Positions 1 through 64,000 of a stretch of DNA of 64,000 bases are shown in pieces; the first letter of the stretch is position 1; each line of letters starts with the position of its first letter. The position numbers were made by a program, and so were the translations under genes. Source of the DNA: Bacillus cereus (GTDB lineage Bacteria > Bacillota > Bacilli > Bacillales > Bacillaceae_G); contig NZ_NUOT01000008.1 of assembly GCF_002584535.1 (NCBI RefSeq), positions 310,001-374,000 of the forward strand, given 5' to 3'. The notes beneath the pieces were generated by a model. It did not search any database, was not told the DNA's origin, and worked only from the letters and a program-made list of their open reading frames with translations.

Positions 1-2
1 CT

Positions 3-449
3 GCTGTAAGCGGCGCATACGCTTCATCGGAATTATATGGATTTTCTTATCCATTACTACTCGGAAAGCTGCTTCGTTATACTGGTGCAGATTTCTCTTT
101 ATTTCCATCACCATACGGCAGTGTTGCATTAGAAAAAAAAGAAGCTCTTCTTATTACAAATGAACTAATTGAAAAAGATCCGTCTTTAAAACGAAGCTTC
201 CCTGTTCCATCGGCCGGTATTCACCCTGGTTTTGTTCCATTTATCCTTAGTGATTTTGGCAAGGATGTTGTCATTAATGCAGGTGGTGGTATTCATGGTC
301 ATCCAGCTGGGGCACAAGGCGGTGGAAAAGCATTTCGAGCAGCGATTGATGCTACTTTGCAAGGAACACCATTGCATGAAGCAGGTAACACTGATTTACA
401 TGTTGCACTGCAATTATGGGGAAATCCATCTCACAAGGTGACACTATGA
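3..449 (+). CDS. mtnW: 2,3-diketo-5-methylthiopentyl-1-phosphate enolase, C-terminal part
   Basis: Cut by the left edge. The frame read from base 3 is open to a TGA at 447-449 and gives about 148 residues of a RuBisCO-like protein. Glycine-rich segments such as [17 protein letters not shown] match the phosphate-binding region of the RuBisCO-like enolases of methionine salvage. MtnW tautomerises diketo-methylthiopentyl phosphate in the cytoplasm. It overlaps mtnX by 4 bp (ATGA), so translation is probably coupled, and mtnX-mtnB-mtnD follow directly. The family assignment rests on this conserved segment and the operon context. The promoter lies outside the window. Confidence 0.93.
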
Positions 450-1105
450 GTCTTCAAATTTTTTGTGACTTCGATGGTACGATTACGAACAATGATAATA
501 TCGTTGCTATTATGGAGAAATTCGCTCCACCAGAAGCTGAAACGATTAAACAAAAAATTCTATCACAAGAACTTTCTATTCAAGAAGGTGTTGGAGAGAT
601 GTTTTCCCTTTTACCTACAAGCTTACAAAATGACATCACCACTTTTATAAAAGAAACAGCGGTGATTCGAGCTGGATTCTCAGAGTTTGCACAATTTGTC
701 CAAATAAATCAGATTTCACTTCATATTATATCCGGAGGAATGGATTTTTTCGTCTACCCTCTCCTCAAAGGATTAATCAACCCAGATCATATTTATTGTA
801 ATACGACTGATTTTTCGGGGGAAACAATTCAGGTAAACTGGCCCCATCCGTGTGATGAAGATTGTAAAAACAAATGCGGTCTTTGTAAATCGACACTGAT
901 TCATCAATTAAGTTCAAACGGTGATTTTAATATTGTAATTGGAGATTCAATTACAGATTTACAAGCTGCGAAACTTGCTGATAAAGTATTCGCTCGTGAT
1001 TTTCTCATTACAAAATGCCGAGAATATCAAATTTCCTATACGGCATTTGAAACGTTTTATGACATACAGACAGAAATTAAGCAATTGTTGGAGGTGATAA
1101 AATGA
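446..1105 (+). CDS. mtnX: 2-hydroxy-3-keto-5-methylthiopentenyl-1-phosphate phosphatase
   Basis: HAD-superfamily phosphatase of 219 residues that removes the phosphate from the MtnW product in methionine salvage. The nucleophile motif DFDGTIT lies at residues 8-14 and the late acidic motif GDSITD near residue 170. A cysteine cluster ([12 protein letters not shown]) lies near residue 140. I chose the ATG at 446, which overlaps the mtnW stop, over an in-frame ATG at 416 that lies inside mtnW. The stop overlaps the mtnB start by 4 bp, so the operon is tightly packed. Confidence 0.95.
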
Positions 1106-1740
1106 AACAACTTTTTCGCCAATGGGAAGAATTGAGTAAACTAAAGAAAGAATTAACGGATCGTAACTGGTTTCCTGCTACAAGCGGAAACATTTCAATA
1201 AAAGTAAACAATGCTCCAACTACCTTTCTTATTACAGCAAGTGGAAGAGATAAAACGAAAACTACACCTGATGATTTTCTATTAGTTGATCATACTGGAA
1301 AGGCTGTTTTAGAAACCGATTTACGTCCTTCAGCAGAAACATTGCTGCATACTCATATTTACAATCATACAGAAGCTGGATGTGTCTTACATGTCCATAC
1401 AATTGATAACAATGTAATTACAAACGTATACAACAAAGAAGTTTCATTTTCTAATCAAGAAATCATTAAAGCTCTTAATATATGGGAAGAAGGGGCCTCT
1501 ATCAAAATTCCGATTATTGAAAATCATGCCCATATTCCAACGTTGGGAGAAGATTTCCGAAAACATATTCATGGTGACGCTGGAGCCATACTAATTCGCA
1601 ACCATGGTATTACAGTTTGGGGAAAAGATAGCTTTGACGCAAAGAAAAGACTAGAAGCATATGAGTTTTTATTCCAATTTCATATAAAACTATTATCAAT
1701 TCAAGGAGGCGTTTCCCATGGCGCAAATTCGTATTCATGA
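1102..1740 (+). CDS. mtnB: Methylthioribulose-1-phosphate dehydratase
   Basis: Class II aldolase/adducin-fold protein of 212 residues that dehydrates methylthioribulose-1-phosphate in methionine salvage. The zinc-binding HVHT motif (near residue 92) and the later NHGITVWG segment are the expected metal-site regions. It has the usual family length. The start overlaps mtnX by 4 bp and follows GGAGGTGATAA. The 3' end overlaps mtnD by 23 bp, so the mtnD ribosome-binding site lies inside mtnB. The assignment is firm from sequence and context. Confidence 0.95.
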
Positions 1741-2230
1741 AATAAATACCCGTATTGAAAATGAAGTGGAAGTGCAGCAATTTTTACAAGGAGAAGGCGT
1801 TTTATATGAGAAATGGGATATTTCAAAACTTCCTGCTCATTTAGAAGAAAATTACTCCTTAACTGATGAAAACAAAAAAGAGGTTTTAACAGTATTCTCC
1901 AATGAAATTGCTGATGTTTCAGAACGTCGAGGCTATAAAGCACAAGATGTTATTTGCCTATCAAATGCAACGCCTAGCCTTGATGAGTTATTAATTAACT
2001 TTAAACAAGAGCATCATCATACTGACGATGAGGTACGCTTTATTGTCAGTGGGCATGGTATTTTTGCCATCCAGGGTAAAGATGATCGTTTCTTCGATGT
2101 TGAGCTTGAGCCTGGTGATTTAATCTCTGTACCTGAAAATACAAGACACTATTTTACTTTACAAGATGATCGCCAAGTTGTAGCCATTCGTATTTTTGTT
2201 ACAACGGAAGGCTGGGTTCCTATTTACTAA
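1718..2230 (+). CDS. mtnD: Acireductone dioxygenase
   Basis: Cupin metalloenzyme of 170 residues that oxidises acireductone, the last ring-opening step of methionine salvage. The metal ligands are visible as EHHHTDDE near residue 97 and a later histidine in ENTRHYF. Depending on the bound metal, the family makes either the methionine precursor keto acid (Fe) or an off-pathway product with CO (Ni); the sequence does not decide which. AAGGAGG lies 7-8 bases before the ATG, inside mtnB. It is the last gene of the operon and is followed by a terminator at 2311. Confidence 0.96.
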
Positions 2231-2576
2231 GGTAGTTAGTTGAATAAAAGGTACTGGATCCCCTTTTCCATCCTTTTATTCACTCTACATATATACATCC
2301 TCCTATGGAACAGGCTTATTTCACAAATATGAAATAAGCCTGCTTTTTTATTTTCTCTTGCTTTGTAATATCTCCTGATGGATGTAAATTCATCATTAAA
2401 GATGACTGATGTCTACCTCGTTTTTTTATTTTTCACTTTATCAAGTATGTTTCTCAATAAAATTTGAACATTTTTTGAACATTTTTTGAATTTTTTCTGA
2501 AAATTCTGTTTAAATTGTGATATAATACAAATAATAGAAAATGAAGTGAAAAAACTGCAAAAAGAGGGGGAAGAAC
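2231..2576. other. Intergenic region with terminator, tandem repeats and promoter
   Basis: 346 bp without a gene. An 11-bp perfect inverted repeat (2241-2251 with 2272-2282) lacks a T-run, so it is not an obvious terminator. A real terminator follows at 2311. Three near-identical 11-bp units of TTTGAACATTT run from 2463 to 2495. A TATAAT-type -10 preceded by TG lies around 2520-2526, upstream of the small membrane protein gene. Confidence 0.6.
2311..2351 (+). terminator. Terminator after mtnD
   Basis: Perfect 12-bp stem, CAGGCTTATTTC (2311-2322) with its complement at 2331-2342, followed by a T-rich tail. It ends the mtn operon. Confidence 0.85.
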
Positions 2577-2852
2577 ATGAATTTAATTATAGCACTTATA
2601 CTTGGGGTTACTTGTGGGGCTATTCCTGCTATTCTCGGAGCAATTATGGAGGAATTAGAGATTGGTATCTTCGGTTTTGTAGCATCCTCTGTAAGCGCTT
2701 TACTTTTTGGTTTGTACGGTGCTATTCCTGTCGCTATTCTCTTTGCATTATATATATTACGTCACGCTCGTACAAAGCAATTTAGTCGCAATCATATGGC
2801 TCAGATCATTCCATTTCCAATCGAACGCTCTCGCCGTGCTTCTAGCTTATAA
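2577..2852 (+). CDS. Small membrane protein, unknown function
   Basis: 91 residues, not recognised. Two hydrophobic segments (about residues 3-22 and 32-60) flank a short acidic turn (MEELEIG). The C-terminus is basic and cytoplasmic-looking (RHARTKQF...SRRASSL), suggesting a small integral membrane protein. The start follows a good site (AGAGGGGGAAG) and a TATAAT promoter. It stands alone: a terminator precedes it and a bidirectional one follows it. Two other open frames cover the same DNA but lack a good start or composition. No function is proposed. Confidence 0.7.
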   Translation: MNLIIALILGVTCGAIPAILGAIMEELEIGIFGFVASSVSALLFGLYGAIPVAILFALYILRHARTKQFSRNHMAQIIPFPIERSRRASSL

Positions 2853-2950
2853 TTCCATTATTATATCCCCACCATACATCTACTTTAATATAACCTGCCT
2901 TTGTCAAAATTAGCTTCCAATTTTCCCGAAAAATATGTTAAAAATAAAAA

Positions 2951-2976
2951 AGTCCTCAAGTGAGGACTTTTTTATT
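2951..2976. terminator. Bidirectional terminator
   Basis: 8-bp stem AGTCCTCA/TGAGGACT with T-runs on both strands. It serves the plus-strand gene ending at 2852 and the minus-strand gene ending at 2979. Confidence 0.85.
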
Positions 2977-2978
2977 TT

Positions 2979-3314
2979 TTATTTATTTAATTCCAAAAAA
3001 TGGAACAGTTCTTGTAAATGAAGAGCATCTTCTCCGTAGCTAACAGATACATAACATACCCCATCAATTTCAGCATGCATATATAAATCGATACCTTCAC
3101 GGTCATACTTTAAAGCTAAATAAAATTCCATTTCTTCTAGCATCTTTTTTGCTGTTCGAATAACATAATGACCATTTTCATCACGCCCATATTCAAATGT
3201 TGGCTCAAAATCATACTTTTGTTTAAATGCCGCTTGTTGCTTATCATTAATCGGCATACAAATTGTACGTTGCACAGCATCAACCATTCCATCAAATTTT
3301 TCTAAATTCATCAT
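2979..3314 (-). CDS. Conserved hypothetical protein
   Basis: 111 residues, soluble, no signal peptide or membrane segment, and no family I can name. It is rich in aromatic and acidic residues with a segment alternating charge and hydrophobicity (EFYLALKYDREGIDLYMHAEID). It is the last gene of a three-gene operon with ykwC and a beta-lactamase-like gene; its start overlaps the ykwC stop and follows GGGAGGAAT. Two consecutive ATGs are possible starts. Co-transcription suggests a linked role, but nothing shows which. Confidence 0.75.
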   Translation of the reverse strand: MMNLEKFDGMVDAVQRTICMPINDKQQAAFKQKYDFEPTFEYGRDENGHYVIRTAKKMLEEMEFYLALKYDREGIDLYMHAEIDGVCYVSVSYGEDALHLQELFHFLELNK

Positions 3315-4195
3315 ATTCCTCCCCCTATATATTTTTTATATAATACTTGTGTTCCACTGTCTTCCTCTCCCGATTCTACTAGTTGTTCATATAAATCTTT
3401 CGCAAGAGTTAAACCCGGTACAGGTAATTCTAATTTTTCAGCCTCATCTAATGCAATTTTCATATCCTTCATAAAATGTTTCACATAAAATCCTGGTGCA
3501 AAATCCTCTTTTAACATACGTGGAGCTAAATTACTTAATGACCAACTACCGGCTGCTCCAGTTGAAATACTTTGTAATACTTTATCTGGATCTAAACCTG
3601 CTTTCTTTGCATATGCTACCGCTTCACAAACTCCTATCATATTAGAAGCGATTGCAATTTGATTACACATTTTTGTATGCTGCCCACTTCCTGCCGGGCC
3701 CTGTAGTTGAATGTTTTTCCCTAGTTTCTCAAATAAAGGTAAACAAACTTCATATACTTCTTGATCTCCACCAATCATAATGGCAAGTCTACCTTCTTTT
3801 GCTCCAATATCTCCTCCCGATACCGGCGCATCTAGCGTATATACATTCTTTATTTTTCCAGCTTCATATATACGTTTCGCTAGCGTAGGTGTAGATGTTG
3901 TAAAATCAATTGCAATTGTTCCTTCATTTGCATGTTCGAGAATTCCTTCTGTTCCAAAATAGACTTCCTCTACATCATGCGGATATCCTACCATCGTCAT
4001 AACAACATCTACATTCTTTACCAATTCTTTTGGTGAATCACACCAATTTGCTCCTTCTTTTAATAAAGAAGTTGCTTTTTCTTTCGTACGGTTGTACACA
4101 TATACTGTATAACCACTTTTTAATAAATGATGCACCATACTTTTCCCCATAACACCTATGCCAATAAAACCAATTGATGAAATTACTTGTTTCAT
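3311..4195 (-). CDS. ykwC: Beta-hydroxyacid dehydrogenase (3-hydroxyisobutyrate dehydrogenase family)
   Basis: 294 residues. The N-terminal Rossmann motif GFIGIGVMG (residues 9-17) binds NAD(P). The substrate signature DAPVSGGDIGAKEG lies near residue 122 and the catalytic lysine in GSGQHTKMCNQ near residue 172. The family oxidises small beta-hydroxy acids; the true substrate cannot be read from sequence. The protein closely resembles B. subtilis YkwC as I know it. It is preceded 4 bp away by the beta-lactamase-like gene and overlaps the 111-residue gene, so the three form an operon. Confidence 0.9.
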   Translation of the reverse strand: MKQVISSIGFIGIGVMGKSMVHHLLKSGYTVYVYNRTKEKATSLLKEGANWCDSPKELVKNVDVVMTMVGYPHDVEEVYFGTEGILEHANEGTIAIDFTTSTPTLAKRIYEAGKIKNVYTLDAPVSGGDIGAKEGRLAIMIGGDQEVYEVCLPLFEKLGKNIQLQGPAGSGQHTKMCNQIAIASNMIGVCEAVAYAKKAGLDPDKVLQSISTGAAGSWSLSNLAPRMLKEDFAPGFYVKHFMKDMKIALDEAEKLELPVPGLTLAKDLYEQLVESGEEDSGTQVLYKKYIGGGI

Positions 4196-4199
4196 CTAC

Positions 4200-5330
4200 T
4201 CATCCCCTTTGCTCTATTAAGTCGCTGACCATCTTTCGAAATTCCTTATTAAAATCATCATCCACGCCATTTTGTACATTTGAGAATAAAATAACAAATG
4301 TTCTCTTATCCTTATTGAAATTATTAAATGTATTCCAGCCAGAAAGTACACCATGATTATGAAAATAATCAGGATAAATATAAAAACTAAATGCATATTT
4401 TCGTGCTGGTGAAGGTGTAAACATTGCTTGGATACTTTGTTGTGAAAGAAGTTTTCCATTTATAATTGCTTCATCCAACTTCTTCATATCTCCAACTGTA
4501 GTATACATCTCACCACAGCCGTATAACCAATCCATTGCCAATTTTGGTGCAGGTACAAGTACATTATCTTTCTTTTTATATCCTTTAGTAAAATGTTGAT
4601 CTCCTGGCACCATATTCCCCATGCCTGATTCATACATTTCTGCTCGTGCAAAAATATTCTCCTTTATGTATTCTCCTAAAGGCTTTTTAGATATATTTTC
4701 TATAATGTAAGCCAACACCATATAATTATAATCAGTGTATTCCCAACCAGTTCCTGGCGGAAAAGCTACTTGTTGCTTTCCAATCCAAGTAACTAAATTC
4801 AAATGGGATGCAGCATTCACTTTCCCCTTTCCCTTCCCTGGTAAACCAGAAGTATGTGTCAGAAGATGATATAATGTAATATTTTTATCTGCCGGGAATG
4901 AAGGGATATATTTATTTACATTATCCTGAATATTTAACTTCCCCTGCTCTTGCAGCTGTAAAATCGATGTTGCCACAACAGTCTTAGTAATTGAACCGAT
5001 ACGATATTTTGTTTGTGGCGTATTTTCAATTTTATTTTGAACATCTGCGTACCCATATCCTTTATTCAACACAACATGATCTTTATCCGTGACAAGAACT
5101 GTTCCATTGAAATTTTTATCTTTTAAATATTGATCTAACTTTTGTGCCACACTGGCATAATCAATTGGCCGTCCCTCTTTTTCTTCCGATTTATCATGTA
5201 ACGCAGAATCAACAGAAGGCGTTACCTTAGGAGTTGCTATTTCCTCCTTCTTTGGTATAGAAAAAAAGTAATACACACTCCCGCATACTATACAGAAACT
5301 CAAGACCATAATAATTAATCTTTTTGTCAT
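4200..5330 (-). CDS. Serine hydrolase of the beta-lactamase/class C family, exported
   Basis: 376 residues. An N-terminal hydrophobic segment after KR (about residues 3-25) looks like a signal anchor. The catalytic SxxK is in GSITKTVV (about residue 117), the YxN-like motif in YTDYNYMVL (about residue 203), and an HxG-type motif in HNHGVLSGW near the C-terminus. Such proteins include D-aminopeptidases, esterases and penicillin-binding-like proteins; being in this family is not proof of antibiotic resistance. I chose the ATG with GGAGG seven bases upstream over a TTG two codons earlier. It is the first gene of the operon with ykwC. Confidence 0.85.
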   Translation of the reverse strand: MTKRLIIMVLSFCIVCGSVYYFFSIPKKEEIATPKVTPSVDSALHDKSEEKEGRPIDYASVAQKLDQYLKDKNFNGTVLVTDKDHVVLNKGYGYADVQNKIENTPQTKYRIGSITKTVVATSILQLQEQGKLNIQDNVNKYIPSFPADKNITLYHLLTHTSGLPGKGKGKVNAASHLNLVTWIGKQQVAFPPGTGWEYTDYNYMVLAYIIENISKKPLGEYIKENIFARAEMYESGMGNMVPGDQHFTKGYKKKDNVLVPAPKLAMDWLYGCGEMYTTVGDMKKLDEAIINGKLLSQQSIQAMFTPSPARKYAFSFYIYPDYFHNHGVLSGWNTFNNFNKDKRTFVILFSNVQNGVDDDFNKEFRKMVSDLIEQRG

Positions 5331-5423
5331 TAACAAACCTCCGCAGTTATTTTATTATAAATGGTCCCCCTCTTTCTATTATCAGACAACAGAAAAAAAT
5401 CGCAACACTTTGTTGCGAAAAAG

Positions 5424-6719
5424 TTACATTTTTTCTTTTCTATATAAACGTACTTGGTTTTTTCCATTTTTTTTCGCTTCATATAATGCAATATCCGCTC
5501 GTTGCATCAATTCTTCTTTTGTAATTCCTTGCTCATATAAAGCAACTCCAAAACTCGCGGTTAATTTTGAAATACTAGAAAATTGTTTTGTTTCAATAAA
5601 AAATCGTAATGATTCAGCAACTTGAAAAGCCTCTTTTTCCGTTGTATTTATTACTAATATAATAAATTTCTCACCACCCCACCTTGCAAAAATATGCTGG
5701 GGTGCTATTTTAGATTTCATAAGTTCAGCTAACTGAATTAATGCTAAATCACCAAAATCATGTCCATATGTGTCATTTACTTTTTTTAAATCGTCTATAT
5801 CAAAAAGAATAATTGCCATTGTGTGATTCATTCGTTTCTCATTATCCCATTTTTCTTCTAATAATTGTTGAAACTTCAAACGATTGTATATTTCTGTTAA
5901 AGAATCAATTGCAACAAGCTGTTCTTGCTCTTGATATAATTCATCTAGTTCCGTAATATCTGTACAGTTAACAATAAACCTAGACAAATCTTCTGGCACA
6001 GGTACCGCACGTAATAAAAAAACAAATTCTTCGCCTTCATAATTATACATTTTTATTTTTCTGGATTGTTCTAAAGAATCATCGAGCCAAGTTATATCAT
6101 GTTTTGTTGCATAATATCCATGATCTTGGATAAAATGTTCTGCAAATACCATATGTTTCTCACGGTATGAAAGTAAATCTTCATATCCAAAAAAACTCAA
6201 AAAGTTCGTATTACAGTCAACGATCTCATCATCTTCTACAATAAATAATAAATCATTTTGAAAATCAAACATCATTTGAAGAAGCTCTTGTTGAATAGTC
6301 ACCTGCTGCAATAGTGATATTTGATAGAGACATTTGTTTACCTCTTCCAGTACAACCTGTGATGTAACAGGAGCTATCACAATATTTCGCACTCCTATTG
6401 TAAGCAACTCTACAAATTTTGACGTCACCGGATGATCCCAAATAACAATAAAAGAACTCCTTGGATTATACATGTGTTTTATATACTCTACTTGTGCACC
6501 ATTTGACACATATATGATCACAATTTGCGGTCGAACTTTTTCTAATAATCTTTCTCCTTCTTCAAAACTACTTGCTAAAAACATACATTTTGGATGTATC
6601 TCATCAATCGTATACTGGTGATTACACCCTTCTTCTATATAAAGTACATTTACATGGAGATCCTGTAATACATTTTGAAAAACCGTATTCTCTAATAAAA
6701 AATGTAGTATGTTCACCAC
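5424..6719 (-). CDS. PAS-GGDEF protein with a degenerate GGEKF signature
   Basis: 431 residues in three parts. Residues 1-125 look like a response-regulator fold without a clear phospho-acceptor aspartate (PQIVIIYVSNG). Residues about 145-265 are PAS-like (NDLLFIVEDDEIVDC...NCTDITE). Residues about 268-431 are a GGDEF domain (DSLTEIYNRLKF...FARWGGEKF). The signature is GGEKF, with lysine where active cyclases have glutamate, and no RxxD inhibitory site precedes it. It may be a weak or inactive diguanylate cyclase acting as a sensor or GTP/c-di-GMP receptor. The start is uncertain (two GTG codons, weak SD). Monocistronic. Confidence 0.85.
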   Translation of the reverse strand: MVNILHFLLENTVFQNVLQDLHVNVLYIEEGCNHQYTIDEIHPKCMFLASSFEEGERLLEKVRPQIVIIYVSNGAQVEYIKHMYNPRSSFIVIWDHPVTSKFVELLTIGVRNIVIAPVTSQVVLEEVNKCLYQISLLQQVTIQQELLQMMFDFQNDLLFIVEDDEIVDCNTNFLSFFGYEDLLSYREKHMVFAEHFIQDHGYYATKHDITWLDDSLEQSRKIKMYNYEGEEFVFLLRAVPVPEDLSRFIVNCTDITELDELYQEQEQLVAIDSLTEIYNRLKFQQLLEEKWDNEKRMNHTMAIILFDIDDLKKVNDTYGHDFGDLALIQLAELMKSKIAPQHIFARWGGEKFIILVINTTEKEAFQVAESLRFFIETKQFSSISKLTASFGVALYEQGITKEELMQRADIALYEAKKNGKNQVRLYRKEKM

Positions 6720-6805
6720 TGGTCTTCACTCACTTCATATATCCTGTTCTACTGAATTCTTCACTATCCTTTTCTACAAGGGATTGTTATCAAAAGAACC
6801 CGATT

Positions 6806-6862
6806 AGTGAGGGCTAAGCATCAGCAGGAACGAGGAACTCTCCCGCTGACAGGAGCTTCACT
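6806..6862. repeat. Structured intergenic element, possibly a dispersed repeat
   Basis: An outer stem pairs AGTGAGGGCT (6806-6815) with AGCTTCACT (6854-6862) with one bulge. An inner stem pairs TCAGC (6821-6825) with GCTGA (6845-6849) and closes on GAG-GAA-CTC. It has no T-run and matches no riboswitch class I know. It resembles intergenic repeats common in B. cereus-group genomes, but only one copy is in this window. Confidence 0.4.
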
Positions 6863-6963
6863 TTACATATCTCTTCTTGATCTGCGAATCATCTTTTTAT
6901 TGTATGATTACATGAGTGACAGTGTTTGTACGAATGCCCTCCTTTTATGCTATTCTCAACAAC

Positions 6964-6991
6964 TTGACAATTAAAATAAAGATATTATATT
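6964..6991 (+). promoter_or_regulatory. Sigma-A promoter of the nitroreductase gene
   Basis: TTGACA (6964-6969), 16-bp spacer, TATATT (6986-6991). It is followed 14 bp later by the palindrome at 7006, which is well placed to be an operator. Confidence 0.7.
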
Positions 6992-7005
6992 CTTTTACAG
7001 TGACA

Positions 7006-7022
7006 ACTTACAAAATGTAAGT
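7006..7022. promoter_or_regulatory. Palindromic operator candidate
   Basis: ACTTACA-AAA-TGTAAGT, a perfect 7-bp inverted repeat just downstream of the promoter -10 box. Half-site-like TTTTACA strings flank it on both sides. The size and position fit a MarR- or HxlR-type repressor. No regulator is encoded next to it, so the binding protein is unknown. Confidence 0.5.
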
Positions 7023-7079
7023 AAAAACTTTTACATATGGAATTTTTTACAGATCGACATAAAACTTTGGAGGTATATT

Positions 7080-7697
7080 ATGACACAGCAAGATTTCTTT
7101 ACTGTTTTATATGAACGAACATCTAATCGTGCATTCAACCCTGAAAAGGAAATTTCAAAAGAGGAATTACAAGAAATTTTGAAAGCAGCTGGCCAAGCAC
7201 CATCCGCTTGGAACTTACAACATTGGAAATTTCTTGTTTTCCAAGGTGAAGATGTACAAAGCCGTTTACACCCAATTGCTTATAATCAACAACAAATTCT
7301 TGATGCTTCTGCAGTAGTCGCTATTTTAGGTGATCTAGAAGCACACAAAAACATCGATTCTGTTTATGGTCCAATCGTAGAGCAAGGGTTTATGAAAGAA
7401 GAAGCAAAAGAACGTTTGACACAAAATATTGAATCTGCATATAAGCGTGAACAATATCCACGAGATGCAGCCTTCTCTAATGCATCTTTAGCCGCAATGC
7501 AACTTATGCTTGCAGCAAAGGCAACTGGCTGGGATACTTGTGCAATCGGTGGTTTTAATTCACAAGCACTAATGGATGAATTTAATGTTTCCTCTCGCTA
7601 TGTACCAATCATGCTAATTACAATTGGTGAATCTACATTAAAAGGGCATCCTGCACCACGTATGCATGTCGAACAAGTAGTGGAATGGGCAAAGTAA
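7080..7697 (+). CDS. Nitroreductase family FMN-dependent oxidoreductase
   Basis: 205 residues. The N-terminal segment RTSNRAFNPEKE and the later APSAWNLQHWKF (residues about 39-50) are the FMN-binding signature of the nitroreductase fold, and GWDTCAIGGF near residue 150 is also typical. Members use NAD(P)H to reduce quinones, nitro compounds or flavins; the physiological substrate is unknown. GGAGG lies eight bases before the ATG. The gene has its own promoter with a palindrome in its leader, suggesting induction by a small molecule or redox stress. A strong terminator follows. Confidence 0.88.
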   Translation: MTQQDFFTVLYERTSNRAFNPEKEISKEELQEILKAAGQAPSAWNLQHWKFLVFQGEDVQSRLHPIAYNQQQILDASAVVAILGDLEAHKNIDSVYGPIVEQGFMKEEAKERLTQNIESAYKREQYPRDAAFSNASLAAMQLMLAAKATGWDTCAIGGFNSQALMDEFNVSSRYVPIMLITIGESTLKGHPAPRMHVEQVVEWAK

Positions 7698-7720
7698 ACA
7701 GTCCCACAATAGCATAAAAA

Positions 7721-7747
7721 AACGAAGGGAGCTCCCCTTCGTTTTTT
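7721..7747 (+). terminator. Terminator after the nitroreductase gene
   Basis: AACGAAGGG pairs with CCCTTCGTT around a short loop and is followed by seven T residues. Confidence 0.88.
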
Positions 7748-7919
7748 TATGTCATTTCTTTGTAATATTCCCCATATATAAACAGCAGTTCATTTCTCTG
7801 ACCATCTTTTAAACTGCAGTATTTTGTCGAATCTTGTTATGTCTTGAAATATAAGGGGTGTTTTTTTGTTACAATTATGATACAATAGTAACAAATAGAT
7901 AACAAGAGAGGGATTTTCA

Positions 7920-8138
7920 TTGAATTCATATGGAAGCTTTATTGCATTTTTAAGCTATGCCGTAACTGTACTGCTTCTATACTTTATTGGGGATGCCACA
8001 AATATTACAATGCTACAATTTCCAAAAGAAAAAGCACTACAACTAGAAGAGGGACTACATATCTCACAATCTATCATGCCATTATTGTTAGCTGTTCCCG
8101 TATATGCAATCGTTTTATATAAAAGTAAAAAAGTGTAA
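7920..8138 (+). CDS. Small two-helix membrane protein, unknown function
   Basis: 72 residues starting at a TTG with GAGAGGG eight bases upstream. Two hydrophobic segments (about residues 7-24 and 48-67) flank a short extracytoplasmic-looking stretch, and the protein ends KSKKV. I do not recognise a family. It is monocistronic: the nitroreductase terminator lies upstream and a weaker hairpin terminator directly downstream. A TACAAT-like -10 lies at about 7880. The size and good site make it a likely real gene. Confidence 0.65.
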   Translation: MNSYGSFIAFLSYAVTVLLLYFIGDATNITMLQFPKEKALQLEEGLHISQSIMPLLLAVPVYAIVLYKSKKV

Positions 8139-8139
8139 G

Positions 8140-8171
8140 GGATACCTCGTTATAAATGAAGGTGTCCTTTT
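8140..8171 (+). terminator. Terminator after the small membrane protein gene
   Basis: GGATACCT (8140-8147) pairs with AGGTGTCC (8160-8167), including one G-U pair, followed by TTTT. Confidence 0.6.
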
Positions 8172-8402
8172 CTATATATGCAATTATTCATGAATACTTA
8201 GCCTTCACCTAAAGGTTCTTATTGATGCAAAGATGATAAATATGAGATACTCCCCCATAAAACCCCAATTCTTGAATAAAAAAAACTAATAAAAGTTGCG
8301 ATCTATCTCCCTCTGCCATGTACCCTTATCCAAACATCATTAAGTAACAACTCCCCATCTAGTCATTTAAAATAAGAAAATAGCCCAACGCTCTGTCCAG
8401 TC

Positions 8403-8428
8403 ACCACATATGGAACTTACATACATTA
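8403..8428 (+). promoter_or_regulatory. Sigma-K-like promoter
   Basis: CATACATTA (8420-8428) fits the sigma-K -10 pattern CATAnnnTA. An AC pair lies 15 bp upstream, one or two bases short of the usual spacing. Inference: late mother-cell expression of the gene at 8453. Confidence 0.4.
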
Positions 8429-8452
8429 TAAGTGTGAAGGGGGTGAAGAATT

Positions 8453-8818
8453 ATGTTTGGATCTTTTGGATGTCGTGACGACTTTAGAGATTGTCATCAT
8501 GATCATTGCCGTGATCGTGATCGTGATCGTGAAAGAGAAAGAGAAAGAGAAAAAGAAGAGTTTCATAGAAGAACACCAGTATGTAATGTCCTTAGAAACG
8601 TTGCAATCGGAACAGAAATTTCTCTTTTAACTATTAGAGGAGACGTTACTTTCAGAAATGTTATTTTTGAAGGGTTCTGTAACGGCGTTGCTCTTTTCTC
8701 CGCTTTAGCTACTAGAGATGATAAAGATAATAAAGATGATAAGAATAACATGAACACAACTAAATTCACAGGTATTTTACGTGTTTGCCCAAATGATATC
8801 ATATCAATCGCTATTTAA
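8453..8818 (+). CDS. Low-complexity charged protein, possible spore-surface protein
   Basis: 121 residues. The N-terminus (MFGSFGCRDDF, then HHDHCRD) runs into a pure charged tract DRDRDRERERERE at residues 22-36, encoded by tandem GATCGT and GAAAGA hexamers. The C-terminal 75 residues look like a small beta-rich domain (VCNVLRNVAIGTEISLLTIRGDVTF...GILRVCPNDIISIAI) with few scattered cysteines. A sigma-K-like promoter lies upstream, and the start has AAGGGGGTGAAG. Cys/His/Asp-rich proteins under sigma-K are often coat or exosporium components, but I recognise no named family, so the role is an inference. Confidence 0.7.
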   Translation: MFGSFGCRDDFRDCHHDHCRDRDRDREREREREKEEFHRRTPVCNVLRNVAIGTEISLLTIRGDVTFRNVIFEGFCNGVALFSALATRDDKDNKDDKNNMNTTKFTGILRVCPNDIISIAI

Positions 8819-8870
8819 TTCTTTCTCGCCTCAGAGTTATAAAAATCAAATCTAAATTTAGCATAAAAAA

Positions 8871-8908
8871 AACCTGAGACCGATTTCAATCGGCTCAGGT
8901 TTTTTTTA
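8871..8908. terminator. Bidirectional terminator
   Basis: AACCTGAG pairs with CTCAGGTT and CCGATT with AATCGG inside it. T-runs flank both sides. It separates the gene at 8453 from ptsI. Confidence 0.9.
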
Positions 8909-8911
8909 TTA

Positions 8912-10624
8912 TTAGATACTTTTAACTAATGCAACAACTTCTTCAGCAGTTGACATTGTTAATGCTTTTTGCGCTAACTCTTCCATCTCTGCTTTTGACA
9001 ACTTACTTAGTAGTGTTCTTGCAGGAAGAATAGATGTTGCACTCATGCTAAATTCATCTAATCCTAATCCAAGTAATAGTGGGATTGCAAGTGAATCCCC
9101 TGCCATCTCACCACACATACCAGCCCATTTTCCTTCTTTATGAGCAGCATCGATAACCATTTTTACAAGACGTAAAATAGATGGATTATACGGTTGGTAT
9201 AGGTAAGATACACGTTCATTCATACGGTCAGCAGCCATTGTGTATTGGATTAAGTCGTTTGTTCCGATAGAGAAGAAATCAACTTCTTTTGCAAACTGAT
9301 CTGCTAATACTGCAGAAGCGGGGATTTCTACCATCATACCTACTTCAATAGCATCAGAAACAGTTGTACCAGCTTGAACAAGTCTTTCTTTCTCTTCTAA
9401 TAGAATTGCTTTTGCTTGACGGAATTCGTCAAGCGTTGCAATCATTGGGAACATAATTTTTAAGTTACCATATACGCTTGCACGAAGTAATGCGCGAAGT
9501 TGTGTACGGAACACGTCTTGTTCTTCAAGGCATAAGCGAATTGCACGGTAACCTAAGAATGGATTCATTTCTTTTGGTAAATGTAAGTATGGAAGTTCTT
9601 TATCTCCACCAATGTCAAGTGTACGAACAACAACTGGTTGACCTTCTTTTACACCTTCAAGAACTGCTTTATACGCTTCGAACTGTTCTTCTTCTGTCGG
9701 AAGATTGTCACGGCCCATGTATAAGAATTCTGTGCGATATAAACCAACACCTTCTCCACCATTGTCAATAATACCTTGTACATCGTTTGGTGTTCCGATG
9801 TTTGCAACAAGCTCAACATGATGTCCGTCGCTTGTGACAGTCGCTTGATCTTTTAATTTCGCCCATTCAGCTTTTTGTTCTTCAAATTTTGCTTTCTTTT
9901 CTTCGAAAGTGCGAAGAGTTTCTTCAGATGGGTTTACAATTACTTCTCCATCTAAACCATCGATGATTACGATATCGCCGTTTTGGATTTGTTCCATAAC
10001 AACTTTTGTACCAACAACAGCTGGAATTTCCATAGAACGAGCCATAATTGCAGAGTGAGATGTACGTCCACCGATATCAGTTGTGAAACCTTTTGCATAT
10101 TTGCGGTTTAACTGTGCTGTATCAGATGGTGTTAAATCCTCAGCAATGATGATTACTTCTTCAGAAATTGTACTTGGATTTGAGAAGTTAATGCCTAGTA
10201 AATGTGCAAGAACACGTTTTGTTACGTCGCGAATATCCGCTGCACGCTCTTTCATATATTCGTTATCCATGTTTTCAAACATAGTAATGAACATTGTTGC
10301 AACTTCGTCCATTGCAAATTCAGCATTTATTTTTTCACTATTTACTTTATCTTTTACTGGATTTACTAGTTCTGGATCATTTAGTACTAGTAAATGTGCT
10401 TCAAAGATAGCAGCTTTATCAGCACCAAGCTCAGCAAAAGCATGGTCTTTAATTGCTTCTAATTCTGATTTTGCTTTCTCAAGCGCAGCGTCTAAGCGTG
10501 CAATTTCTGCAGCTTCGTTCGTAATCGTTTTCTTTTCAATGTTAAATTCAGGATTTTCAAGTCGGAAAGCCTTCGCAATAGCAATCCCACTTGATGCAGC
10601 AATCCCTTGAATATTAAGAGTCAT
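8912..10624 (-). CDS. ptsI: Phosphoenolpyruvate-protein phosphotransferase (PTS enzyme I)
   Basis: 570 residues, the normal length. EI takes phosphate from phosphoenolpyruvate onto a histidine and passes it to HPr in the cytoplasm. The phospho-histidine is in [12 protein letters not shown] (about residue 190). The PEP-binding domain shows [12 protein letters not shown] near 295 and the conserved GMCGEMAGD near 502. The start overlaps the ptsH stop by one base, so ptsH and ptsI are coupled. It is transcribed from ptsG read-through and from a promoter in front of ptsH. Confidence 0.98.
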
Positions 10625-10887
10625 TATTCTCCTAATCCTTCGTTTTTCATAGTTTCTTCGATAGCTGCTAGTGCTTGAGCTGCATCATCACCATTTGCAG
10701 TGATTTTAATTTCTGCGCCTTGTTGAATACCTAAAGACATAACGCCCATGATTGATTTTAAGTTAACGTTTTTACCATTATATTCTAAGTTAATGTCAGC
10801 ACCGAATTTGCTTGCAGTGTTAACAAGTAGAGTTGCTGGACGTGCATGAATTCCTGAGTCACTAGTTACTTTAAAGATTTTTTCCAT
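10624..10887 (-). CDS. ptsH: Phosphocarrier protein HPr
   Basis: 87 residues. HPr carries phosphate from enzyme I to the sugar-specific EII proteins and, when phosphorylated on serine, is the corepressor of CcpA. His-15 is in GIHARPAT and the regulatory Ser-46 in [22 protein letters not shown] precedes the ATG. It overlaps ptsI by one base. Upstream lie a promoter and the ptsG terminator, which share sequence. Confidence 0.98.
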
Positions 10888-10950
10888 AATAATCTATCTC
10901 CTTTAAATACAGTATTTTTTAGTTGTATAGACGTGAGTACTACACCGTCT

Positions 10951-10979
10951 ATTGTATATAATGGGCGATGTTCGGTCAA
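10951..10979 (-). promoter_or_regulatory. Promoter of ptsHI nested in the ptsG terminator
   Basis: Minus strand: TTGACC (-35, 10979-10974), 17-bp spacer, TACAAT (-10, 10956-10951). The -35 box lies in the loop and the spacer in one arm of the terminator hairpin at 10957-10996. This gives HPr and EI a supply independent of ptsG induction. Confidence 0.65.
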
Positions 10980-10996
10980 CCACATCGCCCATTATA
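10957..10996 (-). terminator. Intercistronic hairpin between ptsG and ptsH
   Basis: Perfect 15-bp inverted repeat (10957-10971 with 10982-10996, core GGGCGATGT) and a 10-nt loop. The tail is AU-rich rather than a clean T-run, so it may be a partial terminator or an mRNA-stabilising or processing hairpin. Confidence 0.65.
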
Positions 10997-11021
10997 ATTA
11001 TAAACATTTTGCGTCAATTTC

Positions 11022-13085
11022 TTACTGAATGTCAATAATATTGGCTTCGCCTTTCTTGACATTCCCCTCTTTTTTCAATTCAACTTGTTGTCCTTGCTGT
11101 AAATTTGTAAAAATAATTGGTGTAATAATAGATGGTGCATTTTCTTTTACAAATGCTATATCTACTTTTAATAACGGTTGTCCTTGTTTCACTTTATCAC
11201 CTTGTGCTACAAGTGATTCAAAACCTTCACCATTTAATTTTACAGTATCAATACCGAAGTGAATTAAAATTTCTTTTCCACCCTCAGATTGAATACCAAT
11301 TGCATGTTTAGTTGGGAATACATTAACAATCTCGCCGTCAACTGGGGAAACTACCGTTCCTTCTGTTGGCTCAATTGCAAATCCATCTCCCATCATTTTT
11401 CCTGAAAATACTTGGTCAGGTACTTCTGTAATCGGTAAAAGCTTTCCTTCAATTGGAGATACAATTGTTTCATTTGTATCAGCTTTTTGTACAGTTTCTT
11501 CTACTTTTACAGGTTCTTCTTTTTCAATATGAGGCGTGCGACCTGACATAATATCATGAATTTGTGACTTTAACGTGTCAGATTTTGGTCCGAAAATAGC
11601 TTGAATGTTATTTCCTACTTCAAGCACTCCCGCTGCCCCAAGTTCTTTCAAACGATCTTTGTTTACATTTTTTTGTTCGTTAACTTGAACACGTAAACGT
11701 GTAATACAAGCATCTAAAGAAGCAATATTCTCTTTACCACCTAGCGCTGCTAAAACTTCGCGTGGCAGTTCGCCTGCTTCTGCTTTTCCTGCACCATCAG
11801 TATCTGTTGTTACTTCGCGACCAGGTGTTTTTAAATCCCATTTGCGGATTGCAAAGCGGAATCCGAAGTAGTAAATTACTGCAAGTACAAGACCAACAAC
11901 AATTACCCACCACCATGCTGTACGACCTGGTAAGACACCAAATAGCATAAAGTCAATTAAGCCACCAGAGAATGTCATCCCAATTTTAACACCTAAAATG
12001 TGCATTGTCATAAATGATAAACCAGCAAATACAGCATGTATTCCGAATAATACTGGTGCTACGAATAAGAATGAAAATTCAAGTGGTTCTGTAATACCTG
12101 TTAGGAAAGATGTTAATGCAGCAGATCCTAAAATACCAGCTGCCAATTTTTTATTTTCTGGACGGGCTTCATGATACATTGCTAAAGCTGCTGCTGGAAG
12201 ACCGAACATCATGAACGGATACTTACCAGTTGTAAATGTACCAGCTGTTAATTCTACGCCGTCTTTTAACTGCGCCATAAAGATTTTTTGGTCACCACGG
12301 ATTAATTCGCCAGCCGCATTTGTATACTGACCGAATTCGAACCAAAACGGTGAATAGAAAATATGATGTAATCCGAATGGAATTAATGAACGTTCAATTA
12401 AACCAAAGATAAATGCTGCGATCGTTCTATTTGCATCAATCATTTGATGGGAGAACGCATTTAAGCCGCCTTGAATGTATGGCCAAACGAAGCACATGAT
12501 AATACCTACTACTAAAGAAAATGTTGCAGTCGCGATCGGTACGAAACGCTTCCCTGCAAAGAAACCTAAATATGATGGTAATTCAATGTCGAAGTATTTA
12601 TTATAACAATATGCCGCTACTATCCCGACGATAATACCACCAAATACTCCTGTTTGCAGCGTTGGAATCCCTAATACATTTGCATACGCAGGATCTGCAA
12701 AACCGATTTTAACTGGGTCAGCCCCAGTACTTGTTACTTTCACTAGCTTGTCTACTTCTAAGAACACACTCATCGTTTTGTTCATAATTAAGTAGCCGAC
12801 GAACGCTGCTAAACCAGCTACCCCGTCCCCACCTGCTAAACCAATTGCTACCCCAACTGCGAATAATAAAGCAAGGTTAGCGAAAATAATGTCACCAGAT
12901 TGTTCCATAATTTTTGCAACCATTACGAACCAATCCGCTTTTAAAGCAGGAATAAGATTTGTTAATTGTGGATTTTGAAATGCATTACCAAATCCAAGTA
13001 AAATACCTGCCGCCGGCAAAATCGCTACTGGAAGCATAAGCGCTTTTCCGACTTTTTGAAGAACACCAAAGATCTTCTTAAACAT
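11022..13085 (-). CDS. ptsG: Glucose-specific PTS enzyme IICBA
   Basis: 687 residues from the ATG at 13085 (AGGAAGGG upstream); a longer frame to 13142 would run into the leader terminator and is rejected. Residues 1-410 form the membrane EIIC channel with about ten hydrophobic helices and a [12 protein letters not shown] motif. EIIB has the phospho-cysteine in [10 protein letters not shown] near 455, and EIIA has the phospho-histidine in LIHFGIDTV near 595. It imports and phosphorylates glucose. Expression is controlled by the GlcT RNA switch upstream, with cre-like sites nearby. Confidence 0.97.
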
Positions 13086-13130
13086 GGAAACCCTTCCTCT
13101 CTTATCTATATTGATACTTTTCGACAAACG

Positions 13131-13249
13131 CCAAAAAGGCATGAGGAAAAAAAGATAGAACGATAGCTTTACAAAGGGTAGTATGTCCCTTTCTTTAGCT
13201 TACATTCCCAACTTTTCTCCACTCATGCCTGATCGAATCAGTAACACGT
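13131..13249 (-). promoter_or_regulatory. ptsG leader: RAT antiterminator and terminator for GlcT
   Basis: On the minus strand a RAT element (ACGTGTTACTGATTCG... ending GGCATGAG, 13249-13222) overlaps the 5' arm of a long terminator. The arm GGCATGAG (13229-13222) pairs with CTCATGCC (13145-13138), followed by TTTTTGG. The RAT closely matches the B. subtilis ptsG RAT as I know it. With glucose, GlcT stabilises the RAT and transcription proceeds; without it the terminator forms. Confidence 0.88.
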
Positions 13250-13266
13250 GTCAAAAATAGGTTTAC

Positions 13267-13294
13267 GTATAAGTTCACTATAATTAAGGCAAAC
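13267..13294 (-). promoter_or_regulatory. Candidate sigma-A promoter of ptsG
   Basis: Minus strand TTTGCC (-35), 16-bp spacer, TATACG (-10), ending just ahead of the RAT. The -35 lies inside a cre-like string. Confidence 0.45.
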
Positions 13295-13301
13295 GTTTTC
13301 G
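13288..13301 (-). promoter_or_regulatory. cre-like site at the ptsG promoter
   Basis: CGAAAACGTTTGCC on the minus strand matches 12 of 14 positions of the CcpA consensus TGWAANCGNTNWCA and overlaps the -35 box. Confidence 0.35.
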
Positions 13302-13386
13302 TTACTCACCTTAACGTGTTTGTCGAAATTTGTATAACTTTGTATTAGTAATTATACATAACTATTGTAAGCGATTCAATCATTTT

Positions 13387-13400
13387 TTTTAACGTTTTCA
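13387..13400 (-). promoter_or_regulatory. cre-like site between glcT and ptsG
   Basis: TGAAAACGTTAAAA on the minus strand matches 13 of 14 cre positions. A further 12-of-14 string lies at 13366-13379. Both follow the glcT stop, upstream of the ptsG promoter. Confidence 0.35.
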
Positions 13401-13424
13401 TTTTAGACAAAATATAATGTCTTT

Positions 13425-14273
13425 TTACACATGCTCCGCTTTCACTAATCGTTGCAAGTGCATCGTTAAATACACGCTCTCCGCTTCATATACAGGAAGT
13501 TGTAGTTCTTTTTGCATTACCTTAACTAGCTTCCAAGCCAAGTTATAACAGATTGGATATTCTGCTTTTAATAAATCAGCAAATCCCTGCGCTTCTTCTA
13601 CCTTTTCTCCCTTTTTCACCCGTTCAATTGCATATTGCAAATGACGAATAAGGCGTAAATAATGAATACTTTCTGGATCTAATGTAAGATGTAGATTTGT
13701 TTCAATTAATGAAACAAGCTTTGCAATAAGACGGGAGTTTTGATTAACAGAAGATAGATCAGAATTTGTGAGTGAACTATAAATATGAAGTGCAATAAAG
13801 CCAATTTCCCCTTCTGGCAATGTAATTTGCAAACGGGAATTTAAAAGTTGTACAACTCCTTCAGCAATTTTGTACTCTTCTGGGTACAGCATTTTTGTTT
13901 CAACTAAAAAAGGATTATCTATTGTAAAGCCTTGTTTCAGTCGTTTAATTGCAAAAGAAATATGATCTGTTAAGGCAATATGAATATGCTCGTTTAATGG
14001 TGACTGCGCCTTTTCTTGAATATATATCATAATATCGTTCATCAGTTCAATTAATTTTTCGCTCACATGTGGCACTAAAAGCTTATATTGTTCACGGTCA
14101 CGTTCATTTTTTAAAACAAACATTTTTTCAATTTGCTCCGCTTTTAATACATCTTTCGCTTTCTTCCCAAATCCAATCCCCTTGCCAATCACTACTACTT
14201 CCTCATGCTCCTGATGGCTCGCAATGATGACATTATTATTTAAAACTTTTTTAATTTCTAGATAATTATTCAT
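13425..14273 (-). CDS. glcT: PtsGHI transcription antiterminator
   Basis: 282 residues of the BglG/SacY family. Residues 1-58 are the RNA-binding co-antiterminator domain (KKVLNNNVIIASHQEHEEVVVIGKGIGFGKK). PRD1 (about 60-170) and PRD2 (about 172-282) carry the conserved histidines, for example in ALTDHISFAIKR and GFIALHIYSS. PTS phosphorylation of these histidines controls RNA binding. Its RAT target is 175 bp downstream in the ptsG leader. Start ATG with a purine-rich GAGGGTGGTG upstream. Confidence 0.95.
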   Translation of the reverse strand: MNNYLEIKKVLNNNVIIASHQEHEEVVVIGKGIGFGKKAKDVLKAEQIEKMFVLKNERDREQYKLLVPHVSEKLIELMNDIMIYIQEKAQSPLNEHIHIALTDHISFAIKRLKQGFTIDNPFLVETKMLYPEEYKIAEGVVQLLNSRLQITLPEGEIGFIALHIYSSLTNSDLSSVNQNSRLIAKLVSLIETNLHLTLDPESIHYLRLIRHLQYAIERVKKGEKVEEAQGFADLLKAEYPICYNLAWKLVKVMQKELQLPVYEAESVYLTMHLQRLVKAEHV

Positions 14274-14374
14274 ATAACACCACCCTCGTACTTAAATAAC
14301 CTGCTTTTATGTTACAGAACATCCTTCTTTTTCGTCAATGCAAAACATCTACCAATTTAGAAAAAGTCATATTT

Positions 14375-14403
14375 TAGACATGATTGCACTATATACGTAT
14401 AAT
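14375..14403 (+). promoter_or_regulatory. Sigma-A promoter of the Cof-type phosphatase gene
   Basis: TAGACA (14375-14380), 17-bp spacer, TATAAT (14398-14403). Confidence 0.75.
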
Positions 14404-14438
14404 GTAAGAGCAAATATACATAGAAAGGAGAAAGTAAC

Positions 14439-15257
14439 ATGATTAAAATGTTTATAAGCGATATTGATGGTACAATGATGCAACATGGAGGTTTCATTGA
14501 TCAAGAAGATATTGCTGCACTTCATAGTCTCGCAGAGCAAAATGTGATTCTTTGTTTTGCCTCCGGTAGGCTTGATAATGAAATTGCTGATTTGATGAAA
14601 GAGGTTGGTACTAACTTTCACCGCATTAGCGTAAATGGTGTATTCGTATATACCCATGAGAATAAACAATTATTGTCTGCGACATTTGATTCTGGCATTT
14701 TACCAGATTTGTTAGCAATGACAAAAGAAGAGCCTTATTTTCGTTATGTAAGTGACGAATATAATTATTACATTGAGGAAAAAACACCCTTTATTCATGA
14801 ACTTGAGAAACAAGTTACAATGACTTCTGTTGAAGAACCAAATTTATTACAAAAAATTGATGATACAATTTTTCCTAATAAAATTTCTGTCGGGGGCATG
14901 AAAGAAGATTTACAAGTACTTCAGAAAAAAATCGATGAGAAATTTAGCGGTAAAGTCAGTACCTTTATCTCCGCTGAACAATGCTTAGATGTCATGCCTC
15001 CAAATGTTAGCAAAGGGTCCGCCATCTCCGTTTTATTACAAGAATTCCAAATAAAACCTGAAGAAGTTGCTTGCATCGGTGATTCTTACAATGATATTCC
15101 GATGTTTAATTTAACACCCCATAGCTTTGCCATGTCACAGGCTGATGATGAAGTGAAGAAGCACGCACAATATATCGTAGACTCTGTAAAAGACGCTGTA
15201 GAACACGCGATAACTTACAACTCCAAACGAAATAAAAATACGACTCACTCCGTATAA
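14439..15257 (+). CDS. Cof-type HAD-IIB phosphatase
   Basis: 272 residues. The nucleophile motif is SDIDGTMM (residues 7-14), the second motif CFASGRLD near 45, and the C-terminal CIGDSYNDIPMF near 213. The family removes phosphate from sugar phosphates, FMN or similar small metabolites; the substrate is not predictable. AGAAAGGAGAAAG precedes the start. It is monocistronic with a promoter at 14375, and its stop codon lies inside the following terminator hairpin. A second Cof-type protein is at 24270. Confidence 0.88.
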   Translation: MIKMFISDIDGTMMQHGGFIDQEDIAALHSLAEQNVILCFASGRLDNEIADLMKEVGTNFHRISVNGVFVYTHENKQLLSATFDSGILPDLLAMTKEEPYFRYVSDEYNYYIEEKTPFIHELEKQVTMTSVEEPNLLQKIDDTIFPNKISVGGMKEDLQVLQKKIDEKFSGKVSTFISAEQCLDVMPPNVSKGSAISVLLQEFQIKPEEVACIGDSYNDIPMFNLTPHSFAMSQADDEVKKHAQYIVDSVKDAVEHAITYNSKRNKNTTHSV

Positions 15258-15278
15258 GGATGAGTCGTATTTTTATTT
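15230..15278. terminator. Strong terminator over the end of the phosphatase gene
   Basis: An 18-bp perfect stem (15230-15247 with 15261-15278, core ATACGACTCA) contains the stop codon in its loop. A/T runs on both sides make it functional in both directions, toward nagR as well. Confidence 0.88.
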
Positions 15279-15335
15279 CTCTACATATCCAATGGATGAA
15301 TCGAAAGTTTAATACATTTCACAAAATAAAATATA

Positions 15336-16067
15336 TCACTTGTTTCGTGAAATACTCGTAATAAACTTATAACGATCACCACGATAAATACATTTCACGT
15401 ATTCTAGCGGTAATTCGCTTTCTGCATATGACCATTGTCTCATTACAAGTACAGGTGCTTTCTTTGGAATATGCAGATGCTCCGCTTCATTATCCGTTGC
15501 AATTGAAGCTTCAATTGCTTGGGTAGCACGAACAAGTTTAAAGCCTAATTTTTTCTCTAAATGTTCGTATAAGGATTGTTGCAGAATTTCTTCGTTAATA
15601 TCTTTTACAAGAGTTGGTGACAAGTATGTCGTCTCAAAAGCAATCGGTTCGTCATCAGCTAAGCGGATACGCCTTACTTCATACACCGATTCTCCCTCTT
15701 GTATCCTAAGCCGCTCTGCTATTTTAGCAGTAGCTGGAACTACGCGGAAGCTTAATAATTGGCTGCTTGGTTGCATACCGCGAGAAAGCATATCCTCTGT
15801 AAATCCGGTCATCCCTTGCAGCTTCTGCTCCACTTTCGGAAGTTGAACAAACGTTCCAATTCCGCGTTTTCGATATAAATACCCTTGCTCCACTAAGTTA
15901 TTAATTGCCTGTCTGATTGTCATGCGACTTACTTCGAACTTATCACAAAGTTCATTCTCAGATGGAATTTTATCTCCCGGCTTCCATTCACCGCCCTCAA
16001 TTAGCTGTTTCACCCACTCTTGAATCTGATAATAGATCGGAAATGGTGAATACTTGTCGATGTTCAT
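15336..16067 (-). CDS. nagR: GntR/HutC-family regulator of N-acetylglucosamine genes
   Basis: 243 residues. The N-terminal winged helix ([24 protein letters not shown], about 33-56) is followed by a UTRA effector domain (about 85-240). The family member NagR/YvoA represses nag genes and is released by glucosamine-6-phosphate or GlcNAc-6-phosphate. I chose the ATG at 16067, with GAGG upstream, which gives the family length; a longer frame to 16112 is rejected. It overlaps the end of nagB by 71 bp in another frame. It is the third gene of nagA-nagB-nagR. Confidence 0.93.
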
Positions 16068-16785
16068 CAGCAATCGCCTCACTGCATAAAGATAGAGCTT
16101 CTGGATCGGCAATTACAGTTACACTCGGATGACGTTGCAATACTGTAGCAGGACACGCTTCGCTATACTTACCTTGCAATAATTCCTTAATTGCTTCTGC
16201 TTTTTTCGGTCCCATAGCAACAAGGAGAATTTGTTTCGCTTTCATAATGCTTCCAATACCCATTGTAATCGCATGGGTTGGCACATCTTCTTCTTTTTCA
16301 AAGAAGCGAAGATTTGCTTGGCGTGTAGACTCTGTTAATTCTACAATGTTAGTTGAAGAATTAAACGCTGTCCCTGGCTCGTTAAATCCGATGTGACCGT
16401 TTTCACCGATTCCAAGAATCTGTAAGTCAACTGGGTTAGCTGTTAGAATACTTTCATAACGCTTACACTCTTCTTCTAAATCACTTGCCATCCCATTTGG
16501 TACATAAGTTTCTTTAAAAGGAAGATGATCAAACAACTGTTCTTTCATAAAGTAATGATAGCTGTTTTTATCTTCATGTGGTAAATTTACGTACTCATCT
16601 AAGTTTACAGTGGTTACACGGCTTGTATCAAGTTTATTTTTTCGCATTTCTGCATAAATACCAAGTGGAGAGCTTCCAGTAGCCATTCCTAATGTTGGGT
16701 TTTCTTTTGATTTTATAACTTCCTCAATTAACTTATAACCTGCTTCTGCTAATTCTTCCGAAGTTTTTACAACAAGAATATTCAT
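15997..16785 (-). CDS. nagB: Glucosamine-6-phosphate deaminase
   Basis: 262 residues. Converts glucosamine-6-phosphate to fructose-6-phosphate and ammonia. [16 protein letters not shown] (about 32-47) binds phosphate, and VNLDEYVNL (about 65) and [15 protein letters not shown] (about 130) are active-site segments. The last 24 residues (to SRVGETAN) are encoded by DNA that also encodes the start of nagR. It starts 5 bp after nagA ends, so it is co-transcribed. Confidence 0.96.
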
Positions 16786-16790
16786 CCTAC

Positions 16791-17939
16791 TTACTTCCCT
16801 TCTTTCATATGGATTCCTAATCGAACTGTATCATATACATGTAAATCTTGGGTCATGACAACAAAGTCAGCATCTTTGCCTACTGCTAATACACCTTTAT
16901 TCGTTAATTCAAACTCTTCAGCTTGGTTAACTGATGTCATAAGAACAGCATCTTCAACAGAACATCCTGTGAATTCAATTACATTTCGGAATGCTTGATC
17001 CATTTTCAAGATACTACCAGCTAACGTTCCATCTTCTAACCTTGCGCTACCATCTTTTACATGTACCGGCTGTCCACCAAGTTCATATAATCCATCTTCT
17101 AAACCTTTTGCACGCATTGCGTCAGTAATGACACTTACTTTTTTAGGGCCCTTTAATTTATATGCTAACTTCACCATATCTGGATGAATATGAATACCAT
17201 CTGTAATAACTTCAACCATTACATCTGGATTTAATAATACATGACCAACAACTCCTGGTTCACGGTGATGTAAACCACGCATTTGATTGTATAAGTGTGT
17301 AGCATGTGTAATGTTTCTATTTTTTAATTGTGCATCAATTGCATCTGTATGTCCCATTGTACCAACAACACCAGTTTCAGCAAGATACTGTTCAAACTCT
17401 ATCGCACCCTCTTCTTCTGGCGCATACGTTACTAATTTAATTAAATTACCGCTTGCCTCTTGCCATTGTTTAAATTGTTCAATATTCGCAGGAACGATAT
17501 GCTCAAGTGGCTGTGCTCCTGCACGTTTTTTTGAAACATATGGTCCTTCTAAATGCATATATTCAAAATGCGCTCCTTTTTCTTTCGCTTCTTTTGCAGC
17601 TATTAATGCCGCTTCAATTGCTTCTGGAGCTTGCGTCATTGTTGTTGGGAAATAAGTTGTAACCCCTTCTTTTAACATTTCTTTACCAAGGGTTACCAAT
17701 CCATCGCTATTCGCATCCATCGCATCAATATCGTATCCACCATGAATATGAACATCGATCATACCTGGAATCACAATTTTTCCTTCTGCATCAAATACAG
17801 TTTCATTTTTTTGTGATACATATTGAGTCATCAAACCAATTTCTTCAATTTTTTCTGCGTAACGAATAAATCCACTTTCCATTACTTCGTGACCTGTATA
17901 AATTTTGGCATTGATGACAACTTGCGTTTTCATTTTCAT
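16791..17939 (-). CDS. nagA: N-acetylglucosamine-6-phosphate deacetylase
   Basis: 382 residues, amidohydrolase fold. Removes acetate from GlcNAc-6-phosphate, giving the NagB substrate. Metal-binding DVHIHGGYD is near residue 62, the glutamate in HLEGPY near 129, and TMGHTDA and THLYNQM supply later ligands. The first ATG (17939) is only three bases from AAAGGA, so the second ATG (MKTQ, 17933) with nine bases may be the true start. It is the first gene of the nag operon; a NagR-like operator is 70 bp upstream. Confidence 0.95.
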
Positions 17940-17992
17940 CGATCCTTTCCCATGAAATACCTACTTGTATTATTACCTATTTGCCTAATTCC

Positions 17993-18021
17993 ATCTTAAT
18001 ATATACACGAGTAGTTGTCTA
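17993..18021 (-). promoter_or_regulatory. Promoter of nagA-nagB-nagR
   Basis: Minus strand TAGACA (-35), exact 17-bp spacer, TAAGAT (-10). The -35 lies within the candidate operator at 18008-18027. Confidence 0.6.
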
Positions 18022-18027
18022 TACATT
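18008..18027 (-). promoter_or_regulatory. Candidate NagR operator
   Basis: Minus strand AATGTATAGACAACTACTCG resembles the GTATAGAC core of NagR (dre) sites known from B. subtilis and overlaps the -35 box. The match is by memory of the motif, not by a scored matrix. Confidence 0.5.
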
Positions 18028-18189
18028 AAAAACAAATTTCCTCTTTTATGATTAAAAAAGGAAATTTACTTTTCTTATCTAATTATAATATATACTATTC
18101 ACTTTTTCCAAAAGAAGACAATGAACCTTTTTTGAAATTTGGTATCGATTTCTTATTTGATTCCAAATGTAATCCTAAGTGGTATCGAG

Positions 18190-19092
18190 TTACTTTAATA
18201 ATGGAAGTGGAGGGTTGGACCACATTACAATATGTTCTCCATCCGTTTCAATATCTACTGTTCGTTTATCGGTTACATACGTCATCACACCATATCTCTT
18301 TAATCTTTTTACTACACTTTGGTGTGGATGCCCATATGGATTTTTTTTATCATAAGAAAGAATAGCAAATTGAGGATTTACCTTCTTTAGAAATTGTTCA
18401 CTGGTTGACGTATATGAGCCATGGTGACCAACTTTTAAAACATCTGCATGTATATCATATCGCTTCATTATTTTTTTTTCAGTTTGTATATCCGCATCTC
18501 CCATTAATAAAAAATCAGCTTTGCCATATCGAACCTTTAAAACGATCGATGATTCATTATTTTCATCCTTTGATTCTCCGTTATTTAACACTTGAATTGC
18601 AACTTGGGGATCTAACGGAATATGCTGGCCTTGTTTTACACGAACAAACGGAATACCCCTCTTTTTAATATTGTTCCTATACGTATGATATGTAAAAGAA
18701 CTATAGGTTTTGCCGCTATCTAATACAAGTGACACTGGCATTTGTTCTATAATCGGGATAAGCCCACCTATATGATCCATATCTGGATGAGTCCCTACCA
18801 CAACATCTAAATGATTGATTCCCTTTTCAACTAATTTTTGAATAATTATCTCTCCAGCCTCATAAGGTCCTCCATCGATTAACACAGTTTGACCATTAGG
18901 TAAGATAATAAGTATAGCATCACCTTGTCCTACCTTAAAAAAGCTCATCTTCATTTTTCCTAAATGTGGACGTTGTATGGAAAAAGAAGACGCAGTATGA
19001 ACAGACGTCATATATCTTTTGGCAGATGTGCTGTTTAATGCAAAACATAATAAAACAGAAACTAGCAATAGAATAATCCGTACTCTTTTCAT
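18190..19092 (-). CDS. Secreted metallo-beta-lactamase-fold protein (ComEC C-domain-like)
   Basis: 300 residues with an N-terminal signal-like segment (MKRVRIILLLVSVLLCFALNS). The metal-binding motif THPDMDHIGG is near residue 101, preceded by VLIDGG, with later VGHHGSY near 225. This pattern is the soluble MBL domain found at the end of ComEC, here as an exported stand-alone protein. Possible roles are extracellular nuclease or phosphodiesterase activity; this is not proven by sequence. A 97-bp spacer separates it from scpB's end. Confidence 0.85.
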   Translation of the reverse strand: MKRVRIILLLVSVLLCFALNSTSAKRYMTSVHTASSFSIQRPHLGKMKMSFFKVGQGDAILIILPNGQTVLIDGGPYEAGEIIIQKLVEKGINHLDVVVGTHPDMDHIGGLIPIIEQMPVSLVLDSGKTYSSFTYHTYRNNIKKRGIPFVRVKQGQHIPLDPQVAIQVLNNGESKDENNESSIVLKVRYGKADFLLMGDADIQTEKKIMKRYDIHADVLKVGHHGSYTSTSEQFLKKVNPQFAILSYDKKNPYGHPHQSVVKRLKRYGVMTYVTDKRTVDIETDGEHIVMWSNPPLPLLK

Positions 19093-19165
19093 AATCCGTC
19101 TCCTTTTTCATTTAGTATGACACGAGGCGTATTTCATATACAAAAAAGCTTAGCAATGTGCTAAG

Positions 19166-19741
19166 CTACGATTTTGACAGTTCCTGCAAGGAGCCAAAGA
19201 ATAAGTCGGCTTCATTCATTTGTTCATCTTCTTCAGAAAGAGCTGGTAAATCATCTAATGTTTGAAGTCCAAACGTATCTAAGAACTCTTTCGTAGTACC
19301 ATATAAAATCGGACGCCCAGGTCCTTCCGCTCGACCCGTTTCTTTTATAAGTAAGTGCGAAACCAATGTTTGCAATGCTCGATCTGTTTTCACACCACGA
19401 ATTTCTTCCATCTCCGTTCTTGTAATTGGCTGACGATAAGCAACAATCGCCAATGTTTCAAGAGCGGCCTGAGAAAGAGAAGCGGCGGTCGGGGTATTCA
19501 TCAATTTTTGATAATAAGGAGCATGTTCTTTTTTTGTAGCAAAGCGATACACTTTTGCAAATTGTACAATTTGCAAACCTCTCTGCATCCCTTCACATTC
19601 CCTTTGCATTTCCTCGATCATCTGAATTACATCTTTCACTTCAACCTCAAGTACTTTTGCAATTTGTTCCGGGTAAATTCCTTCATCACCCGCAACAAAT
19701 AAAAGCCCCTCAATAATTGCCATTTTTTCTTTTCTATCCAA
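19166..19741 (-). CDS. scpB: Segregation and condensation protein B
   Basis: 191 residues. Part of the SMC-ScpA-ScpB condensin that compacts and separates the chromosome. Two winged-helix domains are visible: [15 protein letters not shown] at the start and [24 protein letters not shown] in the middle. I use the TTG at 19741 with AAAGGAG eight bases upstream; an ATG ten codons earlier has no site. Unlike in many Firmicutes it is separated from scpA by 211 bp. Confidence 0.95.
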
Positions 19742-19952
19742 CGTACAATCTCCTTTCTTATACTTTTCCATGCAAAAATGTCCATAGTAAAAACCGAATC
19801 ACAGTATATTGCGTCCGGTCCAACATTCCTTCTATTGTTCCTAAACACGATCATGGAATCTTTGATCAGTGGGCGTATTTCCACTGATCATTACTTTCAC
19901 TCATCAAATACTTACTACTAGTTTTCCTCACAATCTTAAGATGCAAGTTCTA
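19742..19952. other. Unusual spacer between scpA and scpB with a perfect hairpin
   Basis: 211 bp. It contains TGATCAGTGG (19863-19872) and its perfect complement at 19881-19890 around an 8-nt loop. There is no T-run, so it is not a normal terminator. A short open frame (19636-19884) through it lacks coding character. Confidence 0.5.
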
Positions 19953-20690
19953 CTAGGCTTTAGAACGAGTCAAAAAGATTTCATCAAAATTGTGTTCTTG
20001 CTCAATAATAATTTGTTGATTTTTCATGAGTTCTAGTACAGCTAAAAACGTTACAACCATTACTTCACGTTCTTCATCAACAAATAAGTCATAAAAGCTT
20101 TGACGTCCTTCCGCTATTTCTAACTGCTTTAAAATATCACTCATACGTTGTTCAATCGGGATTTCTTGCCGAGTAATTCTTGTTGTTACTGGACGTTTGG
20201 ATTTTTTACGACGCAAAAGTTTTTGAAATGCCGCTAACATATCATATAGTGTGACATCGAGAGGTAAACTTGTCTCCTCTTCTGACTGAAACGATGTAAA
20301 ATCAATTGGTGGACGTGTAAAAAGTTGCGCTCTCTCTTGTTCTCTCTCTTTTAATTCAGTAGCAACTTGCTTGTATTTTTTATATTCAATTAACCGCTCC
20401 ATCAACTCTTGACGGGGATCATCTATAAAGTCTTCACCATTATCAGGTACATCTTCCTCTTGTTTCGGTAACAGCATTTTACTTTTAATTTGCAATAGCG
20501 TTGCAGCCATCACCAAATACTCACTTGCAACATCCAATTGCAAGTCTTTCATCGTATGAATATAAGATAAATACTGCTCTGTAATTTCCGCTACAGGAAT
20601 ATTATATATATCGATTTCATAACGATGAATTAAATGTAACAATAGATCTAAAGGCCCTTCAAAAGCCTCTACTTTAAAATTATATTGCAC
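19953..20690 (-). CDS. scpA: Segregation and condensation protein A
   Basis: 245 residues, the kleisin of the SMC condensin. The N-terminus [21 protein letters not shown] contacts the SMC neck and the C-terminal winged helix ([15 protein letters not shown]) binds the SMC head. I chose the GTG at 20690 (GGTGG seven bases upstream), giving the conserved [12 protein letters not shown] start; the ATG five codons earlier has no site. The promoter carries a perfect palindrome. Confidence 0.95.
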
Positions 20691-20720
20691 AAAGCATCCC
20701 ACCACATTTTTTCTATAACA

Positions 20721-20754
20721 ACATAAGTATAGAGCATACTTATGTTCTATCCAA
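20721..20754 (-). promoter_or_regulatory. scpA promoter with palindromic operator candidate
   Basis: Minus strand TTGGAT (20754-20749), 17-bp spacer, TATACT (20731-20726). The palindrome ACATAAGTA-N7-TACTTATGT (20721-20745) covers the -10 box and most of the spacer. Confidence 0.55.
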
Positions 20755-20858
20755 CCTTTTTCAGAAATTTAGTTAAAAATAGACACCTGCCCATGCAACA
20801 ATGCCCACCCTTTCATATGATAAAAATGTAGTAAGTTCAATGTAGGAGGTAAAAAACT

Positions 20859-20954
20859 ATGGGCCATGTTGATTGTGGTTTTCACGGCGGTTTCGCTTTA
20901 CTTGTTGTGCTCTTTATCTTATTAATCATTGTAGGCGCGGCTTGTTTCTGCTAA
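20859..20954 (+). CDS. YjcZ-family sporulation micro-protein
   Basis: 31 residues: a short Gly/His N-terminus (MGHVDCGFHGG) and one hydrophobic helix (FALLVVLFILLIIVGAACFC). This is the pattern of YjcZ/SscA-type small spore proteins. GGAGGT lies seven bases before the ATG. A CATATGATA string at 20814-20822 fits a sigma-K -10. A strong terminator follows directly, confirming a separate transcript. Confidence 0.85.
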   Translation: MGHVDCGFHGGFALLVVLFILLIIVGAACFC

Positions 20955-20964
20955 TGCAGAATAT

Positions 20965-20997
20965 AATAAACGACTAGAGGTTCTCTAGTCGTTTATT
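20965..20997 (+). terminator. Terminator after the YjcZ-type gene
   Basis: 15-bp perfect stem (20965-20979 with 20983-20997, core ACGACTAGAG) with a 3-nt loop and an AT-rich tail. Confidence 0.85.
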
Positions 20998-21071
20998 ATT
21001 TATCACGCTTTTTTCGGAATTTCACTTCATGATACACTGTACATAAGACTATTTAGACAGGAGTGAAAAGA

Positions 21072-21590
21072 ATGTATCCTACAGCATACATACAGTTTTT
21101 AATTCATTTTCATGGAGATTACGATTATTTTGAATGTCATGAAGTATTAGAGGATCATTGGAAATTAAAACCTAGAGAAGAGCGGGACAACTATTGGGTT
21201 GGTTTTATTCAAATAGCAGTTTCTTTATATCATCACAGACGCTCAAATTGGAATGGTTCACTACGAATGATGAAAAGCGCCATTACTATTTTAAATAAAG
21301 AAAGTAAACAAGTGCACAAATTAGGTCTGAATCACTCCAAACTTTTAACTATATTACAAAAACAATTACTGTCTATTCAAGCGAAAGAACCTTTCACACC
21401 TATATTTTTACCTTTTTCAGATTCTTCTTTAGAAAACACATGCCGGCAATTATGTACAGAAAAAATGATTCCTTGGAAAGATGCTCAGTCGCTACCTACT
21501 GAATACATTATCCATAAGCATAAATTACGTGACAGAAATGCTGTAATTGCCGAACGAAACGAACAGCTAAAAAAAAGAAAGCAGAGATGA
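21072..21590 (+). CDS. ypuF: DUF309 protein
   Basis: 172 residues. The N-terminal DUF309 signature is FHGDYDYFECHEVLEDHW (about residues 11-28), with GFIQIAVSLYHH following. The biochemical role of this family is unknown. ypuF also lies next to scpA in B. subtilis. The ATG at 21072 has AGGAG eight bases upstream; the GTG three codons earlier is too close to it. The C-terminus is basic. It converges with ribT, separated by 20 bp. Confidence 0.88.
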   Translation: MYPTAYIQFLIHFHGDYDYFECHEVLEDHWKLKPREERDNYWVGFIQIAVSLYHHRRSNWNGSLRMMKSAITILNKESKQVHKLGLNHSKLLTILQKQLLSIQAKEPFTPIFLPFSDSSLENTCRQLCTEKMIPWKDAQSLPTEYIIHKHKLRDRNAVIAERNEQLKKRKQR

Positions 21591-21610
21591 CATGGTTCCT
21601 ATCTCTGCTT

Positions 21611-21976
21611 TTATGAATGTATATTCTGTTCAACTTCCTGACACTTTTCGCAAAAACTCGCAGTTTGTTCATTACCACAAATCATAGCATCTTGAAACTT
21701 ATTTTTTAACTCTTGTACCATCTTCGTTCCAATCCCCATGTGACGATGAGACGGATTTACACTAATATGTTGAATCTTTAATACATCTTCTTCTTTAATA
21801 ACTCCAATTATCCCAACAAAATCATCATTTTGTTTCCACAAATACAGTTGCCAATGATCATTTTTATCATATTCCTTCATTGTCACCTGTAAAGTTTTCA
21901 CATCTTTTTCAGTTGGCATAAAAGAAAGAAGCCCCATTGCAATCTTTTCATAACTTTTTTTAAAACGAATTAACAT
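21611..21976 (-). CDS. ribT: RibT-type GNAT acetyltransferase
   Basis: 121 residues. A compact GNAT fold with the acetyl-CoA loop SHRHMGIGTKMV near residue 75 and the distinctive RibT start MLIRFKKSYEKIAMGLLSFMP. In B. subtilis ribT ends the ribDEAHT operon, though its substrate is unknown. Here it stands alone about 40 kb from ribD/ribE. Two cysteines near the C-terminus (CEKCQ) may be coincidental. The start has AAGGGATAAGG upstream. Confidence 0.9.
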   Translation of the reverse strand: MLIRFKKSYEKIAMGLLSFMPTEKDVKTLQVTMKEYDKNDHWQLYLWKQNDDFVGIIGVIKEEDVLKIQHISVNPSHRHMGIGTKMVQELKNKFQDAMICGNEQTASFCEKCQEVEQNIHS

Positions 21977-22111
21977 AAACCTTATCCCTTCTTACAAAAG
22001 TTACAAACCATGTATCCCCTCTACTACTATTTTTACATCATATCCATTTTACAATATTTTCACTGTAGTGAGAAGGGCTGCCAAAACAACCTGATAATCA
22101 TACAAAGAGAA

Positions 22112-22182
22112 TTTAGGAAAGTCAAATGTATAGTATTCATTTATTTTCACTAATAAAATAAATGAATACTCACTTTCCTAAA
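22112..22182. repeat. Large imperfect inverted repeat
   Basis: Outer arms TTTAGGAAAGT (22112-22122) and ACTTTCCTAAA (22172-22182), and inner 16-bp arms at 22132-22147 and 22155-22170, are each perfect complements, giving 27 paired bases around a 7-nt loop with one asymmetric bulge. It may be a small non-autonomous element or an RNA hairpin. Confidence 0.6.
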
Positions 22183-22510
22183 ATAAACTCAGCTTCTCTC
22201 AGAACTGATTGAACTACAAAGCTTACTGATTTCGAATAGCAAAATACATCTTCACTTTATTCTATGTATTTTTATAAAAATAGTTTTATTGCAAATAAGT
22301 TTAGTTAGCTATAAAAACTTTACTATTTACTCTCTTATCATTTACTGCACATTACTTACAAATTCCTGTTTATAGATTAAAACTTTTCTTATTTAAGTTT
22401 TCTCTCCAACTGCCACTACAAACATTGAACAAAGCAAACTTTTATATCCAAATATTTCTAGTCTTCTTTACATGTCATGTGAAATTTTGAATGATGATTC
22501 TTTAACAGCG

Positions 22511-22542
22511 AAAAAAATAAAAAGAGAGCACAGTGCTCTCTT
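22511..22542 (-). terminator. Terminator after ppiB
   Basis: AAGAGAGCAC pairs with GTGCTCTCTT, followed on the minus strand by a T-rich run. Confidence 0.85.
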
Positions 22543-22546
22543 CAGC

Positions 22547-22984
22547 TTACTCTTCCCAAACTTTAACTTCTTTCATTACATCGCCTTGACGCATGTTTAA
22601 TACTGTTTCAATCCCACTTGTTGCTTTACCAAACACAGTATGTACACCGTCTAAATGTGGTTGTGGCTCATGAACGATAAAGAACTGGCTACCACCTGTA
22701 TTACGGCCAGCATGCGCCATAGAAAGTGAACCAACTACATGTCTATGAGGATTTTCATCAGTTTCACATGGAATAGAGTAACCAGGGCCACCTGCTCCTG
22801 TTCCCGTTGGATCTCCACCTTGGCTTACGAAACCAGGAATAACACGATGGAACGTAACCCCATTATAGAAACCTTGATTTGCTAATTTTTTAAAGTTTTC
22901 AACTGTTTTTGGTGCTTCCTCCGAGAAAAATTCCAATTCGATTTTTTCTCCGTTTTCCATTAATATGTATCCTAAAGTTTTCAT
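22547..22984 (-). CDS. ppiB: Peptidyl-prolyl cis-trans isomerase, cyclophilin type
   Basis: 145 residues. Cytoplasmic cyclophilin that speeds proline isomerisation in folding. Active-site segments [15 protein letters not shown] (about 50-64) and [16 protein letters not shown] (about 98-113) are intact. There is no signal peptide. The start has AAAGGAGACAT upstream. It is monocistronic with its own terminator and is divergent from ypuA. Confidence 0.96.
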
Positions 22985-23172
22985 GCTTATATGTCTCCTT
23001 TCGACTATCTCAGCACTATATTACCATATTCGTGCTCAGAAACAAAAAGAATCCGACAATCTGCATACTTCTTTTTTAAAATCAGTACGAAGACGGATGA
23101 CAAATTTTTAAAATATACTATAATTACTTTGTTGCCCGCAAATTTCAAGAAAAAGAAAGGGAGCGATTTTTC

Positions 23173-24039
23173 GTGAAAACGAAACTATTAGCCCTGCTAT
23201 TAGCTGTTACGGTATTTATGATTCCGTCAGCTTCATTTGCAGACGTGATTGAGGGAGAATCAATCGTTACATTAGGAGAAAATTTATCTGAACAACAAAA
23301 ACAGGAGCTTTTAAAAGAAATGAAAGCGCCAAAAGATGCGCAAGTTATTACTGTATCTAATGCGGAAGAACATAAATTTTTAGAAGGCATCGTTCCAAAA
23401 TCACAAATTGGTACAAGAGCGATTTCCTCTTCTATGATTACGTATACAAAACCAGGATCTGGTCTTATTGTACGAGCAAAAAATATTAATTGGGTAACAG
23501 ATGCAATGTACACAAATGCACTTATCACAGCAGGTGTCAAAGATGCAGAAATCCAGATTACAGCACCATTTAAAGTATCAGGAACAGCTGCTTTAACGGG
23601 CTTAATGAAAGCTTACGAAACTACAGCAAACAAAGAAATTCCTGAAGAAGTAAAAAAAGTCGCTAATGAAGAAATGGTACAAACAGCTAAGCTTGGTGAT
23701 AAAATCGGTGACGAGAAAGCTGTTCAACTTGTTGCAAAAGTAAAAGAAGAAATCGCCAAAGAACAGCCGAAGACCACAGAGGATTTACGTGCGCTAATTA
23801 AAAAGATTGCTGATCAACTCGGTATTACACTAACAGATGAGCAATTAGATAACTTAGTTTCATTATTTGATAAAATGAAAAATTTAAATATTGACTGGAA
23901 CCAAGTTGGTAGCCAATTAAATAAAGCGAAAGAACATGTTTCAGCCTTCTTAGGGTCTGAAGAAGGACAAAGTTTCCTAGATAAGATAAAAGATTTTTTC
24001 TCTAGTATCATTGATTTTATTAAATCATTATTTAAGTAA
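23173..24039 (+). CDS. ypuA: Exported DUF1002 protein
   Basis: 288 residues with a clear signal peptide (KTKLLALLLAVTVFMIPSASFA, cleavage after residue 23 or so). The DUF1002 region includes SSMITYTKPGSGLIVRAKNINWVT and a helical C-terminal half rich in Lys/Glu. It resembles B. subtilis YpuA, a secreted protein of unknown role, and sits next to ppiB as there. The GTG start has AAGGGAGCG upstream. Confidence 0.88.
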   Translation: MKTKLLALLLAVTVFMIPSASFADVIEGESIVTLGENLSEQQKQELLKEMKAPKDAQVITVSNAEEHKFLEGIVPKSQIGTRAISSSMITYTKPGSGLIVRAKNINWVTDAMYTNALITAGVKDAEIQITAPFKVSGTAALTGLMKAYETTANKEIPEEVKKVANEEMVQTAKLGDKIGDEKAVQLVAKVKEEIAKEQPKTTEDLRALIKKIADQLGITLTDEQLDNLVSLFDKMKNLNIDWNQVGSQLNKAKEHVSAFLGSEEGQSFLDKIKDFFSSIIDFIKSLFK

Positions 24040-24040
24040 T

Positions 24041-24067
24041 AAAAGCTCGTCAGTGACGAGCTTTTTC
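24041..24067 (+). terminator. Terminator after ypuA
   Basis: AAAAGCTCGTC pairs with GACGAGCTTTT around AGT, followed by T residues. Confidence 0.9.
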
Positions 24068-24110
24068 TTTATACATCCAAATTTAAAAACGACATAAACC
24101 CTCTTTTTTA

Positions 24111-24215
24111 GACGTGAGAGATCATCGCCCCATGCCTTGTGAAGACAAAAAGAGAAAATGAGTGGATATTTCTGTTTGTTTTCATAGCTGCGACTTATAT
24201 GCAGGAAAACAAAAT
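24111..24215 (+). repeat. Dispersed structured repeat, copy 1 (shortened)
   Basis: Aligns with the minus strand of 45274-45421. Shared strings include ATGCC..GTGAA, AGAGAAAAT and GCGACTTATATG, with GGAAAA and CAAAATG following. This copy lacks about 33 nt present in the other. It covers a small open frame (24139-24324) that I do not consider a gene. It is probably a member of the B. cereus-group bcr repeat class. Confidence 0.65.
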
Positions 24216-24269
24216 GGATTTATCCCACTATTTGCGGACAGTTACACTCTCATCTCAAAATGTTTCACT

Positions 24270-25055
24270 TTATACAAGCAGGGGTAACTTCATAATAGCT
24301 TCCTCTACAGAACGAACAACGTGACGCGCCTTTTCCTTTACATAGGGATGTGCATGATGAAGAGAAAAAGAATGTGGTGTTACTGTAAACATGGAAATAT
24401 CATTAAAAGAATCACCAATACATGCCACTTCATGCGCTTCAATGTTTAAATGCTTCATCAACCGTTTTAAAGCACTTCCTTTACTAACCCCTATTGGCAT
24501 AATATCCACATAGCCTTTTCCAGAAATAAAAATTTCAGCTTGCTCATGAAAAGTTTCTCTTAGCTCTTCATCTAATGTCACAATCTTTTCTGCTTCTCCA
24601 TACACAAACAACTTTGAAGGATGGACTGTTTTACCAAACTCTTCTTCTAATGTTTCTATCTCCGCAATATGCACACTCATATATTCTTCAAAAGCATAAT
24701 GATGTTCATTTTTCTTTTTGGTATATCTCTGCTCTTTTGCACATACAATATCAGCTAGTCTTTTTTCATGTATATATCGATATATTTCCTGGGCAACTTG
24801 ATCATTAAATTTCGATTCATGGAATATTTGCCCGTTTGGTAATAGCATAGTAGCTCCATTTAAACCCGTCGTATAATATGGAAATCCGAATCTTCTAACC
24901 ACATCTTGGATCCTATGTGTAAAACGGCCAGAAGCAAAGCAAATATTCGTTCCTTTTTCCGCTAACCAACAAAGTGCTTTTTCATCTTCTTTATGAATAT
25001 GGCTTACATTATAAACGAGTGTATCGTCTAAATCACTTACAAATAGTTTGATCAT
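24270..25055 (-). CDS. Cof-type HAD-IIB phosphatase
   Basis: 261 residues. Nucleophile motif SDLDDTLV (residues 6-13) keeps both catalytic aspartates but has Asp in place of the usual glycine. CFASGRFTH near 38 and CIGDSFNDISMF near 206 are the other motifs. Substrate unknown. I chose the ATG with GGGGAAGAG upstream over one eight codons earlier. It lies next to spoVAF, where B. subtilis has lysA, separated by a terminator. Confidence 0.87.
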   Translation of the reverse strand: MIKLFVSDLDDTLVYNVSHIHKEDEKALCWLAEKGTNICFASGRFTHRIQDVVRRFGFPYYTTGLNGATMLLPNGQIFHESKFNDQVAQEIYRYIHEKRLADIVCAKEQRYTKKKNEHHYAFEEYMSVHIAEIETLEEEFGKTVHPSKLFVYGEAEKIVTLDEELRETFHEQAEIFISGKGYVDIMPIGVSKGSALKRLMKHLNIEAHEVACIGDSFNDISMFTVTPHSFSLHHAHPYVKEKARHVVRSVEEAIMKLPLLV

Positions 25056-25142
25056 GCTCTCTTCCCCTTTCATACACAATTTCTACTCTAAGTGTACGAA
25101 AAAAATGTTGTCTTTTTGTTACAAAACGATAAATTTATAATA

Positions 25143-25176
25143 AAAAATAAGCAGGAGAACGATCCTGCTTATTTTT
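25143..25176. terminator. Terminator at the end of the spoVA operon
   Basis: 14-bp stem AAAAATAAGCAGGA with TCCTGCTTATTTTT around a 6-nt loop; it includes the spoVAF stop codon and has T-runs on both strands. Confidence 0.88.
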
Positions 25177-26641
25177 GTCTACGTATATTTTGTGGATGGA
25201 CAATACTTGGACGCACTTTTAAACTAGACATGGTCGGGCGTAATAATATTGTTTTTAATGCTCCCCAGTCAAATGGTAAAAACGGCCATAAATATGGTGT
25301 TTGCAAACTTTTGATGGACGTTAAAAATAAAATTAACATCGTCATGCCAATTACAAATCCTATCTCATGGAAGAAGCCAGTTAAAATAATAACAAATAAT
25401 TTCCCTAGTTTGTTTCCAAGTCCTAATTCGTAACTTGGTGTTGCATATATTCCAATCATTGAAACCGCTGTATATAAAATAACTTCTGGAACAAATAATC
25501 CAACGTCAATTGCAATTTGCCCAATTAAAATCGCTGAAATTAAGCCGGTAGCTGATGATAGAGGAGTTGGTGTATGAATCGATGCCATTCGCAAAAATTC
25601 AATTCCAATATCGGCCATAACTATTTGTAACAATATAGGGAGATTGGTCATTTTATTTGGTCCAATGAAAGCAAGTTTTTCTGGTAACAACGTTGGATCG
25701 AACACAAAAACAAGCCAAAACGGTAATAAAAACAAAGAAAATATAATACCTACAAAACGAACCCATCTCAAAAATGTACCAACTGCCGGATTTTGCCTAA
25801 ACTCTTCCGCGTGCTGTACATGGTGAAAATAAGTTGTTGGTGTAATCATTACGCTTGGTGATGTATCAACAATGAGTAATACATGTCCTTCTAATAAATG
25901 ATTTGCCGCTACATCAGGTCTTTCTGTATAACGAATAAGTGGAAAAGGATTATAACTTTGTTTAACCAGAAACTCTTCAATCGTTTTATCTGCCATTGTA
26001 ATGCCATCCATTTCAATACTCTCTAGCTCTTGCTTAATAATTTTTATCAAATCTGGATTCGCAACATCTTGAACATACGTAATGCAAATATCCGTTTGCG
26101 ATCTATCTCCCACCCGAATAATTTCGTTTCGAAGGCGCGGATCACGAATACGTCTTCTTATCAATGCTGTATTAACAACAATGTTTTCCACAAAACCATC
26201 TCTTGCCCCGCGCACTACTTTTTCTGTATCCGGCTCTGTCGGTGTTCGGCCTGGATAACTACGAACATCAATTACAAAAGCTTCTGTTTCACCTTCTACA
26301 AAAATAATTACAAGACCAGATAAAACTTGTAGCATTACTTCATCCATCGTTTTCACTTTACTTACTTGTTGATGGATAAGTCGATTTTCTAAAAGCTTTA
26401 CGGTATTCTCACCAACATCCCTTATCTCATTTGTATCAACTGCTTCTTCTAAAATCGGAATAATGTAGTTTGTATCACACAATCCATTTACAAATAATAC
26501 ACCAATCTCTTTATCAAGAATTTGAAACTTACGAATTCCTACATCAAATGTGACACCAAGTCCAGCTGTTTGTTTCAAATAATTTTCATTATCACTTATG
26601 AAGGAAGAAATCGGGATATTAACTTTCTTTTGTTTCGTCAT
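25169..26641 (-). CDS. spoVAF: Stage V sporulation protein AF
   Basis: 490 residues of the GerA/SpoVAF family. A soluble N-terminal half (about 1-285) precedes five or so membrane helices. It is related to germinant receptor A subunits and is made in the forespore with the DPA channel, where it affects germination. I use the ATG at 26641 (MTKQKK); a GTG three codons earlier is possible. It overlaps spoVAEa by 23 bp. The family's [19 protein letters not shown] segment is clear near 249. Confidence 0.95.
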
Positions 26642-27197
26642 AAAACCCACTTCTTTCTAAAATTAATTGAATTGCTTTTTTTGTAATTGGCGATCCTCGC
26701 TCCCACTCATCATTTCTACACATCTTTCCTATATCACCAATCCCTACAATTACAGGGACAGTTAATTCATCTAAACAATAAATCGTATCTCCATTAATTC
26801 TGCCAATTTCACCATCGGGGAGTCCGAATTTATCAACACCATATTCTGTTAATCTGCCTTCTCGATCTATACTGATATCTACACGAGCCCACTCCCAATG
26901 ATGTGTATTAGATGCAACGGCTAAAATACCAAGAACATCAATTTGTTTATGCATTGCCACATATTTTAGCGCCTTTTCACCGGAACCCTCCCCTATAAAT
27001 CCACTATCATCAAACATAACAAATACAGGGTCATATGGCGTTTGCATAATTAGCTCCACAATCTTCTTTCCCGTCAATTTTGTTGGATTGCTTTGCGATG
27101 CAGAAATACACCTTCCGCCAAATTCCTTTGTTAACAGCTCAATCGTTCTTTTTGCATATTCATCTCCATCTGTCACCAAGATAACCCTTCGTCTCAT
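26619..27197 (-). CDS. spoVAEA: Stage V sporulation protein AEA
   Basis: 192 residues, soluble. Begins [19 protein letters not shown], a conserved start of this spore protein, followed by [21 protein letters not shown]. It is part of the SpoVA set that moves dipicolinic acid into and out of the spore, although its own role is unclear. It starts 5 bp after spoVAEB ends and overlaps spoVAF. Confidence 0.93.
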
Positions 27198-27202
27198 TTG
27201 AT

Positions 27203-27553
27203 TTATCCTTTCGGTTTACATATAAGTGCTACAAAAAATGCAAATAATATCGCTGCTGAAATACCTGAAGAAGTTAAGCTAAACATGCCAATTCCAATTC
27301 CTAAATAACCATGTTTTTCAGCCGCCTCTAGTGCCCCGTGTAAAAGGGAATGTCCAAAGCTCGTTATAGGAACAGTTGCACCTGCACCTGCAAATTTTAT
27401 GAGCTTATCATATAGTCCAAAACTATCTAAAATCGCTCCAATCACTACAAACGTTGCCATCAAATGTGCAGGGGTTAATTTAGCAAAATCCAATAAAATC
27501 TGTCCTATAACACAGATAGCTCCTCCAACGATAAACGCATATATAAAATCCAC
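27203..27553 (-). CDS. spoVAEB: Stage V sporulation protein AEB
   Basis: 116 residues, three to four membrane helices. Related in sequence to SpoVAC ([17 protein letters not shown] and the [16 protein letters not shown] motif), and part of the inner-membrane DPA channel. The start is a GTG with AAAAGGGGTGTG upstream, 3 bp after spoVAD. Confidence 0.95.
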
Positions 27554-27556
27554 AAT

Positions 27557-28573
27557 TCACACCCCTTTTACCCTTTCAAATACAACCCCATGTGCAATTG
27601 TCGGAATCGTTTCTTTTTGTTGAATCATAATCGGGCTTAACAATGCTCCTGTTGCAACTACAAAAATACGTTGTAAGTTTCCCTTTTGCATTTCTTTTAA
27701 TAAATGACCGTATGTTACAACTGCCGAACAAGCACACCCGCTTCCACCTGCAAAGACCTCTTCTTGATCCCCATAATAAATCATTAATCCGCAATCATTA
27801 TATACATTCCCTAAATCATACCCTTCCTCGAGTAAAAGTTGCTTCGTAATTGGCGCTCCAACACCTGATAAATCACCTGTAACGATTAGATCATAATCTG
27901 CTGCGCTTCTTCCTAAATCTTCAAAATGCTGTTGAATTGTATGAGCGGCAGCAGGCGCCATTGCTGACCCCATATCAAAAGGATCTGCAATTCCTAAATC
28001 TTGCACTACCCCAATGGTTGCAGCTGTTACTTTAATATTGCTCTGTTCTTTACTAATTAAAACTGCCCCTGCTCCTGTAACAGTTGATGTTGCTGTACCA
28101 GGTCTTTGCCCCCCGTATTCTGTCGGATAACGGAACTGCCGTTCGGCAGTTGCATTATGACTACTAACTGTAGCTATCACACGGTTAGCAAATCCTCCAT
28201 CAATAAAAGCCGATCCAATTGCTAATGTTTCCATTGATGTCGCACAAGCACTGAACATGCCTAACAAAGGAATTCCAAGCTCCCGAGCCACGTAATTTGC
28301 TGTAACAGTTTGGTTTAATAAATCGCCTGCTAAAAGAAAATCAATTTGCGAAGGCTTTACATCTCCTTTTTGCATGACTTGCTGAATTGAATCATTCATC
28401 AATCGTCTTTCAGCGAGTTCCCAATTCTCTTCCTGACAGTGCAATTCATCATATGAAATATCAAAACACTTTCCAAGAGGACCTTCCGCTTCTTTTGGAC
28501 CGACAGCAGTACCTGTTGCATTCACAAATATATTATTTTGAAATACCCATGTTTGCTTCCCTGTCAATCTCAT
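27557..28573 (-). CDS. spoVAD: Stage V sporulation protein AD (DPA-binding)
   Basis: 338 residues with a thiolase/ketoacyl-synthase III fold. SpoVAD binds dipicolinic acid on the spore inner membrane. The pseudo-active-site cysteine segment GMFSACATSMETL is near 112 and the late GGSGCACSAVV near 275. The start has AAAGGAGACTAG upstream, and it lies 12 bp after spoVAC. Confidence 0.97.
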   Translation of the reverse strand: MRLTGKQTWVFQNNIFVNATGTAVGPKEAEGPLGKCFDISYDELHCQEENWELAERRLMNDSIQQVMQKGDVKPSQIDFLLAGDLLNQTVTANYVARELGIPLLGMFSACATSMETLAIGSAFIDGGFANRVIATVSSHNATAERQFRYPTEYGGQRPGTATSTVTGAGAVLISKEQSNIKVTAATIGVVQDLGIADPFDMGSAMAPAAAHTIQQHFEDLGRSAADYDLIVTGDLSGVGAPITKQLLLEEGYDLGNVYNDCGLMIYYGDQEEVFAGGSGCACSAVVTYGHLLKEMQKGNLQRIFVVATGALLSPIMIQQKETIPTIAHGVVFERVKGV

Positions 28574-28585
28574 ATCTAGTCTCCT

Positions 28586-29044
28586 TTAAGATAACCAAAG
28601 TTTAAACGTATATCGAATTAGACCAACAATGTATGCTCCAACAACACCAAAGACAATTACACTTCCAGCAAGCTTAAACATATTTGTCGCAACTCCGAGT
28701 ACAATTCCCTCACTACGATGCTCAATTGCCGCACTTGCCATTGAATTTGCAAATCCAGTAACAGGAACTGCTGAACCAGCCCCCCCAAATTGACCGATTT
28801 TATCATACACACCCAATCCCGTTAACACAGCTGATAATAACACAAGCGTTGCTATTGTAGGATTTCCGGCATTTTGCTCACTGAAGTGAAAATAGTGCAT
28901 ATAAAATTTCATCAAGCATTCACCTACTGTACAAATCAGGCCCCCTACGACAAACGCTTTTACACAATTCATCACATAATTTGACTTTGGGTGATAATCT
29001 TTTACTTTATGTATGTAATCATCTTTTAATTTATTTTGTGTCAT
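28586..29044 (-). CDS. spoVAC: Stage V sporulation protein AC
   Basis: 152 residues with about four membrane helices. Forms part of the DPA channel; the B. subtilis protein has been described as mechanosensitive. The conserved VVGGLICTVGECL and GGAGSAVPVTGFANS segments are intact. I chose the ATG at 29044 with GGAGGT six bases upstream. That site sits at the stop of the spoVAB remnant, so upstream deletion has left spoVAC translation intact. Confidence 0.95.
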   Translation of the reverse strand: MTQNKLKDDYIHKVKDYHPKSNYVMNCVKAFVVGGLICTVGECLMKFYMHYFHFSEQNAGNPTIATLVLLSAVLTGLGVYDKIGQFGGAGSAVPVTGFANSMASAAIEHRSEGIVLGVATNMFKLAGSVIVFGVVGAYIVGLIRYTFKLWLS

Positions 29045-29055
29045 CTTATTACCTC

Positions 29056-29178
29056 CTACCTTGCAAAATAAATCCAATGAAACAAAGACCCCATTACCTT
29101 CCCAAGCACAAGTGCAACGAGTAGAACCACAATTTTCCCATCTCCTCCGACACGTTTTGTGATTTTATAAACAAGTTG
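29056..29178 (-). pseudogene. spoVAB: spoVAB C-terminal remnant
   Basis: Read in a different frame from the spoVAA fragment, this DNA encodes KRVGGDGKIVVLLVALVLG and then KVMGSLFHWIYFAR before TAG at 29058-29056. This matches the C-terminal 35 or so residues of SpoVAB. The first roughly 105 codons are missing, and an in-frame stop lies upstream. It cannot make a working protein. Confidence 0.85.
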
Positions 29179-29309
29179 TTTTTTATTTTCTCTACTATGC
29201 TAAAATCTCCAACAACTTGTGCAACCTCTTCAATCTTCACCTCATATGAAGGAGATACCCTCAGCCTATTTCGCATTTTGAGATAGATTGTTCGCTCCAC
29301 TCCACTCAT
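29094..29309 (-). pseudogene. spoVAA: spoVAA N-terminal remnant fused out of frame to spoVAB
   Basis: 71-codon open frame. The first 48 or so residues (MSGVERTIYLKMRNRLRVSP..., IEEVAQVVGDFSIVEKIKNN) match the start of SpoVAA, a protein of about 205 residues in B. subtilis. From about residue 50 the frame reads through spoVAB DNA in the wrong phase. The missing part (about 155 codons of spoVAA and 105 of spoVAB) indicates one deletion of roughly 0.75-0.8 kb. The sigma-G promoter in front is intact. Confidence 0.85.
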
Positions 29310-29332
29310 CTCTTCACTATTCCTCGTAGTTG

Positions 29333-29363
29333 TAGTATGGTTTTTGGAAATTTTTCTAATACA
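29333..29363 (-). promoter_or_regulatory. Sigma-G promoter of the spoVA operon
   Basis: Minus strand TGTATT (-35, 29363-29358), 18-bp spacer, CATACTA (-10, 29339-29333). The -10 is an exact match to the sigma-G consensus. Drives late forespore expression. Confidence 0.8.
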
Positions 29364-29404
29364 ACTTTTTTCATAAAAGTATTAGAGATTTACTACCGAT
29401 TTAA

Positions 29405-29447
29405 ATAAAAAAACATCTGCACCATGTGAGTACAGATGTTTTTTTAT
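29405..29447. terminator. Bidirectional terminator between sigF and spoVA
   Basis: AAACATCTG (29411-29419) pairs with CAGATGTTT (29433-29441); A/T runs flank both sides. It may back up the sigF terminator. Confidence 0.8.
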
Positions 29448-29623
29448 TATGACAAGTTTATATTTTAAATTTACTAAACCACCAATAAATTCTGTAAATA
29501 TTTCCAGATGATTGAAATTCTTTGGTTTTGGAAAAGATAACAACAATAACATAAGATACAACTTTTTCATGATTTTTTTCTTTCCAAGTTTAGTTGAAAT
29601 ATCAATGCCGTCTAGTCTAATAC

Positions 29624-29658
29624 AAAAAATCGAATAGATGGCTATTCATCTATTCGAT
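29624..29658 (-). terminator. Terminator overlapping the sigF stop
   Basis: ATCGAATAGATG (minus 29658-29647) pairs with CATCTATTCGAT (29640-29629) followed by six T residues. The stop codon is in the loop. Confidence 0.9.
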
Positions 29659-30400
29659 CTTTCATCTGTTTTAATATTTTCTTTTCAAGCCTTGATACTT
29701 GAACCTGTGAAATTCCAATTCTCTCTGCTACTTCTGATTGAGTTTGATCTTTATAATAGCGCAAATATACAATTAAACGTTCGCGCTCATCCAATTCTCT
29801 AATCGCCTCTTTTAAGGCGATTTTATCAAACCATTTCGTTTCTGTTTGATCTGCAATTTGATCTAAGATTGTAATAGGATCTCCATCATTTTCATAAACC
29901 GTTTCATGTATGGATGATGGAGTACGGCTCGCTTCCTGTGCAAGAACCACTTCTTCTGGCGTTAGTTCAAGCGCCTCTGCTACCTCATTAATTGTTGGAG
30001 CCCTTCCATATTCTTTAGAAAGCTCATCTTTCATTTTTCGAATTTTATTTCCAGTCTCTTTTAAAGAGCGACTTACTTTCACTGATCCATCATCACGCAA
30101 AAATCGCTGTATTTCTCCAATAATCATTGGAACTGCATAGGTTGAAAATTTCACTTCAAAAGACAAATCAAATTTATCTACCGACTTCAAGAGCCCAATA
30201 CAGCCAATTTGAAATAGATCATCTGGTTCATATCCTCGATTGAGGAAGCGTTGTACAACCGACCATACAAGCCGCATATTACTTTGGACTATCGTATCTC
30301 TCGCCCCTTGATCTCCATCTTGACTTTTTTGAATTAACGCTTTTAACTCGTGGTCCTTTAACTGAGGTTTCTTCTTCTCATTTCTGACCTCTATGTCCAT
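29642..30400 (-). CDS. sigF: RNA polymerase sigma-F factor
   Basis: 252 residues. First forespore-specific sigma factor. Region 2 (YEPDDLFQIGCIGLLKSVDKF, in part) and the region 4 helix-turn-helix (TQSEVAERIGISQVQVSRLEKK) are intact. Activity is held off by SpoIIAB, encoded just upstream. I use the ATG at 30400, eight bases after AAGGAG; a TTG two codons earlier is too close. Targets include dacF. Confidence 0.98.
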   Translation of the reverse strand: MDIEVRNEKKKPQLKDHELKALIQKSQDGDQGARDTIVQSNMRLVWSVVQRFLNRGYEPDDLFQIGCIGLLKSVDKFDLSFEVKFSTYAVPMIIGEIQRFLRDDGSVKVSRSLKETGNKIRKMKDELSKEYGRAPTINEVAEALELTPEEVVLAQEASRTPSSIHETVYENDGDPITILDQIADQTETKWFDKIALKEAIRELDERERLIVYLRYYKDQTQSEVAERIGISQVQVSRLEKKILKQMKDRIDE

Positions 30401-30412
30401 AGGCAATTCTCC

Positions 30413-30853
30413 TTAATTGCATAGAGCGTTACGATTTGATAAGTATTTTGTCAAATGGATTGTTGTCCCGAAAGATTCATTTGAAATGACTTCTACTTCA
30501 TCCATAAAATTTTCCATGATAGTAAATCCCATTCCGGAACGCTCTAATTCAGGTTTAGTTGTAAAAAGAGGTTGCCTTGCCTCATCTAAGTTAAAAATGC
30601 CAACCCCTTCATCTCGAATCGTGAGTTTCACCATTGCTTCTTCCAAAATCACTGAAATGTAAACAACACCTTCAGCATTCCCCTCATACCCATGAATAAT
30701 TGCATTTGTGACTGCTTCAGACACAACTGTTTTAATCTCTGTCAATTCCTCCATCGTTGGATCCAATTGTGCGATAAAAGCAGCAACTGTAACACGAGCG
30801 AACGACTCATTTTGACTTAATGCTGAAAATTGAAGGTTCATTTCATTTCTCAT
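30413..30853 (-). CDS. spoIIAB: Anti-sigma-F factor and SpoIIAA kinase
   Basis: 146 residues of the GHKL kinase family. Binds sigma-F and phosphorylates SpoIIAA. The N-box [13 protein letters not shown] (about 45-57) and the nucleotide-binding RDEGVGI and SGMGFTIM segments are visible. It begins immediately after the spoIIAA stop, suggesting coupled synthesis of the two partners, and is 12 bp from sigF. Confidence 0.97.
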
Positions 30854-31204
30854 TTATGCCACCCCCAATGTCGCGAGCGCATGCGCTTCACTTTCTTCTA
30901 AGCGAATGATTTTAAACAGACCTGACATTTCAAATAAACGTTTTACAGGAGGTGAGATTGCACAAACGACCATCTCCCCTCCTAAACTTTTAACATGCTT
31001 GTATCTGCCTAATATAACACCAAGACCAGAACTGTCCATAAATGTTAATTTTTCTAAACTTAATACAATATGATGAATACGATGCGTCTCAATCATATCC
31101 GTTACTTTTGCTCGCAACTCTTCAGCAGTATGATGATCTAGTTCACCCGCCAGCCTTACACATAAGACATCACGCTTTACTTCTAAATGCACGGAAAGAC
31201 TCAC
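30854..31204 (-). CDS. spoIIAA: Anti-sigma-F factor antagonist
   Basis: 116 residues, STAS fold. Unphosphorylated SpoIIAA frees sigma-F from SpoIIAB. The phosphorylated serine is in [15 protein letters not shown] (about residue 58). Starts at GTG with AAGGAGG seven bases upstream. First gene of the sigF operon; the leader holds sigma-H- and Spo0A-like sites. Confidence 0.97.
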
Positions 31205-31233
31205 ACGATTTCCTCCTTATGCTTAAACTTTAC

Positions 31234-31305
31234 TCATGTACATAAGATTTTCGTGAACATAAAATAAGAATCCTTCCTACTGACAAAAGAAGTACTATTT
31301 CGCCA
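31234..31305 (-). promoter_or_regulatory. Candidate sigma-H promoter and Spo0A box of the spoIIA operon
   Basis: On the minus strand, GAAGGATTC followed 14 bp later by CGAAAAT resembles a sigma-H promoter. TGGCGAA (31305-31299) fits the Spo0A box TGNCGAA. Both are expected for this operon; the matches are partial. Confidence 0.35.
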
Positions 31306-31355
31306 TAATGTGAATCTTTCAGCAATTATTCTACCTATTTCATGTATACAGATAG

Positions 31356-31382
31356 AATAGCGGCAATATTTTTGCCGCTATT
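31356..31382 (-). terminator. Hairpin after dacF
   Basis: AATAGCGGCAA pairs with TTGCCGCTATT over the dacF stop; the T-run is weak, so some read-through into spoIIAA is likely. Confidence 0.6.
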
Positions 31383-32571
31383 TCGATGTTGAAAACGTCC
31401 CTAAACTTCTTTTAAATAGCTCCCACCAGCTTGCTGCAGCAACATCTTCTCTCGCTACAATCGTTTGCTTTAATAAAACATCCTTATCTTTTTTAATAAC
31501 AAGTGTACCGAGTGCATCACCTTTTTTAATCGGTGCTTTTACTTTCTTTTCAGCAATAACTTCCTGTTTTATCTTGTCCATATTCTCGCCTTTTTTCATC
31601 AAAAGAGATACGTTTTCTGATGCAACTAAATCTACCTTGTCTTTCTTACCTTTTCCTACCTTTACGGTTTGAATTTTTTCACCGCGCTTATACAATTTTT
31701 TCGTTGTATATTGTCCAAATGCATAATCAAGGAGCTTTGTTACTTGATTGTTACGTTCTTTTGATGTTGGAGCTCCCATGACAACAGAAATGACACGCAT
31801 GCCATTTTTTTCAGCTGATGCTGTTAAACAATATTTAGCTTCTGTTGTAAAACCTGTTTTCACCCCATCCACCCCAGGATAAAAACGAACTAATTTATTC
31901 GTATTCACGAGCCAAAATTTTTTCTCTGTATCTTCACGTAAGTAATCTTCATACTTTCCTGTATATTTTCGAATGAGTGGATACTTCATCAACTCTTTCG
32001 CCATAATTGCCATGTCATATGCTGTTGAATAATGATTTTTCGCTGGAAGACCCGTTGGATTTTGGAAATGTGTATTTTTCAATCCTAAATCCTTCGCTTT
32101 TTTATTCATCATGTTTACAAAACCTTCTTCTGAACCAGCGATATGCTCAGCAACTGCAACAGATGCATCATTTCCCGATGCAATTGCAATCCCTTTTAGC
32201 ATTTCATTCACTGTCATTTCTTCACCCGGCTCAAGAAAGATTTGTGAACCACCCATCGAAGCTGCATGCTCACTTGCTCTAACTTTATCCTCTAGTTTTA
32301 GTTTTCCTTTTTCAACTTGTTCCATAATCAATAGCATTGTCATAATCTTTGTCATACTAGCAGGTGGCAATTTTTCATTTGGACTTTTCTCAAATAAAAC
32401 TTTACCCGTATCTTGCTCAATAACAATTGCTGACGATGCTTGCTCCGCTAACTTCGGCCCTGCTTCTATTTCTGTTTTTTCAGACTGCGCTTTCTTAGAT
32501 TCTGCAAAGCCAACCGAAACACCAGAAAATAGCAACATGAAACAAACAAGTATTCCAAAAACTCGCCTCAT
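31378..32571 (-). CDS. dacF: D-alanyl-D-alanine carboxypeptidase DacF
   Basis: 397 residues. Signal peptide (VFGILVCFMLLFSGVSVGFA) then a class A low-molecular-weight PBP. SxxK is in PPASMTKIM (about 72), SGN in AIASGNDASV (about 134) and KTG in DGVKTGFTT (about 238). It trims peptide cross-links in forespore peptidoglycan in B. subtilis, under sigma-F and sigma-G. The C-terminal domain ends in an amphipathic stretch (SWWELFKRSL) typical of membrane attachment. It lies upstream of the spoIIA-sigF operon as in B. subtilis. Confidence 0.95.
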   Translation of the reverse strand: MRRVFGILVCFMLLFSGVSVGFAESKKAQSEKTEIEAGPKLAEQASSAIVIEQDTGKVLFEKSPNEKLPPASMTKIMTMLLIMEQVEKGKLKLEDKVRASEHAASMGGSQIFLEPGEEMTVNEMLKGIAIASGNDASVAVAEHIAGSEEGFVNMMNKKAKDLGLKNTHFQNPTGLPAKNHYSTAYDMAIMAKELMKYPLIRKYTGKYEDYLREDTEKKFWLVNTNKLVRFYPGVDGVKTGFTTEAKYCLTASAEKNGMRVISVVMGAPTSKERNNQVTKLLDYAFGQYTTKKLYKRGEKIQTVKVGKGKKDKVDLVASENVSLLMKKGENMDKIKQEVIAEKKVKAPIKKGDALGTLVIKKDKDVLLKQTIVAREDVAAASWWELFKRSLGTFSTSK

Positions 32572-32736
32572 GACTAACCCTCCATTCTATATCAAACCTA
32601 TTTTTTCCAATCAACGTGTTTTTATACCATATTTTTCTATAAATTCGTATTGACAAATAAATTCATCACATATATTGTATTAAGTGTATTACACCTAGTA
32701 GTACACTTAATATTCATCAGGAAGGAGACATTGCTC

Positions 32737-33156
32737 TTGCACATTCAACTCGATCCAAGAAGCAACACTCCGATATGGGAACAAATTGTTCAAAATATAA
32801 AAGAACGCGTACTAAAAAATATGTTAGCACCAAACGATAAACTACCATCTGTACGTGAACTCGCTTCACTTCTTGTCATTAATCCAAATACAGTAAGCAA
32901 AGCGTACCAGGCGTTAGAACGACAAGGAATTATTGAAACACTGCGAGGAAAAGGTACATTTGTCTCCCAATCGATTACACCAACATTAGATGAAAGGAAA
33001 ATCGCTATGGTTGAAAAACACTTCCATCAATTATTACTAGAGGCTTCTTACCTTGGGATTACGAAAGAAAAAATTCACGATTGGATAGATTCGTACTATA
33101 AAGAACTAGGAGGGAATACGGATGCTAAAAGTGACGAGTCTCAAAAAAACAATTGA
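32737..33156 (+). CDS. GntR-family regulator, YtrA type
   Basis: 139 residues from the TTG at 32737, nine bases after GGAAGGAG; longer in-frame starts lack a site. The N-terminus HIQLDPRSNTPIWEQI is characteristic of the YtrA subfamily, followed by a winged helix (SVRELASLLVINPNTVSKAYQALE) and a short C-terminal helix with no effector domain. Such regulators repress their own operon with ABC exporters. The 3' end overlaps the ATPase gene by 35 bp. Confidence 0.9.
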   Translation: MHIQLDPRSNTPIWEQIVQNIKERVLKNMLAPNDKLPSVRELASLLVINPNTVSKAYQALERQGIIETLRGKGTFVSQSITPTLDERKIAMVEKHFHQLLLEASYLGITKEKIHDWIDSYYKELGGNTDAKSDESQKNN

Positions 33157-34003
33157 TAATCAAGTCATTTTAGACAATATTTCTTTCACATTACAAAAAG
33201 GAAGTATTGTGGGATTACTCGGAAGAAACGGTGCGGGGAAAACTACTTTACTTCAAACACTCGTTGGTATTTTAGACCCAGATGAAGGTACTGTTACATA
33301 CGACGAAACAGATGTTCATAAACATCCAGAAACGAAGCAGAAGGTAGCTTATGTACCAGATTCCACGAATGTATTAAACGGGTATACAGTAAAAGAAATC
33401 GCGAAGTTTTATAAAGCTGTTTATCACAATTTTAATGAAGAACATTTCTATAAGCTGCTAGAACGTTTTAAATTACCTGAAAAACGCATTCGCAGTTATT
33501 CACGAGGTATGAAGGCACTTCTTGCTATGATTCTAGCGTTTTGTACAGGTGTAGAATACATTATTTTAGATGAGCCAACCAATGGGCTTGACCCAATTGT
33601 AAAAAGACAAATTTTACAATTTTTAATTGAAGAAGTAGCAGAACGTGAGATTACCATTCTCATTTCTACTCATCACTTAGATGAAGTGGAAAAAATTGCA
33701 GACACGGTTATTATTTTAAAAGATCATACAATCGCATCGATTACAGCATTAGAAGATACGAAATCTCGCTATGCAAAAATACAAGTCGCTTATGAACGTT
33801 CACTACCACAAAAACTAGAAAACTTAAATCATGTAAAAATATTAAATCAAACAGGAAAAGTGTACACGATTTTAATTGAGGGCAATGTAGCAGCTACATT
33901 AGAAAAGTTTCATAAAGAACAGCCTATTTTATTAGAAGAATTACCAATGTCACTCGAAGATATATTTGTCACAACGTTTGAGGAGGATTCGCATGTTTCA
34001 TAA
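33122..34003 (+). CDS. ABC transporter ATP-binding protein
   Basis: 293 residues. Walker A GRNGAGKTT (about 37-45), signature SRGMKALLAM near 134, Walker B EYIILDEPTNGLDP near 151 and the switch histidine in STHHLDEVE near 185. The signature is SRG rather than the usual LSGGQ, as common in YtrB/BcrA-like exporters. It energises the permeases that follow. AGGAGGGAA precedes the ATG. It overlaps the YtrA-type regulator and the first permease. Confidence 0.93.
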   Translation: MLKVTSLKKTIDNQVILDNISFTLQKGSIVGLLGRNGAGKTTLLQTLVGILDPDEGTVTYDETDVHKHPETKQKVAYVPDSTNVLNGYTVKEIAKFYKAVYHNFNEEHFYKLLERFKLPEKRIRSYSRGMKALLAMILAFCTGVEYIILDEPTNGLDPIVKRQILQFLIEEVAEREITILISTHHLDEVEKIADTVIILKDHTIASITALEDTKSRYAKIQVAYERSLPQKLENLNHVKILNQTGKVYTILIEGNVAATLEKFHKEQPILLEELPMSLEDIFVTTFEEDSHVS

Positions 34004-35081
34004 AGCTTTATGGATGAGACAATGGAAACAAGGAAAATATATAATTCTATTGTTTTGGTTAATTAGTTTGTATCAACTCCCTTATAAATATTATCAAGCA
34101 GCACAAACGGCGCTTAACCAATCAAAAATGAAACTGGATGACTATGTGTATTATTATTCCTACTCTTTTAATACATTCGATAATCCCTTCGTCACGCAAG
34201 GAGCCATTCTTATTGCACTGGCTTGTCTTTTAACTGGATGGGAACGTAACAATCAATCTACTGATTTTCTATTCTCGATGCCTTTTAAGCGAAAAGATAT
34301 TTTTTTAACAAAATGGTTGCTTGGCGTTTTGAATATTATTACAGTACACATAATTTGCTGGATTAGCATGTACGGAATAAAAAACATATCGTTTCACAAT
34401 GAGTATCAAGTCTTTACTCCGTTCCATAGTTACTTTGTATATGCTACGGTTGTACTCATTGCTATTTATACATTCACTTTATTTATCGGAACTATTACTG
34501 GAAATATTTTCTCCCAAAGTAGCTTAACGGCAATTTTATTATTTTTACCATACGGTTCCGTATTATTAATCTCTGGATTCATTTATACCCATACACAATG
34601 GTCTTTAGAGGCAATGGGAGAAATAGAGGTGCAGACTCATGAGTACTTACAACATGTAGGGATTATTTCACCATTAGAATCTTTTTCTATTAATTATGAT
34701 TACCATCCGATAGAAACATTTGATGACTATGGAAATAAACTTTCTAGTGTACTACAGGACAATCCAATGGAGCATACTTCTGTGCCTTCTCCTTGGACAC
34801 TATTAACACCATTTGCTTACATCATGATCTTTTTACCATTATCAATTTTTCTATACACACGTACACCGAACGAACAAAACGGAAAAATACTATTGTTTCC
34901 TAGCTTACAAAGGTGGTTCATGCTTTGTACTGTTCTATGCTTCGGATTACTTGGCGGTAGAATATTAGGCGGACGAGATGCACTTCTGTCTTATTATATT
35001 GGATTTTTCCTATTCGCTATCATAAGTTACTTCATTTTTACACGTCTATTAAAATTGAAGTTTGCTTTTGGAGGGAGATAA
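33993..35081 (+). CDS. ABC-2 type permease, first paralog
   Basis: 362 residues, about six membrane helices with a long extracytoplasmic section (about 200-270). Starts at the ATG at 33993 with GAGGAGG upstream, overlapping the ATPase by 11 bp. The opening MFHKALWMRQWKQGKY and the motif CLLTGWERNNQSTDFLFSMP are closely repeated in the second permease, so the two arose by duplication. The transported substrate is unknown; related systems export peptides or act in envelope-stress resistance. Confidence 0.88.
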   Translation: MFHKALWMRQWKQGKYIILLFWLISLYQLPYKYYQAAQTALNQSKMKLDDYVYYYSYSFNTFDNPFVTQGAILIALACLLTGWERNNQSTDFLFSMPFKRKDIFLTKWLLGVLNIITVHIICWISMYGIKNISFHNEYQVFTPFHSYFVYATVVLIAIYTFTLFIGTITGNIFSQSSLTAILLFLPYGSVLLISGFIYTHTQWSLEAMGEIEVQTHEYLQHVGIISPLESFSINYDYHPIETFDDYGNKLSSVLQDNPMEHTSVPSPWTLLTPFAYIMIFLPLSIFLYTRTPNEQNGKILLFPSLQRWFMLCTVLCFGLLGGRILGGRDALLSYYIGFFLFAIISYFIFTRLLKLKFAFGGR

Positions 35082-35085
35082 AGTG

Positions 35086-35195
35086 AAACTTTATTCAGTG
35101 GGGGTTTTCTGTATCCCCCACCTATCTTCCTCGTTTTTCTCTGAATTTTGAGGTGTGGGTCTTACTGCCCGTTAATGTGGGATAAATACGAATTG
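35086..35195 (+). repeat. Structured repeat-like element between paralogous permeases
   Basis: GTGGGGG (35098-35104) pairs with CCCCCAC (35115-35121), and a second structured part contains TTACTGCCCGTTAATGTGGG. This composition is unlike the coding flanks and resembles intergenic repeats I know from B. cereus-group genomes. Its right end supplies GAGGTGGG near the next gene's start. Confidence 0.5.
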
Positions 35196-35205
35196 AGGTG
35201 GGATC

Positions 35206-36273
35206 ATGTTTCATAAAGCTTTATGGATACGGAATTATAAACAAGGAAAATATGTCATTACGCTCTTTTGGCTAAGTATTTTATACGCCTTACCATATAA
35301 ATATTATGCTGCCGCACAGCACACAGATGAGTATTTACGCACGACAACAGATACTTATTATATGTATCATTTAGAGGGAGCGGACGCGATACTGTTTCCA
35401 GGTCTTCTATTAATGGTATTAGCAATCCTCTTAATCGGATGGGAACGCAATAACCAAAGTATCGATTTTCTTTGGTCTATGCCATTTAAACGGTCGCACT
35501 TATTTTTATCAAAATGGTTACTAGGCATTGTTCATATCGTAAGTGCGCTTAGCCTTAGTTGGCTTCTTATGTTTATCATCTATAAAAACACGATACACGT
35601 TCAATACCAATCCTTTTCACCATTTCATGTATACTTTGCTTATACAATCATTACGTTAATTGCAGTTTATACATTTACGCTCTTTATTGGGACGATTACA
35701 GGAAATGTGATTTCACAAAGTGTTTTAAGTTACATTATTATCATTTTACCTTTATACATCTTTCAGCTTGCGTTCCCTTTTTTCGCACTACATATAGATT
35801 TATCACGAGAAGAGTACAATTATAATTACATTAAATATGAAAAATATACAGAAAATATAAGTGTAGTAGCTCCTCTTAATCAGTTTCGTATTAACTACAA
35901 CTATGATCCACAGAGGGACACTTTTGAAGATGAATTCGGAAACATACGAACAGGACCTACTTATCATCACACCCCGTCTGCTTGGGCACTGTTAAGCCCT
36001 GTTATCTATATACTCATTTGTCTTCCGCTAGGAGCTTATCTATATACACGCGCTCCGAATGAACATAACGGAAAAATATTGCTATATCCAAGACTTCATA
36101 AGTATTTCTTAATCTGTACTTCTATTTGTTTCGCACTTCTTGGCGGTACTATTTTTATTGATGGTAGTAATTCTTTACCTCTTTACTATATTTATTTTAT
36201 AGGGTCTGGCATACTGACATATATTATCTTGCAGCGACTGTTAAAACACAAGCTTTCTTTATATGCAAAATAA
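35206..36273 (+). CDS. ABC-2 type permease, second paralog
   Basis: 355 residues, about six membrane helices. Near-duplicate plan of the preceding permease: MFHKALWIRNYKQGKYVITLFWL at the start (shared spacing), LIGWERNNQSIDFLWSMPF in the first third, and LFIGTITGNVISQS in the middle. The two could form a heterodimeric channel with the shared ATPase. It is preceded by the repeat element, and the gap of 124 bp contrasts with the overlaps earlier in the operon. GAGGTGGGATC precedes the ATG. Confidence 0.88.
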   Translation: MFHKALWIRNYKQGKYVITLFWLSILYALPYKYYAAAQHTDEYLRTTTDTYYMYHLEGADAILFPGLLLMVLAILLIGWERNNQSIDFLWSMPFKRSHLFLSKWLLGIVHIVSALSLSWLLMFIIYKNTIHVQYQSFSPFHVYFAYTIITLIAVYTFTLFIGTITGNVISQSVLSYIIIILPLYIFQLAFPFFALHIDLSREEYNYNYIKYEKYTENISVVAPLNQFRINYNYDPQRDTFEDEFGNIRTGPTYHHTPSAWALLSPVIYILICLPLGAYLYTRAPNEHNGKILLYPRLHKYFLICTSICFALLGGTIFIDGSNSLPLYYIYFIGSGILTYIILQRLLKHKLSLYAK

Positions 36274-36298
36274 CCTCCTCACCCCAAGGAGGTTATTT
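36268..36298. terminator. Bidirectional terminator
   Basis: 12-bp stem AAATAACCTCCT with AGGAGGTTATTT around a 7-nt loop, between the ABC operon and the convergent secreted-protein gene. Confidence 0.7.
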
Positions 36299-36838
36299 CA
36301 CATTCTCTCTTCTTTTTCCATATTCCTTCTCTTCTTTCATTCCAAAACCATCGCCATTCTCTATTATTTGATCTGTAGGAGCTACAATACTTTCAGCAAT
36401 TCTCCAATCTCCTTGCTCTTGAACAAATACTTGAAGAAAGTAATTCATTCCATTTAGTTGATATGGAGTTTCTTTCTTCACTTCATAACGCACAGCAACG
36501 TAATACACTTGAACATTTTTATTTTCAAATTTAGAAACATATTGAGATAATCTCGGGATGTAATTTGAAGCTTTTTCAAGTGAAAGTTGTTTTACTTTTA
36601 CGAGAGAAGAATTTGTAACATTGCGCAGTGTATCCTGCTCACGAATATTATTACTATGATGAAGTAAAATTCTACTCTGCATAGAACGAACCCATAATTT
36701 CGAATATAAAACAGGCTGATTACTTGCAATATAGTGCATTTCTTTTTGAACAACTTGGATTGGTGTTTTTGCATAAATCAATGTGCTAGAACATATAAAA
36801 CTTCCAATCATAATTAGGAATGAGACCATATATTTCAT
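36293..36838 (-). CDS. Exported protein of unknown function
   Basis: 181 residues with a signal peptide (YMVSFLIMIGSFICSSTLIYA). No family recognised. The middle has an NTF2-like feel (VQVYYVAVRYEV...MNYFLQVFVQEQGDWRIAES), where tryptophan near the end is typical of such folds. The tail is charged (KEEKEYGKRRENVK). GGAGG precedes the ATG by eight bases. Monocistronic. Function not assigned. Confidence 0.7.
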   Translation of the reverse strand: MKYMVSFLIMIGSFICSSTLIYAKTPIQVVQKEMHYIASNQPVLYSKLWVRSMQSRILLHHSNNIREQDTLRNVTNSSLVKVKQLSLEKASNYIPRLSQYVSKFENKNVQVYYVAVRYEVKKETPYQLNGMNYFLQVFVQEQGDWRIAESIVAPTDQIIENGDGFGMKEEKEYGKRRENVK

Positions 36839-36900
36839 TATTTTTCCTCCGATACTTTTTACTTAAAGTATTGGAGTTTCAAAATATTTTTATTCAAAAG

Positions 36901-36933
36901 AAAAAGGATAGGTAAGCATTTCGCTTCCTATCC
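36901..36933 (-). terminator. Terminator after the MarR gene
   Basis: GGATAGG pairs with CCTATCC, followed on the minus strand by TTTTT. Confidence 0.8.
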
Positions 36934-36940
36934 TCATTTA

Positions 36941-37360
36941 TTATAATACGCGACCAAATAACTCTAATACCATTTCAACTTCTTGATCGCTCCAACCTTT
37001 AAATTTCTCTCTATAATATTCTTTACGTACAGCTTCCAGTTTTTCAGCCACTTCTTTTCCATGATCTGTAATTTCTAAATATACAATACGACGATCTGAA
37101 TCAGAACGTTTTCTCGTTACGAAGCCCTTTCGTACTAAACGATCTGTTACAGCTGTAATATGGCTAGATGTTACGTTTACTTCACTTGCAATTTGCGAAG
37201 CCATTTGCGGGCTCTTCCAAAATAACGCACGCAATACAGAAAACTCATTATATGGCATATGCTCTGAAAAACGTGTATTAATATCATTTTGTAATAAACG
37301 TATCATCTTTCGAAATGATGCAGATAAATCTAAAATCAGTGCTTCTCTTTTTTCGTTCAC
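36941..37360 (-). CDS. MarR-family transcriptional regulator
   Basis: 139 residues. Winged helix with SQIASEVNVTSSHITAVTDRLVRKG (recognition helix) and wing FVTRKRSDSDRRIVYLEIT (shortened here) in the middle. These proteins act as dimers on palindromes and respond to small molecules or redox state. I prefer the GTG at 37360 (AAGGG and GAGG upstream); an ATG 11 codons earlier has no site. No adjacent target gene is obvious; a divergent SIMPL gene is 160 bp away. Confidence 0.9.
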   Translation of the reverse strand: MNEKREALILDLSASFRKMIRLLQNDINTRFSEHMPYNEFSVLRALFWKSPQMASQIASEVNVTSSHITAVTDRLVRKGFVTRKRSDSDRRIVYLEITDHGKEVAEKLEAVRKEYYREKFKGWSDQEVEMVLELFGRVL

Positions 37361-37519
37361 TAGCCTCGACCCTTTTTTATAATATTTACACATATTATAA
37401 TCTATCGATACCTACATTGTATATGTTTTCTTTCCTTTCACTTCTCAATTATGTAACTTTTTACATACAATTTTCTCTCTCTTTCACTCATATACATATA
37501 AAAAGGATGGTGAGCAAAA

Positions 37520-38182
37520 ATGCAAGTTGGCATGAACCCTTATTCACCTGATGTCCGCAATGGTAAACAAGCAACCATTACTGTGCAAGGAGAGGGAATT
37601 ATAAAAGCAAAACCAAATGTCGTTGTATTAACAATTGGTATTAGAACAGACAATAAAGATGTGAAACAAGCACAAGAGGAGAACTCCATTCATTCTAGAC
37701 AATTACTCGATGCACTTAAACAAATTGGTATCGCCGATAAGGATATAGAAACCATTTCATATACAATTACTCCCCAATATGAATATGTGAAAGAAAAAGC
37801 ACTCTTACAAGGTTACCGAGTAGAGCATTTGTATGAAATTACCGTTTTAAATGTACAAAAAGCTGGGGAAGTATATGATATAGCTGTTACAAATGGTGCA
37901 AATGTAGCAAGAGGATTACGTTTTCTTATTTCCCATCCAAACGCGTACTATCAACAAGCACTCTTACAAGCAGTTCAACATGCTCAAGAAAAAGCTCGTA
38001 TCATTGCAAGTTCATATAATTTAAATATTAATCCCGTCCCACTTTCACTCGTTGAAGAATCGGCACAAGTCCCACGTGAATTTATGTCTCATGCTACTTT
38101 ACAAGCACAAGCCGCTCCTCCAATTCAATCTGGGGAACTCGAAATCATCTCTACTGTTCGAGCCATTTTCACATATTTGTAG
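37520..38182 (+). CDS. SIMPL (DUF541) domain protein
   Basis: 220 residues. Conserved start of the domain: ATITVQGEGIIKAKPNVVVLTIGIRT (in part), with a later YEITVLNVQKAGEVYDIAV. The family (BP26/OMP28-like) has been linked to oxidative stress and oligomeric shells, but function in Bacillus is unclear. No signal peptide is visible, so it is likely cytoplasmic. AAGGATGGTGAG precedes the ATG. Divergent from the MarR regulator. Confidence 0.85.
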   Translation: MQVGMNPYSPDVRNGKQATITVQGEGIIKAKPNVVVLTIGIRTDNKDVKQAQEENSIHSRQLLDALKQIGIADKDIETISYTITPQYEYVKEKALLQGYRVEHLYEITVLNVQKAGEVYDIAVTNGANVARGLRFLISHPNAYYQQALLQAVQHAQEKARIIASSYNLNINPVPLSLVEESAQVPREFMSHATLQAQAAPPIQSGELEIISTVRAIFTYL

Positions 38183-38317
38183 CACCAATTAACTTTTAAG
38201 TAACCGTTCTCATTATATTTATTGTAAAAAGATTATGTTCTGATATAATAAAGGACGGTGGGCCCTTTTCATAGGGATATCACGGGTGGGAGAGGGATAT
38301 GAAAAAGAAGGTTTAAC

Positions 38318-39607
38318 ATGAAAGGAATACTCGAAAGAACATTTAAATTAGACCTACACCACACATCACCAAAACAAGAAATATTAGCTGGAGTGACATC
38401 ATTTTTCACAATCGTTTATATTATGATTGTCAATGCGTCCATTTTATCAGATGCCGGCATTCCGCTTGAAGCAGGAATTTTGGCAACTGTTTTTAGCTCA
38501 TTTGTCGGATGTCTATTGATGGCATTTTGGGCAAATGCACCTGCTATTCTTGTACCAGGTATGGGTGTAAATGCATTCTTCACGTACACAGCTGTGCATA
38601 CGCTTGGATTAAGTTGGCAAGAAGCATTAGCAGCTGTCTTTATCGCTGGTATTATTTTTGCAATTGCCGCGTTTACACCGATTGCTCGCACGCTTTCATT
38701 ATCAATTCCAAAGTCATTAAAAGAAGCGATCACTGTCGGTATTGGTTTATTCTTAGCTTTCATTGGCTTGCAAAAAGGTGGTCTTGTCGTTTCGAATCCG
38801 AACACTGCTGTTGCATTAGGAAAATTAAGTAATCCTGTTGTTCTAGCAACACTGCTTACTCTTGTTGTGGCACTTGTGTTATTTATTCGTAACGTACGTG
38901 GGAACTTTTTATGGACGATTGCAATTGGAACCGGTATTGCATGGATATTTGGTCTTGTTGATACAGGCCAGGTTGGAAATAGCTCATTTTCAATCTCAAA
39001 CTATGGAGATGTATTTGGAGCTATGTCCTTTGGAAAGCTTTCTTCCTTACCGTTTTGGATTGCAACATTTTCCTTAAGCATGGTGCTTATTTTTGAGAAC
39101 ATGGGACTTTTACATGGATTATTAGAAGATGACCGTAAATTCCCACGTGCCTATCAAGCAAATGCAATTTCAGCAATGACATGTGGTCTATTTGGCACAA
39201 GTCCTACCGTTTCAACAGTAGAAAGTGCCGCAGGTATTACAGCAGGTGGTAAAACAGGTCTGACGTCTATCGTTACAGGGATGTTGTTCTTTGCATCACT
39301 GTTTGCTCTTCCGTTTGTAAAATTAATTCCTGATAGTGCCATTGCACCAATCTTAATTATTATTGGCGGCCTGATGATTTCAAACATTCAAGAAATCCCT
39401 CTAAACGACTTTTCAGAAGGATTTCCAGCGTTTTTAATTATCGTTATGATTCCGCTCACATATAGTATCGCCGATGGCATTGCGTTCGGATTTATTGCTT
39501 ACCCTATTTTAAAGATCGCTCTTGGAAAGCATAAAGAAGTCGCGCCGTCCATGTATATCATTGCATGCCTATTCTTAGCCATGTTTGTGTTACACACTAT
39601 TGGCTAG
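38318..39607 (+). CDS. NCS2/AzgA-type purine permease
   Basis: 429 residues, about 12-13 membrane helices. AzgA-branch signatures: SFFTIVYIMIVNASILSDAG (first helix), PGMGVNAFFTYT near 83 and LFGTSPTVSTVESAAGITAG near 290. Likely imports guanine, hypoxanthine or adenine by proton symport. The leader contains a TATAAT (about 38243) and a small GGGCCC-containing hairpin but no purine riboswitch that I can see. Strong terminator downstream. Confidence 0.9.
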   Translation: MKGILERTFKLDLHHTSPKQEILAGVTSFFTIVYIMIVNASILSDAGIPLEAGILATVFSSFVGCLLMAFWANAPAILVPGMGVNAFFTYTAVHTLGLSWQEALAAVFIAGIIFAIAAFTPIARTLSLSIPKSLKEAITVGIGLFLAFIGLQKGGLVVSNPNTAVALGKLSNPVVLATLLTLVVALVLFIRNVRGNFLWTIAIGTGIAWIFGLVDTGQVGNSSFSISNYGDVFGAMSFGKLSSLPFWIATFSLSMVLIFENMGLLHGLLEDDRKFPRAYQANAISAMTCGLFGTSPTVSTVESAAGITAGGKTGLTSIVTGMLFFASLFALPFVKLIPDSAIAPILIIIGGLMISNIQEIPLNDFSEGFPAFLIIVMIPLTYSIADGIAFGFIAYPILKIALGKHKEVAPSMYIIACLFLAMFVLHTIG

Positions 39608-39610
39608 AGA

Positions 39611-39641
39611 AAAAACGCCGAGGGAGTTCCTCGGCGTTTTT
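39611..39641. terminator. Bidirectional terminator
   Basis: AAAACGCCGAGG pairs with CCTCGGCGTTTT; shared by the purine permease gene and corA. Confidence 0.92.
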
Positions 39642-40591
39642 TACTTAAACCAGCCTTTTTTATAAAACCAAACCATCATTCCTCCACCAATTAACACCAT
39701 AATAGCTAAACAAATAAAATAGCTATATTTCCCTACTAATTCTGGCATATGCGCGAAGTTCATCCCATACACCCCGGCAATGAATGTGAGTGGCATGAAA
39801 ATCGTCGAGAAAACAGTTAATGTTTTCATAATATTGTTCATATGATGAGAATTCAACGAAAAATAGCTATCTCTGATATCAGCTGTTAACTCTCGACTTG
39901 CTTCAATCATTTCTGAAAGCTTTAGCAAATGATCATGAATATCTTTAAAATAAATCTCATGGTCGCTTACACCATAAAACCTAGTGGAATTTAAAATACG
40001 ATACAAGAGATCGCGCATCGGTATAATGGTACGCCTAAGCTTAGATAAATCCGCACGAATATCGAATACTTCCTCTAGTACACTCCCTGCTGTATCACCT
40101 GTTAAATTATCATCAATTGCATTTAAATGATCTTCAATATAGTAAACAGGTGCAAAGTAATCATCCACAATTTGGTCAATGATTGTATGTGCTACATGTA
40201 AGGAACTCTTCTTGATACGTTTTCTCTCGCCAAGCGTTGTCCACACTCTTTCAATCGCATTATTATGTGAAAAATGGAAAGAAACGATATAACGATCACT
40301 AACAAATAAATCGATCTCATGCGGTTCTAATCCATCTTCTCCAAATGCGTGGAGAACTAAAAAGTTATATCCGTCATAGAAATCCACTTTTGGCCTCTGA
40401 ACATATTCTACACAATCTTCAATCGCAAGGGGATGGAACTTAAAATGCTCTTGCAAAATGTATGTATACTCTTCTTTTGTTGGCTTATATAAATCAAGCC
40501 AATACCATACGATATCTTCTCGTCCTGTTTCTTCTAACGAAACATCATATAATACTTCATCTTCTTTCGTTACTGCACAAATTCTAATCAT
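39641..40591 (-). CDS. corA: CorA-family magnesium transporter
   Basis: 316 residues. Long cytoplasmic N-terminal domain, then two C-terminal membrane helices with the pore signature YGMNF near 277. FHPLAIEDCVEYVQRPKVD near 56 is also typical. CorA channels carry Mg2+ and sometimes Co2+ or Ni2+. I chose the ATG at 40591 (GGGTGAAA upstream). No M-box riboswitch is visible; the gap to pdp is short and holds only the pdp terminator. Confidence 0.93.
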   Translation of the reverse strand: MIRICAVTKEDEVLYDVSLEETGREDIVWYWLDLYKPTKEEYTYILQEHFKFHPLAIEDCVEYVQRPKVDFYDGYNFLVLHAFGEDGLEPHEIDLFVSDRYIVSFHFSHNNAIERVWTTLGERKRIKKSSLHVAHTIIDQIVDDYFAPVYYIEDHLNAIDDNLTGDTAGSVLEEVFDIRADLSKLRRTIIPMRDLLYRILNSTRFYGVSDHEIYFKDIHDHLLKLSEMIEASRELTADIRDSYFSLNSHHMNNIMKTLTVFSTIFMPLTFIAGVYGMNFAHMPELVGKYSYFICLAIMVLIGGGMMVWFYKKGWFK

Positions 40592-40630
40592 AATTTCACC
40601 CATTAATATTATAAACAAAAAACAGTCAAA

Positions 40631-40660
40631 AAAGCCAAGGAGAAGTCTCCTTGGCTTTTT
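40631..40660 (-). terminator. Terminator after pdp
   Basis: 13-bp stem AAAGCCAAGGAGA with TCTCCTTGGCTTT and a T-run on both sides. Confidence 0.9.
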
Positions 40661-40664
40661 CAGC

Positions 40665-41969
40665 TTATTTCGTTACAATGCCATGCACAAGTTTCGGTGC
40701 ATCCACATGTTCTTTCGTTATTTTCATGTTCTCATAAATTTTTTCTTTTACATCTTCTACATTTTCGCGGTTTGCGTAAATCGTAACAAGTGAGTCACCT
40801 TTTTTCACGCTATCCCCTACTTTTTTGCGAAGCATAAGTCCAACTGCTAAATCAATTTCAGATTCTTTCGTTGCACGTCCTGCACCTAAAAGCATTGCTG
40901 CTGTTCCAATTTCATCTGCAACAATTTCAGATACGTATCCATCTTCTTTTGCCTCTACCTCAATTTTAAATTGTGCTTGTGGTAGTTTAGAAGGATCATC
41001 AACAACTGAAGCGTCTCCGCCTTGCGCTGCTAGGAACGTTTTAAATGCTTCTAACGCTTTTCCGTTGTTCATAACTTCAATTAGTTTTTCACGCGCATCT
41101 TCTAAAGAAGAAGCTTTTCCAGCAAGGTATACCATTTGACTTCCAAGTATTAAACATAACTCTTCTAAGTCTTTCGGTCCTTTACCTTGTAATGTATCAA
41201 TTGCCTCTTGTACTTCTAATGCATTACCAATGGCCTCGCCAAGCGGTTGACTCATATCAGAAATAACTGCCATTGTTTTACGACCAACATTATTACCGAT
41301 ACGTACCATTGCTTCTGCTAAACGTTTTGCATCTTCATCCGTTTTCATAAATGCACCTGCACCTGTTTTCACATCAAGCACAATTGCATCAGCACCAGCT
41401 GCAATTTTCTTACTCATAATAGAGCTTGCAATCAGAGGGATTGAGTTTACTGTCGCAGTTACATCACGAAGCGCATATAGTTTTTTATCGGCAGGTGTCA
41501 AGTTTCCACTTTGACCGATAACAGCAATTTTATTTTCATTTACAAGACGAATAAATTCATCATTTTCAATCTCTACATGGAACCCTGGAACTGCTTCTAA
41601 TTTATCAATCGTACCACCTGTATGCCCTAAACCACGGCCTGACATTTTTGCAACTGGTACATCTAAAGCAGCTACTAATGGACCTAACACAAGCGTAGTT
41701 GTATCACCAACACCACCTGTTGAATGCTTATCTACTTTTACGCCTTCAATCGCTGATAAGTCAATTGTATCGCCGCTATTTACCATTGCCATCGTTAAAT
41801 CAGCACGCTCTTGTTCATTCATATCTTGGAAGAAAATTGCCATTGCAAGTGAGCTCATTTGATAATCTGGAATATCACCATTTGTATAGCCTTCTACAAT
41901 AAAATTTACTTCTTCCGTCGTTAATGCATGTCCATCACGTTTTTTCGCAATTAGGTCCACCATTCTCAT
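40665..41969 (-). CDS. pdp: Pyrimidine-nucleoside phosphorylase
   Basis: 434 residues. Phosphorolyses uridine and thymidine. Signature [18 protein letters not shown] (about 81-98) is the thymidine phosphorylase active site, with [12 protein letters not shown] near 112 and [10 protein letters not shown] near 190. Third gene of deoB-punA-pdp; 7 bp after punA. Confidence 0.97.
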
Positions 41970-41976
41970 TGTAAAC

Positions 41977-42798
41977 TCATCCCTTCATTTGTTTTACAAT
42001 TGCTTTTACTAATGCTAAGAAATTAGATTTTACACGTTCTGTTGTTTCAATTACCTCATCATGATGAAGTGGTTGATCTAAAATACCAGCTGCCATATTT
42101 GAAATACAAGAAATACCAAGTACTTTCATACCAGCATGACGTGCAACGATAACTTCTGGTACAGTTGACATTCCAACCGCATCGCCACCAAGTGTACGAA
42201 GCATACGGATTTCTGCAGGTGTTTCATATACTGGGCCTGTCATCGCAACATATACACCTTCTTGTATTTTAATGTTTAAATCAGTTGCAACTTGTTTTGC
42301 CATCATACGAAGTTCTTTTGTGTATGATTCAGACATATCAGGGAAACGTACTCCCATTTCAGAATCATTTGGTCCAATCAATGGATTGTGTCCCATAAAG
42401 TTAATGTGATCTGTAATTAACATTAGATCTCCTGGTTCAAATGATGTATTTACACCACCAGCTGCATTTGTTACAACAACTGTTTCTACACCTAGTTCTT
42501 TCATAACACGAACTGGGAATGTTACCTTTTGCATGTCATATCCTTCGTAATAATGGAAACGACCTTGCATTGCCACTACTGTTACACCTTGAAGTGTACC
42601 AAATACAAGCTGACCAGCATGACCTTCTACAGTTGAAACAGGAAATTCAGGAATTTCACTATACGGTACTGTTACAGCATTTTCGATTTCATCTGCTAAT
42701 ACACCTAGTCCAGAACCAAGGATAAGTCCTACTTGTGGTGTTTCTTGGAATTTCTCTTTTAAGTATGAAGCTGATTTTGTAATAAGTTCACGATTCAT
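41977..42798 (-). CDS. punA: Purine-nucleoside phosphorylase (trimeric type)
   Basis: 273 residues. Cleaves inosine and guanosine to base and (deoxy)ribose-1-phosphate. [16 protein letters not shown] (about 23-38) binds phosphate, with [10 protein letters not shown] near 79 and VTNAAGGVN near 110 as base-binding segments. Lies 13 bp after deoB, which uses its product. Called punA or pupG in B. subtilis. Confidence 0.96.
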
Positions 42799-42811
42799 TA
42801 TATTTTCCCCC

Positions 42812-43996
42812 TTATTTCTTTAAGTTGTTTAAGAAACTTGTTCCGTATTCTGGCATTGCTACACCGAAGTTTTCTGCTACTGTTGCACCAATATCAGCAA
42901 ATGTTTGACGAAGTGCTAATTCTTCTCCGCCTTCTTTCATGCTTGGACTATATGCCAATAATGGTACATATTCACGGGTATGGTCTGTACCATGGTGAAT
43001 TGGATCATTACCATGATCCGCTGTAATTAGTAATAAATCATCTTCTTTTAGTTTTTCAAATACTTCTGGAAGACGTGCATCATATTCTTGCAACGCCTCT
43101 CCGTATCCTTGAGGATCACGGCGATGACCAAACAGCGCATCAAAATCAACTAAGTTCAAGAAGCTAAGACCTGTAAAGTCCATATTTAATGTATCTACAA
43201 GCTTGTCCATTCCATCCATATTCGATTTTGTACGAAGAGATTCAGTTACGCCTTCTCCGTCGTAAATATCAGAAATTTTGCCAATTGCAATGACATCATA
43301 GTTACTGTCTTTCAATTCATTCATGACTGTACGACCGAATGGTTTTAATGCATAGTCATGACGGTTTGGTGTACGTGTGAAGTTTCCTGGCTCTCCAATG
43401 AATGGACGAGCAATAACACGACCTACCATATACTTTTCATCCAGTGTTAACTCACGTGCAATTTTACAAATGCTGTATAGTTCTTCAAGTGGTACAACTT
43501 CTTCATGTGCAGCAATTTGTAATACGCTATCAGCGGAAGTATAAACAATTAGAGATCCGGTTTCCATTTGCTCTTGACCAAGTTCATCAAGAATTTCAGT
43601 TCCAGAAGCAGGTTTATTCCCAATAATTTTACGTCCTGTTTTTGCTTCTAATTCATCTAATAATTCTTTTGGGAATCCTTCTGGGAACACTTGGAATGGC
43701 TTATCAATGTAAAGGCCCATTATTTCCCAATGACCTGTCATTGTATCTTTACCAGTAGATTTCTCTTGCATTTTTGTATAATAGCCAAGTGGTTTCTCTA
43801 CTTTTGAAATCCCTTTCATTTCACGAATGTTACCAAGGCCTAATTTCACCATATTTGGCATTTGTAATCCGTTCATATGTTCAGCAATATGACCGATTGT
43901 ATCAGAGCCTAAATCGCCAAATTTTTCAGCATCCGGTGCTTCCCCGATTCCTACTGAGTCCATTACGACTAGGAAAATACGTTTATATTTATTCAT
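42812..43996 (-). CDS. deoB: Phosphopentomutase
   Basis: 394 residues, alkaline-phosphatase fold. Interconverts (deoxy)ribose-1- and 5-phosphate. Metal-site segments: [14 protein letters not shown] (about 9-22) and ITADHGNDP near 325, with [10 protein letters not shown] near 86 holding the phospho-threonine. I chose the ATG at 43996 with AGGAGG upstream; the frame extends 53 codons further without a site. First gene of the operon, with a leader of about 200 nt. Confidence 0.96.
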
Positions 43997-44180
43997 AACT
44001 GCAACCTCCTTTATGTTCAGTTCCACTCCTTGTAGTATGTTCAAAACGTTGTAAAGTGAAACTGCTATCAATGAGAATTCTCTCGTTTTCCACTTACTAA
44101 AACACTTCTTCAAGTCATGCTCCAACCCTCTTCGCTCTATTTTCAAACGAAGCAAAAAACTTTCCTATTTTTTCTAAGTC

Positions 44181-44195
44181 AGATGTCAGACATCT
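44181..44195. promoter_or_regulatory. Palindromic operator candidate for the deoB operon
   Basis: AGATGTCAGACATCT, perfect palindrome with a 3-nt centre, just downstream of the expected transcription start. The shape (TGTnnnACA) is common for GntR/FadR-type regulators. The binding protein is unknown. Confidence 0.5.
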
Positions 44196-44204
44196 CATGT
44201 TGAT

Positions 44205-44233
44205 ATCATAACATGTTTACGCTTTCTTTTTAA
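44205..44233 (-). promoter_or_regulatory. deoB promoter with overlapping cre-like site
   Basis: Minus strand TTAAAA (-35), 17-bp spacer, TATGAT (-10, 44210-44205). AGAAAGCGTAAACA (44227-44214) within the spacer matches 12 of 14 cre positions, suggesting carbon catabolite repression. Confidence 0.5.
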
Positions 44234-44337
44234 TACATTTTCGTAGAAATTCTTATTTTCTTCACATTTTCTATTGTAATCCATTCTGCACTGAAGTGCT
44301 AATGAAATTATGATTTATTTCATTAACCTAAAGAAAA

Positions 44338-44359
44338 AAGCAGCTCTAAAGAGCCGCTT
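44338..44359 (-). terminator. Terminator after the YtkA-domain lipoprotein gene
   Basis: AAGCGGCTC pairs with GAGCTGCTT (one G-A type mismatch) around a 4-nt loop, followed by TTTTTTC on the minus strand. Confidence 0.75.
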
Positions 44360-44360
44360 C

Positions 44361-45101
44361 TTATTTTACTTCTACTGTTTCCTCTTTATGTTCGTGAAGT
44401 TCACCTTTTTTCACATGAACTTTCACTTTATAAGCACCATTTTCTTTAAATGTATGTTTACTTACATACTCACCTTTATCCCCTTCCTTTGCGGGAATAA
44501 ACTCATGCTTTTCAACGCCATCTTTCCAAATTTCAAGCTGTACTTCAGCTCCAGTTAACGCTTCTTCTTTTTGCTTCAAATGAACTTTCATTGTTGATTC
44601 ATTATTTGCTTTTACATCGCCAGCCATAAGATGAATCATCGTATCACTCTTGTGACCACCGTGCCCTGCTTCATGGCCACTTTTTTCTTTCTTCGCATCT
44701 TCAACTTTCGCATTTCCTACAGCTATTTTCACTTCTGGCATAACATGCATTTCACGTGCATTTGTATGTGCAATAACATGATACACACCATCAGATGGGA
44801 ATGTTTTTTCTACTGCATAAACACCTTTTCCTTTATGTTTACCGTTTAGCATTTCATGCTTCTCTTCGCCATCTTTCCAAATTTCGAACTTCACATCGTC
44901 AGCATCCGTTACTTTTTCTTTTCCTTGTGTAACAAGTGCCTGCACTTCTGTTTTTTCATTTGGTTTAATTTCTTTCGGATTTGTTTGAACCGCTACTTTC
45001 ACTTCTTCAATTTTGTCTTTTTTCGTTGATTCTTCTTTCTTTGTATTACAACCAGCTAATGCTAGCATCGCGATAAATAAAGTAATTACAAGTTTTTTCA
45101 T
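44361..45101 (-). CDS. Lipoprotein with two YtkA-like domains and a His-rich linker
   Basis: 246 residues. Lipobox LALAGC at residues 13-18 marks a membrane-anchored lipoprotein. Two homologous halves (about 35-130 and 155-246) each contain an FEIWKDGEEKHEM- or LEIWKDGVEKHEF-type motif, so the protein is an internal duplication of a YtkA/FixH-like Ig fold. The linker (GHEAGHGGHKSD) is His-rich and could bind copper or zinc; that is an inference. AAAGGAGGAAAT precedes the ATG. Confidence 0.87.
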   Translation of the reverse strand: MKKLVITLFIAMLALAGCNTKKEESTKKDKIEEVKVAVQTNPKEIKPNEKTEVQALVTQGKEKVTDADDVKFEIWKDGEEKHEMLNGKHKGKGVYAVEKTFPSDGVYHVIAHTNAREMHVMPEVKIAVGNAKVEDAKKEKSGHEAGHGGHKSDTMIHLMAGDVKANNESTMKVHLKQKEEALTGAEVQLEIWKDGVEKHEFIPAKEGDKGEYVSKHTFKENGAYKVKVHVKKGELHEHKEETVEVK

Positions 45102-45475
45102 TTTGATTTCCTCCTTTATACTTTATTTAGTATAGAGGATATACCAGTTCATATTCCAGCCTTCTGCTGAAAACAATGTACGAAATGTTTGTGAAGTTTT
45201 TGTGAATTCCTCACATCTACTTACTTTTTATTCTCAAAACGCTTTATTCGTTTACTAATTAGCTCTGGCAATATACATTCATTTTGATTTTCCCACATAT
45301 AAGTCGCGGCTATAAAGAACAAAAGGTTACCGCTACTTATTTTCTCTCTTCGTTTTCACCTGGCATAGGGCAGGAAAAAGAACTGACCGCTTCTATGCAT
45401 GGCCGGATTCTCTCCCACCTAAAACACTTTCTCAATTTGTACTTATATAAATAAAAAATAAAAAGAGCATAATAC
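45102..45475. other. Intergenic region with structured repeat
   Basis: 374 bp between the YtkA-domain gene and xerD. Most of the right half is repeat copy 2 (45274-45421). The left half holds the lipoprotein promoter region. No gene seen. Confidence 0.6.
45274..45421 (-). repeat. Dispersed structured repeat, copy 2 (full)
   Basis: About 150 bp, homologous to 24111-24215 in the opposite orientation. On the minus strand it contains GCATAG...CTATGC and, further on, ATAAGTAGCGG pairing with CCGCGACTTAT, so it can fold as RNA. The size agrees with bcr1-type elements of the B. cereus group as I recall them. Confidence 0.7.
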
Positions 45476-46366
45476 TTATGCTCTCGGATGAAACTGTTTA
45501 TATACATCTTTTAATCTAGTTTTTGAAACATGCGTATAGATTTGCGTTGTTGAAATATCTGCATGCCCAAGCATTTCTTGTACAGCACGCAAATCCGCTC
45601 CATTCTCTAATAAATGAGTCGCAAAAGAATGTCTTAATGTATGCGGCGTAAGCTCTTTTTCTATATTGGCCTCTTTTGCTAAGCGCTTTAAAATCTTCCA
45701 AAAACCTTGACGTGACAATCGATTACCATGATGGTTCAAAAATAGTGCATCGACTGCTTTCTTCCCCATTAATTCTTTTCTTCCCTTTTCAATATAACGT
45801 TGAATTGCTTCCGTAGCCAAACTTCCTAATGGGATGATCCGCTCTTTATTCCCTTTTCCAATGCAGCGAACAAACCCCATTGTCAAATGAACATCCTCTA
45901 AATTTAGTGCTATCAATTCAGAGACGCGGAGTCCTGTTGCATACAACAACTCTAGCATAGCCTTATCCCGAATACCGAACGCACTTGTCGCTTTGGGCAT
46001 TTGAAGTAATGCCTCTACCTCGCTCACTGACAATACTTTCGGTAATTTCCTCTCACCTTGAGGTGTTTCAATATGTACAGATGGATCGTGTTCTACCACT
46101 CTTTCACGAAGTAGAAATTGATGAAATGAACGAATAGAGGCAATGTGGCGTGCCAAAGTTTTTGATGATTTTCCGTTCTCTTTTAAATACTGCAAAAAAT
46201 TCACAATGTGCATCCTTGTCACTTCATGAAATGTTTTTATTTGTTCGACATTTTGTAAATACTTCACATAGCTTTTTAAATCACGTTCATAAGATACAAC
46301 TGTATTTTTTGCTAAACCTTTTTCAACAATCATATAATGAATAAAATCTTTTAATTGATCTTCCAA
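45476..46366 (-). CDS. xerD: Tyrosine recombinase XerD
   Basis: 296 residues. Resolves chromosome dimers at dif. N-terminal SAM-like domain ([23 protein letters not shown], shared by the family) and catalytic residues: Arg in TGLRVSEL (about 146), [12 protein letters not shown] (about 242) and the tyrosine in TTQIYTHVS (about 277). It is next to yqzK and fur, as in B. subtilis where it was called ripX. AGTGTAGATTGG region before the start overlaps the yqzK stop closely. Confidence 0.95.
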
Positions 46367-46372
46367 TCTACA

Positions 46373-46603
46373 CTACTCCCCATTTTCATAGAAAAAAATT
46401 ATTCTATTTACAAAAGCATCTTTTGCCGGTTCCTCATTCCCTGATACTTTTTCTACTGTCTCCTCTTTTGGTTTTTCGTAACGATGATAACTTTCATATT
46501 CTTCATTTACCCATAGTATAGCGAAATAAAACAAAATCGTACAACCTGTAAATAATAAAAATACCTTCATCCCATCAAAAGTTAATTGTAAAGCTCGGCG
46601 CAT
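46373..46603 (-). CDS. yqzK: YqzK-like small membrane protein (DUF4227)
   Basis: 76 residues. One membrane helix (VFLLFTGCTILFYFAILWV) after a short basic start MRRALQLTFDGMK. It sits between fur and xerD exactly where B. subtilis has yqzK. Role unknown. I chose the ATG with GGAGGAG six bases upstream; a longer frame to 46645 has none. Six bp separate it from xerD. Confidence 0.82.
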   Translation of the reverse strand: MRRALQLTFDGMKVFLLFTGCTILFYFAILWVNEEYESYHRYEKPKEETVEKVSGNEEPAKDAFVNRIIFFYENGE

Positions 46604-46679
46604 GGTAAACTCCTCCAAAATATATGTTATTACAACATATGCCAAGCTTTCTGCGATTTATACCTAAATTCAAATAAAA

Positions 46680-46709
46680 AACCTCTTCCTAACTAAATAG
46701 GAAAAGGTT
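46680..46709 (-). terminator. Terminator after fur
   Basis: AACCTTTTCCTA pairs with TAGGAAGAGGTT (one mismatch) followed by TTTTTTA on the minus strand; it includes the fur stop. Confidence 0.8.
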
Positions 46710-47163
46710 ATTTTTCATCCGTTTCATTTTCTTGACAATTTTTACAAATCCCATGGAAAGTTAAACGATGGTCTTTTACCTTGAAGCTCCAGTCTCGTTC
46801 TACTTTTTTCTCCACTTCACCAAGTAAATCCTCTTGAATTTCTTGTACAGCACCACATTGCGTGCAAATCAAATGATGATGGAAACGCTGTGCACCTTCT
46901 TGGCGTAAGTCATAGCGTGAAACACCGTCTCCGAAGTTAATTTTATCAACAACTTTTAACTCAGATAATAACTCTAAAGTTCGATAGACGGTTGCTAATC
47001 CGATCTCTGGCGACTTTTCTTTTACAAGGAGGTAAACATCTTCTGCACTTAAATGATCTTCTTCATTTTCCAGCAGCACACGAACTGTTGCTTCACGTTG
47101 TGGTGTTAATTTATAGCTCGCTGCATGCAATTGCTTCTTAATTCGTTCAATTCTCTCTTCCAT
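46708..47163 (-). CDS. fur: Ferric uptake regulator family protein
   Basis: 151 residues. Winged helix (KLTPQREATVRVLLENEEDHLSAEDVY, in part; recognition helix GLATVYRTLELL), then metal sites HHHLICTQCGAVQ and a C-terminal CKNC. The two CxxC pairs are the structural zinc site. Fur, PerR and Zur are close relatives; neighbours yqzK, xerD and spoIIM and the Fur-like box upstream favour Fur itself. TAGTACCGAATG region: the ATG follows GGAGGGAGTAGTACC. Confidence 0.93.
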   Translation of the reverse strand: MEERIERIKKQLHAASYKLTPQREATVRVLLENEEDHLSAEDVYLLVKEKSPEIGLATVYRTLELLSELKVVDKINFGDGVSRYDLRQEGAQRFHHHLICTQCGAVQEIQEDLLGEVEKKVERDWSFKVKDHRLTFHGICKNCQENETDEK

Positions 47164-47246
47164 TCGGTACTACTCCCTCCTCGCCACTCTTACACCATTA
47201 TATCAGAAGAAGGACTTCTGTCAAAAGAAAAACAATGAAAATAACT

Positions 47247-47261
47247 TGATAATCATTCTCA
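47247..47261. promoter_or_regulatory. Fur box upstream of fur
   Basis: TGATAATCATTCTCA matches 14 of 15 positions of the 7-1-7 Fur motif TGATAATnATTATCA. It lies 84 bp before the fur start, suggesting autoregulation. Confidence 0.7.
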
Positions 47262-47269
47262 TGTAGTAT

Positions 47270-47917
47270 TTATTTTTTATTGATAACTTCCACGACTTCT
47301 TTCATTAACACTGGTGACGCATATGCTTCGATGCTAGAAGCAATTGCTAATACTATGCCAATAACAAGAAAGAAGCAAGTATAGCGGATTAATAACGGTA
47401 GTAGTGGCTCGGTAATTTTTCGAATAAATTGATGCCTAATCATACGTAAAGAAAAACTTGCAGCAATTGTCGTCATGACAAGAAACGCTGGAATGATAAT
47501 TAAATTTTGTGGCAACACAGATACAAATGCTAATAACAATCCATTCCATCCATGCTGACTAACTAAAAACCCTACTGTAAACCCAACAACTACCCCTTTT
47601 AAAAATAATAAAATAAAAATTAGTGGCAATCCAATAATTGAAATTCCTAACAACCAAATAAATCCAATATATTTTAATTGTGAAAAGAAACTTTCTCGAA
47701 ACATGTCGCTCGCAATTGCAAATTCTCCTTTGGAAACTTGTCCAAAAAATCGATTCAAATAAAAAGATAGATCTTGTTTTTGATTGACCTCTAGGCTATT
47801 TACAAGAACGGCTCCAAACACCACACCCATCAATAACAAAACAGAATTAAATATATATAGCGAAGAATTCTCTTGTATATGAGAAATTACACGATCTTGC
47901 CAAGTTTTTCGTAACAT
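47270..47917 (-). CDS. spoIIM: Stage II sporulation protein M
   Basis: 215 residues with about five membrane helices. Works with SpoIID and SpoIIP to remove septal peptidoglycan and drive engulfment from the mother cell. FFSQLKYIGFIWLLGISIIG and VVVGFTVGFLVSQHGWNG are recognisable. Next to fur as in B. subtilis. AAAATGTTACGAAA with GGAGGGAAGA upstream of the ATG. Confidence 0.94.
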   Translation of the reverse strand: MLRKTWQDRVISHIQENSSLYIFNSVLLLMGVVFGAVLVNSLEVNQKQDLSFYLNRFFGQVSKGEFAIASDMFRESFFSQLKYIGFIWLLGISIIGLPLIFILLFLKGVVVGFTVGFLVSQHGWNGLLLAFVSVLPQNLIIIPAFLVMTTIAASFSLRMIRHQFIRKITEPLLPLLIRYTCFFLVIGIVLAIASSIEAYASPVLMKEVVEVINKK

Positions 47918-48041
47918 TTTTCTTCCCTCCGTTCACACTCTTACTAAAATGTATGAAAGAAAGAAAAAAGTATGACGAATTAACATTGAAATTCCGCTCT
48001 ACTTTGCTAAACTTAAAAGTAGAGAATAGGAGGGATTTTAC

Positions 48042-48593
48042 TTGAAACCATTATTATTAGATTTTCCAACATTATTTCAAACTGAGCGCCTGCAAGTACG
48101 CAAACCATTTCCAGGAGATGGAACAGAAGTATATGAAGCAATTCAAGCTTCTTTAGAAGACTTACAACCTTGGATATCCATTACATCTGAAACAGAAGAA
48201 AGTGCTGAGGAAACAGTCCGAGAAGCTCACGGACAATTTTTACTTCGTGAAACATTAGCTTTTCATTTATATGATAAAGCCAATGGTACATTTATCGGCG
48301 CCCTTACCCTTCACCCAGAAAATTGGGATATTCCAAAGTTTTCAATTCGTTTCTGGCTACATAGCGCTTATACAAAACAAGGATATATGACAGAAGCGTT
48401 GAAAGGTGCTGTCCAGTTTGCTTTTGATAAGCTTAATGCTAGACGACTTGAAATTCGCTGCGATGCTACAAATGTAAATGCATGTACTTTAGCAGAACGT
48501 CTTGAATTCATTTTAGAAGGCACACTCGAAAATGACTTTCTTGCTCCAGACGGCAGCTTACGTGACACACGCGTTTACGCCAAAATTAATTAA
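48042..48593 (+). CDS. GNAT acetyltransferase, RimJ/RimL type
   Basis: 183 residues from a TTG with AGGAGGG upstream. Typical RimJ/RimL plan: FQTERLQVRKPFPGDG start, GALTLHPENW in the middle, and YTKQGYMTEALKGAVQFAFDKL binding acetyl-CoA. These acetylate protein N-termini or small amines; the target is unknown. Bounded by a bidirectional terminator shared with nudF. Confidence 0.88.
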   Translation: MKPLLLDFPTLFQTERLQVRKPFPGDGTEVYEAIQASLEDLQPWISITSETEESAEETVREAHGQFLLRETLAFHLYDKANGTFIGALTLHPENWDIPKFSIRFWLHSAYTKQGYMTEALKGAVQFAFDKLNARRLEIRCDATNVNACTLAERLEFILEGTLENDFLAPDGSLRDTRVYAKIN

Positions 48594-48622
48594 AACACTC
48601 GCCTAAGGCGAGTGTTTATTTT
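48593..48622. terminator. Bidirectional terminator
   Basis: AAACACTCGCC pairs with GGCGAGTGTTT around TAA, with T-runs on the plus strand. Confidence 0.88.
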
Positions 48623-49155
48623 TGTAATTGTAAGTATTGCACAGCGAACATCGTCTTCGCATCATGAATACGCTGATTTTTCATAAGTTCAATGGCTTCT
48701 TCTAGTGAAACTTCCATTAACTCTACAAATTCATCTTCATCTAAAGCCGCTTTATTTTCTTTTTTCTTTAATCCTGTCGCTTTATACACATATAAAATTT
48801 CATCAGCAAAACCTGGTGATGTGTAAAAAGATGTGATGAATTCCATTTCATCACATACATAACCCGTTTCTTCTTCTAATTCACGAATTGCTGTGACCTC
48901 TGGCTTTTCTCCAGGCTCTAATTTTCCCGCGGGAATTTCAACAATCTCTTTTTCAAGAGCTTTACGGTACTGCTCAACAAGCACAAGCTTCTCTTCATCT
49001 GTAACAGCGATAATTGCAACGGCACCAGGATGATTTACAATCTCACGTTTACTCATTTCTCCATTTGGCAATACTACATCATCAACACGAACTTTAATAA
49101 CTTTTCCATCAAAAATTGGCTCAGTTGCAACTGTTCTCTCTGCAAGATTACTCAC
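48616..49155 (-). CDS. nudF: ADP-ribose pyrophosphatase (Nudix)
   Basis: 179 residues. Nudix box GKLEPGEKPEVTAIRELEEETGY (G-x5-E-x7-REL-x-EE) at about 80-102. Hydrolyses ADP-ribose to AMP and ribose-5-phosphate. Next to mciZ and yqkF as in B. subtilis (yqkG). AGGGAGATG lies upstream of the ATG. Confidence 0.95.
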   Translation of the reverse strand: MSNLAERTVATEPIFDGKVIKVRVDDVVLPNGEMSKREIVNHPGAVAIIAVTDEEKLVLVEQYRKALEKEIVEIPAGKLEPGEKPEVTAIRELEEETGYVCDEMEFITSFYTSPGFADEILYVYKATGLKKKENKAALDEDEFVELMEVSLEEAIELMKNQRIHDAKTMFAVQYLQLQK

Positions 49156-49179
49156 AATATTTCATCTCCCTATTCTATT

Positions 49180-49201
49180 TCCTAATCGTTCTTCATACAT
49201 T
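49180..49201 (+). promoter_or_regulatory. Sigma-E promoter of mciZ
   Basis: CATACATT (49194-49201) is an exact match to the sigma-E -10 CATACANT. About 14 bp upstream, TTCTATT loosely fits the -35. The gene start is 29 bp downstream. Confidence 0.65.
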
Positions 49202-49229
49202 TTACCACACTGAAAGGAGCGTGATAAAA

Positions 49230-49358
49230 ATGAAAGTATATATTTTACCGAATCGTATCACATTGGTCGGGAAAGCTTGGCAAATTCGTAATAAACTAAA
49301 ACAATATGGAAAAGAGTACACAACTGTACAAGACTGGATTAACGCAAGCAAAAAGTAA
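49230..49358 (+). CDS. mciZ: Mother-cell inhibitor of FtsZ
   Basis: 42 residues. MKVYILPNRITLVGKAWQIR aligns with B. subtilis MciZ, a 40-residue peptide that caps FtsZ filaments in the mother cell. Conserved GKAW, KLK-YG and DWI positions. AAAGGAG lies nine bases before the ATG. It lies between nudF and yqkF, as in B. subtilis, and has a sigma-E promoter. The longer frame upstream (to 49116) overlaps nudF and is rejected. Confidence 0.9.
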   Translation: MKVYILPNRITLVGKAWQIRNKLKQYGKEYTTVQDWINASKK

Positions 49359-49411
49359 ACGTTTGTCAACCTTCTTCTACTTTCGTACAATATAAGATAG
49401 GGGGTTGAGCG

Positions 49412-50326
49412 ATGAAAAAACGACAATTAGGAAACTCAGATTTATATATTACTGAAATAGGACTCGGTTGCATGTCTCTTGGCACCGATGAACACGAAGC
49501 AATCCGCATCATCCATGAAGCAATAGATTTAGGAATTAATTTTTTTGATACGGCAGACTTATACAATTATGGATTAAATGAAGAATTTGTTGGGAAAGCC
49601 CTTAAGGGAAAACGCGATCAAATTGTTCTTACAACGAAAGTAGGAAATCGCTGGACAGATGGCAAAAACGGTTGGTCTTGGGATCCTTCTAAAGCTTATA
49701 TAAAAGCAGAGGTAAAAGAAAGTTTACGCCGCCTGCAAACGGATTATATTGATTTATATCAACTTCACGGCGGAACAATAGAAGATCCTATCGATGAAAC
49801 AATCGAAGCGTTTGAAGATTTAAAACAAGAAGGTGTGATTCGTCATTACGGTATCTCTTCTATCCGTCCAAATGTTATTCATGAATATGCAAAACGGTCT
49901 AACATTGTTAGCGTATTAATGGAGTACAGTCTATTAAATCGCCGGCCAGAAGAATGGTTTTCGTTCTTACAAGATAATCAAATTAGCGTGATTGCCCGCG
50001 GGCCACTCGCAAAAGGTTTATTAACTGACAACAATGAAAGAAAGATAGAAAAAGTGAAAGAAAAAGATTATCTTTCTTATTCTTATAATGAGTTAACAGA
50101 AGCTTTAGCTACTGCTAAAGCAATTACAAAAGGGCGTTCATTAACCGAAACAGCTCTTCAGTATTGCTTATATGATCCGGCTGTTGCAGCTGTTATTCCA
50201 GGTGCTAGCTCTATTCAGCAATTGCGAGAAAATGTACAAGCCACCAAACAATCTCCATTAACAACTGAAGAATACAAACAAATTCAAGCAACTACTAAAT
50301 ATGATACATACACATCACACCGTTAA
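49412..50326 (+). CDS. yqkF: Aldo-keto reductase, YqkF-like
   Basis: 304 residues, TIM-barrel AKR. Catalytic tyrosine in FFDTADLYNYGLNEE (about 45-59), the lysine in LTTKVGN near 74 and histidine in LYQLHGG near 117. Reduces carbonyls with NADPH; substrate unknown. Positional match to B. subtilis yqkF. GGGGG at the start region (TAGGGGGTTGAGCG). Confidence 0.9.
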   Translation: MKKRQLGNSDLYITEIGLGCMSLGTDEHEAIRIIHEAIDLGINFFDTADLYNYGLNEEFVGKALKGKRDQIVLTTKVGNRWTDGKNGWSWDPSKAYIKAEVKESLRRLQTDYIDLYQLHGGTIEDPIDETIEAFEDLKQEGVIRHYGISSIRPNVIHEYAKRSNIVSVLMEYSLLNRRPEEWFSFLQDNQISVIARGPLAKGLLTDNNERKIEKVKEKDYLSYSYNELTEALATAKAITKGRSLTETALQYCLYDPAVAAVIPGASSIQQLRENVQATKQSPLTTEEYKQIQATTKYDTYTSHR

Positions 50327-50358
50327 AAAAACGCTACCGAAAATGGTAGCGTTTTTTT
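50325..50358. terminator. Bidirectional terminator between two reductase genes
   Basis: ACGCTACC pairs with GGTAGCGT; A- and T-runs on both sides. Confidence 0.9.
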
Positions 50359-51184
50359 ACAATGTATCATATTTATCAGGGTTTGTACCTACATGTAAAT
50401 TACGATCCAGCGTATCAATCTGCTTGATTTCTTCTTCTGTTAATGAAAAATCAAAAATCGTAAAGTTCTCTTGAATACGAGATGGTGTAACAGATTTAGG
50501 AATTGTTACGATACCACTTTGAATATCCCAGCGTAAAATAATTTGAGCAGGTGTTTTTTCATATTTTTTAGCAATCTCTTGAATAATTGGATGCTGAAAG
50601 ACTTCGCCACCTCTCATTAACGGACTCCACGCTTCCATTTGAATCTGTTCATTTTGACAAAAATCACGTAATTCAAACTGCGCGAGCATCGGGTGAAGTT
50701 CTACTTGGTTCACCATCGGCTTCACATTACAATTTGGCAAAAGCTGCTCTAAATGATGTTGGTGAAAATTCGAAACGCCTATTGCACGTACTTTTCCTTC
50801 TTCATATAATTTCTCAAGAGCCCGATATGTATCTATGTATTTTCCTCTTATTGGCCAGTGAATTAAATATAAATCTACATAATCCATTTGTAATTTCTTT
50901 AAACTTTTATCAAATGCTTGAAGCGTCGTTTCATAACCTTGATCGTCATTCCATACTTTTGTCGTAATAAACAATTCTTCACGGGCAATCCCCGATTCAC
51001 GAACCGCTTCTCCGACACCGCTTTCATTTTCATATACAGTCGCTGTATCAATAGAGCGATATCCAACTTCTAAAGCTGCTTTTACTGCTTGTTTTACTTC
51101 TTCTCCCTCTTTTGCTTTATATACACCTAAACCAAGCATAGGCATTTTCACACCATTACGAAGTGTAGTTGTTGGAATATACAT
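50357..51184 (-). CDS. Aldo-keto reductase, diketogulonate-reductase type
   Basis: 275 residues. TIM-barrel AKR with RSIDTATVYENESGVGEAV (tyrosine), FITTKVWN (lysine) and LYLIHWP (histidine). C-terminal IPKSVTPSRIQEN binds NADPH. Similar to YvgN/YtbE-type glyoxal/methylglyoxal reductases; exact role unclear. I chose the ATG at 51184 with AAGGAGGAGC upstream; the longer frame to 51235 has no site. Confidence 0.92.
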   Translation of the reverse strand: MYIPTTTLRNGVKMPMLGLGVYKAKEGEEVKQAVKAALEVGYRSIDTATVYENESGVGEAVRESGIAREELFITTKVWNDDQGYETTLQAFDKSLKKLQMDYVDLYLIHWPIRGKYIDTYRALEKLYEEGKVRAIGVSNFHQHHLEQLLPNCNVKPMVNQVELHPMLAQFELRDFCQNEQIQMEAWSPLMRGGEVFQHPIIQEIAKKYEKTPAQIILRWDIQSGIVTIPKSVTPSRIQENFTIFDFSLTEEEIKQIDTLDRNLHVGTNPDKYDTL

Positions 51185-51333
51185 GATTGTTGCTCCTCCT
51201 TCTTCTCTCCTACGAATGATATAGAGAGGTGCCATAAAATTTTTGTAACCATCACCTTATTTGAACAAGATTTATAGCAAAAGTCAAAAAATACATTCAG
51301 TTAACATAATATTTTTATAAAAATAACACGTTC

Positions 51334-51858
51334 TTACTTGCTCACGTTACTTTCTAACCACTCTTTTGCTTTCACATCAATATTACGTACAAAATCAGTC
51401 TTTCCTTCTGTATATTGATCTCCATCATATGTGAATTTTTCTGCTAAGTCATTTTTTAATGCCGCATAAGCTTCTGCTTCTTCACAATGTGCCATCATAT
51501 AATCACGAAATGCTAAATGACGTGTGATTTCTGGATTTCCTGTTTCAAATACATGTAAATGATACGACCGTTTTTCTTCCGTTCCATGGATAAAAAAACG
51601 CCGACCGGAAATACCATTTTCACCTTTTACAATGTAACCGAGTTTTTCAAAGCGCTCTTTCCAATTGTCTACTCTCTCAATATCTTCCACCTCCATAATC
51701 ATATCAACAATCGGCTTTGCTGCGAGCCCTGGTACTGATGTACTACCAATATGATGTACCTTCACAGGTTCTGGCATTGCTATTTTTAGCCTCTTCGCTT
51801 CTATTTGAAACTTCTCACTCCAATGGTTTTCATAAGGAACGACTACAATCTTTCTCAT
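51334..51858 (-). CDS. GrpB/UPF0157 family protein
   Basis: 174 residues. Signature VHHIGSTSVPGLAAKPIVDMIMEV (about 34-57) of the GrpB family, which has a nucleotidyltransferase-like fold. The biochemical role is not established. AAAGGGGAATTGGG precedes the ATG. Monocistronic. Confidence 0.88.
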   Translation of the reverse strand: MRKIVVVPYENHWSEKFQIEAKRLKIAMPEPVKVHHIGSTSVPGLAAKPIVDMIMEVEDIERVDNWKERFEKLGYIVKGENGISGRRFFIHGTEEKRSYHLHVFETGNPEITRHLAFRDYMMAHCEEAEAYAALKNDLAEKFTYDGDQYTEGKTDFVRNIDVKAKEWLESNVSK

Positions 51859-51891
51859 CCCAATTCCCCTTTTCTTATCAAATCGTTAAAA

Positions 51892-51923
51892 AAATCATCA
51901 GGATAATACCGCTGATGATTTTT
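51892..51923 (-). terminator. Terminator after yqkE
   Basis: AAATCATCA pairs with TGATGATTT, T-run on both strands. Confidence 0.82.
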
Positions 51924-51927
51924 TATA

Positions 51928-52182
51928 TTATTTAAAGTCTTTCCAAGTGAGATTACTTTCACTTAATAGTTCTTCAAACGATTTATTCTTTTCTCGTTCC
52001 TTTTGCTCTTTACGTTTTCTTTCTTGTTCTTCTATTTCTTTTTGCTCAGCTCTTACTTGTAATTCTTTCTTCTTACTTTTCAATTGATTCATTAGTGATG
52101 CATTCAATTGATCACCAATGGTAATAGAATCTTTCTCTGTCTGATGATTCATTTGTGTTTGTCTTTGCTTCTTTTTCTTCAT
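51928..52182 (-). CDS. yqkE: YqkE-like charged helical protein (DUF3886)
   Basis: 84 residues, about half Lys, Glu and Gln, forming one long helix (EIEEQERKRKEQKEREKN) and ending SFEELLSESNLTWKDFK, which is the conserved tail. Matches B. subtilis YqkE by sequence and location. Role unknown. I chose the ATG at 52182 with AAGGTG upstream over a GTG three codons earlier. Confidence 0.82.
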   Translation of the reverse strand: MKKKKQRQTQMNHQTEKDSITIGDQLNASLMNQLKSKKKELQVRAEQKEIEEQERKRKEQKEREKNKSFEELLSESNLTWKDFK

Positions 52183-52415
52183 ACTACTCACCTTTTACTT
52201 TTTTCTCCATTATAGGGGAAATGACTCCCTCTCCACAATAAAAAAGCCCATTCTCTTTCGATTCCCCTACTATTTTTATCTCGTAAAGATGTAAAGGGAA
52301 AAATAAAGTTTTATTAATTTTTATAATAAAAAGAAATTTTGTAGCATTAATCCTCTTAATCTATTAAAATTATGTCGTATGATGTCAGATTATAAAAAAA
52401 AGGGAGAGAAATTTC

Positions 52416-54005
52416 ATGTGGAAAAAAGTCATTCCTGCTGCTCTAGTATTAAGTACGATTACCTTCTCAAGTGTATTCGCTGCACCACCGTCTCAGACAC
52501 CAGCAGAACAAAACCGCTACATAGACGTACAAATGCTTGGTATTAACGACTTTCATGGACAATTAGACACTGTAAAGAAAATTAACAACAAAGAGGCAGG
52601 GGGCGCCGAGTACTTAGCTGCTTATTTACGTGATCGTGAAAAGCAAAATCCAAATACATTAATGGTTCATGCGGGTGATGTCGTCGGAGCAAGTCCTCCA
52701 GTTTCAGCACTACTACAAGACGAACCAACAATTGAATTTTTAAATGATTTAGGATTTGATGTTGGAACGATTGGAAACCATGAATTTGATGAAGGAATAG
52801 ACGAAATGCATCGTCTTATTTATGGTGGATACCATGAAAAAACAGGGAATTTCAAAGGAGCAAAATTCCCGTACGTTGCTGCCAATTTCTACAACAAATC
52901 AACTGGTCGCTTATTTCTACCACCATTTACTGTAAAAATGGTACAAGGGGTTCCTGTTGGCTTTATCGGGGTTGTAACAACAGATGTTCCTAACGTTGTT
53001 ATGCCTACTATGCTAAAAAATGTACAAATTACAGATGAAGTTGAAGCAATTAACACATCTGTAAAACAACTGAAAAGACTAGGTGTTAAATCTATCGTTG
53101 TTCTTGCACATAATGGAGGTACAACGGATAATAACGGCGTAACAAATGGCGATATTGTTCGCTTAGCAAATGAGACTGACCCAGAAGTCGATGTGATTTT
53201 CGGCGGTCATAGTCATACTTATGTAAATGGAACCGTTAACAACAAGCTTGTCGTACAAGCAAATTCTTATGGAATGGCCTTTGCCGACGTAGATGTAAAA
53301 ATTGATCGTAAAACAAAAGATATTGTTGGAAAAAAAGCAGAAGTTGTTACAACCTACCATGAAGGAATAAAACCTGATCAACAAGTGAAAAAGAAAATGG
53401 ATCAGTATCAAGAAAAAATTGCTCCTCTTGTAAATCAGGTTGTTGGAAAATCTACCGCTCCAATGGATCGTAAACAAAATGACGCGGGCGAATCCACTCT
53501 TGGAAATTTAATTGCTGATGTTCAGCGCGAGACCATGAATACTCAAATTGCCCTTATGAATCCTGGTGGTATTCGCAATGATCTAGATGCTGGCGATATT
53601 ACATGGGGAGAATTATATGGCATTCAACCATTTGGGAATCAATTGATAAAAGTTAATTTAACTGGTCAAGACATTCGAGATATTTTAAATCAACAATGGC
53701 AAAAAGACATAACAAGAATGCTTCAAATCTCAGGTATTCAGTACACTTGGGATGCGAATAAACCAAATGGTGAAAAAGTTACAAATATCCACTTAACAAA
53801 CGGAGAAGAGTTAGTTGCCTCTAAAACTTACAGCGTCGTTGCAAATGCCTTTCTAGCTTCGGGCGGTGATGGATTTGTATCCTTTAAAAATGGAAAAGAT
53901 GCTGAAACAGGACCAACTGATTTCGAAGCGTTAGTGAATTATGTAAAACAAGCAAAGGAACCAATTCAACCTATTATTGATGGAAGAATTCAAAAACTGA
54001 ACTAG
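52416..54005 (+). CDS. Secreted 5'-nucleotidase/UDP-sugar hydrolase family protein
   Basis: 529 residues. Signal peptide (KKVIPAALVLSTITFSSVFA). Metallophosphatase motifs: LGINDFHGQ near 41, HAGDVVGAS near 87, IGNHEFDEG near 119 and FGGHSHTYV near 260. C-terminal 5-nucleotidase domain from about 330, with NPGGIRND and FGNQL. No LPXTG anchor or repeats, so it is released. Hydrolyses extracellular nucleotides. Terminator downstream. Confidence 0.92.
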   Translation: MWKKVIPAALVLSTITFSSVFAAPPSQTPAEQNRYIDVQMLGINDFHGQLDTVKKINNKEAGGAEYLAAYLRDREKQNPNTLMVHAGDVVGASPPVSALLQDEPTIEFLNDLGFDVGTIGNHEFDEGIDEMHRLIYGGYHEKTGNFKGAKFPYVAANFYNKSTGRLFLPPFTVKMVQGVPVGFIGVVTTDVPNVVMPTMLKNVQITDEVEAINTSVKQLKRLGVKSIVVLAHNGGTTDNNGVTNGDIVRLANETDPEVDVIFGGHSHTYVNGTVNNKLVVQANSYGMAFADVDVKIDRKTKDIVGKKAEVVTTYHEGIKPDQQVKKKMDQYQEKIAPLVNQVVGKSTAPMDRKQNDAGESTLGNLIADVQRETMNTQIALMNPGGIRNDLDAGDITWGELYGIQPFGNQLIKVNLTGQDIRDILNQQWQKDITRMLQISGIQYTWDANKPNGEKVTNIHLTNGEELVASKTYSVVANAFLASGGDGFVSFKNGKDAETGPTDFEALVNYVKQAKEPIQPIIDGRIQKLN

Positions 54006-54062
54006 TTTTTTCTATACGAAAATACGTTAATACTAAAAAGAGCTCCACTATATTCTCACTTA

Positions 54063-54098
54063 AAACCCCCATGTTCATTTAGAATACGGGGGTTTTTC
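54063..54098 (+). terminator. Terminator after the 5'-nucleotidase gene
   Basis: AAACCCCC pairs with GGGGGTTT around a 17-nt loop, followed by T residues. Confidence 0.75.
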
Positions 54099-54187
54099 AT
54101 ACATAACCTAAAATCTATTCTAAAGGATATGCACCCAGTATCTTCATTCCCCGTAAAATATATAAGAATAAACTGGGAGGGAAAAAA

Positions 54188-54631
54188 ATGTATTCCTATT
54201 CAAATAATTACAATTTTATATACAGACAAAACGAAAAATTAATTGTTGACATCGAAAAAGCCATCAATGGAGAGTACAGCGCAATAAATTGTTATGCTAA
54301 ATTAGCTAATTTGGCTTCACAAAATACTGAGCGAAATCAAATTCTTGAAATCCGCCAAGATGAAATAAAACATTTTCAACAATTTGTACAGATTTACATC
54401 AGCTTAACGGGTAGGCAACCTCAACCAAAAATCATTGAAGAGGGTCCAAATTTTTATGAAGAGGGATTAGAATTCGCGCTACAAGACGAACAACGAACTG
54501 TTGACTTCTACTTAAAAATTGCAGATGATACTACAAATCAATTCATTAAAGAAGCATTTCGTAGAGCAGCAGATGATGAACAAAATCATGCCGTTTGGTT
54601 CTTGTATTATTTTTTTAAAACTAAAAAATAA
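54188..54631 (+). CDS. Ferritin-like diiron protein
   Basis: 147 residues. Two E...ExxH-type helices: GEYSAINCYAKL with RQDEIKHFQQF, and LQDEQRTVDFY with ADDEQNHAVW, which is the diiron four-helix bundle pattern. Related to rubrerythrin/YhjR-like proteins seen in spores, role uncertain. GGGAGGGAAAAAA precedes the ATG. Monocistronic. Confidence 0.82.
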   Translation: MYSYSNNYNFIYRQNEKLIVDIEKAINGEYSAINCYAKLANLASQNTERNQILEIRQDEIKHFQQFVQIYISLTGRQPQPKIIEEGPNFYEEGLEFALQDEQRTVDFYLKIADDTTNQFIKEAFRRAADDEQNHAVWFLYYFFKTKK

Positions 54632-54678
54632 TACTACAAAGGATACATGCTTTTGCATTGAACATAGTATCCTTCCCT

Positions 54679-55155
54679 TCATTTATCTTGATACAATTCA
54701 TCAGCTTCTTTATACTTTCGTAAAAATTCTATCAACGCTTCTTCTACAATTTTAGATTTATGAACTCCTGTCGCATCAGCTATAACGTCTAATTTCTCTA
54801 AAATCTCCGTACATATAGAAAAAGTGCGTTTTTTCTTCTCATTACTTGTGATTATTTTGGGAAGAATAAGTTCCTCGCGTTTTCGCAATAATTCATAAAT
54901 ATTTTGCAATTGTTCATAAATCAAAACCTGATAATCTGTTTTTACATATTGAAGTGCAGTTGCTTCTTGAAGATATAAATGGCGGGGCTCTTCTCCCTCT
55001 CCAATAAATATTCTTTTCTTCTGTTCACCATCATATTCATATCCAAGTATCCTTAACTTTTTCGACAATGCATAGGGACTCATATCGAGGCGTTTCGCAA
55101 CTATGGCAAGTGGTTCACGTTTATTCAAGCAATCTATAATTTCTCCAATCGTCAC
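54679..55155 (-). CDS. HTH protein with a ribbon-helix-helix-like tail
   Basis: 158 residues, not a named family. N-terminal helix-turn-helix-like region (EPLAIVAKRLDMSPYALSKKLRILGY, in part), a mid coiled region and a C-terminus RTFSICTEILEKLDVIADATGVHKSKIVEEALIEFL that resembles RHH or CopG domains. The combination suggests DNA binding, possibly phage- or plasmid-derived. It is not near an obvious target. Annotated as a putative regulator only. Confidence 0.7.
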   Translation of the reverse strand: MTIGEIIDCLNKREPLAIVAKRLDMSPYALSKKLRILGYEYDGEQKKRIFIGEGEEPRHLYLQEATALQYVKTDYQVLIYEQLQNIYELLRKREELILPKIITSNEKKKRTFSICTEILEKLDVIADATGVHKSKIVEEALIEFLRKYKEADELYQDK

Positions 55156-55289
55156 TTCCTTCCTCCTCTCCCTAAGCGTTCATAGTTGAAATATAGCCTA
55201 TATGTTATGATACAATAACTTTTTAACAGTATATGCAAGATAGTACACCCGTGCGATACATACTCTTAGAGAAAAGGAGATTTTTTTAT

Positions 55290-56291
55290 ATGCTTTTTCG
55301 TAGCCACACTCCAAAGTTTTACAATGAAAGAAAGAGTCCAATTCCAAATAGCGTCGCTACGATAGAAAGCGTTACGATTAACAATCGCAAACAATCTCTA
55401 CTTATTCGTGGTCAAGATATAAATCAGCCTATTTTATTATGCTGTCACGGTGGCCCTGGCATGGCACAAATTGGATTTATTCGCCATTTTCAAAAAGACT
55501 TAGAAAAGCACTTTATTGTTGTCAATTGGGATCAGCGCGGAGCAGGGAAAACTTTTTCTTGGCGAGATATTAAAACACCATTCACAATTGAACAATTTAT
55601 TTTAGATGCACTTGAAATAATAAAATACCTTCTTTCTCGCTTCAATAAACAGAAACTATTTCTTGCTGGACATTCTTGGGGAAGTATTATCGGCCTACAA
55701 ATTACAAGTCAATATCCAGACCATATTGAGGCCTATATTGGCATTGGTCAGATTGTACATATGAAACAAAACGAAGAATTACTCTATCGACACTTAATTC
55801 ATTCTGCAAAAAAACATGGGCACGAGCGGGCATTGACTTCACTTTCAAAACTTGGAAAACCTCCTTTTCTAGATATGCGGCGCTTGATTATTCAAAGAAA
55901 ATGGCTTGGTACATTTGGAGGATCCGTGCAAAATGGGACTTCATTTTCCTTCATTCGAAAAGGGCTATTCTCTTCAGAATATACATGGTTAGATTGGATA
56001 AAATTTCTCGCTGGAAATATGAAATCTGGGACGTTATGGGAAGAAATGCTCACAATAGATTTCTTTTCTACAATTTCAAAGCTTTCTGTACCTATTTATT
56101 TCTGTTCTGGTCGTTTCGACTATCAAACGCCTTATGCACTCGTTCAACAATATTGCGACATGATTCAAGCACCCATCAAAAAAATGATTTGGTTCCCAAA
56201 CTCTGCTCATTCACCAAATTTAGAAGAACCTGAACTTTTTGCAAGATCTTTATGTTCTATCAAACAAGAGCTATCTTTTCCACACCAGTAA
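55290..56291 (+). CDS. Alpha/beta hydrolase, proline iminopeptidase-like
   Basis: 333 residues. Oxyanion segment CCHGGPGMAQ near 52, nucleophile elbow AGHSWGSIIG near 127, later FDYQTPY (Asp) and NSAHSPNLEEPE (His), so the catalytic triad appears complete. The HGGPG/GHSWG pattern is typical of proline iminopeptidases and related esterases. I chose the ATG at 55290 with AAAGGAG upstream; the frame extends 19 codons further. Confidence 0.88.
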   Translation: MLFRSHTPKFYNERKSPIPNSVATIESVTINNRKQSLLIRGQDINQPILLCCHGGPGMAQIGFIRHFQKDLEKHFIVVNWDQRGAGKTFSWRDIKTPFTIEQFILDALEIIKYLLSRFNKQKLFLAGHSWGSIIGLQITSQYPDHIEAYIGIGQIVHMKQNEELLYRHLIHSAKKHGHERALTSLSKLGKPPFLDMRRLIIQRKWLGTFGGSVQNGTSFSFIRKGLFSSEYTWLDWIKFLAGNMKSGTLWEEMLTIDFFSTISKLSVPIYFCSGRFDYQTPYALVQQYCDMIQAPIKKMIWFPNSAHSPNLEEPELFARSLCSIKQELSFPHQ

Positions 56292-56419
56292 TCGGTATAC
56301 CTTTTACATTTCACAAAAAACACTTTATAATTACATGTCGCAACTTTACTCTGTTAGTACCTATACCTACCTAAGATAAGTTGCAGAAACAGAAAAAGAT
56401 CAGGGAGATTACATTTATT

Positions 56420-57739
56420 ATGAATGCTGTACTCGTCGCAGTTGCAGTGATGTTGCTGCTTAGTTTATTACGTGTCCAGGTCATTGTCGCTATTATCGTC
56501 GGCGCTTTAACAGGTGGACTAATTGGTGGTCTTGGAATTTCAGAAACAATCAATACTTTTACCATAGGTCTTGGAAACAGTGCTCCAATCGCTTTAAGTT
56601 ATGCCATGCTCGGAGGATTTGCTATTTCTCTTTCCAAAACAGGTCTTCCCGATGCTATGATCCATACTGCACTGAACTTAATCAGCAACGAAAAAGACAC
56701 GAAAAAACAAACATATTCAAAAATGCTCATTTTATTTATCATTTTAGCAATGGCTTGTTTTTCACAAAATATTATTCCGGTCCATATTGCTTTTATCCCC
56801 ATTTTAATTCCAGCACTCTTAAAAGTCTTAAATGAATTAGAAGTGGACCGTCGGCTTATTGCATGTCTTATTACATTCGGATTAATCACTCCTTACATGT
56901 GGATTCCAACTGGATTTGGAAAAATTTATCACGATGTATTACAAACAAATGCACAGCAAAGCGGTCTCACATTTGATGTAGCACTCATTCCAAAAGCCAT
57001 GACCATTCCGGCAATAGGAATGATTATTGGTCTATGTATCGCTGTTTTTATTTCATATCGTAAACCACGAACCTATCATACTGAAACCATTCATACTCCA
57101 TCTGATGAAATTGTACCTTATACGAAAAGAAGCATTTCTTTTGGGTTATTGTCTATTGTCGCAACACTAAGTGTACAACTAGCAACAGAATCAATGATTT
57201 TTGGTGCATTAGCAGGTATCATAGTATTATCCATTAGTGGCAGTCTTCCTTTAAAAGAAGCTGATGCCATTTTAACTAGTGGTATGCGAATGATGTCATT
57301 TATAGGTTTTGTTATGATTTCTGCAGCAGGATTCGGAGCAGTTCTTCGAAAAACAGGACATGTTGAATCGCTTGTTCAAACAAGTGCTGATTTAATTGGG
57401 AACAGTAAGCCACTTGCTGCCTTCCTTATGCTTATTATCGGTCTGCTTGTTACAATGGGAATCGGTTCTTCCTTTTCTACCATTCCGATTTTAACAACTA
57501 TCTTCGTTCCGCTATGTATCCAACTTGGCTTTAGCCCGATGGCCACCATTGCTATTATCGGTACAGCTGGCGCATTAGGTGATGCTGGTTCTCCAGCATC
57601 GGATAGTACGTTAGGACCTACCTCAGGTTTAAATGCTGATGGCAGGCATCATCATATATGGGATACGTGTGTCCCTACTTTTCTTCACTACAATATCCCG
57701 TTACTTATATTCGGTTTTATTGCTGCAGTTACATTATAA
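56420..57739 (+). CDS. Na+/H+ antiporter family protein, YuiF-like
   Basis: 439 residues, about 11-12 membrane helices. SLLRVQVIVAIIVGALTGGL, SYAMLGGFAISLSKTGLPDA and SAAGFGAVLRKTGHVESL resemble YuiF/NhaC-type transporters. Substrate not proven; amino acid or Na+ transport are both plausible for this family. I chose the ATG at 56420 with GGGAG 13 bases upstream, a slightly long spacing; the frame continues upstream without a site. Confidence 0.85.
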   Translation: MNAVLVAVAVMLLLSLLRVQVIVAIIVGALTGGLIGGLGISETINTFTIGLGNSAPIALSYAMLGGFAISLSKTGLPDAMIHTALNLISNEKDTKKQTYSKMLILFIILAMACFSQNIIPVHIAFIPILIPALLKVLNELEVDRRLIACLITFGLITPYMWIPTGFGKIYHDVLQTNAQQSGLTFDVALIPKAMTIPAIGMIIGLCIAVFISYRKPRTYHTETIHTPSDEIVPYTKRSISFGLLSIVATLSVQLATESMIFGALAGIIVLSISGSLPLKEADAILTSGMRMMSFIGFVMISAAGFGAVLRKTGHVESLVQTSADLIGNSKPLAAFLMLIIGLLVTMGIGSSFSTIPILTTIFVPLCIQLGFSPMATIAIIGTAGALGDAGSPASDSTLGPTSGLNADGRHHHIWDTCVPTFLHYNIPLLIFGFIAAVTL

Positions 57740-57771
57740 AAAAAGGTGCGTTTTACTTGGACGCACCTTTT
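57740..57771. terminator. Bidirectional terminator
   Basis: AAAAGGTGCGT pairs with ACGCACCTTTT around a 9-nt loop; it overlaps the LacI-family stop codon. Confidence 0.88.
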
Positions 57772-58699
57772 ACTTTGTCGATTCTCGTTCAATTAATAGA
57801 AACTCTTCTTCCTGCACTTCCTCATGTTTTACTTGTTTCTTCTTTATTTTTCCTACTAAGCTTTGAACAGCTAGTACTCCTTGTTTTTCAAAAGACCTTC
57901 CAATCGTTGTCAAAGATGGCATAACCCATTCACCTTGTAAACTTCCTTTAAAACCAACAACCTGCAAACGCTCAGGTATATGAATACCAAGATAGCTTGC
58001 TGCACGGACGACTGCAATTGCAACAGCATCACTAGAAGCCACAATACCATCAATATATGGATACTTTCGTAACAATTCAATAATTTGTTTTTCTTCAGGT
58101 CCCTCTATTCTTTCTTTTCGATAAGCAAGACCCTCTTCCCAAACTGCATCTAAAAATCCAGATACATGTTCTTCCATTGTCTCATCTTCTACCTCTTCTC
58201 CCATATAAGCAAGAAAATGACAACCTTTTTCTTTTAACAAAACAACTGCCTTTCTAGCACTTTCGTAATATGTAGAAAGCTCTCCTGCTTCATCAAGTAT
58301 GACAAACGGAATGGAAATATTATTCAGCCGCTTGAATATGTCGTTCGTCATAATAACACCAGCAATATTATTTTGCATTAGTATATCTATATAATCACTC
58401 TTATTTCCTATGTTACAAATAACAATTTGATATCCCTCTTTATATGCAGCCTCTTCTACCGAACGAAGCAATGTTATATATGATGGATTTTCTAAATTTG
58501 ATACTAATATAGCAATCATTGTCGAAGATTTTTTAAATAATGCCTTCGCTACAGCATTAGGTTTATACTGTAACTCTTCAATTGCTTGTTTTACTTGTTT
58601 GACTGTATCCTCATGGACATACCCTTTTTCGTTAATTACTCGTGAAACGGTTGCGACTGAAACACCGGCCGATTTTGCAACATCACGTATGGTTGCCAC
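57770..58699 (-). CDS. LacI-family transcriptional regulator
   Basis: 309 residues. N-terminal HTH ATIRDVAKSAGVSVATVSRVI (in two parts) and a periplasmic-binding-protein-like effector domain (IAILVSNLENPSYITLLRSVEE; DGIVASSDAVAIAVV). The family represses sugar or nucleoside genes. No sugar genes are adjacent. It converges with the antiporter-family gene and precedes a GNAT gene. The effector is unknown. Confidence 0.93.
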   Translation of the reverse strand: MATIRDVAKSAGVSVATVSRVINEKGYVHEDTVKQVKQAIEELQYKPNAVAKALFKKSSTMIAILVSNLENPSYITLLRSVEEAAYKEGYQIVICNIGNKSDYIDILMQNNIAGVIMTNDIFKRLNNISIPFVILDEAGELSTYYESARKAVVLLKEKGCHFLAYMGEEVEDETMEEHVSGFLDAVWEEGLAYRKERIEGPEEKQIIELLRKYPYIDGIVASSDAVAIAVVRAASYLGIHIPERLQVVGFKGSLQGEWVMPSLTTIGRSFEKQGVLAVQSLVGKIKKKQVKHEEVQEEEFLLIERESTK

Positions 58700-58852
58700 A
58701 TCTTCACCCCTTAATATGGTAATAGCTTACAATTCAAACCTAAAACAAAGTAGGACATTCGTCAATATTATTATTCTATATTTCTGAAAATTGTTACACG
58801 AATACTTCTTACTCCTTACATTTTCCATCTTCAACATATGTAAAGAGTGATT

Positions 58853-59332
58853 TTATATATTCATTTTTTCTAGTTGAATTTCATGTGAAATCGTAATATT
58901 GTCATAACCAATGAGAGGAATTTCTCGCTTTATCTTCCTCGCCTCCTTAACCGCATCTATGTATAAGTTAGTCATGATAAAATCACGTTTCTGATAGAAA
59001 CGAAGTGCATTCGTGTTATCGTTTGTCGTAATAAGCCACACCTTTTTACAACATTGTTTTTTTGCAATATCAATTACATACTCTACAAGTTTCGTTCCAG
59101 TTCCCTTTTTCTCCTTAAAGCTATCTAATGAAACAATCTCACAATCATTTCCTCTTATTTCATATGTAATAATTCCTATTATTCTGTTATCTTCAATTGC
59201 AATAAAACCAGGTAATTGGTCTAACTGATGTGCTCTTCCACGTGAAACCATCAGCGTGCTTCCCCAATTTTCACGCATAAATAGCGCAATTGTTCCTCTC
59301 ATTTCTTCTGTAATTTTTTGTATTTGAATCAT
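58853..59332 (-). CDS. GNAT acetyltransferase
   Basis: 159 residues. Acetyl-CoA site KEKKGTGTKLVEYVI (about 72-86) and VWLITTNDNTNALRFYQKR (about 98-116) match the GNAT fold. Substrate unknown. GGGGAGAGAGTGAACC precedes the ATG. Divergent from yqkD. Confidence 0.88.
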   Translation of the reverse strand: MIQIQKITEEMRGTIALFMRENWGSTLMVSRGRAHQLDQLPGFIAIEDNRIIGIITYEIRGNDCEIVSLDSFKEKKGTGTKLVEYVIDIAKKQCCKKVWLITTNDNTNALRFYQKRDFIMTNLYIDAVKEARKIKREIPLIGYDNITISHEIQLEKMNI

Positions 59333-59410
59333 GGTTCACTCTCTCCCCTTTTTACATCATTATGATACAATATAAGAGTATCATATGTAGAGGTATGTGG
59401 AGGATGAGGT

Positions 59411-60334
59411 ATGAAACGTTTTTTTACAGCATTGCTAACCATAATGGGAGCCTTAATTGGTATCGGTATTTTCTTTACGAATAAAGTAATGTACTTAAAG
59501 AAAAAAACAGAAGAAGAAATTTTAGAGCGTGAAACAAAAAAACATTTTCGCTTAGAGGATTTTAATGTCATTCCAAAAGAAGAGGTTCGTATTCCATCTC
59601 AATTTAAATATGAAATTCACGGGTATTACATTTCTGCAGGCAATTCTAATAAGTTTATGATTTTTTGTCACGGTGTAACCGTAAATAAAATAAACTCTGT
59701 CAAATATGCAAATTTATTTTTAAACAGAGGATATAACGTATTTATTTATGATCACCGTCGCCATGGTAAAACCGGTGGTAAAACGACAAGTTATGGCTAT
59801 TACGAAAAACATGATTTAAAGACGGTAGTTGATTGGCTAAAAGACCGTTTTGGAACAAATATTATACTGGGCATTCATGGAGAATCGATGGGGGCTGCGA
59901 CACTCCTTCAATATGCAGGAATGGTGGAAGATGGTGCTGATTTTTATATTGCAGATTGTCCATTCTCTGACTTTTATGGCCAGCTACAACATCGCTTAAA
60001 GGTCGAATTCCATTTACCGAAATGGCCGCTACTACCATTAGCAAATGCCTTTTTAAAAGTACGGGACGGTTATACAATACGAGAAGTTTCTCCAATCGAT
60101 TGTGTAAAAAACATAAATAATCCAGTTCTATTTATTCACAGTAAAGACGATGACTATATTTTATGTGATATGACAAAAGCACTTTATGAAGCGAAAGAAA
60201 ATAATAAACAGCTCTTTATTGCAGAACACGGTGCACACGCTTGCTCTTATAATGAGAACCGGCAAGAGTATGAAGCTGCAGTGGATCAATTCTTAAAAAC
60301 ATATGTGAAAGAAACAAAAAACAGGCTTGCATAA
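59411..60334 (+). CDS. yqkD: Alpha/beta hydrolase, YqkD-like
   Basis: 307 residues. N-terminal membrane segment (FFTALLTIMGALIGIGIFF) and hydrolase domain with GIHGESMGAATLLQ (nucleophile elbow near 158), and LFIHSKDDDYI (Asp) and EHGAHACS (His) near the end. YDHRRHGKTGGKTTSYGYYEKHD is a strong match to B. subtilis YqkD. Substrate unknown. TGGAGGATGAGGT precedes the ATG. Confidence 0.9.
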   Translation: MKRFFTALLTIMGALIGIGIFFTNKVMYLKKKTEEEILERETKKHFRLEDFNVIPKEEVRIPSQFKYEIHGYYISAGNSNKFMIFCHGVTVNKINSVKYANLFLNRGYNVFIYDHRRHGKTGGKTTSYGYYEKHDLKTVVDWLKDRFGTNIILGIHGESMGAATLLQYAGMVEDGADFYIADCPFSDFYGQLQHRLKVEFHLPKWPLLPLANAFLKVRDGYTIREVSPIDCVKNINNPVLFIHSKDDDYILCDMTKALYEAKENNKQLFIAEHGAHACSYNENRQEYEAAVDQFLKTYVKETKNRLA

Positions 60335-60346
60335 GCCTGTTTTTTG
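60316..60346. terminator. Bidirectional terminator
   Basis: AAAAACAGGCTT pairs with AAGCCTGTTTTT around GCAT, with T-runs on both strands. Confidence 0.9.
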
Positions 60347-60351
60347 TCACT

Positions 60352-60597
60352 TTATTGCCCTAACACATCTGTAACTTGTTCCATATTTTCAGAGATCCAT
60401 TTTACCGCTTCTTCGAGCGTTTGAAATTCTGTCGTTTGAAATGTTACTTCATCTTGAAGTAGCCACACATCTTTAGGCTCTTGTCCCGCACCTGCAATCG
60501 ACCAATGAAGTAAGCTATATGGATGATTATCATTTAAAAACGATGCCCAAGTGCGCTCATTTGCAATATTTTGTAATGTACGTAATTGTTTATTCAT
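60352..60597 (-). CDS. Conserved small protein, possibly YqkC-like (DUF2552)
   Basis: 81 residues, soluble. Starts MNKQLRTLQNIANERTWASFL and ends WISENMEQVTDVLGQ. It lies where B. subtilis has yqkC next to yqkD, so it may be the same gene, but I assign the family from position only. GGTGACGAAAT precedes the ATG. Function unknown. Confidence 0.72.
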   Translation of the reverse strand: MNKQLRTLQNIANERTWASFLNDNHPYSLLHWSIAGAGQEPKDVWLLQDEVTFQTTEFQTLEEAVKWISENMEQVTDVLGQ

Positions 60598-60740
60598 ATT
60601 TCGTCACCTTACTGTATTTCAGTTATAAACGTTATTATAACATTCTCTTCCACTACATACAAAGTACAGTTTTCTATTGTCAAGTACTTCCTGTAATTAT
60701 ATGATGAACGTAAGCGTTTGGAAGGGAGGGAGGGATAACG

Positions 60741-60944
60741 TTGGCAAAAGTTCAAATTAAAGTGAATGATAATGGTTCATTTCGCATTACAGGGGATGTG
60801 GAATTAATCGACTCACAAGGGAATGCTTTCCCTGCAAAGCCTGCATTTTCTTTATGTCGCTGCGGCTTATCAAAAAATATGCCTTATTGTGATGCTTCAC
60901 ATAAAGGAAAATTTGAGTCTGTCGTTCGAGCACCAAAGGAATAA
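60741..60944 (+). CDS. CDGSH iron-sulfur domain protein
   Basis: 67 residues starting at a TTG with GGGAGGGAGGG upstream. CRCGLSKNMPYCDASHKG near residue 40 is the CDGSH motif (C-x-C-x...-PYCD-x-SH) that binds a 2Fe-2S cluster. It is a compact stand-alone version of mitoNEET-like domains; bacterial roles are unclear. Not in an operon. Confidence 0.9.
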   Translation: MAKVQIKVNDNGSFRITGDVELIDSQGNAFPAKPAFSLCRCGLSKNMPYCDASHKGKFESVVRAPKE

Positions 60945-60951
60945 TAATACG

Positions 60952-60984
60952 AGAAGCATGCAAAATGATTTGCGCATGCTTCTT
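60952..60984. terminator. Bidirectional hairpin between the CDGSH and crcB genes
   Basis: AGAAGCATGC pairs with GCATGCTTCT around a 12-nt loop. Confidence 0.7.
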
Positions 60985-61336
60985 ATAAATATCCTATATA
61001 AAAACCTAGAAACGCACAAAAAATGCCTATTATATAACTCATTACTAAATATAATAACGCCTTTTGTCCCTCACGTTTATGTATTAATTGAACCAATTCA
61101 AACTTAAATGTTGAAAAGGTCGTAAATGCCCCCATAAACCCTGTTCCGCATAATAATAACCATGTATTACTCACATTAGCTCCATACAACAGACCCAGTA
61201 AGAATGATCCAACTATATTTACAAATAATGTTCCATACGGGAATACATTCCCGTATTTTTTTTTCATTACATTACTAATAGAGAATCTAGCAACAGCTCC
61301 GCAAAAGCCACCGATTCCTATAAGTAAAATATTCAT
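60983..61336 (-). CDS. crcB2: Fluoride channel CrcB, second subunit gene
   Basis: 117 residues, four membrane helices. GIGGFCGAVARF (near 6), YGTLFVNIVGSFLLG (39) and GFMGAFTTFSTF (71) are the channel signatures; the asparagine and the phenylalanine box line the pore. Overlaps the other crcB by 4 bp. Exports fluoride, usually as a heterodimer when the genes are paired. Confidence 0.95.
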   Translation of the reverse strand: MNILLIGIGGFCGAVARFSISNVMKKKYGNVFPYGTLFVNIVGSFLLGLLYGANVSNTWLLLCGTGFMGAFTTFSTFKFELVQLIHKREGQKALLYLVMSYIIGIFCAFLGFYIGYL

Positions 61337-61737
61337 AGCGCTCCTTCTTTCTTCATGCTTTTTTCATATAGTGTATTCCCAAGATAAAATCCAAATAAAG
61401 ACAAAAGCAATCCTCCAACTATACTTGTACTTACATAATAAAATGCCATAAAAAATGCTTCATGTTGCATTAATTTTAATGTCTCCATGCTAAATGTTGA
61501 AAAAGTAGTAAAAGATCCAAGCATTCCTGTTCCAACGCTACTCATTATCGTTTGTGAAACATGTTTCATACGAAATAAATACATCGTTAAAAATGCTAAT
61601 AAAAAACTACCAATCATATTCGCTATCCATGTTGCCAGCGGAAAAGAATCGACTGAAGGAGTATCAATCCATTGTCCTAATCCATACCGAGCTAAAGCCC
61701 CAATAACACCACCGATTCCTACTGCAATATATTTCAT
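61333..61737 (-). CDS. crcB1: Fluoride channel CrcB, first subunit gene
   Basis: 134 residues, four membrane helices. GIGGVIGALARYGLGQW (7), ATWIANMIGSFLLAF (35) and GTGMLGSFTTFSTFSM (69) match CrcB/Fluc. GGTGAGGAT precedes the ATG. No fluoride riboswitch is visible in the 150 bp upstream, so the pair may be constitutive. Confidence 0.95.
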   Translation of the reverse strand: MKYIAVGIGGVIGALARYGLGQWIDTPSVDSFPLATWIANMIGSFLLAFLTMYLFRMKHVSQTIMSSVGTGMLGSFTTFSTFSMETLKLMQHEAFFMAFYYVSTSIVGGLLLSLFGFYLGNTLYEKSMKKEGAL

Positions 61738-61866
61738 ATCCTCACCTCATTTATGTATGCACTGAAATCTTTCTCATGCTAGTATAACAAACTTTATCCC
61801 TCCCTTCATTTTCATGCAATTCTTCACATTCAAATATTTTTTACTATCCTTTTTTCTTTTTTGTGC

Positions 61867-61872
61867 TATAAT
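61867..61872 (+). promoter_or_regulatory. -10 box of the rib operon
   Basis: TATAAT at 61867-61872, about 12 bases before the riboswitch. The -35 is weak. Confidence 0.6.
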
Positions 61873-61883
61873 GTGAGCAAACA

Positions 61884-62026
61884 GCATCCTTCGGGGTCGG
61901 GTGAAATTCCCAACCGGCGGTGATGAAGTGCACACTTCTAAGTCCGTGACCCGTTTTCACTCTTGGAAACGGTGGATCTAGTGAAATTCTAGGGCCGACA
62001 GTATAGTCTGGATGGGAGAAGGATAT
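61884..62026 (+). promoter_or_regulatory. FMN riboswitch (RFN element)
   Basis: P1 pairs ATCCTTC (61885-61891) with GAAGGAT (62018-62024). Conserved RFN strings are present: TTCGGGGTCGGGTGAAATTC, CCGGCGGTGATGAAG, AGTCCGTGACCC, GTGGATCTAGTGAAATTCTA and GGGCCGACAGTATAGTCTGG. It senses FMN and controls ribD/ribE. The distance to the terminator is unusually long. Confidence 0.97.
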
Positions 62027-62273
62027 GTTTTCTAGTTCTTATATAGCGAATACACTTTTATTTTGGCGTACACATGTGTACTGATTCGTTTTGAATCACT
62101 GTATGTGTTTTCTTTCATATACCTATTTTTCTATGCTGAAATAAAAAGATACGACTAGCGTATGAAAATTGATAGTTTGCTAGGTTTTTTTCTCATGCAA
62201 AAATATCAATCATCGTTAGGTTTCTTTCTTATACTTTCGTATTCGAGCTATACTTCTAGAAATCACGTCTCCC

Positions 62274-62306
62274 AAACCCCAAGGATATTAATCCTTGGGG
62301 TTTTTT
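62274..62306 (+). terminator. Terminator between FMN riboswitch and ribD
   Basis: AAACCCCAAGGAT pairs with ATCCTTGGGGTTT and is followed by six T residues. Ends 27 bp before ribD; it is the likely output of the riboswitch. Confidence 0.9.
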
Positions 62307-62332
62307 GATTTTTCTTAGGAGAGGTGAAAAGA

Positions 62333-63445
62333 ATGACAGACCAAGAATATATGAAGATCGCCTTACAGTTAGCACAAAGCACTGCAGGGCAAACAAGTCC
62401 AAATCCAATGGTCGGCGCTGTTGTTGTAAAAGATGGAAACATCGTTGGAATGGGAGCACATCTGCGCGCAGGTGAGGAACACGCTGAAGTTCATGCTCTT
62501 CGTACGGCTGGTGACAAAGCAAATGGATCCACTGTATATATAACGTTAGAGCCGTGCAGTCATTTTGGAAAAACTCCGCCGTGCTGCGATCTACTCATTG
62601 AAAAAAAAGTGAAGCGTGTAGTAATTGCTACACTTGATTGCAATCCGCTCGTTTCAGGTAACGGCGCAAAACGTTTACAAGCGGCAGGTATTTGTGTAAC
62701 TACCGGTGTTCTTGAAGAGGAAGCCATCACATTAAATCGCTACTTTTTCCACTATATGAATACAAAACTACCGTTTGTAACAATAAAAACAGCAATGAGT
62801 TTAGATGGAAAAATAGCTACTACTACTGGAGAAAGCAGATGGATTACAGGTGAAATAGCTCGCGAAGATGTTCATCAATATCGTCATACACACGATGCCA
62901 TCCTTGTTGGAGTCAATACTGTTATAGCTGATAATCCATCTTTAACAACACGTCTTCCAAACGGAGGCAAGCATCCGATTCGAATTATTTTAGATACACA
63001 TTTACGAACGCCGCGATCCTCTCATGTCATAACAGACGGGATAGCGCAAACATGGATTATTGTTGGAAAAGATGTAAAGAAAGAAAAAATAGCCACCTAC
63101 GAATCTCAGGCAGTATCTGTACTTCAAATGCAGACGAGCCAAATTGAAATACGTGATCTCCTCCTCCTTCTTGGGGAAAAACAAATTCTTTCACTCTTTG
63201 TTGAAGGTGGACAATCCGTGCATGCGAGCTTTTTAGAAGCAAAGTGTTTTAATGAAATTGTAACTTATATAAGCCCTAAATTAATTGGTGGAAAAGCCTC
63301 TCCAACTATGTTTGGTGGCACCGGATTTAACAAGCTACAAGATGCAATTTCTTTGCAAATTCAAGAGATGAAACAACTTGGTGATGATATAAAAATCGTC
63401 GCTACAGTGCGAAATGAGGTGCTTGCATGTTTACAGGAATTGTAG
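62333..63445 (+). CDS. ribD: Bifunctional riboflavin deaminase/reductase
   Basis: 370 residues. Deaminase domain (1-145): PNPMVGAVVV, HAEVHALRTAG and PCSHFGKTPPCCDL bind zinc. Reductase domain (146-370): KTAMSLDGKIATTTGESRWI. Catalyses two steps of riboflavin synthesis. I chose the ATG at 62333; the GTG three codons earlier is too close to GGAGAGG. Regulated by the FMN riboswitch. Overlaps ribE by 19 bp. Confidence 0.97.
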   Translation: MTDQEYMKIALQLAQSTAGQTSPNPMVGAVVVKDGNIVGMGAHLRAGEEHAEVHALRTAGDKANGSTVYITLEPCSHFGKTPPCCDLLIEKKVKRVVIATLDCNPLVSGNGAKRLQAAGICVTTGVLEEEAITLNRYFFHYMNTKLPFVTIKTAMSLDGKIATTTGESRWITGEIAREDVHQYRHTHDAILVGVNTVIADNPSLTTRLPNGGKHPIRIILDTHLRTPRSSHVITDGIAQTWIIVGKDVKKEKIATYESQAVSVLQMQTSQIEIRDLLLLLGEKQILSLFVEGGQSVHASFLEAKCFNEIVTYISPKLIGGKASPTMFGGTGFNKLQDAISLQIQEMKQLGDDIKIVATVRNEVLACLQEL

Positions 63446-64000
63446 AAGAGCTTGGAACTGTTTCGAATATAAGTCAAAGCGGAGAGGCCATGAGGCTAAC
63501 AATTACCGCAAATACAATCTTGTCAGATGTAAGATCAGGAGACAGTATCGCTGTAAATGGAATCTGTTTAACCGTCACTTCTTTTACAGCGTCTTCGTTT
63601 ACTGTTGATGCCATGCCGGAAACAATGCGAGCGACATCACTCCGTATGCTCGGTACCCGTTCTAAAGTGAATTTAGAACGAGCAATGGCTGCAAACGGGC
63701 GTTTTGGTGGCCATTTCGTCACAGGGCATATTGATGGAATTGGAACCATTGTAAGTAAAAAACAGCACTATAATGCGATATATTACAAAATTGAAATTCC
63801 AGATGATTTGCTCCGTTATTGTTTACACAAAGGATCGATAGCTGTTGATGGCACAAGCTTAACGATATTTGATATAGATGAATCTTCCATTACCATTTCG
63901 CTCATTCCGCATACAGTAAGTGCATCTATTATTGGGGAAAAAGCAGCTGGAGACATCGTAAATATTGAATGTGACATGATTGGAAAATATATTGAGCGTT
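63427..64000 (+). CDS. ribE: Riboflavin synthase alpha chain, N-terminal part
   Basis: 191 codons to the window edge of about 215 expected. Starts MFTGIVEELGTV and shows both lumazine-synthase-like barrels: VNGICLTVTSF (near 45) and its second-half equivalent VDGTSLTIFDI (near 141), with GGHFVTGHIDG near 98. Makes riboflavin from two lumazines. The ATG lies inside the end of ribD after GAGGTGC, indicating translational coupling. Confidence 0.95.
   Translation, partial: MFTGIVEELGTVSNISQSGEAMRLTITANTILSDVRSGDSIAVNGICLTVTSFTASSFTVDAMPETMRATSLRMLGTRSKVNLERAMAANGRFGGHFVTGHIDGIGTIVSKKQHYNAIYYKIEIPDDLLRYCLHKGSIAVDGTSLTIFDIDESSITISLIPHTVSASIIGEKAAGDIVNIECDMIGKYIER

What the first reader, a model, noticed from the sequence alone, without database searches (positions are those of the whole stretch)
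29056..29363. Deletion joins spoVAA and spoVAB remnants behind an intact sigma-G promoter
The first ~48 codons of spoVAA and the last ~35 of spoVAB are recognisable but in different frames, so about 0.75-0.8 kb is missing. The sigma-G promoter (-35 TGTATT, 18 bp, -10 CATACTA) and the spoVAC ribosome-binding site are intact, so spoVAC-AD-AEB-AEA-AF can still be expressed. This strain would rely on a DPA channel without SpoVAA/AB from this locus, or on another spoVA copy. If real it may change germination or DPA uptake.
Basis: partly seen in the sequence, partly recalled or inferred. Interest (0 to 1): 0.75.

Follow-up and report, generated by a model that had tools for sequence, protein, structure and literature searches.

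The report
Broken spoVAA–spoVAB pair in spore operon
A spore-forming Bacillus has lost two of the seven genes of one of its spore germination operons to a small deletion while the rest stays readable; other spore-formers lose the same pair now and then, so this is a modest, fresh example rather than a new kind of thing.

Summary
On the minus strand about 49 codons of spoVAA are joined to the last 35 of spoVAB; about 0.78 kb is missing compared with 84 relatives. One correction: the frame change lies inside the spoVAA remnant, not at the join, so there are two lesions. The sigma-G-type promoter is conserved and spoVAC-AD-AEb-AEa-AF are intact. No other broken gene was seen in the window.

In 249 genomes of the order SpoVAA and SpoVAB are all-or-none: 223 have both, 26 neither, and 18 of the 26 keep SpoVAD and GerA-family genes.

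The window looks like the Bacillus cereus group, which has a second DPA transporter, spoVA2; B. anthracis without all of spoVA1 sporulates and stores DPA normally (PMC13059800). So the loss is probably tolerated. But spoVA2 alone does not explain it: in 10 of 10 genomes examined where a spoVA2-type locus is the only SpoVAD, spoVAA-AB were kept beside spoVAF.

Strain-specific or species-wide, and presence of spoVA2 here, could not be tested: no genome of the group turned up.

The parts
29333..29363 (-). sigma-G-type promoter of the spoVA operon (-35 TGTATT, 18 bp, -10 CATACTA)
   Evidence: only pattern match in the window, 0.28 expected; nearly the same block in Ectobacillus panaciterrae; a looser pattern lies upstream of spoVAA in 51 of 76 relatives scanned against 42 of 3950 random stretches
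29157..29309 (-). 5' remnant of spoVAA, about 49 codons; the frame changes at about 29175-29181
   Evidence: tblastn and three-frame translation; Pfam SporV_AA
29094..29309 (-). 71-aa open frame from the spoVAA start; leaves the spoVAA frame after about codon 43
29150..29166 (-). deletion join; residues here can be read as the end of the spoVAA piece (ITK) or the start of the spoVAB piece (KR), so the exact base cannot be fixed
29056..29163 (-). 3' remnant of spoVAB, last 35 codons and stop
   Evidence: tblastn, 63-71% identity to SpoVAB of Ectobacillus and Bacillus sp. 165
29052..29057 (-). spoVAC ribosome-binding site AGGAGG
   Evidence: sequence
28586..29044 (-). spoVAC, intact
   Evidence: Pfam SpoVAC_SpoVAEB; 81% to E. 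panaciterrae
27557..28573 (-). spoVAD, intact
   Evidence: Pfam SpoVAD 3e-154
27203..27553 (-). spoVAEb, intact
   Evidence: Pfam SpoVAC_SpoVAEB
26619..27197 (-). spoVAEa, intact
   Evidence: Pfam SpoVAE
25169..26650 (-). spoVAF, intact GerA-family protein
   Evidence: Pfam GerA 3e-154
29642..30406 (-). sigF (spoIIAC), the usual upstream neighbour
   Evidence: Pfam sigma-70 regions; synteny

Best explanation
spoVAA and spoVAB of a Bacillus cereus-group spoVA1 operon have been inactivated by a ~0.78-kb deletion that fuses their ends, plus a separate one-base frame change in the remaining spoVAA piece. The sigma-G promoter now drives only spoVAC-AD-AEb-AEa-AF. The loss is tolerated because in this group spoVA1 is not needed for sporulation or DPA storage (spoVA2 does that), while the downstream SpoVAF, a germination amplifier, is kept. 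Shown here: both lesions, the conserved promoter sequence, the intact downstream genes, and that the pair is normally present and all-or-none in the order. Inferred: B. cereus-group identity, presence of spoVA2 in this genome, and tolerance of the loss.
For: Remnants and size. No other broken gene seen in the syntenic window. Promoter. 79 of 80 nearest loci, and 19 of 19 loci of the Ectobacillus family (three of these genomes also among the 80), match both genes, so the state is derived. SpoVAA in 223 of 249 order genomes, SpoVAB in 223 of 249, SpoVAB in 0 of the 26 without SpoVAA. Natural losses: 18 of the 26 keep SpoVAD and the same 18 have GerA-family genes; M. lacus has neither gene at family cut-off but keeps a promoter-like block, spoVAC and 6 GerA-family genes. 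Literature: PMC13059800 (abstract, introduction, two results sections, discussion, other passages): spoVA1 is dispensable for sporulation and DPA in B. anthracis, and F1 is its most important gene for germination. Parallel: unnamed B. subtilis-like genome G155 has three identical spoVA2-type copies and a spoVAB cut by a deletion. Group identity: phosphopentomutase differs at 13 of 393 positions (my count) from PDB 3m8w, which I recall to be from B. cereus.
Against: No B. cereus-group genome turned up and the window's own is not held, so spoVA2 was not seen here. A spoVA2-type locus does not by itself free the pair: in 10 of 10 examined genomes whose only SpoVAD is type 2, spoVAA and spoVAB are kept beside spoVAF although C-D-Eb is gone there. 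The excess of type 2 among genomes without the pair (13 of 18) falls from p 0.006 to 0.05 as the count among genomes with the pair is corrected from 85 to up to 107 of 223, and for genomes that kept a type-1 locus it is 5 of 10, p 0.51; the genomes are not independent. M. lacus lost the pair with a single type-1 SpoVAD. In B. subtilis loss of either protein causes premature germination (PMC11841064).
Confidence: 0.52

Rival explanations
1. The lesion is an assembly or sequencing error; the living strain has intact spoVAA and spoVAB.
For: The frame change lies in an A-rich stretch, where some methods err. B. cereus ATCC 14579 is said to have all seven genes (PMC9241617) and its SpoVAA was detected in spores (PMC8624511).
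Against: No other broken gene was seen in the window. Relatives show no long repeat at the two break positions (12 relatives printed with both), so a collapse in assembly is unlikely. The same pair is missing in other genomes.
Confidence: 0.13
2. The loss has a real cost in this strain: premature, receptor-driven germination or altered DPA release, perhaps in a domesticated or spore-defective isolate.
For: In B. subtilis, loss of SpoVAA or SpoVAB causes premature germination that is suppressed by loss of GerA (PMC11841064, passages). The pair is kept in most genomes, even where C-D-Eb next to it is gone, so it does something useful.
Against: B. anthracis without all of spoVA1 sporulates like its parent (PMC13059800). 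Genomes without the pair but with GerA-family genes exist (18 of 26; M. lacus).
Confidence: 0.25
3. The whole species has lost the pair: an old, fixed state rather than a strain accident. (This bears on age and spread and may be true together with the best explanation.)
For: Two lesions are present, and the remnants tend to be less alike to intact copies (40-58% for spoVAA, 63-71% for spoVAB, Ectobacillus and Bacillus sp. 165) than these are to each other (56-88% and 71-97%, one identical pair left out). Phosphopentomutase differs at 13 of 393 positions from the PDB sequence recalled as B. cereus, so this may be a distinct species.
Against: The remnants are still well recognisable and free of stops in their own frames.
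Confidence: 0.3
4. The 71-aa product is a working short protein.
For: It keeps start codon, promoter and part of the SporV_AA domain.
Against: Only positions 2-47 of the 90-position domain match, the rest of SpoVAA is gone and the tail is out of frame.
Confidence: 0.02

Closest known systems
Bacillus subtilis spoVA operon (spoVAA-AB-AC-AD-AEb-AEa-AF)
   Same: Same gene order, same sigF neighbour, sigma-G-type promoter, intact AC-AD-AEb-AEa-AF
   Different: spoVAA and spoVAB are remnants here
spoVA1 operon of the Bacillus cereus group
   Same: Position and core genes fit; [quoted passage not shown] subtilis
   Different: Two of the seven genes are broken in this window
Metabacillus lacus spoVA locus (L011)
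   Same: Promoter-like block kept, spoVAC directly downstream, no SpoVAA or SpoVAB found in the genome
   Different: No remnants seen; only one SpoVAD, of type 1, in that genome
spoVAA-AB-(AEa)-AF operons without C-D-Eb (L158-L167, L148)
   Same: A native spoVA operon next to sigF reduced to part of its genes
   Different: The opposite part is lost: C-D-Eb gone, spoVAA and spoVAB kept
spoVA2 loci (C2-D2-Eb2 with NJ2)
   Same: DPA transporter locus without SpoVAA/SpoVAB
   Different: D2 and C2 only about 47-57% identical to the proteins here; none in this window

Membership tests
spoVA (spoVA1) operon | AC, AD and AEb core genes in order | tested here: met
spoVA (spoVA1) operon | AEa and AF at the 3' end | tested here: met
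spoVA (spoVA1) operon | intact spoVAA and spoVAB at the 5' end | tested here: not met
   remnants only
spoVA (spoVA1) operon | sigma-G promoter downstream of the spoIIA operon | tested here: met
   sequence match and conservation only; activity not tested
Pseudogene by deletion | relatives carry the full genes at the same place | tested here: met
   79 of 80 nearest loci match both genes (one of them, L026, with a frameshifted spoVAA) and 19 of 19 family loci
Pseudogene by deletion | no other full copy in the genome | not testable with these tools
   window's genome not held; none seen in the 64 kb
Bacillus cereus group | close sequence identity to named group members | tested here: inconclusive
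   phosphopentomutase about 97% to 3m8w (species recalled); nearest named genomes found are Ectobacillus
Genome with a spoVA2 locus | C2-D2-Eb2-NJ2 elsewhere in the genome | not testable with these tools

The most novel reading that the evidence does not exclude
The spoVA operon is two separable modules. C-D-Eb, the DPA transporter, is swappable: many genomes of the order seem to have moved it to a spoVA2-type locus. SpoVAA-SpoVAB-(SpoVAEa)-SpoVAF stay together next to sigF without it, so SpoVAA/AB would serve germination signalling with SpoVAF, or any SpoVA transporter, rather than C1-D1-Eb1 alone. The window is then a rare break inside the signalling module itself.
Probability: 0.35. Interest if true: 0.55.

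Novelty: new member of a known kind. Interest (0 to 1): 0.32.

Why it matters
What SpoVAA and SpoVAB do is poorly understood. Natural genomes that lack exactly this pair, and others that keep the pair but have moved the DPA transporter elsewhere, are ready-made comparisons for working it out. The finding itself is one more, rather fresh, example of the first kind.

Tried and rejected
Second copy of spoVAA/AB in the window: none seen (output cut in the middle). Copies on plasmids: none. Window DNA on plasmids: three searches covering 1-25000, 29000-29640 and 39001-64000 gave nothing above 80% identity; the rest was not searched. SpoVAC in viral contigs: none. Broken genes elsewhere in the window as a sign of poor sequence or general decay: none seen; hits in more than one frame were two pairs of tandem paralogues and one antisense frame (only relatives' ORFs of 80 aa or more were used, so short genes and breaks near gene ends would be missed). 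Decay test by codon position: too short to decide. Redundancy (spoVA2) as a general driver of the loss: not borne out. The 85 of 223 genomes with two or more SpoVAD matches were read by eye and recounted; this is a proxy, not a count of spoVA2. Of the genomes with the pair and one SpoVAD, I had both places for 36; 21 of these have them far apart, and I examined 10 of the 21. The list behind this was cut by score, so 21 of 36 is no rate for the order. Broken copies in relatives (G155, G147, G094, L026) were noticed, not searched for. Papers: spoVAA with pseudogene gave three papers; I saw passages of one, where the pseudogene is gerLA, and did not open the other two. The search with other cereus-group species names listed 15 of 471 papers, none holding spoVAA. 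Structure prediction was not run: it would not bear on a truncated gene.

Full report
What is there. The finding lies on the minus strand between sigF (29642-30406) and spoVAC (start 29044). Intact SpoVAA and SpoVAB from Ectobacillus panaciterrae match two adjacent stretches: SpoVAA 1-40 at 29300-29181 and SpoVAB 106-140 at 29163-29059. The 71-aa open frame 29094-29309 is recognised by Pfam as SporV_AA over positions 2-47 of 90. In 84 relatives the two matching anchor codons lie 781-787 bases apart, median 784. About 0.78 kb is therefore missing: most of SpoVAA after codon ~49 and of SpoVAB before codon ~106.

A second lesion. The three frames show that SpoVAA-like residues continue past codon 40 as LVYKITK, but in another frame, and that this frame runs straight into the SpoVAB remnant. 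The nearest relatives read VYQITK at that place (L001, L003, L033; more distant ones differ). So the frame changes inside the spoVAA piece, at about 29175-29181, and the deletion join keeps the shifted frame. I am fairly, not fully, sure of this, because the segment is only seven residues long.

What is left intact. The promoter TGTATT-18-CATACTA is the only match in the window to its pattern (0.28 expected). The block is nearly the same in E. panaciterrae, and a looser pattern lies upstream of spoVAA in 51 of the 76 relatives scanned against 42 of 3950 random stretches; 25 of 76, among them E. antri, do not match it. spoVAC has its own AGGAGG, and AC, AD, AEb, AEa and AF are intact. No other gene in the window looked broken when compared with syntenic contigs of three relatives.

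Is it derived? Of the 80 nearest loci in genome contigs, 79 match both genes (in one, L026, spoVAA is frameshifted), and so do 19 of 19 loci of the family of G001 (three of those genomes are also among the 80). The sigF tree puts the window beside E. panaciterrae and E. antri (98/85), so the loss fell on the window's own branch.

How common is such loss? SpoVAA is found in 223 of 249 genomes drawn from the order and SpoVAB in 223 of 249. None of the 26 without SpoVAA has SpoVAB, so the pair is all-or-none. Of those 26, 18 keep SpoVAD, and the same 18 have GerA-family genes. Metabacillus lacus (L011), nested among Metabacillus that have the pair, has no match at family cut-off to either gene in its genome. 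It keeps a TGTATG-18-CATACTA block in front of spoVAC (seen) and six GerA-family genes. On the sigF tree the nine rows without the pair fall in M. lacus and two further clusters; the window is separate. The backbone is weakly resolved, so at least three losses, the window's included, is a safe statement. Earlier print, passages only (PMC3533761): spoVAA and spoVAB are listed as present in most bacilli and some clostridia, and as missing in Lysinibacillus sphaericus C3-41, Alicyclobacillus acidocaldarius and Candidatus Arthromitus.

Why it may be tolerated. PMC13059800 (abstract, introduction, two results sections and discussion read, other passages seen) reports that the B. cereus group has spoVA1, with the seven B. 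subtilis genes, and spoVA2, with C2, D2, Eb2 and NJ2. In B. anthracis, removing all of spoVA1 leaves sporulation and DPA as in the parent; spoVA2 is the main importer; either locus can export DPA; and F1 is the most important spoVA1 gene for germination. If the window belongs to this group, losing SpoVAA/AB of spoVA1 should matter little for spore formation, while promoter and SpoVAF are kept. In B. subtilis, by contrast, loss of either protein causes premature germination, suppressed by loss of gerA (PMC11841064, passages). B. cereus ATCC 14579 is said to have all seven genes (PMC9241617, passages), and its SpoVAA was detected in spores in two of three replicates (PMC8624511, passages). So the state in the window is not general for the group.

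Test of redundancy as the cause, and a result against it. SpoVADs of the 18 genomes without the pair were typed by similarity to the window (type 1) and to the second locus of E. panaciterrae (type 2): 13 of 18 carry type 2, 5 of 18 only type 1 (two type-1 calls, L143 and L144, rest on small differences and their gene neighbours). Two or more SpoVAD matches occur in 85 of 223 genomes with the pair (recounted), which gave p 0.006. But that proxy undercounts. Of 36 genomes with the pair, one SpoVAD and both places known to me, 21 have SpoVAD far from spoVAA/AB. I examined 10 of these 21: in 10 of 10 the operon reads AA-AB-(AEa)-AF with no C-D-Eb match between, AEa being found in 5, and the only SpoVAD is type 2; SpoVAC was clearly recognised beside it in 6. 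Counting the 10 and G094 makes 96 of 223 and p 0.02; counting all 22 makes 107 and p 0.05. For genomes that kept a type-1 locus without the pair it is 5 of 10 against 85 of 223, p 0.51. M. lacus has a single SpoVAD, type 1. So a spoVA2-type locus neither suffices for nor is required by loss of the pair. Where spoVA2 is the only transporter, the pair is often kept beside spoVAF.

Other broken cases, noticed in passing and each in a genome with a type-2 locus: G155 with three identical copies and a cut spoVAB, G147 with a frameshifted spoVAA, and G094 with a frameshifted spoVAA and no C-D-Eb left between AB and AEa.

Organism. Phosphopentomutase of the window differs at 13 of 393 positions (my count) from PDB 3m8w, which I recall to be the B. 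cereus enzyme; E. panaciterrae is at 87%. This points to the B. cereus group, perhaps not B. cereus itself. No genome of the group was named, and nothing closer than Ectobacillus appeared, so strain-specific and species-wide loss could not be told apart.

Verdict. A real, derived double lesion in spoVAA/spoVAB with the rest of the operon kept: an ordinary kind of gene loss, probably tolerated thanks to spoVA2, though spoVA2 alone does not explain it. It is worth keeping mainly as a natural test case, together with the AA-AB-AF operons without C-D-Eb, for what the SpoVAA/SpoVAB pair does.

Noticed in passing
Eleven more of the 36 genomes compared have the same separation by position but were not read.
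   Followed up: partly
L011 (Metabacillus lacus), 5786-6013: sigF and spoVAC separated by only about 0.23 kb with a sigma-G-like promoter; spoVAA and spoVAB not found in the genome, which has one type-1 SpoVAD and six GerA-family genes.
   Followed up: yes
   Followed up: partly
   Followed up: partly
   Followed up: partly
L026 (Sutcliffiella horikoshii DSM 8719, Cont80), about 4830-5600: spoVAA frameshifted; this assembly holds two contigs with a spoVAC locus, so it may be mixed.
   Followed up: no
   Followed up: no
window 61883-62027: FMN riboswitch.
   Followed up: no
window 33966-36270: Two tandem paralogous membrane proteins, probably ABC-transporter permeases, downstream of an ATPase gene.
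   Followed up: no
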